Source: Candidatus Moraniibacteriota bacterium | GTDB lineage: Bacteria > Patescibacteriota > Minisyncoccia > CAIUEV01 > JAHKAQ01 | Direction: 5' to 3' | NCBI GenBank assembly: GCA_014729795.1 | Contig: WJJI01000001.1 | Coordinates: 1 to 47,130, forward strand | Length of the DNA stretch: 47,130 bases | Shown here: positions 1-47,130 of the stretch, one piece after another | Layout: each line of letters opens with the position of its first letter | Numbering within the stretch: the stretch's first letter is position 1 | Translations under genes and position numbers: made by a program | The notes under the pieces: model-generated | Database searches by the model: none | Told to the model about the DNA's origin: nothing | Seen by the model: the letters and a program-made list of their open reading frames with translations, nothing else

Positions 1-168
1 AAACAAACGATTAAAAAAAGATTAATGATTTTAACGTAAGTTTTTTTCATGATATATGTATAATGATTGATTTTTATTTTTGGTTTGTTGATGTTTGTGA
101 TAGGACGCTTAAACTATATAGGAGAGAGGGCGAGGAGTCAAGGAGGTGCCGGCAAACTAACAAATCGG

Positions 169-3100
169 TTAATAAGTAAATTCTATCTCCTGGTTTAGTT
201 GATCAAAAAACTTACCGTGTCGAAGTTGTTGAGAAGCTGAGGGGCTGATAATAATTTCCGGAATGTTGATATAGTTATCTAAAAGCGAACCGTCAGATTT
301 AACTATTCGCAAACAATAACGAGCTCCTGATTGAGCTGATAAGTTGGAAAGGGCAAAATCCCAAAGACCATCTTCGTTCTGATTTATGGAATTAATCGAA
401 TTACTGAATGGATTAGCTTCTACGTATTGTTGGATCCTGGTTGTAAAACCGGGATTCTCTGGATCGTTGGGGTTAGCGGTTAAGGCGGTAGCGTGAGCGG
501 CGCTGGGATTATCATAAAAAGCAATGGCGCTTGAATTGGTTACGTCTGAATAAGTTTCCCCGGAAAAAGCTGAATCGCAACCATCTAAGGTAGAGGCAAA
601 CTGTAATTTAAACTCATTATTGTTAACTTTAGCTGGTTTTTGATCAACATTAACCAAAACCCTTAATCTAAATGGCCGATCAAACTCGCTGACCACGAAC
701 TGATTTTGTGCTAAATAGGGACGGCCTACATCGGTTGAATCTTGATTTTGATACCAAGCATAATACAATTGAGTAAATACCGGTTCAGACGTGGGCCATT
801 CTACAATTTCAGTACGGTATGTTCGGGTTTGACCGGTGTCGCTAATCCAAAGTTGATACTGACTTTCTGAATTCAAAGCAGCTCCCATGATTGGCCTAGG
901 AAACATGGTACCGGCTCCAGTGCAACGGTTATTTATAAAAATCGAAGCCACGGATAAATCGGTTAAAATTTTGCCATTATTAACATCAACCGAGGCTGGT
1001 TCGCTACCACCCGATTGTGTGCCATTAGTACGAGTCACTTGCATTTGCTCGCCAGTGGCTTGCAAGTTCTCAATAATCCAAGCAACTGAGGTTTGACTGG
1101 TAGGACTATCCGCTCCAGCTTGAAGTTGAAAAGAAATCTGATCAACCTGATTCAACCAAACTTCATGGCCGAATTCGTCCAAGCCGGTTAAACCGGTCCC
1201 GACTCGTTTTTGAGTGTGTAAAAATGCCCGATTTAAATTATTGAGCGTGGAAATTGTTTGAGTTTCTACCACCCCGGCGCTGGTATAAGTGTGTTCTTGA
1301 CGTTGTGTTTGCCAATTGCTACCGGTAAACTCAACCACGGCCCCGCTTACCGCGATAGGATTATTACCGGCTTCGGCTCTTTGAAGTATAACTTGATCAT
1401 TGACCGGATCCCAGTCCGCTGTAACCTGCATAGTATTATAAAGAGAATTGCCAGCATCGGCGCTAGCAATGGCTGCAATAAACACGACTACATCATTATC
1501 ATCCTGAATTCCAGCAATGCTGGCGCTATTGGCGGTTAAGGCCGTGGCAGGAAAGGTTAGAGTGCCTTGGTTTCTAACTACAAACTCATTTGGACCACCA
1601 ACAGGTCCTATATATTCAATTAATTCCATATCTACATGAGTTGAATTACTAGCCCCGGGAGATCTTACTAAATCAAAACCGGTGGTTAAATCATTAGTAT
1701 TGGATAAATAAATCGTGACATCGTCAGCTTGTTGCCCACCGCCGCCAATATTATGACCAGCGCCGGTATGCTGGCTATTGGTTAAGCGTACAAAAGCTTT
1801 ATCAGCTGCGCTTGGAGCCACATAATCAACCCCGGCAGTCAAAGTGGTAGTTGGATTTGTTGCTTGAATAGAACCTCTTTGGATTTTAAAATCCTTAAAG
1901 CTTTTCATACTGATTTGAGCATAATTCTGATAATCATCTAATTCCGAGCCGCTGGCTGATAACCGAAAACAATAATCACTACCATATTTAGCGTTGTTTA
2001 AAGAAATTATAGAATATTCGAATTCAACAAATTCATCATTAGCCAAGGTCAAGGCATTGGTTTGTGAGCTAAGGTCTTTAACTGCTTGGTTGCCTAATTT
2101 AAAATTTATATTTTCATCACTAACTCCGCCACTGGCAATCGCAATATTGGAAGTGTCACTGTTATCGACTAAATTTATAGAATCATACAAATCCCAAGCG
2201 CCGCCTAAAGCTCCAACATCTATCCAATTTGAAACCGAATCACAATCAATCCCTTTTTCACCATACTCTAATCGATAAGCGGTTGGGCTACTTATCGAAG
2301 TACCCTGATTGGAAACTTCAAGGCGTAAACGAATATTTTGACCCTTATCCCAATTGCTTAAAATTTGGTCTTGAGCACCGCTTGTGGCGCTAGTGGCGGT
2401 ATTTTCAGAACCATCGTCGTTTCTAAAATGATAATGCTGCTGAGTTAAAACTGGTCTATTAATCGGCTTATACCAAAGCGCGATCAAAGCATTCTGGTTG
2501 GTGGTTACCGCGCCGGCAGCAGCTTCTTGATTGGTTGTTATTGAAATAACATCATTGGGTTGAAGATCTTTTAAAAGAAAAACTAAACTGGCAGAGGATT
2601 CATTGTGTTCATTGAGATTACGAATATAATGTGTTTTAGACTGGGCGCCCAAAACCGGTAAGCCATTGACTTGTACGTTTATTTGATTAGCAGTGCGATC
2701 AGTTGTTGAGGTAACTGAATCATTATATATTAACAAATAATCTCCAGCTGTGGTTACGGTTATTTGATGCGGATTTAAAGCGGTAGAGTGGCTAAAAATA
2801 CCATTGTCGATTATTTCGGAATTTGTCCATTCAACTTGACTGATTCCGGCTGTGTTCCAATCCAAACCAGTATCTAATGTGTTGCCCGTGGCAAAGAAAA
2901 TATTATTATTAGGTAGTTCTTCAATAAAAATTGAAGCTTGTTGGCCCGAAGGTACAACCACATTGCCGACATTTGCCTCCGCAAAAGTGTTAATGGTTAA
3001 AGGCCGGTTATTGCCATTAACATCAATAATGCCTACCCAGTGAACAGAGGAACTGTTATGACCATCGGTATTGCGAATATAACTTTGAGCGGCTTCGCCG

Positions 3101-4914
3101 CCGGGAACTAAGCTACCGTTAACCAAAACTTGGAGCTTAACATTGGTACGATTGGTATAAGACTCAACCGGAATATTAATTGCAACGAAATAATAACCGT
3201 TATCTAAGCTGATCTCCTCCGGATTAACCGTGTCGGAATGACCAAATACAGGGTCCAAACGAGCATGAGTCCACTCAAGCGGAAAACCGGTGGTTTGATT
3301 TAAATTAGTTGAGTTGGTTGTTTGGGTGGCGCTGCCGGAAAAAACGCTTCTAGAGGTTGAATCAATATACTCAAGATATAAACTAGCTTGACCGCTTATT
3401 TCTACTTGACCAGCGACCGCAACAGCCTGCACCGAAACCTCAAGATAATCGCCCGAACTGAGATTATCCAATAAAACAGCTAAGTGTAATGAGGATTCAG
3501 TATGACCGCTAGCATTACGAATATAGCTTGATTGAGTAACCGCCTCCGGCACAATAACCCCGTTAACACTGATTTGAGCTTGAACGTTTGTTCGATTATC
3601 TCCGCTAGTGTTAACCAGAGGAACGGTAAGAGCCACATAATAATCGCCATTTTGATTAACCGTAACCCGTTCCGGATTAAGACCGGTTGAATGAGAAAAA
3701 TAATTGATATCAAGAGAATTTTGACTCCAGCTAATTTGAGCCGCTGAGGGCGCATTAAAATTATTAGGATCAGTAATAGAATTAGTTTGAGTGGCGGTAA
3801 GCCAGGCCAAGTTATCCCCAATAGAATCCGATGCTATTTGAAAACTGCGTTTCTCGGTATAAATTAACTCTTGACTGGTTGAAACCAAATCAACCGGACC
3901 GGCCTCAAAAACCATTGGCGAAATTTTGGGAGCCTGATAATAATATTCAAATGTTTTGAGCTTACCTGGCTTAAGCTCAACCGGGTAAACTAAAACTTGA
4001 TTGTGATCAGATTGATTAATTTGAAATGTTTTGTCTGGTTTTATTTGAAAATCTAATGGTACTTTTTCTTTAATCATCCCGGAAAAATGCTTATTGGCTT
4101 GAACCGTAATATTCATTTTATAAGTTGATTTGAACGGATTAATTCTGATCGCGCTAGATCTTAAAACAAAAAAATCATTATCTTGGCTAACCAAAAAATC
4201 GCTTTCAATTTTGGCTTGATTCGCTTGATTAATTAAAGTTAGCTGATATCGACCAGGCTTATAAACCGAATAGGAGCTATAATAATCCGGCTTTTCCGTA
4301 ACATTGTCCGCTCCACAGCTTGAACTAAATTTTATGGACCTATCTTGAGTTTTTAAAAAAACCTTACGTCCATCAGGTTCTTGAATTATAAGCTCTAAAG
4401 GCGCTTGACAAATAGTATGGCCCGATTGATTTAAAGCGGCAAAGGAAAATTCCACGGTTTCTCCCGGTTGATATTGGTCTTGATCGGTATTAATGGCTAA
4501 GATTCCCCAGTTAAACTCAAGTTGATCTATGCTTTGCTGGTTTTTCTTTACTATCAAACGATAGGCGCCGGGCTTGATATTTTTAGTTTTGGGCTGAAGT
4601 GTTAATTGTTTTTGATTGGATTTGGTTTTTTTATAAGCAATGGCTCGGCCATAATCATCTATAATTTCAAAATTATAATTTTTTATATCACCTCGATTAA
4701 GTTTCACTTTCAACGGTTCAAGCGCATAAAAATATTGTTTATTTAAAGAAAGTTTGATCGGTTCCAAGCTTTGTTTAAAAAACCAGACAAACGCAAAAAT
4801 TACCAAAAAAATCACTATAACAACTGAAATCATAAAGGCCTTGTAAGGCAAAGATTGCTTTAAAATACAAAAAAACCGTTTACTGGCTTTAGGTTTTTTT
4901 TGATCTTTAGTCAT
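169..4914 (-). CDS. Very large single-TM-anchored extracellular surface/adhesin-like protein with internal tandem domains
   Basis: 1581 aa ORF; N-terminal TM (AFMISVVIVIFLVIFAFVWFF) then Ser/Thr/Asn-rich exported sequence; three ~150-aa repeats sharing [FG]HS.[TA][LV]NP...RT...QV.VNG..V......YIRN...H..SS. Confidence 0.85.
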   Translation of the reverse strand: MTKDQKKPKASKRFFCILKQSLPYKAFMISVVIVIFLVIFAFVWFFKQSLEPIKLSLNKQYFYALEPLKVKLNRGDIKNYNFEIIDDYGRAIAYKKTKSNQKQLTLQPKTKNIKPGAYRLIVKKNQQSIDQLEFNWGILAINTDQDQYQPGETVEFSFAALNQSGHTICQAPLELIIQEPDGRKVFLKTQDRSIKFSSSCGADNVTEKPDYYSSYSVYKPGRYQLTLINQANQAKIESDFLVSQDNDFFVLRSSAIRINPFKSTYKMNITVQANKHFSGMIKEKVPLDFQIKPDKTFQINQSDHNQVLVYPVELKPGKLKTFEYYYQAPKISPMVFEAGPVDLVSTSQELIYTEKRSFQIASDSIGDNLAWLTATQTNSITDPNNFNAPSAAQISWSQNSLDINYFSHSTGLNPERVTVNQNGDYYVALTVPLVNTSGDNRTNVQAQISVNGVIVPEAVTQSSYIRNASGHTESSLHLAVLLDNLSSGDYLEVSVQAVAVAGQVEISGQASLYLEYIDSTSRSVFSGSATQTTNSTNLNQTTGFPLEWTHARLDPVFGHSDTVNPEEISLDNGYYFVAINIPVESYTNRTNVKLQVLVNGSLVPGGEAAQSYIRNTDGHNSSSVHWVGIIDVNGNNRPLTINTFAEANVGNVVVPSGQQASIFIEELPNNNIFFATGNTLDTGLDWNTAGISQVEWTNSEIIDNGIFSHSTALNPHQITVTTAGDYLLIYNDSVTSTTDRTANQINVQVNGLPVLGAQSKTHYIRNLNEHNESSASLVFLLKDLQPNDVISITTNQEAAAGAVTTNQNALIALWYKPINRPVLTQQHYHFRNDDGSENTATSATSGAQDQILSNWDKGQNIRLRLEVSNQGTSISSPTAYRLEYGEKGIDCDSVSNWIDVGALGGAWDLYDSINLVDNSDTSNIAIASGGVSDENINFKLGNQAVKDLSSQTNALTLANDEFVEFEYSIISLNNAKYGSDYCFRLSASGSELDDYQNYAQISMKSFKDFKIQRGSIQATNPTTTLTAGVDYVAPSAADKAFVRLTNSQHTGAGHNIGGGGQQADDVTIYLSNTNDLTTGFDLVRSPGASNSTHVDMELIEYIGPVGGPNEFVVRNQGTLTFPATALTANSASIAGIQDDNDVVVFIAAIASADAGNSLYNTMQVTADWDPVNDQVILQRAEAGNNPIAVSGAVVEFTGSNWQTQRQEHTYTSAGVVETQTISTLNNLNRAFLHTQKRVGTGLTGLDEFGHEVWLNQVDQISFQLQAGADSPTSQTSVAWIIENLQATGEQMQVTRTNGTQSGGSEPASVDVNNGKILTDLSVASIFINNRCTGAGTMFPRPIMGAALNSESQYQLWISDTGQTRTYRTEIVEWPTSEPVFTQLYYAWYQNQDSTDVGRPYLAQNQFVVSEFDRPFRLRVLVNVDQKPAKVNNNEFKLQFASTLDGCDSAFSGETYSDVTNSSAIAFYDNPSAAHATALTANPNDPENPGFTTRIQQYVEANPFSNSINSINQNEDGLWDFALSNLSAQSGARYCLRIVKSDGSLLDNYINIPEIIISPSASQQLRHGKFFDQLNQEIEFTY
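2440..3825 (-). repeat. Three tandem ~150-aa protein repeats within the 1581-aa surface protein
   Basis: Motifs FSHSTGLNP / FGHSDTVNP / FSHSTALNP and SSYIRNASGHTESS / QSYIRNTDGHNSSS / THYIRNLNEHNESS recur about every 450 nt; boundaries approximate. Confidence 0.8.
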
Positions 4915-4976
4915 TGTATTGAAAATTGTTTGTGGTTTAAATTAACCATAAACCGACAAGAAAAAAAGCAAAGAAA

Positions 4977-7706
4977 TTAAAATTGAGCAAGATAGTTTAA
5001 ATTGACATCCCCTACCCTAATAAAATTACCTCCTTGAGAACTGGTTCTGAAATAAAGCATAGCGGTTTCGCCAGCAGCATCCCATTCCGGCGCGGCGCCG
5101 TTGTCTAAAACGCTATCGTCGATTACGACCTGCTCCCAACCGCTAGCGCTGGTGGAAACAAGTCCGGTTGAACTGGTCACGGCGGTTGAATCGTCACTGC
5201 TTAAATATAGGTATAAATCTAAAGAGTTATCGGCGGAATTGATAGACTGAGTGGCGTAATTAATTACCAAAGCATTCGAAGTCGCCCAAGCGCTAAAGTC
5301 TTGAGGTAAGGTTATTCTTAATGCAATGGTGTAGCTTTGCAAGCTGGGTCGATTACTGCTCCATTGGTAGAAATTTCTCAAATTATTGCCGGAACTGATC
5401 TCGGTGTCGGAAGTAAAAGAGCCGCTAGTGTTAATATCGGTGCCGGCTCCATAAAAATCGGTTAAAGAAGCTCCGGCAAACTCTGGAGAAAAAACAACAG
5501 ACTTAGTTGGTCTAGCGGTTCCTGTATAATTTGGGCCGGAACTGGGATCAAAAGTAAAGATATTGCCGGAATTGCCGATGGTAACTTGATTGGAAACCGC
5601 TAAGGTTGACCCGATTTGAGCGGGCGAATCAACATCCAAGCCAATATCCCAACCTGAACCTACTACTAAGGCTTGTTCAGAGCCACTTCCGCCTACAATG
5701 TTGCCTATTTCTAAACCGAATAAGCTACCGGCAGAAACACCTGAGCTTTTAATCGAAACTCCGGAAACCACATCAGCGGCATCACCTGAGCCGGTAACGC
5801 TTACGGCTAAACCGGAATTTATTTCTCCGGTTCCGCCAGGGCCTTGCACCATTTCAAGACTCAAAGCGTCGACACCATTGGTAGTGGTAGCATAACCGGT
5901 GTTAGTAATTTGTACTAAATCCGAGGTTGGGCTAACCGAAGCATCCACTTTTAAGCCATAATCACCGCTTTGAGCCACAGTAAAATTTACTTGATCGGTG
6001 GAACTGATTTTTGTGATGGTGCCGGAACTTGAAGTAAAAACAGAACTTCCGCCGGAACCAAGTTGGCTCCAGCTGGTGCTATCGTCAGTGTTAACATAAA
6101 CCGCGCCGTTGGTATAATCCAAAGCTAGAGAACCTCGATTACCACTAAGCGAACCTGAAGGATCCGCATTAACAGAATAAAGCCCCACTGAATCCACGCT
6201 ATCACTTAACCTAATCATTTCACTATTGGTGGCGCCAGTGATTTCTAAATCAGCATTGGGTGAAGCTGTATTGATGCCTAAATTGCCAATTATATTAGTA
6301 GTTATTCCGGTATGACCAAGAGTAACAGAAGTTGCGTCGGTTGAACCTAAACCTAAATTGCCAAATCGATCAAAACTATCAGCATAAACCGACCCGGTAA
6401 ATTCAGCATAGGTTGATAAATGCAGATCTACGCCTAAGGCTGAAGTATTATAAAGATGCACAAAACCGGTAGCTTCGTCGGTTAATAAGCCATTGCCATT
6501 GGGGCCAAAGCTAATATCGCCGGTAACGGTTAACTCCGAGCCGGTATCATCCCAAGCCAAGCCGGCATCGTCAGCCAACCCGGTTGCGGTTTGATATAAA
6601 ATCCGCCCGGCATTATAACTACTTGGGGTGTCGGTAAGACTTAAAAAATCAGTAGCGCCAAGCCCGGTAAGATCATCCCAACCGCTGCCGTTATAAAAAA
6701 ACAAATCCGCGCCGTCAGAGTAAATATCTCCGGCGGCGGGCGCGGTGGGAGTGGTGGTAGTTGCCAAACGCATTGCCCCTTGAACATGCAAAACTCTGGC
6801 TGGAGCATTTGTACCTAAACCTACTCGATTGTTGGTGGAATCAAGATATAAAGTATTGGCATCAAAGTTTAAACTATTTGCCACAGTAACAGTGCTGGCG
6901 TTAATGTTAATAATATCGGCGGCATCATCGCCAAAAGTAACATTCCCGTCAACGCTTAAAGAACTAAGAACCGCCCCGGCAGTTGAATCAATATAATAAG
7001 TGGTGCCGTTAATATAAAAATCTCCGGAAACTGTCAAATTTCCATTTAAATCAGTTTTAACAATATGCTCATCAGCTCCTGATTCCTTAGCTTCCAAACC
7101 TTGAAGCTTAAAAGAGTTTAGCGCAGTTGGTACTGAAGTTAACCGCTTTCGTGGGCTAAAAACCTCTTCAAAGGTGCCATTGTTGTCATAATCAAGCTCA
7201 ACTTGAAGAAAGTAATCGTTATTCCAGTCAACGCCTGAGCCTGAGTATGAACAATTAGCGTGAGTAGGCGCTAACCAATCATTACAATATTGATTAAGTT
7301 CAACCGCTAAAATCCCGGAATTAATGGTAACCTTATTGGTGCCGTTATTGCCATTATAAGTTTCTATCCAAAGAGCGGAGCCCGCGCTTGGATCATCGTA
7401 AACCACAAATCTCATGTTGTAACTACCATGAACCGGCAATCCGTTAGCATCTCGAATCTTAGATTGATAGGTGATAGTAACAGGCACCGCGGATTTAACT
7501 TGATCAGTGAACAATATAAAAACAAACGATACTATAAAAATGCCCTTTAAAAAAAAGCTATACTTTTTTTCACTGATTGGATTTATTTTCACTGATTTGT
7601 TTTGGTTTGATTTTCTTGATAAACGATCAGAATAACTTGACATTATTATAACAAACACAAGAAATTTAGCAATATTAATGTTTGATTTGATATGGATTTT
7701 TATCAA
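4977..7706 (-). CDS. Secreted surface protein with tail-fibre-like segments
   Basis: 909 aa ORF; hydrophobic N-terminal segment (FFLKGIFIVSFVFILFTDQ); VTITYQSKIRDANGLPVHGSYNMRFVVYDDPSAGSALWIETYNG; RVGLGTNAPARVLHVQGAMRL...GDIYSDGADLFFYNGSGWDDLTG. True start may be the internal Met near 7643. Confidence 0.8.
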   Translation of the reverse strand: MIKIHIKSNINIAKFLVFVIIMSSYSDRLSRKSNQNKSVKINPISEKKYSFFLKGIFIVSFVFILFTDQVKSAVPVTITYQSKIRDANGLPVHGSYNMRFVVYDDPSAGSALWIETYNGNNGTNKVTINSGILAVELNQYCNDWLAPTHANCSYSGSGVDWNNDYFLQVELDYDNNGTFEEVFSPRKRLTSVPTALNSFKLQGLEAKESGADEHIVKTDLNGNLTVSGDFYINGTTYYIDSTAGAVLSSLSVDGNVTFGDDAADIININASTVTVANSLNFDANTLYLDSTNNRVGLGTNAPARVLHVQGAMRLATTTTPTAPAAGDIYSDGADLFFYNGSGWDDLTGLGATDFLSLTDTPSSYNAGRILYQTATGLADDAGLAWDDTGSELTVTGDISFGPNGNGLLTDEATGFVHLYNTSALGVDLHLSTYAEFTGSVYADSFDRFGNLGLGSTDATSVTLGHTGITTNIIGNLGINTASPNADLEITGATNSEMIRLSDSVDSVGLYSVNADPSGSLSGNRGSLALDYTNGAVYVNTDDSTSWSQLGSGGSSVFTSSSGTITKISSTDQVNFTVAQSGDYGLKVDASVSPTSDLVQITNTGYATTTNGVDALSLEMVQGPGGTGEINSGLAVSVTGSGDAADVVSGVSIKSSGVSAGSLFGLEIGNIVGGSGSEQALVVGSGWDIGLDVDSPAQIGSTLAVSNQVTIGNSGNIFTFDPSSGPNYTGTARPTKSVVFSPEFAGASLTDFYGAGTDINTSGSFTSDTEISSGNNLRNFYQWSSNRPSLQSYTIALRITLPQDFSAWATSNALVINYATQSINSADNSLDLYLYLSSDDSTAVTSSTGLVSTSASGWEQVVIDDSVLDNGAAPEWDAAGETAMLYFRTSSQGGNFIRVGDVNLNYLAQF

Positions 7707-7751
7707 TAAAATTAATCATGCCGGACATTAAGGATTATGGAGGTTTATAAT

Positions 7752-7778
7752 AAAAAGCCTATCAGAGATAGGCTTTTT
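7752..7778 (-). terminator. Intrinsic terminator, probably bidirectional, downstream of the GYGQ-repeat gene
   Basis: AAAAAGCCTATC-AGA-GATAGGCTTTTT, 12-bp perfect stem. Confidence 0.85.
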
Positions 7779-7803
7779 ACGGTGTTAAGGCGGATTTAAG
7801 CGT

Positions 7804-8073
7804 TTATTTATCATTGTTGGCCGGTTCTGAAGATTTTTCCAGACGTTGCTCTATTTGTTTTAGTTGCTGTTGTAATTTTTCTTGCTGAGCTTTTAAACCT
7901 TGACGTTGTTCTTGAACTGTTAGATTGCTGCTAGCGCATAAACCTAAGCCACGACCCCTTTTCCCATAACCTCGACCATATCCTTGGCCATATCCTTGGC
8001 CATATCCTTGGCCATATCCTTGGCCATATCCTTGGCCAAGATTTCCGGGGCCGGTACCATCTAAATTGGGCAT
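7804..8073 (-). CDS. Small DUF5320-like protein with Gly-Tyr-Gly-Gln repeats
   Basis: MPNLDGTGPGNLGQGYGQGYGQ...; strong SD AAGGAGG just upstream of ATG; C-terminal coiled-coil-like EQRQGLKAQQEKLQQQLKQIEQRLEK. Confidence 0.75.
   Translation of the reverse strand: MPNLDGTGPGNLGQGYGQGYGQGYGQGYGQGYGRGYGKRGRGLGLCASSNLTVQEQRQGLKAQQEKLQQQLKQIEQRLEKSSEPANNDK
7975..8040. repeat. 12-bp tandem DNA repeat (TATCCTTGGCCA) encoding GQGY units
   Basis: Line 7981-8040 reads tatccttggcca repeated about five times with no substitutions. Confidence 0.85.
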
Positions 8074-8112
8074 AATTTTTTGCCTCCTTCCATTATTAAT
8101 GATTACATTATG

Positions 8113-8141
8113 AATATATACCCTAAACTTAACCTTGTCAA
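8113..8141 (-). promoter_or_regulatory. Sigma70-type promoter for the GYGQ-repeat gene
   Basis: Minus strand TTGACA - 17 nt - TATATT, followed by SD AAGGAGG and ATG. Confidence 0.75.
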
Positions 8142-8243
8142 GTGTTCGAAAGTTTACTAAAATTAATGGTCAAGTTATTATCTAAGAATTTACTAAGCGT
8201 ATAAGCCTAAGCCCAAAAAAATAATTTTCTTTCTTAAGAAAAT

Positions 8244-8318
8244 GCCGGCGTAGCTCAGTGGTAGAGCAACTCTCTTGTAAAGAGTAGGCCGTGGGTTCGA
8301 ATCCGACCGCCGGCTCCA
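8244..8318 (+). tRNA. tRNA-Thr (anticodon TGT), CCA encoded
   Basis: gccggcg...cgccggc acceptor stem; anticodon loop cttgtaa; TTCGAAT T-loop; 3' tcca. Confidence 0.93.
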
Positions 8319-8319
8319 A

Positions 8320-8607
8320 CTAGTTTTGACGAACTGTTTTTTTAAGCCAACTACCGGGTTTAAATTTAACAACTTTGGTATCAGCGACAATGATTTTTTC
8401 CCCGCTTCTTGGGTTGTAACCGGTTCGACCTTTTTGAGTTTTGACTTGAAAAGAACCAAATCCAACAATATTTATCCGTTTGCCAAATTTAATTTGCTCG
8501 GTAATGATTTGGGTTAGATTCTCCAAGGCCTGAATGGCCTCTTTTTTACTCAAAGCGCTTCTTTTGGTAAGAAGCTGCGCAAGATCATATTTATTTAAAG
8601 TTTTCAT
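8320..8607 (-). CDS. HU/IHF family DNA-binding protein
   Basis: 95 aa; KYDLAQLLTKRSALSKKEAIQALENL...INIVGFGSFQVKTQKGRTGYNPRSGEKI. Confidence 0.92.
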   Translation of the reverse strand: MKTLNKYDLAQLLTKRSALSKKEAIQALENLTQIITEQIKFGKRINIVGFGSFQVKTQKGRTGYNPRSGEKIIVADTKVVKFKPGSWLKKTVRQN

Positions 8608-8615
8608 CTTTTTTT

Positions 8616-9407
8616 TTATTTTTTAATAATATGATTAATTCTTATGATTTTTTTGGCATGTAGGTTTCTGGTAATCTCCACAAGAACTCCTTGAATTTGC
8701 GCCTGTTCCCAATCGTTATCCCAATCAGATTCAACTGAATCTTGTTTAAGAAAACCATCAATTACTTGATTGGTATTTTTCCCCAAAACTGAATTAAGTT
8801 TTCCACACATGCCGGCGTCAGTTAAGTAAGCGGTTTGGCCGGATAAAATTTGGTCATCAGCTGTTTGAACATGAGTATGCGAACCGATTACTGCCGAGAC
8901 CCGACCATCAAGATAAAAGCCCATGGCTCTAGCTTCGCTGGTAGCTTCGCAATGAAAATCAACAAAAATACCATTTGGTTTTTCCGACTCAAGCTGAGCT
9001 AAAATATGATCAGCGGCTCGAAAAGGACAATCATAATGATGACGAAAAAAAGTTCGACCAATTAAATTTATTATCGCTACTCTTTGAGTTAAAACATTTA
9101 AAATCTGATAACCTTTGCCGATAACTCCTTCCGGGTAATTAGCCGGGCGGATCAGAGACATCTTGGGGTTCTCAAGCAAAAGCTTGCCTTCCTTCTTCCA
9201 AACATGATTTCCTGAAGTAAAAAAATCAACACCGCTCTTTTTAAGTTCTTGTAAAGTATTTTGAGTAAGGCCTTTGCCATGAGCTATATTTTCCGCATTA
9301 GCGATAATTAGATCGGGTTGATATTTGGTCTTCAGCTTATCCATTGCCTTTTTAACCGCTTCGCGTCCGGGGCGCGCCACAACATCGCCTAAAAAAATTA
9401 TTTTCAT
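8616..9407 (-). CDS. ymdB: YmdB-family metallophosphoesterase
   Basis: 263 aa; MKIIFLGDVVARPGREAV...NAENIAHGKGLT...DFFTSGNHVWKK...DFHCEATSEARAMG...VIGSHTHVQTAD; adjacent to rny. Confidence 0.92.
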   Translation of the reverse strand: MKIIFLGDVVARPGREAVKKAMDKLKTKYQPDLIIANAENIAHGKGLTQNTLQELKKSGVDFFTSGNHVWKKEGKLLLENPKMSLIRPANYPEGVIGKGYQILNVLTQRVAIINLIGRTFFRHHYDCPFRAADHILAQLESEKPNGIFVDFHCEATSEARAMGFYLDGRVSAVIGSHTHVQTADDQILSGQTAYLTDAGMCGKLNSVLGKNTNQVIDGFLKQDSVESDWDNDWEQAQIQGVLVEITRNLHAKKIIRINHIIKK

Positions 9408-9425
9408 GGTTTAAGAATTACAGTT

Positions 9426-10946
9426 TTATCGAGCATAATCAATTGAACGAGTTTCGCGTATTAAATTGACTTTAACTTCACCCGGGTATTTAAGCTCTTG
9501 TTCGATTTTGTCAGCAATTTTACGAGCCAACTTAACCGATTGAAGATCGTCAACCGAATCCGGATTGACAAAAATTCTAATTTCTCTTCCGGCTTGAATG
9601 GCGAAACATTTTTCCACCTCGTCAAAGCCCTTGGCTAAATCTTCTAATTCTTTTAATCGTTTCAAATAATTTTCCAAAGTGTCTTTACGCGCTCCCGGAC
9701 GAGATGCGGAAATGGCATCAGCTGCGGCGATCACGGCCGCCTCAGGTTTTTCACAAGGCAGATCATCATGATGATGACGCATCGCTTCAACCACGTCTTG
9801 AGAAAGACCGAATTTTTTCAGAATATTAATACCGATTTCAATATGCGTGCCTTCCACTTCATGATCTACCACCTTGCCAATATCATGAAGCAAACCCGCT
9901 TTTTTACAAAGCGCGGGATCAAGACCTAATTCTTGGGCCAACATACCAGCAATATGAGCTACTTCAATGGAATGAATTAAAACATTTTGTCCGTAACTGG
10001 TTCGAAACCGTAAACGTCCGATAATTTGCACCAACTTATCGTCTAAACCGGTAACCCCCACATCATAAACCGCGGTCTCGCCGGCTTGCTTGACCTTTCT
10101 GGCCACTTCTTTTTTGGCAAGATTAACCGTTTCTTCTATTTTAGCGGGATGAATCCGGCCATCTTCTATTAAACGTTCCAACGTGATTTTAGCAATTTCC
10201 CGACGTACCGGATCAAAAGCGGAGATAACAATAGCCTCGGGAGTATCATCCACAATGATTTCGGCTCCGGTTAATCTTTCTATGGAATTAATGTTACGGC
10301 CTTCACGACCAATAATCCGACCTTTAAGTTCATCATCCGGTAAAGCAACCGTGGTGGTAGTGGTTTCGGATACGTGACTGGAAGCGTAACGTTGAATAGC
10401 AAGGGTCATAATATTTCTTGCCTTTTGCTCCAGTTCTTCTTTATTGGAAGCTTCGATTTTTTTAAGCTTTTTCAAAAGCAAATCTTTGTTTTCTTCTTCA
10501 ATTAATTCAAGCATTAATTTTTTTGCCTGTTCTCGGTCAAGCTTAGCCACTTTTTCTAGTTTGGTAATTTGCTTTTTCCGTAAACCGTCCAGCTCTTTTT
10601 TAATTTCCTTAATCTGTTTGATTTTGGCTTGAACGTTTTTTTTCTTTTCTTCAGCCTCTTTTTCTTTTTTTTCCACTTGTGTTTCTATGCGGCTGATTCT
10701 TTCTTCGGTTTTATCCAATTGACTACGACGAGTTTTTTCCTCGCTTTTGATGGTACTTAAAGCTTTGACCGCTTTTCCTTTGGCCTCTAAAATAATATCC
10801 TTGGCTTTAAGATTAGCATCCTCAATGACCTTATGGGCTTTATCTTTGGCTTTATCCTGGCCTTTTTTATTCAAATACTCGCTGAAAAAATAATAAGCGC
10901 CTCCACCAACCGCCAAGCCAATAATAAGCAATAATACAGTGTTCAT
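9426..10946 (-). CDS. rny: Ribonuclease Y
   Basis: 506 aa; N-terminal TM, coiled coil, KH domain (GRIIGREGRNINSIERLTGAEIIVDDTPEAI) and HD domain (LLHDIGK). Confidence 0.97.
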   Translation of the reverse strand: MNTVLLLIIGLAVGGGAYYFFSEYLNKKGQDKAKDKAHKVIEDANLKAKDIILEAKGKAVKALSTIKSEEKTRRSQLDKTEERISRIETQVEKKEKEAEEKKKNVQAKIKQIKEIKKELDGLRKKQITKLEKVAKLDREQAKKLMLELIEEENKDLLLKKLKKIEASNKEELEQKARNIMTLAIQRYASSHVSETTTTTVALPDDELKGRIIGREGRNINSIERLTGAEIIVDDTPEAIVISAFDPVRREIAKITLERLIEDGRIHPAKIEETVNLAKKEVARKVKQAGETAVYDVGVTGLDDKLVQIIGRLRFRTSYGQNVLIHSIEVAHIAGMLAQELGLDPALCKKAGLLHDIGKVVDHEVEGTHIEIGINILKKFGLSQDVVEAMRHHHDDLPCEKPEAAVIAAADAISASRPGARKDTLENYLKRLKELEDLAKGFDEVEKCFAIQAGREIRIFVNPDSVDDLQSVKLARKIADKIEQELKYPGEVKVNLIRETRSIDYAR

Positions 10947-11240
10947 GAGATTTTGATTAATTATTTAAATCAGGGGGAATGTTTTGACTTTGAGAAAAAG
11001 CCGACTGGCAAACGATTTAAAAATCAAACAATATTTTGATAAGCAAGCTTAGCTTAAAATTTGACATTTTGTAGCTAAGAAATGTTTTAGGAAAAAGAAA
11101 ATATTTTTGAATTAAAGCGCTTTGCTGTCATTTGCTACTATTTCCGATTATCAATCACCTTATGATTAATGGGAATCTGCTTAAACCCCTGAGAAAACAG
11201 TTTTTTAATGCTTGACTCAGGGCCTCAAGAACAGTCTTGA

Positions 11241-11311
11241 GCGGGTAACGGGATTCGAACCCGTCTCTCCACCTTGGAAGGGTGGAATAATAGCCGCTAT
11301 ACGATACCCGC
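11241..11311 (-). tRNA. tRNA-Gly (anticodon TCC), no encoded CCA
   Basis: Reverse complement gcgggtatcgtatagcggctattattccacccttccaaggtggagagacgggttcgaatcccgttacccgc; loop cttccaa. Confidence 0.93.
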
Positions 11312-11514
11312 GATCGGTTTTTAAAAATTAAACATTTGAGTGTGCTTACAAATTGCGTCAAAATTATGGAAAAAGTTTTGGCTGATTTTCCTTTACTTGA
11401 TCAAAAATCTGAAAATTTAATATAATATTTTTCAAACGCACGACCCCCCCCCTATATATAAATCTAATCAAAAACAATAAATTTGTAAATGCATCACAGA
11501 AAAAAACAATATCC

Positions 11515-12321
11515 CTAAAGATATTCAATGATTTTACTGCTAACTGAACGAAAATACAACCAACCAATCAAAAAGGCTACGACTAACACGCCAATAATAG
11601 CCAGGTGGTTAACTAAGGTGGGTAAACGATCCTCAATAAGAGCCACCTTGGAATAATGAATTAAAACCCCAATTGGATTTAAAAGCATGATTTTATGATA
11701 TTGAGAAGGGATAATATTTAGTGGATATATTATGGGGCTGGCGTAAAAAAGGGCTTGTAAGATCACGCTCCAAATTTGCATTAAATCTCTAAATTTTAAA
11801 TAAAGCGGTCCGGCAATAAAAGAAAAGGAAATAATCAACACGTAAACGCAAAAGATATAAAAAACAAAAAAACCGATTTCTAACAAGCTGGGATATACCT
11901 GATAATACAAATAAAAAGCCAATAGAATTATTAGATTCATCATAAACACCATGGTGGAATGAACGGTTGAAGACACAACCACAACCCAACGAGGAAAGTA
12001 GACTTTACTGATGATATTGGCTTTACTGAATAAAGAAACCAATCCGGCATTAGTGCCTTCGGAAAAATATGTCCAAATAATAATCCCGGTAATGAGTTGC
12101 AAAGGATAGTTTTCAATACCTTCGCCGCGCCGAAAAATATTTGAGAAAACAAAGTTGAGGATTAAAAAAATCAACAATGGCTTTAACAGTGCCCAAACAT
12201 AACCCAAAACCGAGCCATGATAACGCATTTTAAAATCGGTTTTGGCTAAAATCCAAATTAAACCAAAATAATTGGTTTCAGACTGTTGAAAAATTTCATA
12301 ACTTTTTGATTTTATTTTCAT
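11515..12321 (-). CDS. ABC-2 type polysaccharide exporter permease (Wzm/TagG-like)
   Basis: 268 aa; LAKTDFKMRYHGSVLGYVWALLKPLLIFLILNFVFSNIFR...LNPIGVLIHYSK; six hydrophobic segments. Confidence 0.88.
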   Translation of the reverse strand: MKIKSKSYEIFQQSETNYFGLIWILAKTDFKMRYHGSVLGYVWALLKPLLIFLILNFVFSNIFRRGEGIENYPLQLITGIIIWTYFSEGTNAGLVSLFSKANIISKVYFPRWVVVVSSTVHSTMVFMMNLIILLAFYLYYQVYPSLLEIGFFVFYIFCVYVLIISFSFIAGPLYLKFRDLMQIWSVILQALFYASPIIYPLNIIPSQYHKIMLLNPIGVLIHYSKVALIEDRLPTLVNHLAIIGVLVVAFLIGWLYFRSVSSKIIEYL

Positions 12322-12449
12322 AAACTAATACTATAATAAAAAGCAGCGATGTTTTTTAAGGAAGCTACTAAATAATCCAGAAAAATACGATTAAATCCCA
12401 GATTAATTACTTATAGCATTTTAGCAAAATTTTTTAAAGGCTTCAAAAG

Positions 12450-13988
12450 ATGGAAAATGTTAAAAAAAAACCTGCTGATTTAGCAACAATCATCAAGCAG
12501 GCTAAAAAAAGAAACATGGACTTAGACGAGCGGTTTTTAGCCAAGGTTTTTAATTTCGCAGAAAAGGCTCACCAAGGACAAAAAAGAGCTTCGGGGGAAC
12601 CCTATATTAATCACCCCATGGAAGCGGCTTTAATTCTGGCTAAATTAGGTTTGGGAGAAATTACAATTGCTGGGGCAATCTTACATGATGTTCCTGAAGA
12701 CACAAATTACACTCTTAAGGATATTGAAAAAAACTTTGGTAAAAAAATAGCTTTTATCGTTTCAGGTATTAGCCATTTGGGCAAAATTAAGCTAAGAGAC
12801 AAGCAGAAGCATTATAACTTAGAAAATTTACGAAAAATGTTTTTGGTCATGGCTTCGGATATCAGAACTGTGATTATTAAGTTAGCGGACAGATACCATA
12901 ATATGCAGACATTATGGGCTAAACAACCTCAAAAACAACAGCGAATCGCCAAAGAAACTTTGGAGATTTACGCTCCCATCGCCAATCGATTGGGCATGGG
13001 AGAGCTTAAAGGCGATTTAGAAGATCTGGCTTTTAAGTACGTTTATCCGGATAAATATGAGGGGTTTTTAAAAATTACCAAAGATAAATACAAACAATAT
13101 CAAGCGATTTCAAAAAAATCCATTCAAGAAATTGAAAAAATGTTAAAGCTCCAAAAGGTACCTTTTATGGATATTCATGGTAGAACAAAGCATTTATATC
13201 GTTTATATTTGAAGCTGAAAAAATATCAAATGAATTTAGATAAAATTTACGATGTGGTGGCGGTTCGGATTATTGTTAAGAATGTAAGGCAGTGTTATCG
13301 CATGCTAGGAATAATTCACCAACACTACCGCCCTATGATTGGTCGAATTAAGGATTATATTGCGTTGCCTAAACCTAACGGCTATCGCTCGCTGCATACA
13401 ACCATTTTTGGACCGGCTGGTAAGCTGATTGAAGTGCAAATCAGATCCAAAGAAATGCATGAAGAATCGGAAATGGGTATTGCGGCTCATTGGTTGTACA
13501 CGGAAAAAGGCAAAAAAACCGAAGCTAATTTAGAAAAAAGACAAGCCGATTCTTTGAATAAAGAACTGAATTGGGTCAAACAACTCCGTAACTGGCAAAA
13601 ATATGTGGGCAGAGATTCTAAGCAGTTTTTTCGGTCTTTAAGAATTGATTTCTTTAAGGATCGAATTTTTGCGTGCACGCCTGCCGGCGAGGTTATTGAT
13701 TTACCTCAAGGAGCAACCCCGATTGACTTTGCTTACGCAATTCATACCGAAGTTGGCAACGCTATGATCGCAGCCAGAGTTAATGAAAAAAAAGTAGCGC
13801 TAAATCATAAAATAAGAAATGGGGAGATGGTAGAAATTATTACCCAAAAAGGCAAAACCAAACCTAGTGAAGAATGGCTTGAGCACGCTAAAACCGGAAT
13901 GGCTACGGTAAAAATTAAACAATCTCTTAAAAAAAGCAAAAAAATAAATTGGCTTGTTGCGAAAAAAACAAACGGTGTTAAGAGTTAA
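12450..13988 (+). CDS. RelA/SpoT homologue (bifunctional-looking RSH) with HD, synthetase and TGS domains, no C-terminal ACT
   Basis: 512 aa; INHPMEAALILAKLGLGEITIAGAILHDVPEDT; DVVAVRIIV...GRIKDYIALPKPNGYRSLHTTIFGP; TGS FACTPAGEVIDLPQGATPIDFAYAIHTEVGN. Confidence 0.93.
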   Translation: MENVKKKPADLATIIKQAKKRNMDLDERFLAKVFNFAEKAHQGQKRASGEPYINHPMEAALILAKLGLGEITIAGAILHDVPEDTNYTLKDIEKNFGKKIAFIVSGISHLGKIKLRDKQKHYNLENLRKMFLVMASDIRTVIIKLADRYHNMQTLWAKQPQKQQRIAKETLEIYAPIANRLGMGELKGDLEDLAFKYVYPDKYEGFLKITKDKYKQYQAISKKSIQEIEKMLKLQKVPFMDIHGRTKHLYRLYLKLKKYQMNLDKIYDVVAVRIIVKNVRQCYRMLGIIHQHYRPMIGRIKDYIALPKPNGYRSLHTTIFGPAGKLIEVQIRSKEMHEESEMGIAAHWLYTEKGKKTEANLEKRQADSLNKELNWVKQLRNWQKYVGRDSKQFFRSLRIDFFKDRIFACTPAGEVIDLPQGATPIDFAYAIHTEVGNAMIAARVNEKKVALNHKIRNGEMVEIITQKGKTKPSEEWLEHAKTGMATVKIKQSLKKSKKINWLVAKKTNGVKS

Positions 13989-13993
13989 TAATC

Positions 13994-15094
13994 TTAAGCT
14001 AAGCTGCTGATTAATTTTTTTAAATCTTGTTGATTTTTGTAAGAAATAGTAACCTTGCCTCCTCCGCCTCGCGTCTTGGGTTTAATTTTAACCTGCAGTC
14101 CAATTTTTGAGGTTAAAGCTTTTTGAGTTTCCAAGATTACCGGGTCTATTTTATTTTTCTTGCGCTGATGGGGTTTAACTTTTACATGTTCTTGTAAATT
14201 TTCACAAGCATCGCTTACGGTTAAATCGTGCTTAATAATTTTACGATAAAATTTAAGCTGCTCCTCTGGATCTTCAACCGAAAGAATGGTTTTGGCGATC
14301 CCCTTTGTTATTAAACCTTGCTTCAGACCTCGCTGGATCTCTTCAGGAAGCTTTAGTAATCGTAACATGTTGGTAATGGAAGGCCTAGCTTTGTTGACCT
14401 TCAAGGCAACTTGAAATTGACTTAAGTTAAAATCGTCAATTAATTTTTTATAGGCCATGGCTTCTTCAATCGGATTCAGATCTTTTCTTTGAAGATTTTC
14501 TATTAAGGCCAATTCTAACTTTTGAGAATCATCGATTTCTCTAATGATTGCCGGAATTTTCTTTAGCCCCGCCATTTCAGCTGCTCGAAAACGACGCTCT
14601 CCGGCGATAATTTCGTATTCTCCCCTACCGCGAGGCATTATCGTGATGGGGTTAATCAAACCATGTTGCTTTATGGAAAGACCAAGGTTTTCTAATTCGT
14701 TTGGGTCGAAACTGCGACGAGGCTGTTTGGAATTAGGATATAATTTATCCAAATCAATCTCGGTAACCATTTGTCCATAATTGGAAGCAAAAATTTCTTG
14801 TTTGGCTTTTTTTTGGGGTTGAGAAGAACCGGGTCCTTGAGCGATCTTTTTTTGATCCTGACTTTTGGACTGATCAAATGATTTTTTCGGTTGTTTGACA
14901 GTTTTAGTCTTTTGATTAACAGCAACATTCACGTGCCGGTCTTGAGAATTGGGGCTGGTTTTTTGCTTGACTTTAAGTTTGCGCACATCATTATTGTAAA
15001 GATCGTTTTCTGACTCGGCCGAATTTTGAAAATCTTCTTTGATGTCGTCTGGTATTAAAGAGGAAAGCCCTCTGCCTAAACCGTATTTTTCCAT
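13994..15094 (-). CDS. parB: ParB/Spo0J chromosome-partitioning protein
   Basis: 366 aa; GLGRGLSSLIPD N-terminus; IDLDKLYPNSKQPRRSFD...GEYEIIAGERRFRAAEMAGLKKIPAIIRE...LIENLQRKDLNPIEEA. Confidence 0.95.
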   Translation of the reverse strand: MEKYGLGRGLSSLIPDDIKEDFQNSAESENDLYNNDVRKLKVKQKTSPNSQDRHVNVAVNQKTKTVKQPKKSFDQSKSQDQKKIAQGPGSSQPQKKAKQEIFASNYGQMVTEIDLDKLYPNSKQPRRSFDPNELENLGLSIKQHGLINPITIMPRGRGEYEIIAGERRFRAAEMAGLKKIPAIIREIDDSQKLELALIENLQRKDLNPIEEAMAYKKLIDDFNLSQFQVALKVNKARPSITNMLRLLKLPEEIQRGLKQGLITKGIAKTILSVEDPEEQLKFYRKIIKHDLTVSDACENLQEHVKVKPHQRKKNKIDPVILETQKALTSKIGLQVKIKPKTRGGGGKVTISYKNQQDLKKLISSLA

Positions 15095-15250
15095 TTTAAT
15101 TTTGTTATTTAATTAAACAATAAAAGAAGTTTTGGATTTTTTGGATTTAATATGATTACCATTTATACTAATTTAGCACAGAAAAGAAAAATATGCCAAA
15201 TTAATAAAAATCCAGCTTTTAATCCCTCAATAACCCAAAAGTATATGTAT

Positions 15251-15278
15251 TTGACAAAGGATTTTTCTATGATAAATT
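15251..15278 (+). promoter_or_regulatory. Probable promoter of the aromatic amino-acid leader/operon
   Basis: Perfect TTGACA (15251-15256) with TAAATT 16 nt downstream (15273-15278), ~30 nt before the leader ORF. Confidence 0.6.
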
Positions 15279-15306
15279 GAAGACAAGAAAAATAAATTTG
15301 AATTTA

Positions 15307-15387
15307 ATGAAAAAAATTTGTTTGAATTATTTTAATTATTTTGGCTTTAAACTCCAAAATCGGAGATTTTTTTGCAATAGAAGCTAG
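15307..15387 (+). CDS. Putative Phe/Tyr-rich attenuation leader peptide MKKICLNYFNYFGFKLQNRRFFCNRS
   Basis: ATG AAA AAA ATT TGT TTG AAT TAT TTT AAT TAT TTT GGC TTT AAA CTC CAA AAT CGG AGA TTT TTT TGC AAT AGA AGC TAG; 7/26 residues are Phe/Tyr, with five in an 8-codon run. Confidence 0.75.
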   Translation: MKKICLNYFNYFGFKLQNRRFFCNRS

Positions 15388-15442
15388 AGTAATCTAAAAA
15401 TAATAAATCAAGCAAAAAAATCTCCGAGTAAGGGGATTTTTT
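15352..15442 (+). promoter_or_regulatory. Transcription attenuator: alternative antiterminator/terminator hairpins
   Basis: Perfect 16-bp inverted repeat TCGGAGATTTTTTTGC (15360-15375) / GCAAAAAAATCTCCGA (15412-15427), overlapping and excluding the terminator stem 15415-15425/15432-15442; weak 1:2 hairpin CTCC/GGAG (15352-15355/15362-15365). Confidence 0.8.
15415..15442 (+). terminator. Attenuator terminator hairpin
   Basis: AAAAAATCTCC-GAGTAA-GGGGATTTTTT, 11-bp stem with one G-U pair and a U6 tail, ~100 nt before the first structural gene. Confidence 0.8.
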
Positions 15443-15540
15443 AATTTTTAACAATTCTTTAATTTGTTGGATTTTTAGCTAAAATATTTGCAAACGAGTA
15501 ATTTTTAACCTTTTTAAATAATAATTATTTATCAACAATC

Positions 15541-16296
15541 ATGCCTGAAAAAAAACAACCGCTACTAAAAAAAATTATCAAGAATGACAACCGCACGATA
15601 ATTTTACCTATGGATCATGGAGTTAGTGACGGTCCGATTCCGGGCTTGGTCAATATGGAAGCAACCATAAAGAAAGCCAAACAAGGCGGAGTAGACGCTA
15701 TTGTGATCCATAAAGGAATATTTCGCTGTTATAAAAAAATTATTGGTAAACTGCCGGTATTAATACATATTTCCGCTTCAACCGGAATGGGAGAGCCCTT
15801 GAGAAAAGTCACGGTGGCCTCGGTAGAAGAAATAAAAAATCTAGGGGCGCAAGGAGTGTCAATTCATGTGAATCTAGCTAATCAATACGAACCGGAAATG
15901 ATTAAGGATCTGGGAAGGATTTCGGAACAATGCCAAAAACACGGCTTACCGTTATTGGCAATGGTTTATCCTCGTAATCAAGTAAAGGGTAAACTAATAA
16001 CCTTTCAGGATCCTGAACGGGTAGCTCACGCGGCTCGCTTGGCGGCTGAACTAGGCGCTGATTTGGTTAAGGTACCTTACACCGGCAGCGCTCAAAGCTT
16101 TAAGAAAGTGATTCAAGGTTGTCCAATTCCGGTGGTTATCGCTGGCGGCGATAAAAGCAGTGAAGCTAAAATGGTTAATTCAATTAAAGCCTGCGTGAAA
16201 GCGGGCGCGGCTGGAGTTTCAGTGGGTAGAAACGTATTCCAGGCCCAAAATATGATTACCATGATTAAAAAAATCAAAAAAGCGGTGCATGTTTAA
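15541..16296 (+). CDS. 2-amino-3,7-dideoxy-D-threo-hept-6-ulosonate synthase (archaeal AroA'; class I FBP-aldolase family)
   Basis: 251 aa; IILPMDHGVSDGPIPGLVN...VHVNL-type IHVNLANQYEPEM...LAMVYPRN...GADLVKVPYTGS...PVVIAGGDK...GAAGVSVGRNVFQ; followed by DHQ synthase II. Confidence 0.88.
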   Translation: MPEKKQPLLKKIIKNDNRTIILPMDHGVSDGPIPGLVNMEATIKKAKQGGVDAIVIHKGIFRCYKKIIGKLPVLIHISASTGMGEPLRKVTVASVEEIKNLGAQGVSIHVNLANQYEPEMIKDLGRISEQCQKHGLPLLAMVYPRNQVKGKLITFQDPERVAHAARLAAELGADLVKVPYTGSAQSFKKVIQGCPIPVVIAGGDKSSEAKMVNSIKACVKAGAAGVSVGRNVFQAQNMITMIKKIKKAVHV

Positions 16297-17341
16297 ATCT
16301 TTTCAACTTAATTCATTAATCAAATCAATGCAAAAACGAAAGTTTTGGTTCAAACCGTTAAAATGGGATAAAAAACTAATTACCTTGGCGCTGGAAAGCG
16401 GATTTGAAGCTTTTTATGTTGAGCCTAAGTACATAGATACAACCAAAGAACTGGCCAAAATCAAAGTAATAGCTAAAGATAAAAAAGCTGATCTGGTTAT
16501 AGGTAAGGATGTTTACGAAGTTATGATTACCTCAAAACAAGCGGAAAAGCAAGCGATTAAGCATCAGGGCAAAAAACCGGTAATTATTTATAATCAAGAT
16601 TGGACCATAATTCCTTTGGAAAATTTAATTGCTAAAACCGGCAATTTGATTCAACATGTTCACACTGCCGAGCAAGCAAAGACCGCTTTTGAAACTTTAG
16701 AAAAAGGGGCTGATGGAATTTTATTGGAAACTCAAGATCCAAGCCAGATTAAAAAGATGGAACAAATAATGAAAGAAGCTAAAAATGAAAAAATTGAATT
16801 GTTAGAGGCCGAGATTCGGAGCGTGGAAAATTTAACCACTGGGGATCGAGTGGTGATTGATACCGCCAGTATCTTAAAACCGGGACAAGGTATGCTGGTT
16901 GGAGACAGCTCCAAGGCTATGTTTTTAGTTTATAACGAAAATGTTAAATCTCCTTACTGTGACCCCCGACCTTTTCGAGTCAATGCCGGAGGAGCGCACG
17001 CGTATATTCGCATGCCCAAAGATAAGACCAAATACGTGGGAGAAATCAAAAGCGGTGATCAAGTTTTAACCGTGGATCAAAATGGTAATACCGAAGTTGC
17101 GATCGCTGGTAGAGTTAAAATTGAAAAAAGGCCCATGGCTATTGTAAGAGGCAGAATTAAAAACCAAACAATCAGCTTGGTTTTACAAAACGCCGAAACA
17201 ATCCGTCTTACGAAAAAAAACGGTCAGCCCGTTTCAATTACAAAGTTAAAAAAAGGAGACAAGGTACTGGCTTATTTGGAAGAAGTTGGCGCGGGAAGGC
17301 ACTTTGGCATCAAGATCAAAGAGACAATAACCGAAAACTAA
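16289..17341 (+). CDS. 3-dehydroquinate synthase II (archaeal AroB' type)
   Basis: 350 aa; KFWFKPLKWDKKLITLALESGFEAFYV...GADGILLETQDPSQIKK...VVIDTASILKPGQGMLVGDSSKAMFLV...SPYCDPRPFRVNAGGAHAYIRMPKDKTKYVGEIKSGDQVL. Confidence 0.94.
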   Translation: MFKSFQLNSLIKSMQKRKFWFKPLKWDKKLITLALESGFEAFYVEPKYIDTTKELAKIKVIAKDKKADLVIGKDVYEVMITSKQAEKQAIKHQGKKPVIIYNQDWTIIPLENLIAKTGNLIQHVHTAEQAKTAFETLEKGADGILLETQDPSQIKKMEQIMKEAKNEKIELLEAEIRSVENLTTGDRVVIDTASILKPGQGMLVGDSSKAMFLVYNENVKSPYCDPRPFRVNAGGAHAYIRMPKDKTKYVGEIKSGDQVLTVDQNGNTEVAIAGRVKIEKRPMAIVRGRIKNQTISLVLQNAETIRLTKKNGQPVSITKLKKGDKVLAYLEEVGAGRHFGIKIKETITEN

Positions 17342-17370
17342 CCAATTTAATCCTTTAATATTTGAATTAA

Positions 17371-18768
17371 ATGAAAAGCAAAAACAAGCGAGCAAAAATT
17401 ATTGTTAATAAATTCGGCGGCGGGATAATGGTGGCTAAGTTTATAAAGTCAACCGCCCAAGTTATTAAAAAACAAAAAAAAGCCAACTTTCAACCTATCG
17501 TGGTGGTTTCAGCCTTAAAAGGCATCACGGATGAATTGGTTGAAATTTTTAACCTGGTCGGTAATTCAGCTAGAAAAAAAACCAGGAGTAATCGCTCAAA
17601 TCAGCAAGCAATTCAAAAAAAAATCAACACCGCGATAAACAAAATTGAAGAAAAGCATCAGAATATTATCAAAACCCTAAGTTTTCAAACCGCAAATTTA
17701 AAGAAGTTAAACCAAAACATAGAGCAAATATTCAATAAACTGAAAAACGATTTGGTCACCATTAATCGATTTGGGGTCTTAGAGGTTTTTTATGACCGAA
17801 TTCTCTCTTACGGGGAAAAACTGGCAGCCTTAATTTTTGTTTTTTACTTACGCGAACTGGGTTTCAAAGCTAAAAGATATAAAACCGATCAAATTCCAAT
17901 CGAAACTGATGACCATCACACCGATGCTAATATTGACTATGAAAAATCCAAGGTAAACTTGCGCAAGAAGTTAAAAAACAAACAAGAAATTCCGGTTTTA
18001 ACCGGTTTTATAGGACAAAACCAACAAGGCAGCACTACCACGCTTGGCCGTGGGGGAACCGATACTACGGCTTGTTTCGTGGCCGCGGCCATGAACGCAA
18101 AAAAAATTATTTTATGGAAAGACGTGGAGGGAGTAATGTCGGCCGATCCAAGAATGGTTAAGCAAGTTAAAAACGTGCCTTATTTAAGCTATAAAGAAGC
18201 GGAGGAATCGGGCAAGGTTATTCATGATAAAGCGATCCAGTACATTAAAAAAAGCCAAATCGCTTTTGAGGTGCGTTCGATTGTTAAAAAACAACAAAAA
18301 ACCGTGATAGCGGCTCAAACAAAAAGCCAAGGCGCTAAGATAATAAGCTATAAACAAAATTTGACTTTAATTATCATTACCGATGAAGGGGTTAGCGAAT
18401 ACGGTTTTCTGTACAGAATAAGTAAATTGTTTAACGACTTGGAAGTAAATATGGTTTTGATTCGCAACACCCGTGATAGTCTTCATATTGTGGTAGAAAA
18501 AAATAATGGCAATGTTGAACAAGCGCTTAAGCGATTAAAGCGGGAAAAATACAACTTTCAAGCAAATGAAATTGCCATGGTTTCTGTGATCGGCACTTTG
18601 AGTTGGCAAATGGCCAGTCAATTAAATCAAATTTTAGAACAACATTGTCAAAAGCCAATAATTGGCGCTTTTCCTTATCAAGACGCGGTAAGATTGGAAG
18701 CGGTAGTGAAAGATAGGGAATTAAAAAAAGTGGTCCGGGCAATGCATGAAAAGTTTATCAAAGTTTAG
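17371..18768 (+). CDS. lysC: Aspartate kinase
   Basis: 465 aa; KIIVNKFGGGIM...VVVSALKGITDEL...SYGEKLAA...TLGRGGTDTTACFVAAAMNAKKIILWKDVEGVMSADPR; C-terminal ACT-like region. Confidence 0.92.
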   Translation: MKSKNKRAKIIVNKFGGGIMVAKFIKSTAQVIKKQKKANFQPIVVVSALKGITDELVEIFNLVGNSARKKTRSNRSNQQAIQKKINTAINKIEEKHQNIIKTLSFQTANLKKLNQNIEQIFNKLKNDLVTINRFGVLEVFYDRILSYGEKLAALIFVFYLRELGFKAKRYKTDQIPIETDDHHTDANIDYEKSKVNLRKKLKNKQEIPVLTGFIGQNQQGSTTTLGRGGTDTTACFVAAAMNAKKIILWKDVEGVMSADPRMVKQVKNVPYLSYKEAEESGKVIHDKAIQYIKKSQIAFEVRSIVKKQQKTVIAAQTKSQGAKIISYKQNLTLIIITDEGVSEYGFLYRISKLFNDLEVNMVLIRNTRDSLHIVVEKNNGNVEQALKRLKREKYNFQANEIAMVSVIGTLSWQMASQLNQILEQHCQKPIIGAFPYQDAVRLEAVVKDRELKKVVRAMHEKFIKV

Positions 18769-18798
18769 TTTCGTTTTATAAAGACTAAGTAAAAAAAT

Positions 18799-19884
18799 AT
18801 GAGAAAACTAAAAATCGGTATCCTGGGAGCAACTGGCATGGTGGGGCAAAATTACGTAAAACTGCTTCAAAACCACCCCTGGTTTAAAATTCGCTTTTTG
18901 GCGGCTTCGCCAAATTCCGCTGGTAAAAAATATGCTCAAGCCGTAGACGGTAGATGGCAAATGGACGAGCCAATTCCCAAGGCTGTGAAGAATCTAATAG
19001 TGGAAGACGTGAGTCAAGTTAAGAAAGCCAAACAACGAGTTGATTTTGTTTTTTCCGCATTTGAAATGAGCGATAAACAAGAAATCAGGAGCATGGAAGA
19101 TTTGTACGCAGCTAATGGTATTGCGGTTGTTTCCAATGCTTCGGCGCATCGTCAAACTCCCGACGTACCCATGTTAATCCCGGAAATAAACGCTCGGCAC
19201 TTAAAAGTTATTCCGACTCAACAAAAACAAAGAGGCTGGAAAAAGGGTTTTATCGTAGTTAAACCTAATTGTAGCTTACAAAGTTATTTAACCGCAACCT
19301 ATGCGTTAATGAAAGCTGGCTACCAAGTTAAAAAAATGATCATTACTACTTTGCAAGCTCTTTCTGGAGCCGGACATCCCGGAGTGGCTAGTCTTGATAT
19401 TGCTGACAATGTTTTACCGTTTATTAATGGCGAGGAAGAAAAAAGTGAAAATGAGCCCTTGAAAATTTTAGGCTCAATTAAAAATAACCAATTTCAGGAA
19501 AAAAAGGGATTGAAAATCGCGGCTCATTGCAACCGAGTACCGGTTACGGATGGTCATTTGGCTTGCGTGAGTTTAGGTTTTGGCGTAAAAAAGCCAAGCA
19601 CAGAACAAATCTTAAAAATTTGGAAAAATTTTACAGCCGAACCCCAACAACTAAAATTGCCCAGCGCCCCAACCCGACCAATTATCTATCTAAAACAAGA
19701 AAACCGTCCTCAACCTCGTAAAGATCGTAATAATGATAAAGCCATGGCTTTGACCTTAGGTAGGTTAAGAAAATGCAGGGTTTTGGATTTTCGTTTTACC
19801 GGCTTGAGCCATAATACTGTTAGAGGCGCAGCCGGTGGAGGGATTTTAAACGCGGAGCTACTTTATAAAAAAAACTATTTATAA
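18799..19884 (+). CDS. asd: Aspartate-semialdehyde dehydrogenase
   Basis: 361 aa; KIGILGATGMVGQNYVKLLQNHPWF...VVSNASAHRQTPDVPMLIPEIN...VVKPNCSLQSYL...LQALSGAGHPG...HCNRVPVTDGH. Confidence 0.93.
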   Translation: MRKLKIGILGATGMVGQNYVKLLQNHPWFKIRFLAASPNSAGKKYAQAVDGRWQMDEPIPKAVKNLIVEDVSQVKKAKQRVDFVFSAFEMSDKQEIRSMEDLYAANGIAVVSNASAHRQTPDVPMLIPEINARHLKVIPTQQKQRGWKKGFIVVKPNCSLQSYLTATYALMKAGYQVKKMIITTLQALSGAGHPGVASLDIADNVLPFINGEEEKSENEPLKILGSIKNNQFQEKKGLKIAAHCNRVPVTDGHLACVSLGFGVKKPSTEQILKIWKNFTAEPQQLKLPSAPTRPIIYLKQENRPQPRKDRNNDKAMALTLGRLRKCRVLDFRFTGLSHNTVRGAAGGGILNAELLYKKNYL

Positions 19885-19909
19885 ACAGTTAAAAGATTAA
19901 TATTTAAAC

Positions 19910-21082
19910 ATGAAGTTCAAATTGGCACAAAGAACTCAAAAATTACTTCCCTCCCCTACTTTAACTTTAAATGCCCGGATAAAACAAATGCAAGCTCAAG
20001 GCCAAGACATTATAAATTTGACCGCCGGCGAGTTGGATTTTCCCACGCCAAAAAATGTTTGCGCGGCAGCTAAAAAAGCAATTGATGAAGATTTCACTAA
20101 GTATACCGCTTCGGGTGGAACTACGGAACTCAAAAAAGCGATTGTGGCTAAATTTAAAAAAGACAATCAATTAAATTACACGGTTGAACAGGTAATGGCA
20201 TCTGATGGGGCAAAACAAGCCTTATTTAATGCTTTTTTTACCTTAACCGAACCGGGCGCTGAAGTAATTATGGCTAGTCCTTGTTGGGGAACATACGTAG
20301 AACAGATTAAGTTAAGCGGAGCTAAGCCTGTCATGATCAAACTTAAGCCGCCTTTTAATTTGCAAGCCAAGCAAATTCAAACCAAGATTAACAAAAGAAC
20401 CCGGGTTATTCTCTTGAACTACCCAGCCAATCCCACCGGAGCTACGATAAGCTTAACAGAGCTAAAAAAAATCGCTGAATTAGCGGTTGAAAACAAAATC
20501 TGGGTTATTGCCGATGAAGTTTACGAAAAGTTAACATTTAAACTTGAAAATTTTATCTCTATTGCCAGTTTAAATAGTAAGATTTTTAAACAAACCATTA
20601 CGATTAACGGCTTAAGCAAAGCTCAAGCCATGACCGGTTGGCGAATCGGTTATGCTGCTGGCCCAAAAAACATAATTCAACAAATGGAAAAAATCCAAGC
20701 GCAAATTACTTCTAATCCCTGCTCGATCACGCAAAAAGCCGCGATTCAAGGCTTAAAAAAAGGACAAGCGTTTCAAAAAAAAGCGCAAATTAACTTAAAA
20801 AAACGTCGTGATTATTTGGTTTCAGAGTTAAGCCAAATAAAACAATTAAGCTTTAGCGAACCGCAAGGAGGTTTTTACTTTTGGGTAGAGATTAAACCAA
20901 GATATAAAAAAAGCCAAATCGACTCGATTAAGTGGTGTCAAAAACTTTTAAAAAAAACCGGGGTCGCGGTTATACCGGCTGAAGCTTTTTACGCTCAAGG
21001 CGGATTTCGAATGAGCTTCGCTGCTAATTTAAATGATTTAAAAAAAGCCATGCGAAGAATTAAAAGCTTCTTGGATGAATAA
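19910..21082 (+). CDS. Class I/II PLP aminotransferase (aspartate/aromatic aminotransferase-like)
   Basis: 390 aa; INLTAGELDFPTP...ASDGAKQALFNAF...NYPANPTGATIS...VIADEVYEKL...INGLSKAQAMTGWRIGYAAG. Confidence 0.92.
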   Translation: MKFKLAQRTQKLLPSPTLTLNARIKQMQAQGQDIINLTAGELDFPTPKNVCAAAKKAIDEDFTKYTASGGTTELKKAIVAKFKKDNQLNYTVEQVMASDGAKQALFNAFFTLTEPGAEVIMASPCWGTYVEQIKLSGAKPVMIKLKPPFNLQAKQIQTKINKRTRVILLNYPANPTGATISLTELKKIAELAVENKIWVIADEVYEKLTFKLENFISIASLNSKIFKQTITINGLSKAQAMTGWRIGYAAGPKNIIQQMEKIQAQITSNPCSITQKAAIQGLKKGQAFQKKAQINLKKRRDYLVSELSQIKQLSFSEPQGGFYFWVEIKPRYKKSQIDSIKWCQKLLKKTGVAVIPAEAFYAQGGFRMSFAANLNDLKKAMRRIKSFLDE

Positions 21083-22385
21083 AATAAAAATCAACAAAAT
21101 CAAACAACGCTTTGACGTTAAAGTAGACTTACCCGCTTCTAAATCGATTATGCTTAGGGACTTATTTTTAGCAGCCTTGGCTCAGGGTCGGTCTTTGATC
21201 AAAAACTTTGAAAACTCATTGGACTGCGTAGTGATGAAACAGGCTCTTTTAAAACTTGGCGTAAAAATCACTGATCAAAATGGCCAAGCCATTAAAATAT
21301 TGGGAAAAGCCGGTAAGTTTTCTCACACTAAGAAAAGAATTTTTTGCGGTGGCAGCGGAGTTTCGGCAAGATTGCTAATGGCCTTGAGTTTATTAAGATC
21401 CGGAAAAACTGTTTTAAGCGGCAACCAAAGCCTAAAAAATCGACCCCAACATTATTTAATCAAAGCGATTCAAGAATTAGGCGCCCAAGTTAAAGCGCCA
21501 AAGCCCGGCTTTTTACCATTAGAGGTAACAGGAGGGGCTAACGGGAAAAATATGGTTAAGCTTAAAGGAGATGTTTCCAGTCAATATTTTACCGCTTTGT
21601 TGATGATTGCGCCTTTGTTGGCTAAGGGCTTAGTCATAAAGGTGATTAAAGAATTGGTAAGCAAGCCTTATATCGATATTACTTTGGCTGAAATGAAAAA
21701 ATTTGGCCCAACAGTAAAAAACCTTAATTACCAAACCTTTATAGTAAAGCCGGGCAAATATCAAGCGGTTGATTTAACAGTAGAGGCTGATGCGAGCGCG
21801 GCTTCCTACTTTATGGCAATGGCTACACTGCATGGCGGTAAAATTACTATGACTAATCTTGGCAAAAATAGTCAACAAGGAGATTTAAATTTTTTTAAAA
21901 TATGTGAAAAATTGGGAGCTAAATTAGAATTGAAACAAAAAAGCATAACAATTACCGGCAAGAAAACAAAGAAACTTAAGCTCTTAAAAAAACCAGTCGA
22001 CATGGAAGCGATTCCAGATACAGCCCCGACATTAATGGCCATGGCTCCTTTTATTCCCGGTGGAGTAACTATTATCAATATTGGCACCTTGAAACACAAG
22101 GAATGTGATAGGATTGAAGCGCCGGCTAGAGAATTAAAAAAGTTAGGGGTTGCCGTAAAGACCGGTAAGGATTATATTAAAATTCAGCACAAGAAAAATT
22201 GGGATAAATCAAAAATTAACAATATCGCGCTTGACACTTATGATGACCACCGAATGGCCATGAGTTTAGCGGTGTTGGCAAGTAACATTGGAGATATTGC
22301 CATTAATGATCCCAAATGCGTGGATAAAACCTTTCCTGGGTTTTGGCGGGAATTAAAAAAATTATACCAAATAACTAAAAAATAA
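21075..22385 (+). CDS. aroA: 3-phosphoshikimate 1-carboxyvinyltransferase (EPSP synthase)
   Basis: 436 aa; DLPASKSIMLRDLFLAAL...FCGGSGVSARLLMAL...GDVSSQYFTALLM...DDHRMAMSLAVLA. Confidence 0.94.
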   Translation: MNKIKINKIKQRFDVKVDLPASKSIMLRDLFLAALAQGRSLIKNFENSLDCVVMKQALLKLGVKITDQNGQAIKILGKAGKFSHTKKRIFCGGSGVSARLLMALSLLRSGKTVLSGNQSLKNRPQHYLIKAIQELGAQVKAPKPGFLPLEVTGGANGKNMVKLKGDVSSQYFTALLMIAPLLAKGLVIKVIKELVSKPYIDITLAEMKKFGPTVKNLNYQTFIVKPGKYQAVDLTVEADASAASYFMAMATLHGGKITMTNLGKNSQQGDLNFFKICEKLGAKLELKQKSITITGKKTKKLKLLKKPVDMEAIPDTAPTLMAMAPFIPGGVTIINIGTLKHKECDRIEAPARELKKLGVAVKTGKDYIKIQHKKNWDKSKINNIALDTYDDHRMAMSLAVLASNIGDIAINDPKCVDKTFPGFWRELKKLYQITKK

Positions 22386-22396
22386 CTATTAAAGTC

Positions 22397-22909
22397 ATGA
22401 ACCTTGCATTAATCGGCTTTATGGGCGCCGGAAAAACCGAAACCGCCAAAATATTGGGGGAAATTCTGGATTATCAAATCAAAGAAACCGATGAGGAAAT
22501 TATCAAAGCTAGTGAATTTGAAACAATCAAAGAAATTTTTAATCATATTAAAGAGTTGGGCTTTCGAAAATTAGAGACTCGGGTTATTGAACAACTAAGC
22601 GACCAAAACCAAATTATCATTTCTACTGGCGGAGGAGCGGTTATGAATCAAATTAACATGCTTAATTTGAATAAAAACTCGATTATTATTTACTTAAAAA
22701 CTGAGTTTGAAACCTTAAAAAAAAGAGTGGCTCAGGATTATGAACGACCTTTGTTTCAAGATCCAAACAAGGCTAAAAAATTATTCAAGTTGCGGGAACC
22801 TGTTTATGAGTACTACGCGCAATATATTATTAAAACCGATGATTTAGTACCAAAACAAGTGGCGGAACAAATTATTAAAAAAATCAAAGCTCATGTTAGC
22901 GACAAGTAA
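22397..22909 (+). CDS. aroK: Shikimate kinase (bacterial AroK type)
   Basis: 170 aa; LALIGFMGAGKTETAKILGEIL...ETDEEI...ELGFRKLETRVI...ISTGGGAVM. Confidence 0.92.
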   Translation: MNLALIGFMGAGKTETAKILGEILDYQIKETDEEIIKASEFETIKEIFNHIKELGFRKLETRVIEQLSDQNQIIISTGGGAVMNQINMLNLNKNSIIIYLKTEFETLKKRVAQDYERPLFQDPNKAKKLFKLREPVYEYYAQYIIKTDDLVPKQVAEQIIKKIKAHVSDK

Positions 22910-23723
22910 AACCAAAATTTGCATAATTATCGGCGATCCGGTGCGGCACTCCCTTTCCCCGCTAATGCACAATCACGCTTATAAACAGACTAACCTGGAA
23001 GGAAAGTTTATTTTTATCGCAGCCCGAGTAAAAAATAAACAATTGTCCACGGTTTTTCCGGCTTTAAAACACATGCAAGTTCAAGGAATAACCTGTACCG
23101 CGCCTCATAAACAAACGGTCATTAAATACTTAGATCAAATTGATTCCACAGCCTCGATCATTGATGCGGTGAACACAGTGGTTAAGGAAAAAGCCGGATA
23201 CAAAGGATATAATACCGATTGGCTGGGTGTAGTTGACCCGCTGGAAAAGTTAACCGATTTAAAAAATAAAAAAATCGCGCTTTTAGGCGCCGGCGGAGCA
23301 GCTCGAGCCGCGGTTTATGGTTTACTAAAAAAAGGGGCGCGCCTAACGATTTTTAATCGCACCCAAGACAAAGCTCAAAAATTGGTTGAAGAATTTGCCG
23401 CTATGGCTAAATACAAAGCAAAATCAGCTGGCTTAGACGAGCTTTCGACTATCCCGAACTATCAAATAATAGTCAACACGACTTCGGTGGGTTTAAAGCA
23501 AGATAAAAGCTTGATAAAACCTGATTGGTTAAAGCAAAATCATATAGTTTTTGACGCGGTTTACTCAGAAGCGGGAACCAGATTAATAAATGATGCTCAA
23601 GCTAAAAAAGCCCAGGTAATTACGGGTAAAGAAATGCTTTTGTATCAAGGTATAGCTCAATATGAATTGTACACCGGGCAAAAGGCTCCGGTCCAGGCCA
23701 TGAAAAACATCTTAAATTTATAA
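22893..23723 (+). CDS. aroE: Shikimate dehydrogenase
   Basis: 276 aa; IIGDPVRHSLSPLMHNHAY...CTAPHKQTVIKYLD...AVNTVV...GYNTDWLGVV...LLGAGGAARAAVYGL...NTTSVGL; overlaps aroK. Confidence 0.95.
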   Translation: MLATSKTKICIIIGDPVRHSLSPLMHNHAYKQTNLEGKFIFIAARVKNKQLSTVFPALKHMQVQGITCTAPHKQTVIKYLDQIDSTASIIDAVNTVVKEKAGYKGYNTDWLGVVDPLEKLTDLKNKKIALLGAGGAARAAVYGLLKKGARLTIFNRTQDKAQKLVEEFAAMAKYKAKSAGLDELSTIPNYQIIVNTTSVGLKQDKSLIKPDWLKQNHIVFDAVYSEAGTRLINDAQAKKAQVITGKEMLLYQGIAQYELYTGQKAPVQAMKNILNL

Positions 23724-23729
23724 CAACAA

Positions 23730-24434
23730 ATGCGGGAAAAAATTTGCGTACCCATTACCGATAAAAATCTTCAAACTTTTTTAAAAAATGCAAAAAAAGC
23801 CGCCAGACAAGTTAAATGGCTGGAATTTAGAATTGATTATTTAAAACAAGCGCCTAGTGATTATGAGGAAATATTACAAAATCTTGCTCAATTTTCCCAA
23901 TCAAATAAAACAATTTTGACTTGCCGAAAAAAAGAGGAGGGCGGAGTGTTTTCCGGAAGCGAAGAACAAAGAATCCGGGTTCTAAACCAAGCGCTAAAGT
24001 ATAATTTTACTTATGTTGATATCGAGCTATCCACTATTGAACAGTTTGATCTTAATAAAAATAAAAGCAAGACCAAAATAATTTGCTCTTTTCATGATTT
24101 CAAACAAACCCCCAAATTACAAGAATTAAAAAAAATCAGAAACAAAATAAAAAAACAACAAACAGACGTGGCAAAAATAACAACCATGGTGAACTCTACT
24201 CATGATATTAAAAATTTAAGTAGATTATTGCTTGATCAAGAAAAAAACTTGGAGCAAATTGTTATAGGAATGGGTAATTTGGGAAAAATAACCCGGGTGT
24301 TCTTTCCTAAAATCGGTTCTTTGCTAACTTATGCTAGGTTAAACAACTCGGGCTCAGCGCCGGGTCAACTTACTGTTGAACAAGTATTAAAGGTAAATAA
24401 ACTAATCAATGCGGATCGCGAAATAAAGAATTAA
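23730..24434 (+). CDS. aroD: 3-dehydroquinate dehydratase, type I
   Basis: 234 aa; KICVPIT...WLEFRIDYL...ILTCRKKEEGGVFSGSEEQRI...YVDIELS...ICSFHDFKQTP...AKITTMVNS...GSAPGQLTVEQV. Confidence 0.9.
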   Translation: MREKICVPITDKNLQTFLKNAKKAARQVKWLEFRIDYLKQAPSDYEEILQNLAQFSQSNKTILTCRKKEEGGVFSGSEEQRIRVLNQALKYNFTYVDIELSTIEQFDLNKNKSKTKIICSFHDFKQTPKLQELKKIRNKIKKQQTDVAKITTMVNSTHDIKNLSRLLLDQEKNLEQIVIGMGNLGKITRVFFPKIGSLLTYARLNNSGSAPGQLTVEQVLKVNKLINADREIKN

Positions 24435-24445
24435 TTGATAAAAAT

Positions 24446-25363
24446 TTGAAAAAAATACCAAGCAAAAATCAAGAAACCTGGGGAATAGCGGCCATGATTA
24501 TGGCTTCTTTATTTGTGGTTGGCAATAATGCTATAGCGAAATTATTGGCAGCGCAAATAAACCCTTTAAGCGTGATTTATTGGCGAATGTTACTAGCGGC
24601 CGGTTTTGCTTGGCTTTTATTTAAGCACAAAATTAACTGGCAAAAAATCTTTTCAGCCAAGCCTAGCCAAATTTTCATGCTTTTTTTTGTAGGAATTTTT
24701 AATAGCGCGATAGCGGTATTTCTAAGAGTATTAGCATTAATGAATACCACATTGTTAAATGTTTCGATAATCCACACTCTTATTCCTTTATTGGTGTATT
24801 TATATTCAATTTTTATTTTTAAAAACAAATTTAACTTGAAAATTATAGGCTTAATATTAATCTCAATTTACGCGGTTATAATTTTGTCCACAAATTCTTT
24901 ATTTTTCCAATTGGGAAAAATGGGCAAAGGGGAACTGTTAGTAGCCGGAGCTACTTTGATAACCGCTTTAGGATATGTTGTGCGTAAAATATTGTTAAAA
25001 AGTTTTAATACCTTTGAGGTTTCCTTGCCCGCTTTTTTAATATCTGGATTAACCTTACTTGTTATGGATGGAACAACCAACCAATTTGACAAACAAGCGC
25101 TTTGGGATTGGCAAACTGGATTTTTGCTTGTTTTAAGCGGATTTTTGGCTTGTTTGGGAATAATTTTAACCAACCAAAGCATTAAACAACTTAGGTCAAC
25201 CACGGCCAGTCAGGGAGCGCATGTAAAAGTAATTTTTGCGTTTGGGTTGGGCTGGTTTGTTTTCGGGGAAATGCCAACCATTTATTCGCTAATCGCGGCT
25301 ATGATTATTATTGGTTCCATTTACCTATCAAACCGTGAGCAGAAAAAATTAAAAATGATTTAG
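24446..25363 (+). CDS. EamA/DMT-superfamily transporter
   Basis: 305 aa, TTG start; ~10 hydrophobic segments with two EamA-like halves; NPLSVIYWRMLLAAGFAWLLF...FLRVLALMNTTLLNVSIIHTLIPLLVYLYSIFIFKNKF. Confidence 0.85.
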   Translation: MKKIPSKNQETWGIAAMIMASLFVVGNNAIAKLLAAQINPLSVIYWRMLLAAGFAWLLFKHKINWQKIFSAKPSQIFMLFFVGIFNSAIAVFLRVLALMNTTLLNVSIIHTLIPLLVYLYSIFIFKNKFNLKIIGLILISIYAVIILSTNSLFFQLGKMGKGELLVAGATLITALGYVVRKILLKSFNTFEVSLPAFLISGLTLLVMDGTTNQFDKQALWDWQTGFLLVLSGFLACLGIILTNQSIKQLRSTTASQGAHVKVIFAFGLGWFVFGEMPTIYSLIAAMIIIGSIYLSNREQKKLKMI

Positions 25364-25440
25364 TTTAGTAAACATCAGCTTGCTTTTTCATTGGCTATCT
25401 TCTAATATTTAATCATTAAGCATAATAACCTTAAGCGCTT

Positions 25441-26523
25441 ATGCGAGGCAATACTTTTGGTAAAATTTTTTCCATCACCACAGCCGGAGAGTCTCACGGC
25501 GGTGCGATTGCGGTTATTGTTGATGGTTGCCCGGCTAAGTTCAAGCTTGAAGCCAAGGATATTCAAAAGCAGTTAAATCGACGAAGGCCAGGCCAAAGCA
25601 ATCTAACAACAACCAGGAAGGAAGCTGATCAAGTTGAAATCTTGGCTGGATTAAGCCAAAAAATCACTTTGGGTACTCCAATTTTAATGATTATTAAAAA
25701 CAAAGATGCTCGCAATCATGATTATGAACATTTGAAAAATATTTACCGTCCGAGTCATGCTGATTTTAGCGTTGAAAAAAAGTACGGCATACGTGAATGG
25801 CGGGGTGGGGGCCGGGCATCAGCTCGAGAAACCGCAGCTAGAGTAGCTGGCGGAGCCATAGCGAAAAAGTATTTAAAACTAAAATTAAACATAAAAATTT
25901 ATAGTTACGTTGAGCAAATCGGCCCGGTTAAAGCTGTGGTTCAAGAAGAAGATATTTCTTTGACCAAAATTGAAAACAACCCGATTCGTTGCCCTGACCC
26001 AAAAAAAGCTCAACAAATGATCAAATATCTGGAAAAGATCAAAAAGCAAGGCGATTCAACCGGTGGTGTAATCCGAACAGTAATCAAAAATACGCCGCTG
26101 GGTTTAGGCGAACCGGTTTTTGATAAACTATCGGCCGACTTAGGCAAAGCAATGCTTAGTATTAATGCGGTTAAGGGATTTGAATTGGGCGCCGGATTTG
26201 CCTCCGCCTCCATGAAAGGCAGTGAACACAACGATCTGTTCCATAGCGACTCCAATGGCCACGTTAAAACCAAGACTAATTTTTCTGCTGGAATTCAAGG
26301 AGGGATTTCCAACGGTCAAGATATTTATTTTCGAGTGGCTTTTAAACCGGTTGCCACTATCAACCAAAAACAAACCACAGTCAATACCAAGGGCGAGTCA
26401 GTTAAATTTCAAGGTCGAGGTCGCCATGATGCTTGTGTGGTGCCCAGAGCAGTACCTATCGTGGAGGCAATGAGCGCGATAACTCTTTTAGATCACTATT
26501 TAAGGCAACAATGTTATCGATAA
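25441..26523 (+). CDS. aroC: Chorismate synthase
   Basis: 360 aa; GNTFGKIFSITTAGESHGGAIAVIVDGCPA...RRRPGQSNLTTTRKEADQVEILAG...RPSHADFSVEKKYGIREWRGGGRASARETAARVAGGAIAKKYL. Confidence 0.97.
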   Translation: MRGNTFGKIFSITTAGESHGGAIAVIVDGCPAKFKLEAKDIQKQLNRRRPGQSNLTTTRKEADQVEILAGLSQKITLGTPILMIIKNKDARNHDYEHLKNIYRPSHADFSVEKKYGIREWRGGGRASARETAARVAGGAIAKKYLKLKLNIKIYSYVEQIGPVKAVVQEEDISLTKIENNPIRCPDPKKAQQMIKYLEKIKKQGDSTGGVIRTVIKNTPLGLGEPVFDKLSADLGKAMLSINAVKGFELGAGFASASMKGSEHNDLFHSDSNGHVKTKTNFSAGIQGGISNGQDIYFRVAFKPVATINQKQTTVNTKGESVKFQGRGRHDACVVPRAVPIVEAMSAITLLDHYLRQQCYR

Positions 26524-27380
26524 AACAATCCAAATCAAAACCAAAAGTGGCATTTTTAGGACCTCAAGGCTCCTATAGCCACTTGGCGGCGCAAAAATGT
26601 TTTAAAAATCGACCAATTAATCTTTTACCGGTCCAAGAGGTGGAACGGGTTTTTAAAAAAGTAAGCTCTAAAATAGCTAAATTTGGTATAGTTCCAGTTG
26701 AAAACACAGCCGCGGGTTCAATTGAAAAGGTCATGGATTTATTTGCTCGGGATCGATTAAAAGTCAAAATCGCTCAAGAGGTTTTTTTAAAAATAAATTT
26801 TCATTTTTTAGGGCATGAACAAAAGCTAAGCCGCATTAAAAAAATTTTTGCTCATCCCATGGCGCAAGCGCAATGTTCAAAATGGCTTAAACAAAAAAAT
26901 TTTCAAGATAAAATCGCGCATTCAAAAAGTAATTCCCATTCCTGTATTGAAGCGAAAAAAAATCAAACAAGCGGCGCGATCAGCAACCGACTTTCCGCCA
27001 CTTTATATGGATTAAAAATTTTGGAATCCAACATAGAAAATTTAAAAAACAATATCACTAGATTCTTTGTTCTGGCCCAGCAAGACCAAATTAAGCCAAC
27101 TTACCGGTGTAAAACTTCATTTCTAATCGTGATTAAAAATCAACCAGGCTCATTGTATAACCTAATCAAAGCTATTGCTAAAAGAAAGATCAACATGACC
27201 AAAATCGAATCCCGGATTATGAAAAAAGGTGGTTGGGATTATTATTTTTTTATCGATATTCAGGGTCATAGAAAACAACCCAATGTGAGAGAAGCCATAA
27301 AAGAAATGCGACAAAATTGTGAAAAATTAAAAATTTTAGGTTCCTATCCTCAAGGCAAAGCTCCTTGGGATGAAGATTAA
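26511..27380 (+). CDS. pheA: Prephenate dehydratase with C-terminal ACT domain
   Basis: KVAFLGPQGSYSHLAAQKCF...FGIVPVENTAAGSIEKVMDLF; ACT TSFLIVIKNQPGSLYNLIKAIAKRKINMTKIESRIM. ATG at 26511 (MLSIKQSKSKPKVAF) preferred over the ORF-track start at 26433. Confidence 0.94.
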   Translation: MLSIKQSKSKPKVAFLGPQGSYSHLAAQKCFKNRPINLLPVQEVERVFKKVSSKIAKFGIVPVENTAAGSIEKVMDLFARDRLKVKIAQEVFLKINFHFLGHEQKLSRIKKIFAHPMAQAQCSKWLKQKNFQDKIAHSKSNSHSCIEAKKNQTSGAISNRLSATLYGLKILESNIENLKNNITRFFVLAQQDQIKPTYRCKTSFLIVIKNQPGSLYNLIKAIAKRKINMTKIESRIMKKGGWDYYFFIDIQGHRKQPNVREAIKEMRQNCEKLKILGSYPQGKAPWDED

Positions 27381-27558
27381 TGGTTCTTATTAACGATCAG
27401 GAAGCTCCTAGGGCTTAGGCGTTTGATAAATTTTTTGAAGACATTTTCCTAAACGCATAAATCCAATTTGTTAAAAAAATAATTATGATTTACAGTTTTT
27501 TCATCTAAAGCAGGCTAAACAAAAACATTGTTTTAGATTATAACCTTAAATAATTAAC

Positions 27559-28611
27559 ATGATTATGAATAAGGAGAAAAAAAATCAAGTCGGTATTTTT
27601 GGCTTTGGCGATTTTGGACGTTTGTTGGCGTGTATATTAAACAAAAACTTTGAGGTAAAACTGTTTGATTATAAATTATCGCCAGCTGACAAAAAACTGA
27701 CTAAAAAACTCAAACTAAAAATCGCGGGCTGGCCGGAAATTTTTCAAAGCCGGGTGATTGTTTTAGCGGTACCAATTTCCCAAACTCAAGCGCTAATAAA
27801 AAAAATTAGTAGCCAATTAAAACCGGGTACGTTACTCTTGGATGTTTGTTCAGTCAAAGTTTTGCCATGCAAGTGGTTGAAGAAATATACTGATAAAGAT
27901 ATTCAGATCATGGGGACTCATCCCATGTTTGGACCGGCAAGCGCCAATTTTAATCTTGATAAATTATCTTATCGACTTAAAGATTTACAAATCGTGCTTT
28001 GTCCCTTGAGAATCAAAAAAAACAGGTATGAAAAAATTAAAAAATATTTAACCGACCTTGAGCTTGAGGTAATCAAAGCCACACCGAGCGAACACGACCA
28101 TCAAGCAGCCAAATGCCTTGGTTTTATGCATTATCTAGCTAGAATTTTATGGACTGCTGAGTTTAAAGAACAACAATTAACCACCAAGGGTTATGAGCAT
28201 TTAAAGGCCACTTATTACACCATCAAAGATAGCTGGCAGTTGCTTTATGACATGAATAATTACAATCCCTACGTGGATCAAATAAAGCAAAAATTTAATC
28301 GGGCTCAAAAACGAATTGACAAACGAATCTTACAAGCCAAAAATGAATCGCGATTGGATTATTATCGGCAAAGCATAAACGCCATTGATCAGAAGTTGCT
28401 AGAACTGCTTGAGGAACGCTTTAAAATAACTACCAGGGTGGGAGCTTATAAAAAGAAACGAAACTTACCGATTTTAGATAGTACCAGAGAAAAACAATTG
28501 ACTGATCGAGCCTTAAAACAATCAAAGCTGGATCCAAGATTTATCCGAGATTTTTATCGGTTAATTCTGAATAAATCATATGAAACTCAAGGACAAACCA
28601 AAAATAAATAA
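27559..28611 (+). CDS. Prephenate/arogenate dehydrogenase fused to C-terminal AroQ-type chorismate mutase
   Basis: 350 aa; GIFGFGDFGRLLACILNKNFEVKLFDYK...LLDVCSVKVLPCKWLKKY...IMGTHPMFGPAS; C-term YYRQSINAIDQKLLELLEERFKITTRVGAYKKKRNLPILDSTREKQL. Confidence 0.9.
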   Translation: MIMNKEKKNQVGIFGFGDFGRLLACILNKNFEVKLFDYKLSPADKKLTKKLKLKIAGWPEIFQSRVIVLAVPISQTQALIKKISSQLKPGTLLLDVCSVKVLPCKWLKKYTDKDIQIMGTHPMFGPASANFNLDKLSYRLKDLQIVLCPLRIKKNRYEKIKKYLTDLELEVIKATPSEHDHQAAKCLGFMHYLARILWTAEFKEQQLTTKGYEHLKATYYTIKDSWQLLYDMNNYNPYVDQIKQKFNRAQKRIDKRILQAKNESRLDYYRQSINAIDQKLLELLEERFKITTRVGAYKKKRNLPILDSTREKQLTDRALKQSKLDPRFIRDFYRLILNKSYETQGQTKNK

Positions 28612-28708
28612 AACTGTTAATTATTTTTTTTATTTTTTCCTATTAGTATTATTCAAAAACAATAAAAACGCTTTTGCCTTGTTAAATCCGGATTTATTAC
28701 TTGAAAAT

Positions 28709-28738
28709 TTGCATTTTTTACTATATTTTTAATATAAT
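28709..28738 (+). promoter_or_regulatory. Promoter for tRNA-His
   Basis: TTGCAT - 18 nt - TATAAT, 18 nt before the tRNA. Confidence 0.6.
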
Positions 28739-28755
28739 CAGGAAAGCTAAGCCAT

Positions 28756-28828
28756 GGTGATAGTAGCTCAATGGTAGAGCCCTGGGTTGTGGTCCCAGTG
28801 GTTGCCGGTTCGAATCCGGTCTATCACC
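28756..28828 (+). tRNA. tRNA-His (anticodon GTG), with G-1
   Basis: g-gtgatag...ctatcac-c; anticodon arm ctggg-ttgtggt-cccag; T-loop ttcgaat. Confidence 0.93.
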
Positions 28829-28833
28829 CATTA

Positions 28834-28866
28834 AAAAAACACCCGCTTCTTAGTGCGGGTGTTTTT
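28834..28866. terminator. Bidirectional intrinsic terminator between tRNA-His and HU
   Basis: AAAAACACCCGC-TTCTTAGT-GCGGGTGTTTTT. Confidence 0.88.
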
Positions 28867-28885
28867 GTTTCGCGTCAATACCAGT

Positions 28886-29155
28886 TTACTTAACAGCTTC
28901 TTTAAGAGCTTTACCTGGTTTAAACTTGGGAGCTTTACGGGCAGGAATAGTAATTTTCTTGCCGGTCGCAGGATTAACTCCTTGTCTTTGGCTTCTCTTG
29001 ACGGTTTCAAAAGTTCCGAAACCGATCAATTGAACCTTTTTTGACTTCATAGTGGACTTAATGGTGTCCAAAGTTTCGTCAATCACTGCCTTAACTTGAG
29101 TTTTGGGCAGTTTTACCTTTTTGGCAACCGCCTCAACAAGTTGGGTTTTGTTCAT
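28886..29155 (-). CDS. HU family DNA-binding protein
   Basis: 89 aa; MNKTQLVEAVAKKVKLPKTQVKAVIDETLDTI...VQLIGFGTFETVKRSQRQGVNPATGKKITIPARKAPKFKPGKALK. Confidence 0.96.
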   Translation of the reverse strand: MNKTQLVEAVAKKVKLPKTQVKAVIDETLDTIKSTMKSKKVQLIGFGTFETVKRSQRQGVNPATGKKITIPARKAPKFKPGKALKEAVK

Positions 29156-29216
29156 CTCTTTATTTTTAATTATTAATTAGCCCGATTTTACGGCTTGCTA
29201 AATCATTAATAATTGA

Positions 29217-29245
29217 ATTATAACTGATTATTATTGACTTGGCAA
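29217..29245 (-). promoter_or_regulatory. Promoter for HU
   Basis: Minus strand TTGCCA - 17 nt - TATAAT. Confidence 0.75.
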
Positions 29246-29552
29246 GCTTTAAAATCTTTTTATACTCTTGATTACGGCATTATAACAAGTATTTTAAATT
29301 GAGCAAGGGGGAAACCCCCATGTTAATTTAATTTTTACGTTTTTAAAAATTAATCTTTTTAAATTCAATATTAAAGGATTATTTTAAAAAATTAATTTTT
29401 ACCATTTAATGCAATGATTTGCCGAATCTTTCAAAAGTATTTACTATTCAGGGTTTTAAAGTTATGCTAAATCTATAAAAACTAGTCTGAAAATAGATGG
29501 GTTAAATAATTAATTTAAGTTTGATAAAATTTTTTATAGTAAATAATTTATT

Positions 29553-30134
29553 ATGAATTCAGTGGATTATTTCATAGCAGGACTAGGCAATCCTGGGGAA
29601 AAATACGAGAATACATATCATAATTTAGGTTTTCAGGCTCTTGATGCTTTAAGCAAAAAGTATGATCGCTCAAATTGGCGATTAATAAAAAAATTTCACA
29701 TCAAGGTAAAGCGGGTTAAAGCCAAAAAGCAGAATTTAGAGTTGTTAAAACCAATAGAGTTTATGAACAAAAGCGGGCAAACTTTAACAAAATACTTTAA
29801 TTATTTTTACCCCTATCTCGAGGCTATTCAAAAAAAAATCATTGTGATTCATGATGATTCGGATATTAAGCAGGGGCAGATTCAAATTGTTAAAGCGGCT
29901 GGCAGCGCTGGACATAAAGGAGTCTTTGATATTCAAGAAAAATTGGGCACAAAAAATTTCATTCGATTAAGAATTGGTATTAGAGCGCCGGATAATCTTG
30001 ATAAATCAACCAATTTAGTCTTAAAAAGGATAACCAGCGAAAAAAAATTACGGATGGTGTTGGCAAAAACTCCGGCAATTATTGAAACTATAATAACTCA
30101 AGGTATAACAAGCGCGCAAAATCAATTTCATTAA
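29553..30134 (+). CDS. pth: Peptidyl-tRNA hydrolase
   Basis: 193 aa; DYFIAGLGNPGEKYENTYHNLGFQALDAL...LLKPIEFMNKSGQTL...IVIHDDSDIKQGQIQI...GSAGHKGVFDIQEKLGTKNFIRLRIGI. Confidence 0.95.
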   Translation: MNSVDYFIAGLGNPGEKYENTYHNLGFQALDALSKKYDRSNWRLIKKFHIKVKRVKAKKQNLELLKPIEFMNKSGQTLTKYFNYFYPYLEAIQKKIIVIHDDSDIKQGQIQIVKAAGSAGHKGVFDIQEKLGTKNFIRLRIGIRAPDNLDKSTNLVLKRITSEKKLRMVLAKTPAIIETIITQGITSAQNQFH

Positions 30135-30192
30135 AAAAACAGACTTGGAAAGGCCTGTTGACAATATTAAGAATAAGTAAAACTATTATAGC

Positions 30193-30271
30193 TGCTTACG
30201 AGCTATAGAAGCCTATATTTAACCCAGCTCAGGTTAAGGAGGGATTCCCTGAGCCAAGGAACTCGTAAGCA
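30193..30271 (+). ncRNA. Candidate structured RNA (nested hairpins), family unknown
   Basis: Outer perfect 10-bp stem TGCTTACGAG/CTCGTAAGCA (30193-30202/30262-30271), inner 7-bp stem GCTCAGG/CCTGAGC (30227-30233/30248-30254) with SD-like loop TTAAGGAGGGATTC; TTGACA at 30158-30163. Strand assumed. Confidence 0.45.
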
Positions 30272-30359
30272 AATACAATAATTTTATTGATTTTTAAGGA
30301 AAATGTTCGACAAAATTGTCGAGTATTTCAATATAATAAAATAATAAACTAAAATAATT

Positions 30360-31628
30360 TTGTCAAGATATGCTTGTTTAATCATTCTAGCGCTGCCAAC
30401 CTATCTGATTAAATTCAAATTGGGCTCTTTGGGTTCAATTAATGCGCTTGATTGTCTGCTAGCCGGATACCTAATGATTGGATTAACTTGGTTGATCAAA
30501 AAACGCGGATTAACTAAATTAAACAAATTTTTTAAAGCTAGGTTGGGTATTTTCATAGCCTTGTTGTTGTTAATTCTGGGGCTAATTTTGGCATGGTTGG
30601 TAAATTCAGATCAAAAATATTTTTGGGACGGATTGGGAACGATTAAAAGTTTTTACATCTTGCCCATTGGTTACGCTTTAATAACCTCATATTTAATAAA
30701 GATTAAAATTATTAAAGTTACTGCGCTTTTAAACTGTTTAATAATTTTAACTGTTGGTTTGGTTGGTATGGGTCTGTTTTTTTTAGTGTTAGGACAAGTG
30801 ACTTACGATCACCGATTAAGCGGCTTTTTCGCTTCGCCCAATCAATTGGCGCTTATTTTAATGCCGGGTTTGCTAGTTTTAACACACAAACTGATTATAA
30901 AAAATCCAAATAGATCAAAACTTAACCAAAAGAATCAACAGTTAATCAAAATTAATTTAATTATAATCGGCTTGGGGTTTTTAATAGTTTTGATTGCAAC
31001 TAGGTCAAGCGGAGCCTGGGCCGCTCTTTTGGTTTGTGGAGTGTATCAGCTTTTATATTTATCCGGTTTAAAATTAAAATTAAAACATTATAAAATGATC
31101 AATAAGTTGATGTTGGTTGTAATTATCGGATTTTCAATCCTTTTGTTGTTTAGCGGGCCGGTGCAAGAGATTTATAACTATTCGGCTTTCGAAAACAAAT
31201 CTAGCTTTGATTCCCGACTGGTTATATATGAAGTAAGCGGATATTTGATCGCTAACAATTGGTTATTCGGGATTGGAGCTAACGGATTTCAAGCTCAATA
31301 TTTAAATGCTCAGAACTTGTATCTTCCTTTTCCGCAATGGGCTGTGCCAAATGCTCATAATAACCTACTCACGGTATGGTTGGAGACCGGAATATTAGGT
31401 TTGTTTGGCTTTATATATTTAATAGCAAAAGGGCTACAAAGTAGAATTAAAAACCCGGGAATAGAAAAAATTATTTTGATATACTTTTTGATTCATGGTT
31501 TATTTGAAACTAGTTTTTGGAAAAACGACTTAGCGATAATATTTTTCTTATTTTTAATGATTACGATTATCAATCAAAAAAACCAAAGACCAATTGTTTA
31601 TGAACAAAGCGCGGTCTCGAATCTTTAA
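30360..31628 (+). CDS. O-antigen ligase-like (Wzy_C) membrane protein
   Basis: 422 aa, TTG start; many TMs; RLSGFFASPNQLALILMPGLLVL...NWLFGIGANGFQAQYLN...VPNAHNNLLTVWLETGILGLFGF. Confidence 0.85.
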   Translation: MSRYACLIILALPTYLIKFKLGSLGSINALDCLLAGYLMIGLTWLIKKRGLTKLNKFFKARLGIFIALLLLILGLILAWLVNSDQKYFWDGLGTIKSFYILPIGYALITSYLIKIKIIKVTALLNCLIILTVGLVGMGLFFLVLGQVTYDHRLSGFFASPNQLALILMPGLLVLTHKLIIKNPNRSKLNQKNQQLIKINLIIIGLGFLIVLIATRSSGAWAALLVCGVYQLLYLSGLKLKLKHYKMINKLMLVVIIGFSILLLFSGPVQEIYNYSAFENKSSFDSRLVIYEVSGYLIANNWLFGIGANGFQAQYLNAQNLYLPFPQWAVPNAHNNLLTVWLETGILGLFGFIYLIAKGLQSRIKNPGIEKIILIYFLIHGLFETSFWKNDLAIIFFLFLMITIINQKNQRPIVYEQSAVSNL

Positions 31629-31689
31629 AACGTTTCAAGCGGCTTAGGAATTATCAAGCCCGCTGCTGTATTATTAAAATATTTGTAAA

Positions 31690-32907
31690 ATGGTTAAAAA
31701 ATCTCAAAATAAATTTAAGCACAAACCTCAAAAAACCCGATTTCGACCTTGGGCTGATGAGTTGCGACCGACCAAAACCCAAGAATTAATAGGTCAGGAA
31801 GAGTTATTAAGTAAAAACAAATTTTTATTACGAGCAATTAAACAAGACAAAATTCCTTCCATGGTTTTGTGGGGACCGCCCGGCAGCGGCAAGACAACCT
31901 TGGCTCAAATAATCGCTCAACAAACCAGTAGTAGGTTTATCAGCTTTTCTGCGGCTACTGGTGGAGTAAAAGAAATTAAAAAAATTATAGCTAAAGCTCA
32001 AAACGATCAGGTCAAAGAAAAAAATACTATTTTATTTATTGATGAAATCCATCGTTTTAACAAAAGCCAACAAGATGTGCTTTTGCCCTACGTTGAGGAC
32101 GGCACCATAATTTTAATAGGCGCGACCACGGAAAATCCCAGTTTTGAAGTCAACGCCGCGCTTTTGTCTCGAACCAAAGTGTTTGTATTTAATCGGCTTG
32201 ATTTAACCGCTTTGGTTAAAATTTTAAAAAGAATAAAAAGACTTAAAAAAGTTGATATTGATGATTCACATCTAAAGCTTATCGCGCATTTAGCCAATGG
32301 TGATGCTAGAGCCGCTATTAACGCCTTGCAATTAGCCAATAATTTTAAAGAAAAAATCAACAAAGAATTAATTAAAGAAATTTTTCAGAAACAACATTTA
32401 CTTTATGATAAAGACGGAGAAGAGCATTACAATTTAATTTCAGCTTTGCATAAATCACTGAGAGGCGGAGATGCGGATGCGGCGCTTTATTGGTTAATGA
32501 GAATGCTGGAAGGCGGAGAAGAACCTTTATACATAGCCAGAAGACTGATTAGATTCGCCAGCGAAGATATTGGGTTGGCTAATAACACTGCTTTGTTGAT
32601 GGCGGTTTCCTGTTATCAAGCTTGCCATTTCTTGGGTTTGCCAGAATGTGATGTGATTTTAGGTCAATGTGTGGCGTATTTAGCCAAGTCCAAAAAAAGC
32701 GTTCGGGTTTACCAAGCAGTCAAAAGGTCTCGAGCTGATATTAAAAAATATGGAAATTTGCCGGTGCCGCTTCACATTCGCAACGCTCCGACTCGACTCA
32801 TGAAAGATCTAAATTATGGCAAAGATTATAAATACTCGCCTGATTATAACTATAAGGAAAAGCAAAGTTATTTACCCAAACCATTAAAAAAAACAAAATA
32901 TCTATAA
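31690..32907 (+). CDS. rarA: Replication-associated recombination protein A (RarA/MgsA AAA ATPase)
   Basis: 405 aa; RPTKTQELIGQEELL...SMVLWGPPGSGKTTLAQIIA...ILFIDEIHRFNKSQQDVLLPYVEDGTIILIGATTENPSFEVNAALLSR. Confidence 0.96.
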   Translation: MVKKSQNKFKHKPQKTRFRPWADELRPTKTQELIGQEELLSKNKFLLRAIKQDKIPSMVLWGPPGSGKTTLAQIIAQQTSSRFISFSAATGGVKEIKKIIAKAQNDQVKEKNTILFIDEIHRFNKSQQDVLLPYVEDGTIILIGATTENPSFEVNAALLSRTKVFVFNRLDLTALVKILKRIKRLKKVDIDDSHLKLIAHLANGDARAAINALQLANNFKEKINKELIKEIFQKQHLLYDKDGEEHYNLISALHKSLRGGDADAALYWLMRMLEGGEEPLYIARRLIRFASEDIGLANNTALLMAVSCYQACHFLGLPECDVILGQCVAYLAKSKKSVRVYQAVKRSRADIKKYGNLPVPLHIRNAPTRLMKDLNYGKDYKYSPDYNYKEKQSYLPKPLKKTKYL

Positions 32908-33106
32908 AGTTTTTTGCCAAAAAATCAATGCAAGCAAAACCGGCAAAGACAACCCTGTTATTAAGAGCTTTATTGACTCTAATAGGTGAATCTGATAGGA
33001 TTAAAATATAAAAAGTTTGGCCAAAAGATAGTCGCTTTTGGGGTTTAAACTTTGAAAATTAGGCTAAAATTGCCTAAAGAATATCATTAAGAATTTAAAA
33101 ACAGCA

Positions 33107-33460
33107 ATGGCAAAAAAAGAACTGGATCAAGAATTCGTTGAATACATTGTCAAAACGATTGTTGATCACCCAGATGACGTAAAAATTAATCGAGAAATTG
33201 ACGAAATGGGGGTATTAATTACTCTCGATGTCAATCCGGAAGACATGGGTATTGTTATTGGTAGAAAAGGCGGCACAGCCAGAGCGCTAAGAAATCTTTT
33301 AAAAGTGGTGGGAGCGCGTAATAATGCCAGAGTTAACCTAAAAATCAACGAACCAGAAGGATCTAAAAGAAAAGAGCGTCCCAGAAAAGAAGCCGAAGAT
33401 AAAGACGAACAAACTGGTAAAAAAAATCTGGATGAAGTAGTGGAAGATTTAAAAATCTAA
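33107..33460 (+). CDS. KH-domain RNA-binding protein (KhpA-like)
   Basis: 117 aa; FVEYIVKTIVDHPDDVKINREIDEMGVLITLDVNPEDMGIVIGRKGGTARALRNLLKVVG, plus charged C-terminal tail. Confidence 0.9.
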   Translation: MAKKELDQEFVEYIVKTIVDHPDDVKINREIDEMGVLITLDVNPEDMGIVIGRKGGTARALRNLLKVVGARNNARVNLKINEPEGSKRKERPRKEAEDKDEQTGKKNLDEVVEDLKI

Positions 33461-33489
33461 AACGACTAATCTTAGCTAATTTAAGCAAT

Positions 33490-33520
33490 AAAAACACCTC
33501 TTTATGTCAGAGGTGTTTTT
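33490..33520. terminator. Bidirectional terminator between the convergent KH protein and Mur-like genes
   Basis: AAAAACACCTCT-TTATGTC-AGAGGTGTTTTT, 12-bp stem. Confidence 0.88.
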
Positions 33521-34275
33521 TAGTTGTCTTGTTTATTTGTTTTAATAATCTGCTTGATTACAACCGCAATACAAAAAGCATAAATATTATGTAACCCGTA
33601 ACGCTTAAGCTGATAAAGCTTTGAATGCTTTTGATGTTTAATCACAATCCGTTCACGATAGTTTTTCCGCTTTAATCGAGTTATCCTATAGTCATAATTG
33701 CGAGCCTGACCAAAAGAAATAACCGTAGAGCCGGCTGTTTTAGCTAATTGACGCAGCCGTGGATTATCAAAATTTACAATTAAAAAACCCTTGGGGTTGG
33801 TTTTCTTAAATAAAAGCTGGTATTCTTTGACTAAATAATCCATGTCTTGAAAAGCCTCTAAATATTTTTGGGTTAAATCGGTAATGATTGAAATTCGAGG
33901 TTTAATTATTGAAAGCAGTTGCTTCATATCTCCAGGTTGAGCAATGCCAATTTCTAAAATCAAATAATCGGGAAAACCCGGGCGAAACAAAGCGGCCAAA
34001 GCTTGAATTAAAACCCGTCCCCATTTTTTATAGTCACTATAGCCGCTAGCAATGCCTAAAATAGATAAGGACAAGCCAATATCGGTATTGTAGCTTTTAG
34101 GACTAGCCCGACAAATAAGTTGCTTGGCTTGGAGCGTTTTTTTAATTTGATTTTTGGTAAAAGTTTTATTATTGCTGCCGGCAATGGCGATAATTTGTGG
34201 TTGCTTAAACCATAATAACAACTTGGCAAGAGCTTTTAGATAAAAAACCAGCAATGGCCTTAAAAAAATTTTCAT
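33520..34275 (-). CDS. Truncated/degenerate Mur ligase (MurF-like) central-domain protein
   Basis: 251 aa; IIAIAGSNNKTFTKNQIKKTLQAK...NTDIGLSLSILG...DYLILEIGIAQPGDMKQLLSIIKPRISIITDL; ends before the expected C-terminal ligase domain. Confidence 0.75.
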   Translation of the reverse strand: MKIFLRPLLVFYLKALAKLLLWFKQPQIIAIAGSNNKTFTKNQIKKTLQAKQLICRASPKSYNTDIGLSLSILGIASGYSDYKKWGRVLIQALAALFRPGFPDYLILEIGIAQPGDMKQLLSIIKPRISIITDLTQKYLEAFQDMDYLVKEYQLLFKKTNPKGFLIVNFDNPRLRQLAKTAGSTVISFGQARNYDYRITRLKRKNYRERIVIKHQKHSKLYQLKRYGLHNIYAFCIAVVIKQIIKTNKQDN

Positions 34276-34332
34276 GAATTTGATGGTTAATACGTTTGTT
34301 ATCTAAATTTTAAATCATGGTAAATCCCGATT

Positions 34333-35511
34333 TCACACTTTAAATAAAGCATCTAGGCGATCAAACGCCCTATTGATATCTTGAGCGCTGCGACCAAAAT
34401 TAATTCTTAGATGACCTTCGCCATTAGGTCCAAAAGCAAAACCGGGCACAACTGCAACCGCGATTTTATCTAGTAATTTCATGGCAAAATCCCAGGAGTC
34501 AATCTGTTGATTTTGATTTAACTTGGTCATGTGATTGGGCTTAATTTTGGGAAAAACATAATAAGTACTTTGCGGACGAGTGTATTGAAAAACATGGCTC
34601 AACCGATCCAATCGATCACAAACCAAATCACGAAGCTTAAGATAACGTTGATTAAATTTTTTTAAATCAGTTTCCCCCATTTCTAAAGCGCCAATAGCAG
34701 CGTACTGAGAAACTACCGCGGCGCAAGTTACTAAGCAATCATGAACCTTGAGAATTTCTTGAATTACGGAACGATCGCTGTGTACATAGCCGACTCGCCA
34801 TCCAGTCATGGCATAGGCTTTGGAAAAACCATAAATTCTAACCAGTCTTTGGCGTAATCGTCTAACCTGCGCCAGAGAAAATATTTGCTTTTGATCGAAG
34901 GTAAATTCTTTATAAACTTCATCGGAAATTAAAAATAAATTATTTTCTTCCGCTAGTTTAGCCAAAAGCTTTAAATTTTCTTGACTATAAATCGTGCCGG
35001 TAGGGTTGTTGGGATTGCAATAAAAAATCGCTTTAGTTTTGTTGGTGATTGCTTGAGCAAATCTTTCAATTTCAAAGGACCAGTTATTGGCTTGATTTAA
35101 AGGAACATAAACAGGTTGACAGCCAGCTAAGGTAATAACTTCTCGGTAAGAGGTATAGGTAGGGTCGGGAATTAAAATTTCATCTCCGGGATTTGTTAAA
35201 GCCAAAATAGTTGCGGTAATGCCCTGAATAGTGCCGGCGGTAACTATGATTTCAGTCTCCCAATCATAGTACATGTTTTGCTTTTCTAAATTCAACTCAA
35301 TTAATTCCCGTAATTGAGGCAATCCGGGGCTGAGTGAATATTTATCAATAATGGAACTCTTGAGAGCTAGTTCAACACTTCTTTTAACACAAGGCGGGCT
35401 TTGGAAACTGGGAATACCTTGAGCCAAGGAAATAGAATCGGGATATCGACTGGCTAAAAGCTCAATTTGTTTAATAATGGACAGTCTTAGATTTTTGACC
35501 CGCTCAAACAT
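34333..35511 (-). CDS. Class I PLP aminotransferase
   Basis: 392 aa; ISLAQGIPSFQSPP...YSLSPGLPQLRELI...YCNPNNPTGTIYS...LISDEVYKEFTFD...YGFSKAYAMTGWRVGYVH. Confidence 0.93.
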   Translation of the reverse strand: MFERVKNLRLSIIKQIELLASRYPDSISLAQGIPSFQSPPCVKRSVELALKSSIIDKYSLSPGLPQLRELIELNLEKQNMYYDWETEIIVTAGTIQGITATILALTNPGDEILIPDPTYTSYREVITLAGCQPVYVPLNQANNWSFEIERFAQAITNKTKAIFYCNPNNPTGTIYSQENLKLLAKLAEENNLFLISDEVYKEFTFDQKQIFSLAQVRRLRQRLVRIYGFSKAYAMTGWRVGYVHSDRSVIQEILKVHDCLVTCAAVVSQYAAIGALEMGETDLKKFNQRYLKLRDLVCDRLDRLSHVFQYTRPQSTYYVFPKIKPNHMTKLNQNQQIDSWDFAMKLLDKIAVAVVPGFAFGPNGEGHLRINFGRSAQDINRAFDRLDALFKV

Positions 35512-35513
35512 GG

Positions 35514-36710
35514 CTATTTTTTATCCTGATCTAGGTTTAGTTTGATGGATTTTGCTTGATTTAAAATTTCTGATTGAAAAACTCGAGTGAATTTGTTTTT
35601 TAACTCATGTCTTTGTTGCGCCAATTTTATTAAAGTTTTCACAACCTGTTTAATACTCAATCCACTGTCTTTCCAGAGATGATGGTAAAGCGTGCCTGGC
35701 AGTGGATTAATTTCGTTAGCAAAAAGCTGTTTGGTCTTGCGGTTGAATAAAAAGTCAACCCTGGCAGTACCACAACAATCAATGGCTTTATAAATTTGTT
35801 TGGCTTGCTTTTTAATTTTTTGAGTGGTTTGTTGATCGATGTTTGCCGGAATAATTAGATTTTTAGTGGCAGCTCCTGTTTGAGCGCCTCCGTCTTTAAG
35901 ATATTTTTCTTCATAACTGAATAATTCATCAGTAAAAACCGATTCCTGAATTAAAGAGGTTTTGGGTTTTTGGTTGCCCAAAAGCGCGATGGTTAAATCG
36001 GCTAAATTCTCCACTGCTTCTTCGACCAATACTCTGGGGCTATAATGAAGCGCTACTTGGCATGCGTTTTCTAATTCTTGAGAATTGTTGGCTTTTTGCA
36101 TACCAATCGAAGAGCCCAAACGCGCCGGTTTGACAATCAACGGCCAAGTAAGCTTTTTTGCTTGAGCTAATACTTCCTGAGAATCTTGTTGCCATTCGGT
36201 TTTATTAAAAAAATAAAAATCAGTGGTGGGAATATTCATGCCCTGATAAAGCAATTTAGTGGTGATCTTATCGATAGCGATTGCCGAGGCGGTAACTTCA
36301 CAACCAACGTACGGAAGATTAAACATTTCAAACAAGCCCTGAATGGTACCGTCTTCTCCGTATTCGCCATGAAAAGCCACAAAAGCTAAGTCAATTTGAA
36401 TATGTTTTGAGCCTAAGCCCTTTTTCTTGAAAATCAAAACTTGGCGGGATTTTTCTAAATCCAAATAATAAGCGTCGGCTTTTTTTAATTGTTGTTCTCG
36501 ATTATCCAGAGTTTGGGAAAAAAATTTTAGGTTGTCTAATTTTTCATCCAAATAAAACTCCCCTTTTGGTCCAATATAAACCGGAACTACCGGGTAACCT
36601 ATTTTTTTTAAAGTGGAGATAATCAACTGGCCGGTGATAATGGAAACGTCATGTTCCGGACTTTTGCCGCCAAAAAAAACGCCAATTGATGATTTTGATT
36701 GGTTGGTCAT
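35514..36710 (-). CDS. ddl: D-alanine--D-alanine ligase
   Basis: 398 aa; GVFFGGKSPEHDVSIITG...AFHGEYGEDGTIQGLFEMFNLPYVGCEVTASAIAIDK...PLIVKPARLGSSIGM...RVDFLF...NEINPLPG. Confidence 0.95.
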   Translation of the reverse strand: MTNQSKSSIGVFFGGKSPEHDVSIITGQLIISTLKKIGYPVVPVYIGPKGEFYLDEKLDNLKFFSQTLDNREQQLKKADAYYLDLEKSRQVLIFKKKGLGSKHIQIDLAFVAFHGEYGEDGTIQGLFEMFNLPYVGCEVTASAIAIDKITTKLLYQGMNIPTTDFYFFNKTEWQQDSQEVLAQAKKLTWPLIVKPARLGSSIGMQKANNSQELENACQVALHYSPRVLVEEAVENLADLTIALLGNQKPKTSLIQESVFTDELFSYEEKYLKDGGAQTGAATKNLIIPANIDQQTTQKIKKQAKQIYKAIDCCGTARVDFLFNRKTKQLFANEINPLPGTLYHHLWKDSGLSIKQVVKTLIKLAQQRHELKNKFTRVFQSEILNQAKSIKLNLDQDKK

Positions 36711-36726
36711 GATGATAATTTACAAA

Positions 36727-38097
36727 TTAGAAATAATTGTCGGCTAGGTCGTTTTGAAAAAGAATAGTGTCGCCGGGTTTAAGGATATTGGCTAGGTCAG
36801 CGTGGGCGGCTTTGGCTGTTGTATAAACTCGATAATTCTTAAAATTATTTTTTTTAAAATCTTCAATAATATGCAGGGTTTGAGAGTTTTTTACCACAAG
36901 CACCAGATCGGTTTTTTCGCGATAAAGCCGAGCTATTTTTTGATGAACCAAAGCTTTTTGTTGGCCAAGCTCTACCACGCCTGGGGTTAAAACAATTTTA
37001 CGTTTTTGGGCTCGGTTAAGTACTTGCAAGCCACTTTTTATACCATTGAAATTAGCATTATAGCTATCATCAATTACCATAACATCAGTATTGGAATTGT
37101 AAATAGGCTCCAGCCGATGTTTGATGGGTTTCAGCCGCTCAAGCCCTTGTTTAATTGACTTAAAATCAACTTTCAGTTCCCGAGCCAACTTAACACAAAC
37201 CATAATTAAAGCTAAATTATGTTTGGCTAAAAGCTGAGTTTTTAAGGTCTGGTCCTGGTAGCGAAAACTAAAACCCTGAAATTTTTTTAAAGGCTTAAAG
37301 TCAGTCACCTGCTCAAGGTTAACAACTTGAGCGTTTTTAAGCAAAAACCGATCGGCATGTTTTTTTATTAAAGGATCTGTAAAATTTAAATAACTTTTTT
37401 GCTTGGTGTTTTGAGGCAATTCAAATTTGGTTTGGATAATTTTTTTTAAACTGCCAAACCGTTCTAAATGAGTTTGATTTATGCCGGTTAAAACTGAGTA
37501 ATCCGGCTTGAAAAAATCGCAAATTTTTTTAATTTCACCTGTTTGATAAGCGCCCATTTCTACAATTAAAACTTGGTATTTTTTTAACTCAAGAGCTTGA
37601 CTTAGTATAAAATTGGCAATCCCGATGTCGGTATTTAGATTTCCTTGGGTTTTAATAACTGAATATTTGGTCTTTAAAATACTGGCTAAAATTTCTTTGG
37701 TGGTAGTTTTGCCAAAACTGCCGGTAATGGCGATTTTAATCAGCTTGGGTTGATTTTTCAAAACTTGGCTTGCTTGATTTATTAAAAAATTTTTCAATAA
37801 AAAGTCTATGGGTTTAATAAGGTACAATACGGTCACTAACCAAAAAGGCATTAGAACAAAAAAAGCAATCATGACCAGCAAACCAAAGATTTTATTTACA
37901 TACACAATGGCAACTAAGCTGAACAGAAAAAAGCCGCTTAAACTAAAGCCATAAATCAATAACGCTTTTTTCGTCCAAACCAATTTTTTTCTTTGCTGCA
38001 ACCGCCACCAGCGTAAATTATGATAAGCAAAGTTTAAAAAACGGCCGGCGTCATAATTTTCACTTTGGAGAATATGAATTAAATTTCTGATGATCAT
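36727..38097 (-). CDS. murF: UDP-N-acetylmuramoyl-tripeptide--D-alanyl-D-alanine ligase (MurF-like)
   Basis: 456 aa; N-terminal TMs; IAITGSFGKTTTKEILASIL...GNLNTDIGIANFIL...LIVEMGAYQTGEIKKICDFFKPDYSVLTGINQTHLERFGS...IDDSYNANFNGIKSGLQVL. Confidence 0.88.
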   Translation of the reverse strand: MIIRNLIHILQSENYDAGRFLNFAYHNLRWWRLQQRKKLVWTKKALLIYGFSLSGFFLFSLVAIVYVNKIFGLLVMIAFFVLMPFWLVTVLYLIKPIDFLLKNFLINQASQVLKNQPKLIKIAITGSFGKTTTKEILASILKTKYSVIKTQGNLNTDIGIANFILSQALELKKYQVLIVEMGAYQTGEIKKICDFFKPDYSVLTGINQTHLERFGSLKKIIQTKFELPQNTKQKSYLNFTDPLIKKHADRFLLKNAQVVNLEQVTDFKPLKKFQGFSFRYQDQTLKTQLLAKHNLALIMVCVKLARELKVDFKSIKQGLERLKPIKHRLEPIYNSNTDVMVIDDSYNANFNGIKSGLQVLNRAQKRKIVLTPGVVELGQQKALVHQKIARLYREKTDLVLVVKNSQTLHIIEDFKKNNFKNYRVYTTAKAAHADLANILKPGDTILFQNDLADNYF

Positions 38098-38854
38098 AAG
38101 AAATTAGTTTAGTAAAAATTTGCTTAAATTTTTTTGGCTGATCCAACCAAGGAAAATGTCCGGCTTGATCTATAACATGCAATTGAGACTTTTCAAGCAA
38201 CGCTTGCATTTGCAGGCCGTATTTCAAAGGGTATTCTCGATCCTGGCGACCCCAGATTAAATGCACCTCAATATCGATACCGGCTAAAGCTTGACTTAAA
38301 TCGGCTCGAATAACTTTTTGATAAATTGCTTTCATGGAGCCGGATTCAAGATAATCTCGGGAATCGATCAACCGATATAGCATTTTTCTGATCTGATTAC
38401 GAAAGACTTCTATCAAAGATAGCTTTAATAAAAATTTAAATATTTTAGCAATTACCCAATAAATTGAAACTTTTAAACCTTTCTTTCGAATACCGGCCGG
38501 AGCAATTAAAACAGCTTGTTGACAATCTTTATAGTCAGAACAATATTTTAAAGCAAGCGCGCCGCCAAAAGAATGACCAACTAAAATTGGCTCCTCTATG
38601 TTTAAAGCTTGAAAAAAAGTATACAAAAAGTCAACATATTGAGCCAAGCTCCAAGCATGGGTTGGTTGCTCGCTACCGCCAAACCCTGGCAAATCCAAAG
38701 CTATATAGTTATCGGTCATTAACAAAATAGAACTCAGGTGCTGGGCTTGGGACTGCCAGCCATGCAAGAAAACTTTACATCCGTGAGCTTGAAAGCTTGA
38801 GCTTTGTAAGTAATTAGTTTTTAAATTATTGATAATGATGGTTTTCATATGCAT
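38060..38854 (-). CDS. Alpha/beta hydrolase
   Basis: 264 aa; VFLHGWQSQ...ALDLPGFGGSEQP...LVGHSFGGALALKYC...LIWGRQDREYP...IDQAGHFPWLDQPKKF. Confidence 0.92.
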   Translation of the reverse strand: MHMKTIIINNLKTNYLQSSSFQAHGCKVFLHGWQSQAQHLSSILLMTDNYIALDLPGFGGSEQPTHAWSLAQYVDFLYTFFQALNIEEPILVGHSFGGALALKYCSDYKDCQQAVLIAPAGIRKKGLKVSIYWVIAKIFKFLLKLSLIEVFRNQIRKMLYRLIDSRDYLESGSMKAIYQKVIRADLSQALAGIDIEVHLIWGRQDREYPLKYGLQMQALLEKSQLHVIDQAGHFPWLDQPKKFKQIFTKLISYDHQKFNSYSPK

Positions 38855-39079
38855 GCTGAGTTTTAAATTAATTTAGATTGGCTAAATAATAACAAAAATT
38901 TTTTAATTTTAAAATCATTGCCGGTTTTAAGGGGATTTGAGGTTAAAGCTCTTGTTTTTCTGTTGATAATTATATATGCTTTTTTAATAAGGAATTGAAA
39001 AAAGAACAGACTTACCTGCTTAGGCAAAAAATTAATGACAAGCAAGTATAATTGCTTTATTTAACTACTAAACAAATCT

Positions 39080-40912
39080 ATGTGCGGTATAGTAGCTTAT
39101 GTCGGGAATAAACCGGCTCAAAATATTTTAATGCAAGGTTTAAGAAGACTTGAGTATCGAGGCTATGACTCGGCTGGTATTTTAGTTGTGACAAAAAACA
39201 AAAAATTAAAGCGAGTTCGCTCAGTGGGTAACGTTGATGAACTGCAAAAAAAATTAAAAAACCAAAAACTTGCGGGCGCAATCGGAATTGCTCACACAAG
39301 GTGGGCAACCCATGGCGGCGTAACCGAAAAAAACGCGCACCCGCATTTTGGTCAACAAGGCACTGTAGCTTTGGCTCACAACGGAATAATTGAAAACTAC
39401 CAATATTTAAAGCAAAAATACTTAGCAAATCATAAATTTAAATCCGAAACAGACACCGAGGTGTTAGCGCATTTAATTGAAAAATTTCACGCTAAATTAA
39501 GCTTAAAAAAATCGGTGGAAAAAACTTTGGGTTTAATAGGTGGCACTTACGGACTAGTGGTGATATCGGCCAAAGAACCGGATAAAATTATGGTGGCTCG
39601 TTCCGGAAGTCCTCTAGCAATAGGTTTAGGCAAAAATCAAAATATTATCGCATCGGACGCAACCCCGATTTTACCCCATACAAGAAAGATAATCTACCTG
39701 GATGACGGTGAATACGCGGAAATAACCGCGGAAGAATGTCAAATATACAGACTCGGCACCAAAGGCGAGATTGATAAAAAAGCGCAAAAAATTGACTGGA
39801 CCATGGAACAGGCGCAGAAAGCTGGTTTTGAACACTTTATGCTCAAAGAAATTCATGACCAACCAATTGTGATTATGGATGCGGTACGCGGTCGTTTGAG
39901 GCCCAAAGAAGGATCCGCGCGTATGGGCGGTTTTAATATGACTGACTTGCAAGCCCAAAAAATCAAGCAAATTACTTTATTGGCTTGCGGCACCGCAAAT
40001 TACGCTTGCATGGTAGGTAAATACTTATTTGAAAGACTGGCTCAAATCCCCACAAACGCGGAAATTGGTTCGGAATTTCGCTACCGTAATCCAGTTATTG
40101 ATAATAAAACTTTGGTTTTTTCGGTTTCTCAATCCGGAGAAACTTTAGATACCTTGGTTTCTCAAAGAGAGGCTAAAAGAAAAGGAGCGCGCGTGCGCGG
40201 AATTGTGAATGTGGTTGGTTCTACTATCGCCAGAGAAGCGGATGGCGGCACATATATCCACGCTGGACCGGAATTATCAGTGGCCTCGAGTAAAGCCTTT
40301 ACCAATATGCTAATGATATTAACTTTGTACGCGGTCTATTTTGGTCGTTTGAGAAAAATGTCTTTTGAAACTGGCAGTAAGATTATCAAAGAAATTCAAA
40401 AACTACCTGGAAAAGTGAATCAAATCCTTGAACAGGCGCAAGCAATAAAAAAAGCGGCGAAAAATTACGCTGGTTATAAAAATATGTTATTTTTAGGCCG
40501 AGGGATCAATTACCCGATTGCTTTAGAGGGTTCGCATAAACTTAAAGAATTATCCTATATTCACAGCGAAGCCTATCCAGCCGGAGAAATGAAGCACGGG
40601 GCTAACGCGCTTTTAGATCCAAAATTCCCGGTAGTGGCGATTGCTACTAAAAATAATTTATATGAAAAGATGATCAGTAATTTAGAGGAAGTAAAAGCGC
40701 GCAAATCACCAATCTTGGCCGTAGCTACTAAAGGCGATAAAAAAATTCAACAACTAACTCAAGATGTTATTTATGTGCCTAAAACGATTGAAATACTGGA
40801 GCCGGTTTTAAACGTAATTCCGTTTCAGCTTTTGGCTTATTACTCGGCTTGTGAACTTAAACGCAACGTTGATCAACCTAGAAATTTAGCTAAAAGCGTA
40901 ACCGTGGAATAA
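39080..40912 (+). CDS. glmS: Glutamine--fructose-6-phosphate aminotransferase (isomerizing)
   Basis: 610 aa; MCGIVAYVGNKPAQNILMQGLRRLEYRGYDSAGI...HTRWATHGGVTEKNAHPH; SIS domains SQSGETLDT; C-term LAKSVTVE. Confidence 0.98.
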   Translation: MCGIVAYVGNKPAQNILMQGLRRLEYRGYDSAGILVVTKNKKLKRVRSVGNVDELQKKLKNQKLAGAIGIAHTRWATHGGVTEKNAHPHFGQQGTVALAHNGIIENYQYLKQKYLANHKFKSETDTEVLAHLIEKFHAKLSLKKSVEKTLGLIGGTYGLVVISAKEPDKIMVARSGSPLAIGLGKNQNIIASDATPILPHTRKIIYLDDGEYAEITAEECQIYRLGTKGEIDKKAQKIDWTMEQAQKAGFEHFMLKEIHDQPIVIMDAVRGRLRPKEGSARMGGFNMTDLQAQKIKQITLLACGTANYACMVGKYLFERLAQIPTNAEIGSEFRYRNPVIDNKTLVFSVSQSGETLDTLVSQREAKRKGARVRGIVNVVGSTIAREADGGTYIHAGPELSVASSKAFTNMLMILTLYAVYFGRLRKMSFETGSKIIKEIQKLPGKVNQILEQAQAIKKAAKNYAGYKNMLFLGRGINYPIALEGSHKLKELSYIHSEAYPAGEMKHGANALLDPKFPVVAIATKNNLYEKMISNLEEVKARKSPILAVATKGDKKIQQLTQDVIYVPKTIEILEPVLNVIPFQLLAYYSACELKRNVDQPRNLAKSVTVE

Positions 40913-40983
40913 TCCGATCTGGCAATCCCCTATTTAACAATAATGGATCACGCCTTACAAGCAATTAATTCGAGAGCTAACTT

Positions 40984-41988
40984 ATGCAGGAAAAAAAACA
41001 TAAAAACATTACTTTTGTTGGCGGCACCGGAGCCGCTAACATAGCTCAAGCTGCTAAACAAATTCCCGACTGGTATGTTCAAATTCTAGTGAGTTTAGTT
41101 GACGATGGAGGTTCAACCGGCCGCTTGCGCAAACAGCTAAACATTGCTCCGGTGGGCGATATTAAGAAAGCTCTATTGGCTTTATCGCAGTTAAGTAATG
41201 AACAAATCCGGGCTTTGGACTATCGGTTTGAGCAAGGGGAATTAAAGGGTCATACAGTGGGTAATCTTATTTTGGCCGGATTTTTAAAAAACTTTCCCGA
41301 TCCTAATCAAAGCATTGATTTGATTAAAGAGATTTTCAAAATTAAGGGACAGGTAATTACAACAACTTTGACTAACGGTAAACTTGAAACTGAATTTGCT
41401 AGCGGATACATTATCAAGGGTGAACATAATTTAGACGAGAATCTAGAAACCAATATTGGTCGGCCGGTTGCTTATCGTCTAACAAATAATCCGGAAGCGA
41501 ACCCGCGAGCAATTAAAGCGCTAAAAGAAAGCAAACTAGTGGTTTTAGGTCCTGGTGACTTGGGAGCGAATACGATCGCGCCGATTTTAACCACAAAAAT
41601 TACTCAAGCGATTAGACAATCTCCTGGTAAGCTTGTTTATATCCCAAATTTAATGACTAAGAAGGGTGAAACCGATCAGCTTACGGTTCATGATTGCGCG
41701 CAAATGATTGAAAAAATAATAAGAAGACAATTTGATTATATTTTAATTAATACTCAACCAATCCCGAAGGAGATAATCAAACTTTACCAAAGCCAAGGAG
41801 AAGCGCCAATGCCATTAGCTCTAGACAAGCTCAAGAAAACAGGGGCCCAATTGATTGGTTCTAATTTTCTTCAAACTGGGGTTTTGAAAAAATCCAAAGC
41901 AGATAGGTTAAGAAGGAGCGTTTTGGTTCATCATGGACAAAAAGTAATCAAACAACTAAAAAAAATAATAACCCCTGATTCTTATTAG
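40984..41988 (+). CDS. YvcK/GlmR-like (CofD-family) protein
   Basis: 334 aa; ITFVGGTGAANIAQAAKQIPDWYVQILVSLVDDGGSTGRLRKQLNIAPVGDIKKALLALS...GHTVGNLILAGFL...LVVLGPGDLGANTIAPIL. Confidence 0.9.
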   Translation: MQEKKHKNITFVGGTGAANIAQAAKQIPDWYVQILVSLVDDGGSTGRLRKQLNIAPVGDIKKALLALSQLSNEQIRALDYRFEQGELKGHTVGNLILAGFLKNFPDPNQSIDLIKEIFKIKGQVITTTLTNGKLETEFASGYIIKGEHNLDENLETNIGRPVAYRLTNNPEANPRAIKALKESKLVVLGPGDLGANTIAPILTTKITQAIRQSPGKLVYIPNLMTKKGETDQLTVHDCAQMIEKIIRRQFDYILINTQPIPKEIIKLYQSQGEAPMPLALDKLKKTGAQLIGSNFLQTGVLKKSKADRLRRSVLVHHGQKVIKQLKKIITPDSY

Positions 41989-41999
41989 GGGTTATTATT
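41964..41999. terminator. Bidirectional terminator overlapping the 3' end of the yvcK-like gene
   Basis: AATAATAACCCCT-GATTCTTATT-AGGGGTTATTATT, 13-bp stem. Confidence 0.85.
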
Positions 42000-42046
42000 G
42001 TTTGATTTCATGCTCTCGTCTTATAAGACTTGATCAAAAAAAATAC

Positions 42047-43006
42047 TTATAAATTAGGAACTTTAGAGCTATAAATCTTCAAATGGTTTAAAACGCTGTC
42101 TGGTAGGCGTTTTGAAGATTCAATCGCTTCCCGAATATCATTTTGAGAGAAACTACGAGTTTCTCCAACTTGGATATAATGAGTATAACCTGATTTCCGA
42201 GCTAGATAATCCTCGATGTAGATTTTGTGCTCGCTTGTTAGCTCGTTGTCTGGGTTTTCGCTTAAATATTGATCGGTAGCGGTTCTGGCTAAAGTAATGA
42301 CACTGTCTCCTTGGGAGGCGGTAACTTCATAATTATTACCTTGCTCTTGAATTTCTGTCTCGGATTGATCTTGAGCTTTTTCAGATTGTTCTTGAGTCGT
42401 TTCCTGATCCTCTTGCGGTTCAATTGGAGTCGGAGACTGTTCTGGTTCGCTTGTTTCAGGTGATTCGATTTCTGTGGATTCCACTTCTTGCATTGATTCA
42501 TCATCGGCTTGCTCTTCGGTTGTAGGTTCTTGGCTTGGGATCGGCTCATCGGTTTGTTGATCTTGATTTTGTTCGGCTTGATCTTGAGTTTGCTCATTTG
42601 GCTCGGTGGTTTCTTCGGTTAAAGACGCATCTTGATCATCGATCTGATCAGCATCAACTTGATCGCCTTCACCTTGATCAGATTCAACCCGATCTACCTG
42701 GTCTTGATCTTGATCCTCTTGATCTTGAGCGTCTTGATTTTCTTCATTTAATTGAGCGAACTGATCATCGGTTGGGTCTTCTTGTTCTTCATCCATAGCT
42801 TGTTCTTGATCGGTATTGCCATTTTGGGCAAGTTGAAAATCTTGAGTGCCGCGTTTAGAGTAAAAATAAATGCCGATTGCAATTAAAAGAACAACCACCA
42901 CAGCGATAACTATACGAATATTTTCCCCCAACCAATCTTTTGTGTCGCCTAGCCAATCTTCTTGATCCTGATTACGATTCTGGTTCTGGTTGTAATCTTG
43001 GTTCAT
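42047..43006 (-). CDS. Single-TM membrane protein with an acidic Gln/Asp/Glu-rich low-complexity linker and a C-terminal domain
   Basis: 319 aa; TM IRIVIAVVVVLLIAIGIYFYS; DQEDQDQDQVDRVESDQGEGDQ...; C-term NNYEVTASQGDSVITLARTATDQYL...YLARKSGYTHYIQVGETRSFSQNDIREAI; SD-like GGGGGTG before ATG. Confidence 0.8.
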   Translation of the reverse strand: MNQDYNQNQNRNQDQEDWLGDTKDWLGENIRIVIAVVVVLLIAIGIYFYSKRGTQDFQLAQNGNTDQEQAMDEEQEDPTDDQFAQLNEENQDAQDQEDQDQDQVDRVESDQGEGDQVDADQIDDQDASLTEETTEPNEQTQDQAEQNQDQQTDEPIPSQEPTTEEQADDESMQEVESTEIESPETSEPEQSPTPIEPQEDQETTQEQSEKAQDQSETEIQEQGNNYEVTASQGDSVITLARTATDQYLSENPDNELTSEHKIYIEDYLARKSGYTHYIQVGETRSFSQNDIREAIESSKRLPDSVLNHLKIYSSKVPNL

Positions 43007-43152
43007 TCTTTATCACCCCCTTTCTTGATTTTTTTTGGTTTGGATTTAATCATTGTTAAATTTTTTAACCAGTAAAAAATCGACCGTCAGGCCATCCTAT
43101 CAATGAGTCGCTCGAGTGTCAAGCTGAAAAAAATACGATAAAAAGGCAATTT

Positions 43153-45144
43153 TTAAAATAATTTTTGCTGGCTTTGCCGCGCTTTTTTTTGTTTAATTTT
43201 AGATTTTATTCTTTGAGTTTGAGGATCAAGCAGGTGTTGGTAGGAATTAGGAGTAAAAAATTTTGTCAGTTGAGAAGCAATTTTTGCTTGTGCGGTTTTA
43301 GCAAAATAAAGTAAATCTAACTGATTTTTAGCGCGAGTAATAGCGGTAAAAAGCAATCTTTTTTCCTCGTCATTATCAAGACTTATATGTGACTCAGAAG
43401 GTATTTGATTAAAAATAAACTCTTGTAAATCAAGAATAAAGACATAGGAAAACTCCAAGCCTTTGACCGCGTGCATGGTGGTGAGGGTAACTTTTTGAGC
43501 GTTGGGATCGTAAAAATCTCGCTGTTGTAAATCGGCATAATAATTTAAAAATTTTTCTAGATCCTGTTTGATCGAACCAAAAGCAAGCAAAGCCTGCTTA
43601 AATTGTTCCAGGGCGGAAACCTGCTCGGGCTTTTGCTGAGAAGTTAATAATGGAAAAGTCACCAGACAAAATTCAGCAAATTCAGCAAGTTTTTGTTTGC
43701 GCGAAAATTTCAAAACTTTGTTTAAACCGCTCAAAAATTTTTTTAAACTTTGTTTTTGTTTTGAGTTTAGCTGATTTTGTTGTTTAGTTTCAAGCTGTTT
43801 TTTAATTTTTTGAAGCAAAGATTTTTGGTTAGAGCTGATTTGGATAAACCCTGTGATCAGTTTGGCTTTTAGTTTTGAAGACAAAGGACAAAACCGATTT
43901 TGGATAAGCTCAATAAAAAACCGATCGTCATTATTCCGGTAAAACTGAAAAATCTTAATTAAAAATTGAACTTGACTATGCAACCAAAAAGCATGACCAC
44001 CGGTAATTTGATATGGGATACCGGCGCGGTTGAAAATTTTCTTTAAAACCGCGGCCTGACTATGATAACGATAAATAACCGCAAAATCAGCGAAGCTATA
44101 GCCAAATTGCTCATAAGCATTGGTAGAACCAGCTAACAAGTCTACTCCGCCCATGGTTTGTTCGATATTTTTTTGAATAAACTCGGCTTGAGCTTTATTA
44201 TTATAACAACGAACAATTCTGGGCTTGGTCTTTTGAGCAAGCTGGGATTTAGGATAATGTCTTTGGTTAAATATGCTATAGGCTAACTGCAAAATTTTTT
44301 TGGTAGAACGATAATTGGTTTGAAGAGCAATTTGCTGACATTGAGGAAAATCTTGCCTGAATTGAAAAAAAATTCGATCACTGGCACCACGGAAACCATA
44401 TATTGCCTGGAGCGGATCCCCGATGGTGAAAATTTTAAGTTGTTTGGTATTGTGAAGCTCTTTAATTAATTGGTATTGAATGACATTAGTATCTTGAAAC
44501 TCATCTATAAATAGATATTGGAAGGTAAGCGATTGAGCGGACAGTGAATTTCGATTTTTAACGATTTTTAAAGCCTTAATTAATAAATCATCATAATCCA
44601 ACAAACCGTTTTGGATTAGTTTTTGATTGTATAACCGAGTTAAAATTTTAATTTTATTTTGATCTAAACTGGGGAACTTTTTAACAATTTGACTTGAATT
44701 GGTTTTTTGTAGAGAAATCAAATTAAGCAATTTTTTAGCGCTAAATCTAGGAAAATCCTTGCTAGAAAAGGATTTGGCTAAGATGCCCTGCACAAACGCT
44801 TGTTTAATGACATGGCTAGCAATATTTTTAATCGACTTTTGCTTGGAGTTGATCTGAGCCGCAAAAGCATGAAATGTCCCAATAAATGGCAACTTAGCGC
44901 CGGCTTGATTAAAAAATAAATCAGCTTGAAGCCTCTCTTGAATTTCTTGAGCCGCTTTTTGAGTAAAAGTGATAATAACTATATCTGAACTTTTGACTTG
45001 TTGAGCAACTAACAGCCAAATCGCCCTAGCAATCAGGGTTTTGGTTTTGCCAGTGCCTGGTCCAGCAACAACTTGAATGATTCGAGCTTGAGACTGAACG
45101 GCTTGGAGTTGTTCAAAGTTTAAATTTTTTAAATAAGCTGCCAT
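43153..45144 (-). CDS. UvrD/Rep/PcrA-family superfamily 1 DNA helicase
   Basis: 663 aa; NFEQLQAVQSQARIIQVVAGPGTGKTKTLIARAIWLL...VIITFTQKAAQEIQERL...LFIDEFQDTNVIQYQLI...TIGDPLQAIYGFRGA...QTNYRSTKKIL...TTMHAVKGLEFSYVFI. Confidence 0.95.
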   Translation of the reverse strand: MAAYLKNLNFEQLQAVQSQARIIQVVAGPGTGKTKTLIARAIWLLVAQQVKSSDIVIITFTQKAAQEIQERLQADLFFNQAGAKLPFIGTFHAFAAQINSKQKSIKNIASHVIKQAFVQGILAKSFSSKDFPRFSAKKLLNLISLQKTNSSQIVKKFPSLDQNKIKILTRLYNQKLIQNGLLDYDDLLIKALKIVKNRNSLSAQSLTFQYLFIDEFQDTNVIQYQLIKELHNTKQLKIFTIGDPLQAIYGFRGASDRIFFQFRQDFPQCQQIALQTNYRSTKKILQLAYSIFNQRHYPKSQLAQKTKPRIVRCYNNKAQAEFIQKNIEQTMGGVDLLAGSTNAYEQFGYSFADFAVIYRYHSQAAVLKKIFNRAGIPYQITGGHAFWLHSQVQFLIKIFQFYRNNDDRFFIELIQNRFCPLSSKLKAKLITGFIQISSNQKSLLQKIKKQLETKQQNQLNSKQKQSLKKFLSGLNKVLKFSRKQKLAEFAEFCLVTFPLLTSQQKPEQVSALEQFKQALLAFGSIKQDLEKFLNYYADLQQRDFYDPNAQKVTLTTMHAVKGLEFSYVFILDLQEFIFNQIPSESHISLDNDEEKRLLFTAITRAKNQLDLLYFAKTAQAKIASQLTKFFTPNSYQHLLDPQTQRIKSKIKQKKARQSQQKLF

Positions 45145-45223
45145 TGAAAAAATAGCTAAAACTAATGCCTTAAAAGATTATTCATGATTATGGAAATTTG
45201 ATGGCAGGCACTATAATGGTTGA

Positions 45224-46513
45224 TTACAACAACGAGGCTTGACCGGTTGAGCTTTTTAATTGCTTATTATTAGCAAAAACTTTGATGATTCCATAAACAC
45301 CATCATAACCGGGTTGAATTGAAACCTTGCCTAAACGCAATCTTTCAATGCCCGCAGCAAGCGTTTGAAAACCCGCGGCTTTAATTTGATCAATGGGCAC
45401 TTGGCGGAGAATGGCAAATTCGCTGCCTAAATTACTATAAAGGTTTTGGTATTGTTCTAATACCTTTTTGCCGATTGTTTTTACTTGGTTTAGCTCAGCA
45501 ATAATTTCTAAAAGCGGAATGATATATTCAACCTTTTTATGATTTTTTGGTTGATAAGTTGGCGGATGATCGGCTAATTCATTAACCCGATTATCAACTC
45601 CAACCACCACGGGGCGTTGACAAACCGGACAAACCCCCTGGTGTTTTTTGGTCTGGACTGATGAAAAGCAAATATTACAAGAACGATGGCCATCATAATG
45701 ATATTTACCCTCCTGAGGAAAAAACTCTATAGTGCCAACCAACCTTTGATCATTGGTCTGTAGCGCTTGAATAATTTGATCATAATCAAGGGGGCAATTA
45801 AATAAGTTGGCTTCTCGGCCGAGTTTAAGAGGCGAATGAGCGTCAGAATTGGAAATGATTGAGATGTGTTTTAACTGACTTAAACGCCAATTCATATAAG
45901 GATCAGAAGAAAGACCGGTTTCAATAGCGGTGATTTTGGGAGTTTCTTGATCAAATGCTTGTTCAATGGTATCAAAGCCTGATTTTGAGCCAAACATTGA
46001 AAACCAAGGAGTCCAAATATGAGCCGGAATAAAAAAAGCGCGTTGGTTGGCTTGATAAGTAATTTGCAAAAGTTTTTTACTGTCTAGTCCTAAAATTGGG
46101 CGGCCATCTGAACTTAAATTGCCAATAGAGCTAAGTTTGGTGTTGATCTTAGCCACTGTTTTAAAATCCGGGGCGATAATTAGATTATGCATTTTACGCA
46201 CCTGCCCGGCTTTACTATAAATGTTACTGATTTCCGCGGTTAAGATAAAGCGTAGTTTTTGTTTTCGGATAATGGCGGGTAGTTTTTTGTTGATTTTTTT
46301 GGCAATAGCAGGTTTAAGAGCAAAAAGTCCGTTTTCGCAAGGTTCAAGCTTTTCCTTGAGCTCACTGAACCAAGCTGGATGAGTGAAATCCCCGGTGCCA
46401 ATAACTTGAATTCCTTTGATTTTTCCATATTGATAAATATTTTCTAAATCCATTTGCTTGCTAGTTGAACGAGAATATTTGGAATGCAAATGAAAATCAG
46501 CGATAAAATTCAT
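45224..46513 (-). CDS. PHP-domain endonuclease Q-like protein with Zn finger
   Basis: 429 aa; FIADFHLHSKYSRSTSKQMDLENIYQYGKIKGIQVIGTGDFTHPAW...HIWTPWFSMFGSKSGFDTIEQAF...ISNSDAHSPLKLGREAN...CNICF...CPVCQRPVVVGVDNRVNELAD. Confidence 0.87.
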   Translation of the reverse strand: MNFIADFHLHSKYSRSTSKQMDLENIYQYGKIKGIQVIGTGDFTHPAWFSELKEKLEPCENGLFALKPAIAKKINKKLPAIIRKQKLRFILTAEISNIYSKAGQVRKMHNLIIAPDFKTVAKINTKLSSIGNLSSDGRPILGLDSKKLLQITYQANQRAFFIPAHIWTPWFSMFGSKSGFDTIEQAFDQETPKITAIETGLSSDPYMNWRLSQLKHISIISNSDAHSPLKLGREANLFNCPLDYDQIIQALQTNDQRLVGTIEFFPQEGKYHYDGHRSCNICFSSVQTKKHQGVCPVCQRPVVVGVDNRVNELADHPPTYQPKNHKKVEYIIPLLEIIAELNQVKTIGKKVLEQYQNLYSNLGSEFAILRQVPIDQIKAAGFQTLAAGIERLRLGKVSIQPGYDGVYGIIKVFANNKQLKSSTGQASLL

Positions 46514-46884
46514 CTTTGCTATTTATTGTTAATTTAAATAAGATGCTTTTTTTAATAAAGCAATTACCATTGATTCAATTTTTTTTAATAAATTTCATTT
46601 CGTAACATAATCCCATTGGGCAACAATCACCCTAAAACTTTATTGTTAGAGTATGGAATATTTTTGTTGGATCTGCAAGTTTAAATATTTTTATTTGATT
46701 TAAGTACGAATAAACATTAATAAAATTGCCAAATTAAAGTTAAAACTAGCAATTTAAATAGCAACTAAAAAATCCAAAACGAAAATCCTTGCCAAAAAAA
46801 CAAGGATTCTTTAAGCTAATATTATCAACCGAAATGATTTAATCAATCTGACTGAAAACTTAAATAATTGACAAAATTTGTTTT

Positions 46885-46956
46885 GCCGCCATCGTCTAGT
46901 GGTTAGGACGTCGGGTTCTCAGTCCGGCAACAGGGGTTCGATTCCCCTTGGCGGTA
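46885..46956 (+). tRNA. tRNA-Glu (anticodon CTC)
   Basis: gccgcca...tggcggt acceptor; gtct-agtggtta-ggac D-arm; anticodon loop ttctcag; agggg-ttcgatt-cccct T-arm. Confidence 0.9.
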
Positions 46957-47130
46957 CAAGTAGAGACTAGAAGCATAGATGTTCTCATTTTCTTCTTTAT
47001 TTATGCTATTTGTTAGAGGTGAGACCCGTTTGAACAGTAGATTTATTCTTTTATTGATATTTTTAACGTAAATTAACGGTTCTTTAATGTCTGCAATGAG
47101 TTTTTGGTTTTCTAAATAGAGGTGCGAGCC

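Follow-up and report, generated by a model that had tools for sequence, protein, structure and literature searches.

Positions 15251–15449 of the window (the whole stretch of DNA analysed, 47,130 nucleotides) very probably form a ribosome-mediated transcription attenuator that senses charged tRNA-Phe and tRNA-Tyr, although there are no expression data. The element lies 99 bp upstream of a 13-gene aromatic operon. Its parts, the overlap of its stems, its recurrence in divergent relatives at similar spacing and its match to the downstream pathway were computed. The coordinates of the element, of the operon genes and of comparable leaders are listed in Table 1.

The element lies within a 446-nt intergenic region between a parB-like gene (13994–15094, minus strand) and AroA', which starts at 15541. 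As the preliminary description had claimed, a TTGACA promoter was found, with the -35 box at 15251–15256 and the -10 box TAAATT downstream at 15273–15278, just preceded by TG. A transcription start near 15285 is inferred. The 26-codon ORF of that description was likewise confirmed, with its Phe/Tyr run at codons 8–14, a second aromatic pair (Phe-Phe) at codons 21–22 and its stop codon at 15385. The Phe-Phe codons lie inside segment 2 and may be present for base pairing rather than sensing. No Shine-Dalgarno sequence precedes the leader ORF. In the same genome, Shine-Dalgarno cores occur just before 2.4% of the starts versus 6.9% of control stretches (621 ORFs of at least 200 codons), and translation starts in this genome seem to do without them. 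The missing sequence is no objection, because the genome apparently does not use one.

The 2:3 stem, described earlier as a perfect 16-bp antiterminator, does pair 15360–15375 with 15412–15427 over 16 bp with zero mismatches (about -20 kcal/mol). The 3:4 terminator hairpin has 11 bp (about -11 kcal/mol), with one G-U pair and only 3 G-C pairs, and the bases right after the stem are AATTTTT. The terminator 5' arm sits within the second arm of the 2:3 repeat, so the two stems overlap. The coordinates, the 11-bp stem and the arm common to both structures were correctly described, but the U6 tract reported in addition to the stem is not extra; it belongs to the 3' arm (15437–15442). The weak 1:2 hairpin CTCC/GGAG exists, with only 4 bp, and its role is doubtful. 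Folding of 15285–15450, a check proposed in the preliminary description, gave an energy 4.9 SD below dinucleotide shuffles (z = -4.9).

Table 1 Features of the window element, of the downstream operon, and of leaders in relatives and elsewhere in the same genome.
Feature	Location	Strand	Remarks
Sigma-70-type promoter	15251–15278	+	Consensus match 10/12 (TTGACA, 16-nt spacer, TG-A-TAAATT)
Leader ORF, 26 codons, MKKICLNYFNYFGFKLQNRRFFCNRS	15307–15387	+	Comparable ORFs in four other patescibacterial lineages
Control codons 8–14, Tyr-Phe-Asn-Tyr-Phe-Gly-Phe	15328–15348	+
Weak 1:2 hairpin, CTCC 15352–15355 with GGAG 15362–15365	15352–15365	+	Read from sequence
Segment 2, antiterminator 5' arm	15360–15375	+	Within leader ORF
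Segment 3, antiterminator 3' arm	15412–15427	+	Includes terminator 5' arm
Intrinsic terminator	15415–15449	+	Stem 15415–15425 with 15432–15442, U-rich 15437–15449
AroA', 2-amino-3,7-dideoxy-D-threo-hept-6-ulosonate synthase, operon gene 1	15541–16296	+	NF005556 above cut-off; TIGR01949 somewhat below its cut-off
3-Dehydroquinate synthase II (DHQS-II)	16289–17341	+	Profile
Aspartate kinase and aspartate-semialdehyde dehydrogenase	17371–19884	+	Profiles
Aminotransferase, aroA, aroK, aroE, aroD, EamA-like transporter, aroC	19910–26523	+	Profiles except aroA, aroK, aroD
Prephenate dehydratase; prephenate dehydrogenase with chorismate-mutase domain	26520–28611	+	Profiles; Phe and Tyr pathway ends
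Leader of Ca. Moraniibacteriota Bin_114, MKNLFQIYYFFYFFFNRCSSEIFCIKFN			Same family as window genome
Leader of Ca. Paceibacterota RS_7_61, MKYTKNNQFFFYSFFSRHKR			Before aroD-aroE-aroK fusion gene
Leader of Ca. Moranbacteria TAG_MAG_00007, MKKLSIQWNSYWFFGFMGKS
Leader of Ca. Moraniibacteriota T11, MKNLSLRMNSYWFISFKKKAGFCL
leu leader, MKSIIKQLIAAVLLIVAAQTRVVGFKFT	L140 5977–6045, contig 33		Before aminotransferase, leuA, EamA-like transporter, leuC, leuD; Leu/Ile/Val codons
ilv leader, MIASKNMRQLVKIIVLTP	L180 9467–9422, contig 35	-	Before ilvE, ilvD, ilvB, ilvN; Ile/Val/Leu codons
thr leader, MFKASRQKTTRLTGTTARLRPV	L140 884–942, contig 33		Before aspartokinase-homoserine dehydrogenase, threonine synthase; Thr codons
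Probable Ser/Cys leader, MINHKQAKINYRTSAVCSCGSSAQEVGFNLLVN	L175 9209–9124, contig 17	-	Before histidinol-phosphatase-like PHP protein, serA-, serC-, cysK-like genes
T-box before glyS	L182 7322–7504, own genome contig 40		Rfam E = 3e-9, under gathering score
T-box-like leader before trpE	L167 about 2560–2835, own genome contig 41		Signature GGTGGTACCGCGGG and terminator, by eye

In the mechanism proposed here, leader translation, ribosome stalling, the direction of the response and starvation-responsive read-through are all inferred. RNA synthesis would begin near 15285, and translation of the leader ORF would initiate at 15307. Under shortage of Phe or Tyr, the ribosome would stall at codons 8–14 with its front edge at about 15360 at most. 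Segment 2 would then be free to pair with segment 3, no terminator would form, and the 13-gene operon would be transcribed. When both amino acids are plentiful, the ribosome would cross segment 2 to the stop codon at 15385 and cover segment 2. The 3:4 pairing would then form, and transcription would be expected to stop at about 15443–15449. The 2:3 stem is stronger than the 3:4 hairpin. Read-through is therefore expected from an untranslated leader, and the 4-bp 1:2 hairpin would do little to block it.

The downstream genes fit the codons in the leader. The 13 genes lie on the same strand (15541–28611), mostly with small gaps. The aminotransferase (aspartate-aminotransferase-like), aroE, the EamA-like transporter and aroC were named by profiles, whereas the genes that we take to be aroA, aroK and aroD were named by sight. 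The AroA' route uses aspartate semialdehyde as substrate, which accounts for the aspartate kinase and aspartate-semialdehyde dehydrogenase genes within the operon. Phe and Tyr are the end products, made through prephenate dehydratase and prephenate dehydrogenase, and the earlier claim that the sensed codons match the pathway holds. The trp operon is located at another site in the genome. EamA-like transporter genes are present within both the aromatic operon (window 24446–25363) and the leu operon (L140 9017–9988), and it is possible that they carry amino acids or intermediates.

The element recurs in relatives. The class sample contained 388 genomes, and AroA' was counted when identity exceeded 50%. 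Chorismate synthase was above the cut-off in only 5 of these genomes, and AroA' was found in only the window genome and three others; the lineage counts are small because few patescibacterial genomes make aromatic amino acids. One further AroA' genome came from a scan of 85,462 named genomes with a four-protein alignment query, while a single-protein query in the same type of genome-contig scan gave no matches. In all five patescibacterial lineages found with this AroA', a leader rich in Phe and Tyr (in part also Trp) runs into segment 2, and a 2:3 stem and an overlapping terminator are present. Each leader precedes either AroA' or the gene that opens the aromatic operon; that of RS_7_61 stands upstream of the fusion gene because AroA' is further down in its operon. 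TAG_MAG_00007 and T11 are mutually related. Across the five lineages, the leader sequences are divergent, too much so for a covariance model. The segment 2/3 pairs have three different sequences (GGAGAT/ATCTCC, GCGAT/ATCGC and AGCTG/CAGCT), which indicates that the pairing was kept while the letters changed.

The last Phe/Tyr/Trp codon of the run begins 14, 17, 14, 10 and 10 nt upstream of segment 2 in the five lineages, and the leader stop codon lies inside segment 2 or 7–14 nt beyond it in all five. With this spacing, segment 2 should remain accessible when the ribosome stalls in the run and become covered when it finishes the leader. The attenuation geometry of the preliminary description holds, and the spacing is similar in 5/5 lineages. 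That description had also named orthologous leaders without Phe/Tyr enrichment or alternative stems as a refutation; both features were present in all five lineages. Leader-peptide attenuators are expected to have a short ORF with a cluster of end-product codons, as found in the window and the relatives, and a mutually exclusive antiterminator and terminator 3' of these codons, as also found. The required spacing, with segment 2 either free or covered, is met in five lineages.

Several candidates were excluded. AroA' matches of 34–42% identity elsewhere in the class or phylum are probably other class-I aldolases; one of them, in genome G700, had a gene context without the aromatic pathway. A genome with chorismate synthase (G282) carries a DAHP synthase and an ordinary 3-dehydroquinate synthase, and its contig ends just upstream of aroB. 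A terminator-bearing leader before aroD in TAG_MAG_00007 was not counted, as the terminator does not overlap its upstream hairpin. This aroD upstream region is present in two copies (L027 1–400; L018 450–250, minus strand), both of which contain a long-range hairpin and a terminator, and the second copy continues into a decayed aroD at the contig end.

AroA' loci beyond the Patescibacteria were also compared, comprising 52 other bacterial loci (at least 200 nt upstream) and 21 archaeal loci. A leader was defined as a short ORF with at least 6 of 10 consecutive residues being Phe, Tyr or Trp. Such leaders were found upstream of AroA' in 23 of the 52 bacterial loci (0.5 expected from shuffles) and in 0 of the 21 archaeal loci. 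All 23 bacterial leader loci have a terminator (0.9 expected), and 17 have an overlapping antiterminator (0.1 expected). Most of these loci belong to Desulfobacterota, and several are closely related to each other, so that the 23 are not independent cases. An alignment of 13 of these leaders shows conserved FYFSYYYF-type runs and terminators. In the loci tested beyond the phylum, all Rfam models stayed below their gathering scores. The Desulfobacterota leaders resemble the window leader in the downstream enzyme and the sensed amino acids; however, they have GC-rich stems and longer, denser runs, and no sequence similarity was noticed. Whether the two groups have a common origin or converged is undecided.

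The window genome was scanned for intrinsic terminators with a 5' arm able to pair with an upstream segment at a distance of at most 130 nt. The scan covered 1,066,700 bases (with small overlaps) on both strands; part of contigs 43 and 50 was excluded, and the end of contig 43 was inspected separately. One leader, that of TAG_MAG_00007, had already been seen by eye when the scanner limits were relaxed. Outside long ORFs, 21 candidates were obtained, and the window element had the top score. In 4 others, a leader ORF fits the downstream operon (Table 1); the leader MINHKQAKINYRTSAVCSCGSSAQEVGFNLLVN, with its intrinsic terminator, probably senses Ser/Cys. The background set comprised 1,140 intergenic ATG ORFs of 12–40 codons, among which the Thr run was matched by 1 and the Ser/Cys run by 5; the Ile/Leu/Val runs are weaker evidence. 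The region upstream of trpE was not above Rfam's gathering score for T-box. In other genomes of the class, leaders such as MIKSLLLGLLLATDCGRFTRA, MKYHATQNLLALLLLVEEGFCVG and MNLINKQQNIIISIIISHGILSCRLV stand before leuA- or citramalate-synthase-type genes.

Further structures were observed during this work. In genome G343 (contig 1, L215 4851–4759, minus strand), leader MSNQTNQKLYSFYFFSFWFSQIGLGLLKMNNA and an attenuator precede a 277-residue protein without a Pfam match. On contig 43 of the window genome (L220 5508–5457, minus strand), an attenuator-like structure lies directly before citramalate synthase; its short ORF is Ser-rich, not Ile-rich, and remains unexplained. A 22-nt motif, TGCRATAWRTGGTRGAYTCATA, has just three occurrences in the genome even when 4 mismatches are allowed (L140:691, L140:5833 and L167:2486), each upstream of the promoter region of the thr, leu or trp operon, and is possibly an operator.

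A chance arrangement, in which an ordinary inverted repeat and a terminator lie next to a random short ORF, can be practically dismissed. Short ORFs are indeed common, and tRNA genes and unremarkable repeats are among the other intergenic candidates that the scan returned. Yet no terminator with an overlapping 2:3 stem appeared in 1,500 dinucleotide shuffles of the 446-nt region, at a threshold of about half the score of the window element; that element's score is the genome's highest. The recurrence in all five lineages already contradicts chance. Control of the terminator by a T-box, another riboswitch or a protein-bound antiterminator, with the short ORF left untranslated, is very unlikely. 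The genome does have a T-box before glyS and apparently one before trpE. Neither a T-box match nor a T-box sequence was detected in 15200–15545, however, and a specifier domain would not fit into so short a leader; moreover, the ORFs and their runs recur at a fixed spacing from segment 2. T-box RF00230 and other Rfam families were rejected for the window leader, as no model matched.

The remaining alternative is a translation-coupled attenuator without amino-acid specificity, in which segment 2 is exposed whenever the leader ribosome slows down, whatever the cause, and the Phe/Tyr codons merely reflect the U-rich DNA required for pairing with A-rich arms. It is improbable, though less so than the two above. 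TTT and TAT are frequent in AT-rich DNA, codons 21–22 belong to segment 2, and the window run is not extreme; its Phe/Tyr content is matched by 23 of the 1,140 background ORFs and is only moderately unusual alone. The run at codons 8–14 nevertheless lies outside segment 2, and the relatives' leaders reach 8 of 10 residues as Phe or Tyr, a richness seen in none of the 1,140 ORFs. The same runs are present in the GC-rich Desulfobacterota leaders, and in the window genome itself the thr, leu and ilv leaders use other codons. The case for a Phe/Tyr-sensing attenuator rests on the combination of its parts with the relatives, not on Phe/Tyr content alone.

In E. coli pheA and trp, ribosome reading of a short leader peptide switches the operon. 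The pheA, pheST and trp attenuators of Enterobacteria share with the window an ORF rich in end-product codons, mutually exclusive 2:3 and 3:4 stems and a terminator before a biosynthetic operon. The window differs in its leader stop codon past or inside segment 2, its very weak 1:2 protector, the lack of a Shine-Dalgarno sequence and the AroA'/DHQS-II type of operon. With the Rfam Phe_leader model (RF01859), the window leader reached 22 bits on either strand alike, whereas the gathering score is 55; this indicates no sequence relation beyond chance. T-box leaders also place alternative terminators and antiterminators before amino-acid genes and sense tRNA charging, whereas sensing in the window would use a translated ORF.

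Leader-peptide control is also described outside Proteobacteria. In Actinobacteria, trp, leuS, ilvB and cys leaders were listed, with none for Phe, Tyr or Thr (PMC1262725). In Bacilli, a His leader precedes hisS/hisZ; as of 2010, leader-peptide systems were known only from Proteobacteria and Actinobacteria, with Bacilli added by that study's own result (PMC2965389). These leaders differ from that of the window in phylum and in amino acid (Trp, Leu/Ile/Val and Cys; His). Neither for the candidate phyla radiation, Patescibacteria and Deltaproteobacteria nor for DHQS II operons was a report of leader-peptide attenuation found in the literature; coverage was incomplete, with most subscription journals missing, and this is weak evidence. 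The mechanism is the known, textbook ribosome-mediated attenuation, and the phylum and pathway are those without an earlier report found. The preliminary description needs one change here: AroA'/DHQS-II leaders are not restricted to this lineage, since they also occur in the other bacterial loci described above, for which no earlier report was found either.

Beyond this element, we lean towards a broader, joint reading, in which Patescibacteria that keep amino-acid pathways rely largely on classical RNA attenuation and the archaeal-type AroA'/DHQS-II route gained a Phe/Tyr leader more than once in bacteria. Its first part draws on Phe/Tyr, Leu, Ile/Val, Thr and Ser/Cys leaders and T-boxes in one 1.08-Mb genome. 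With Phe/Tyr leaders over a pathway that archaea share, present in Patescibacteria and Desulfobacterota and in none of the 21 archaeal loci compared, it can be asked whether such switches arise anew in each case. Little is known about gene regulation in the candidate phyla radiation, few members of which can be cultured. A leader-peptide attenuator works without a regulator protein, its signal can be identified from sequence, and tests in E. coli or in vitro do not require the source organism to be grown. Leaders of this type also help to assign uncertain pathway genes. If the attenuator is real, these reduced cells would still tune amino-acid synthesis to the charging of their own tRNAs.
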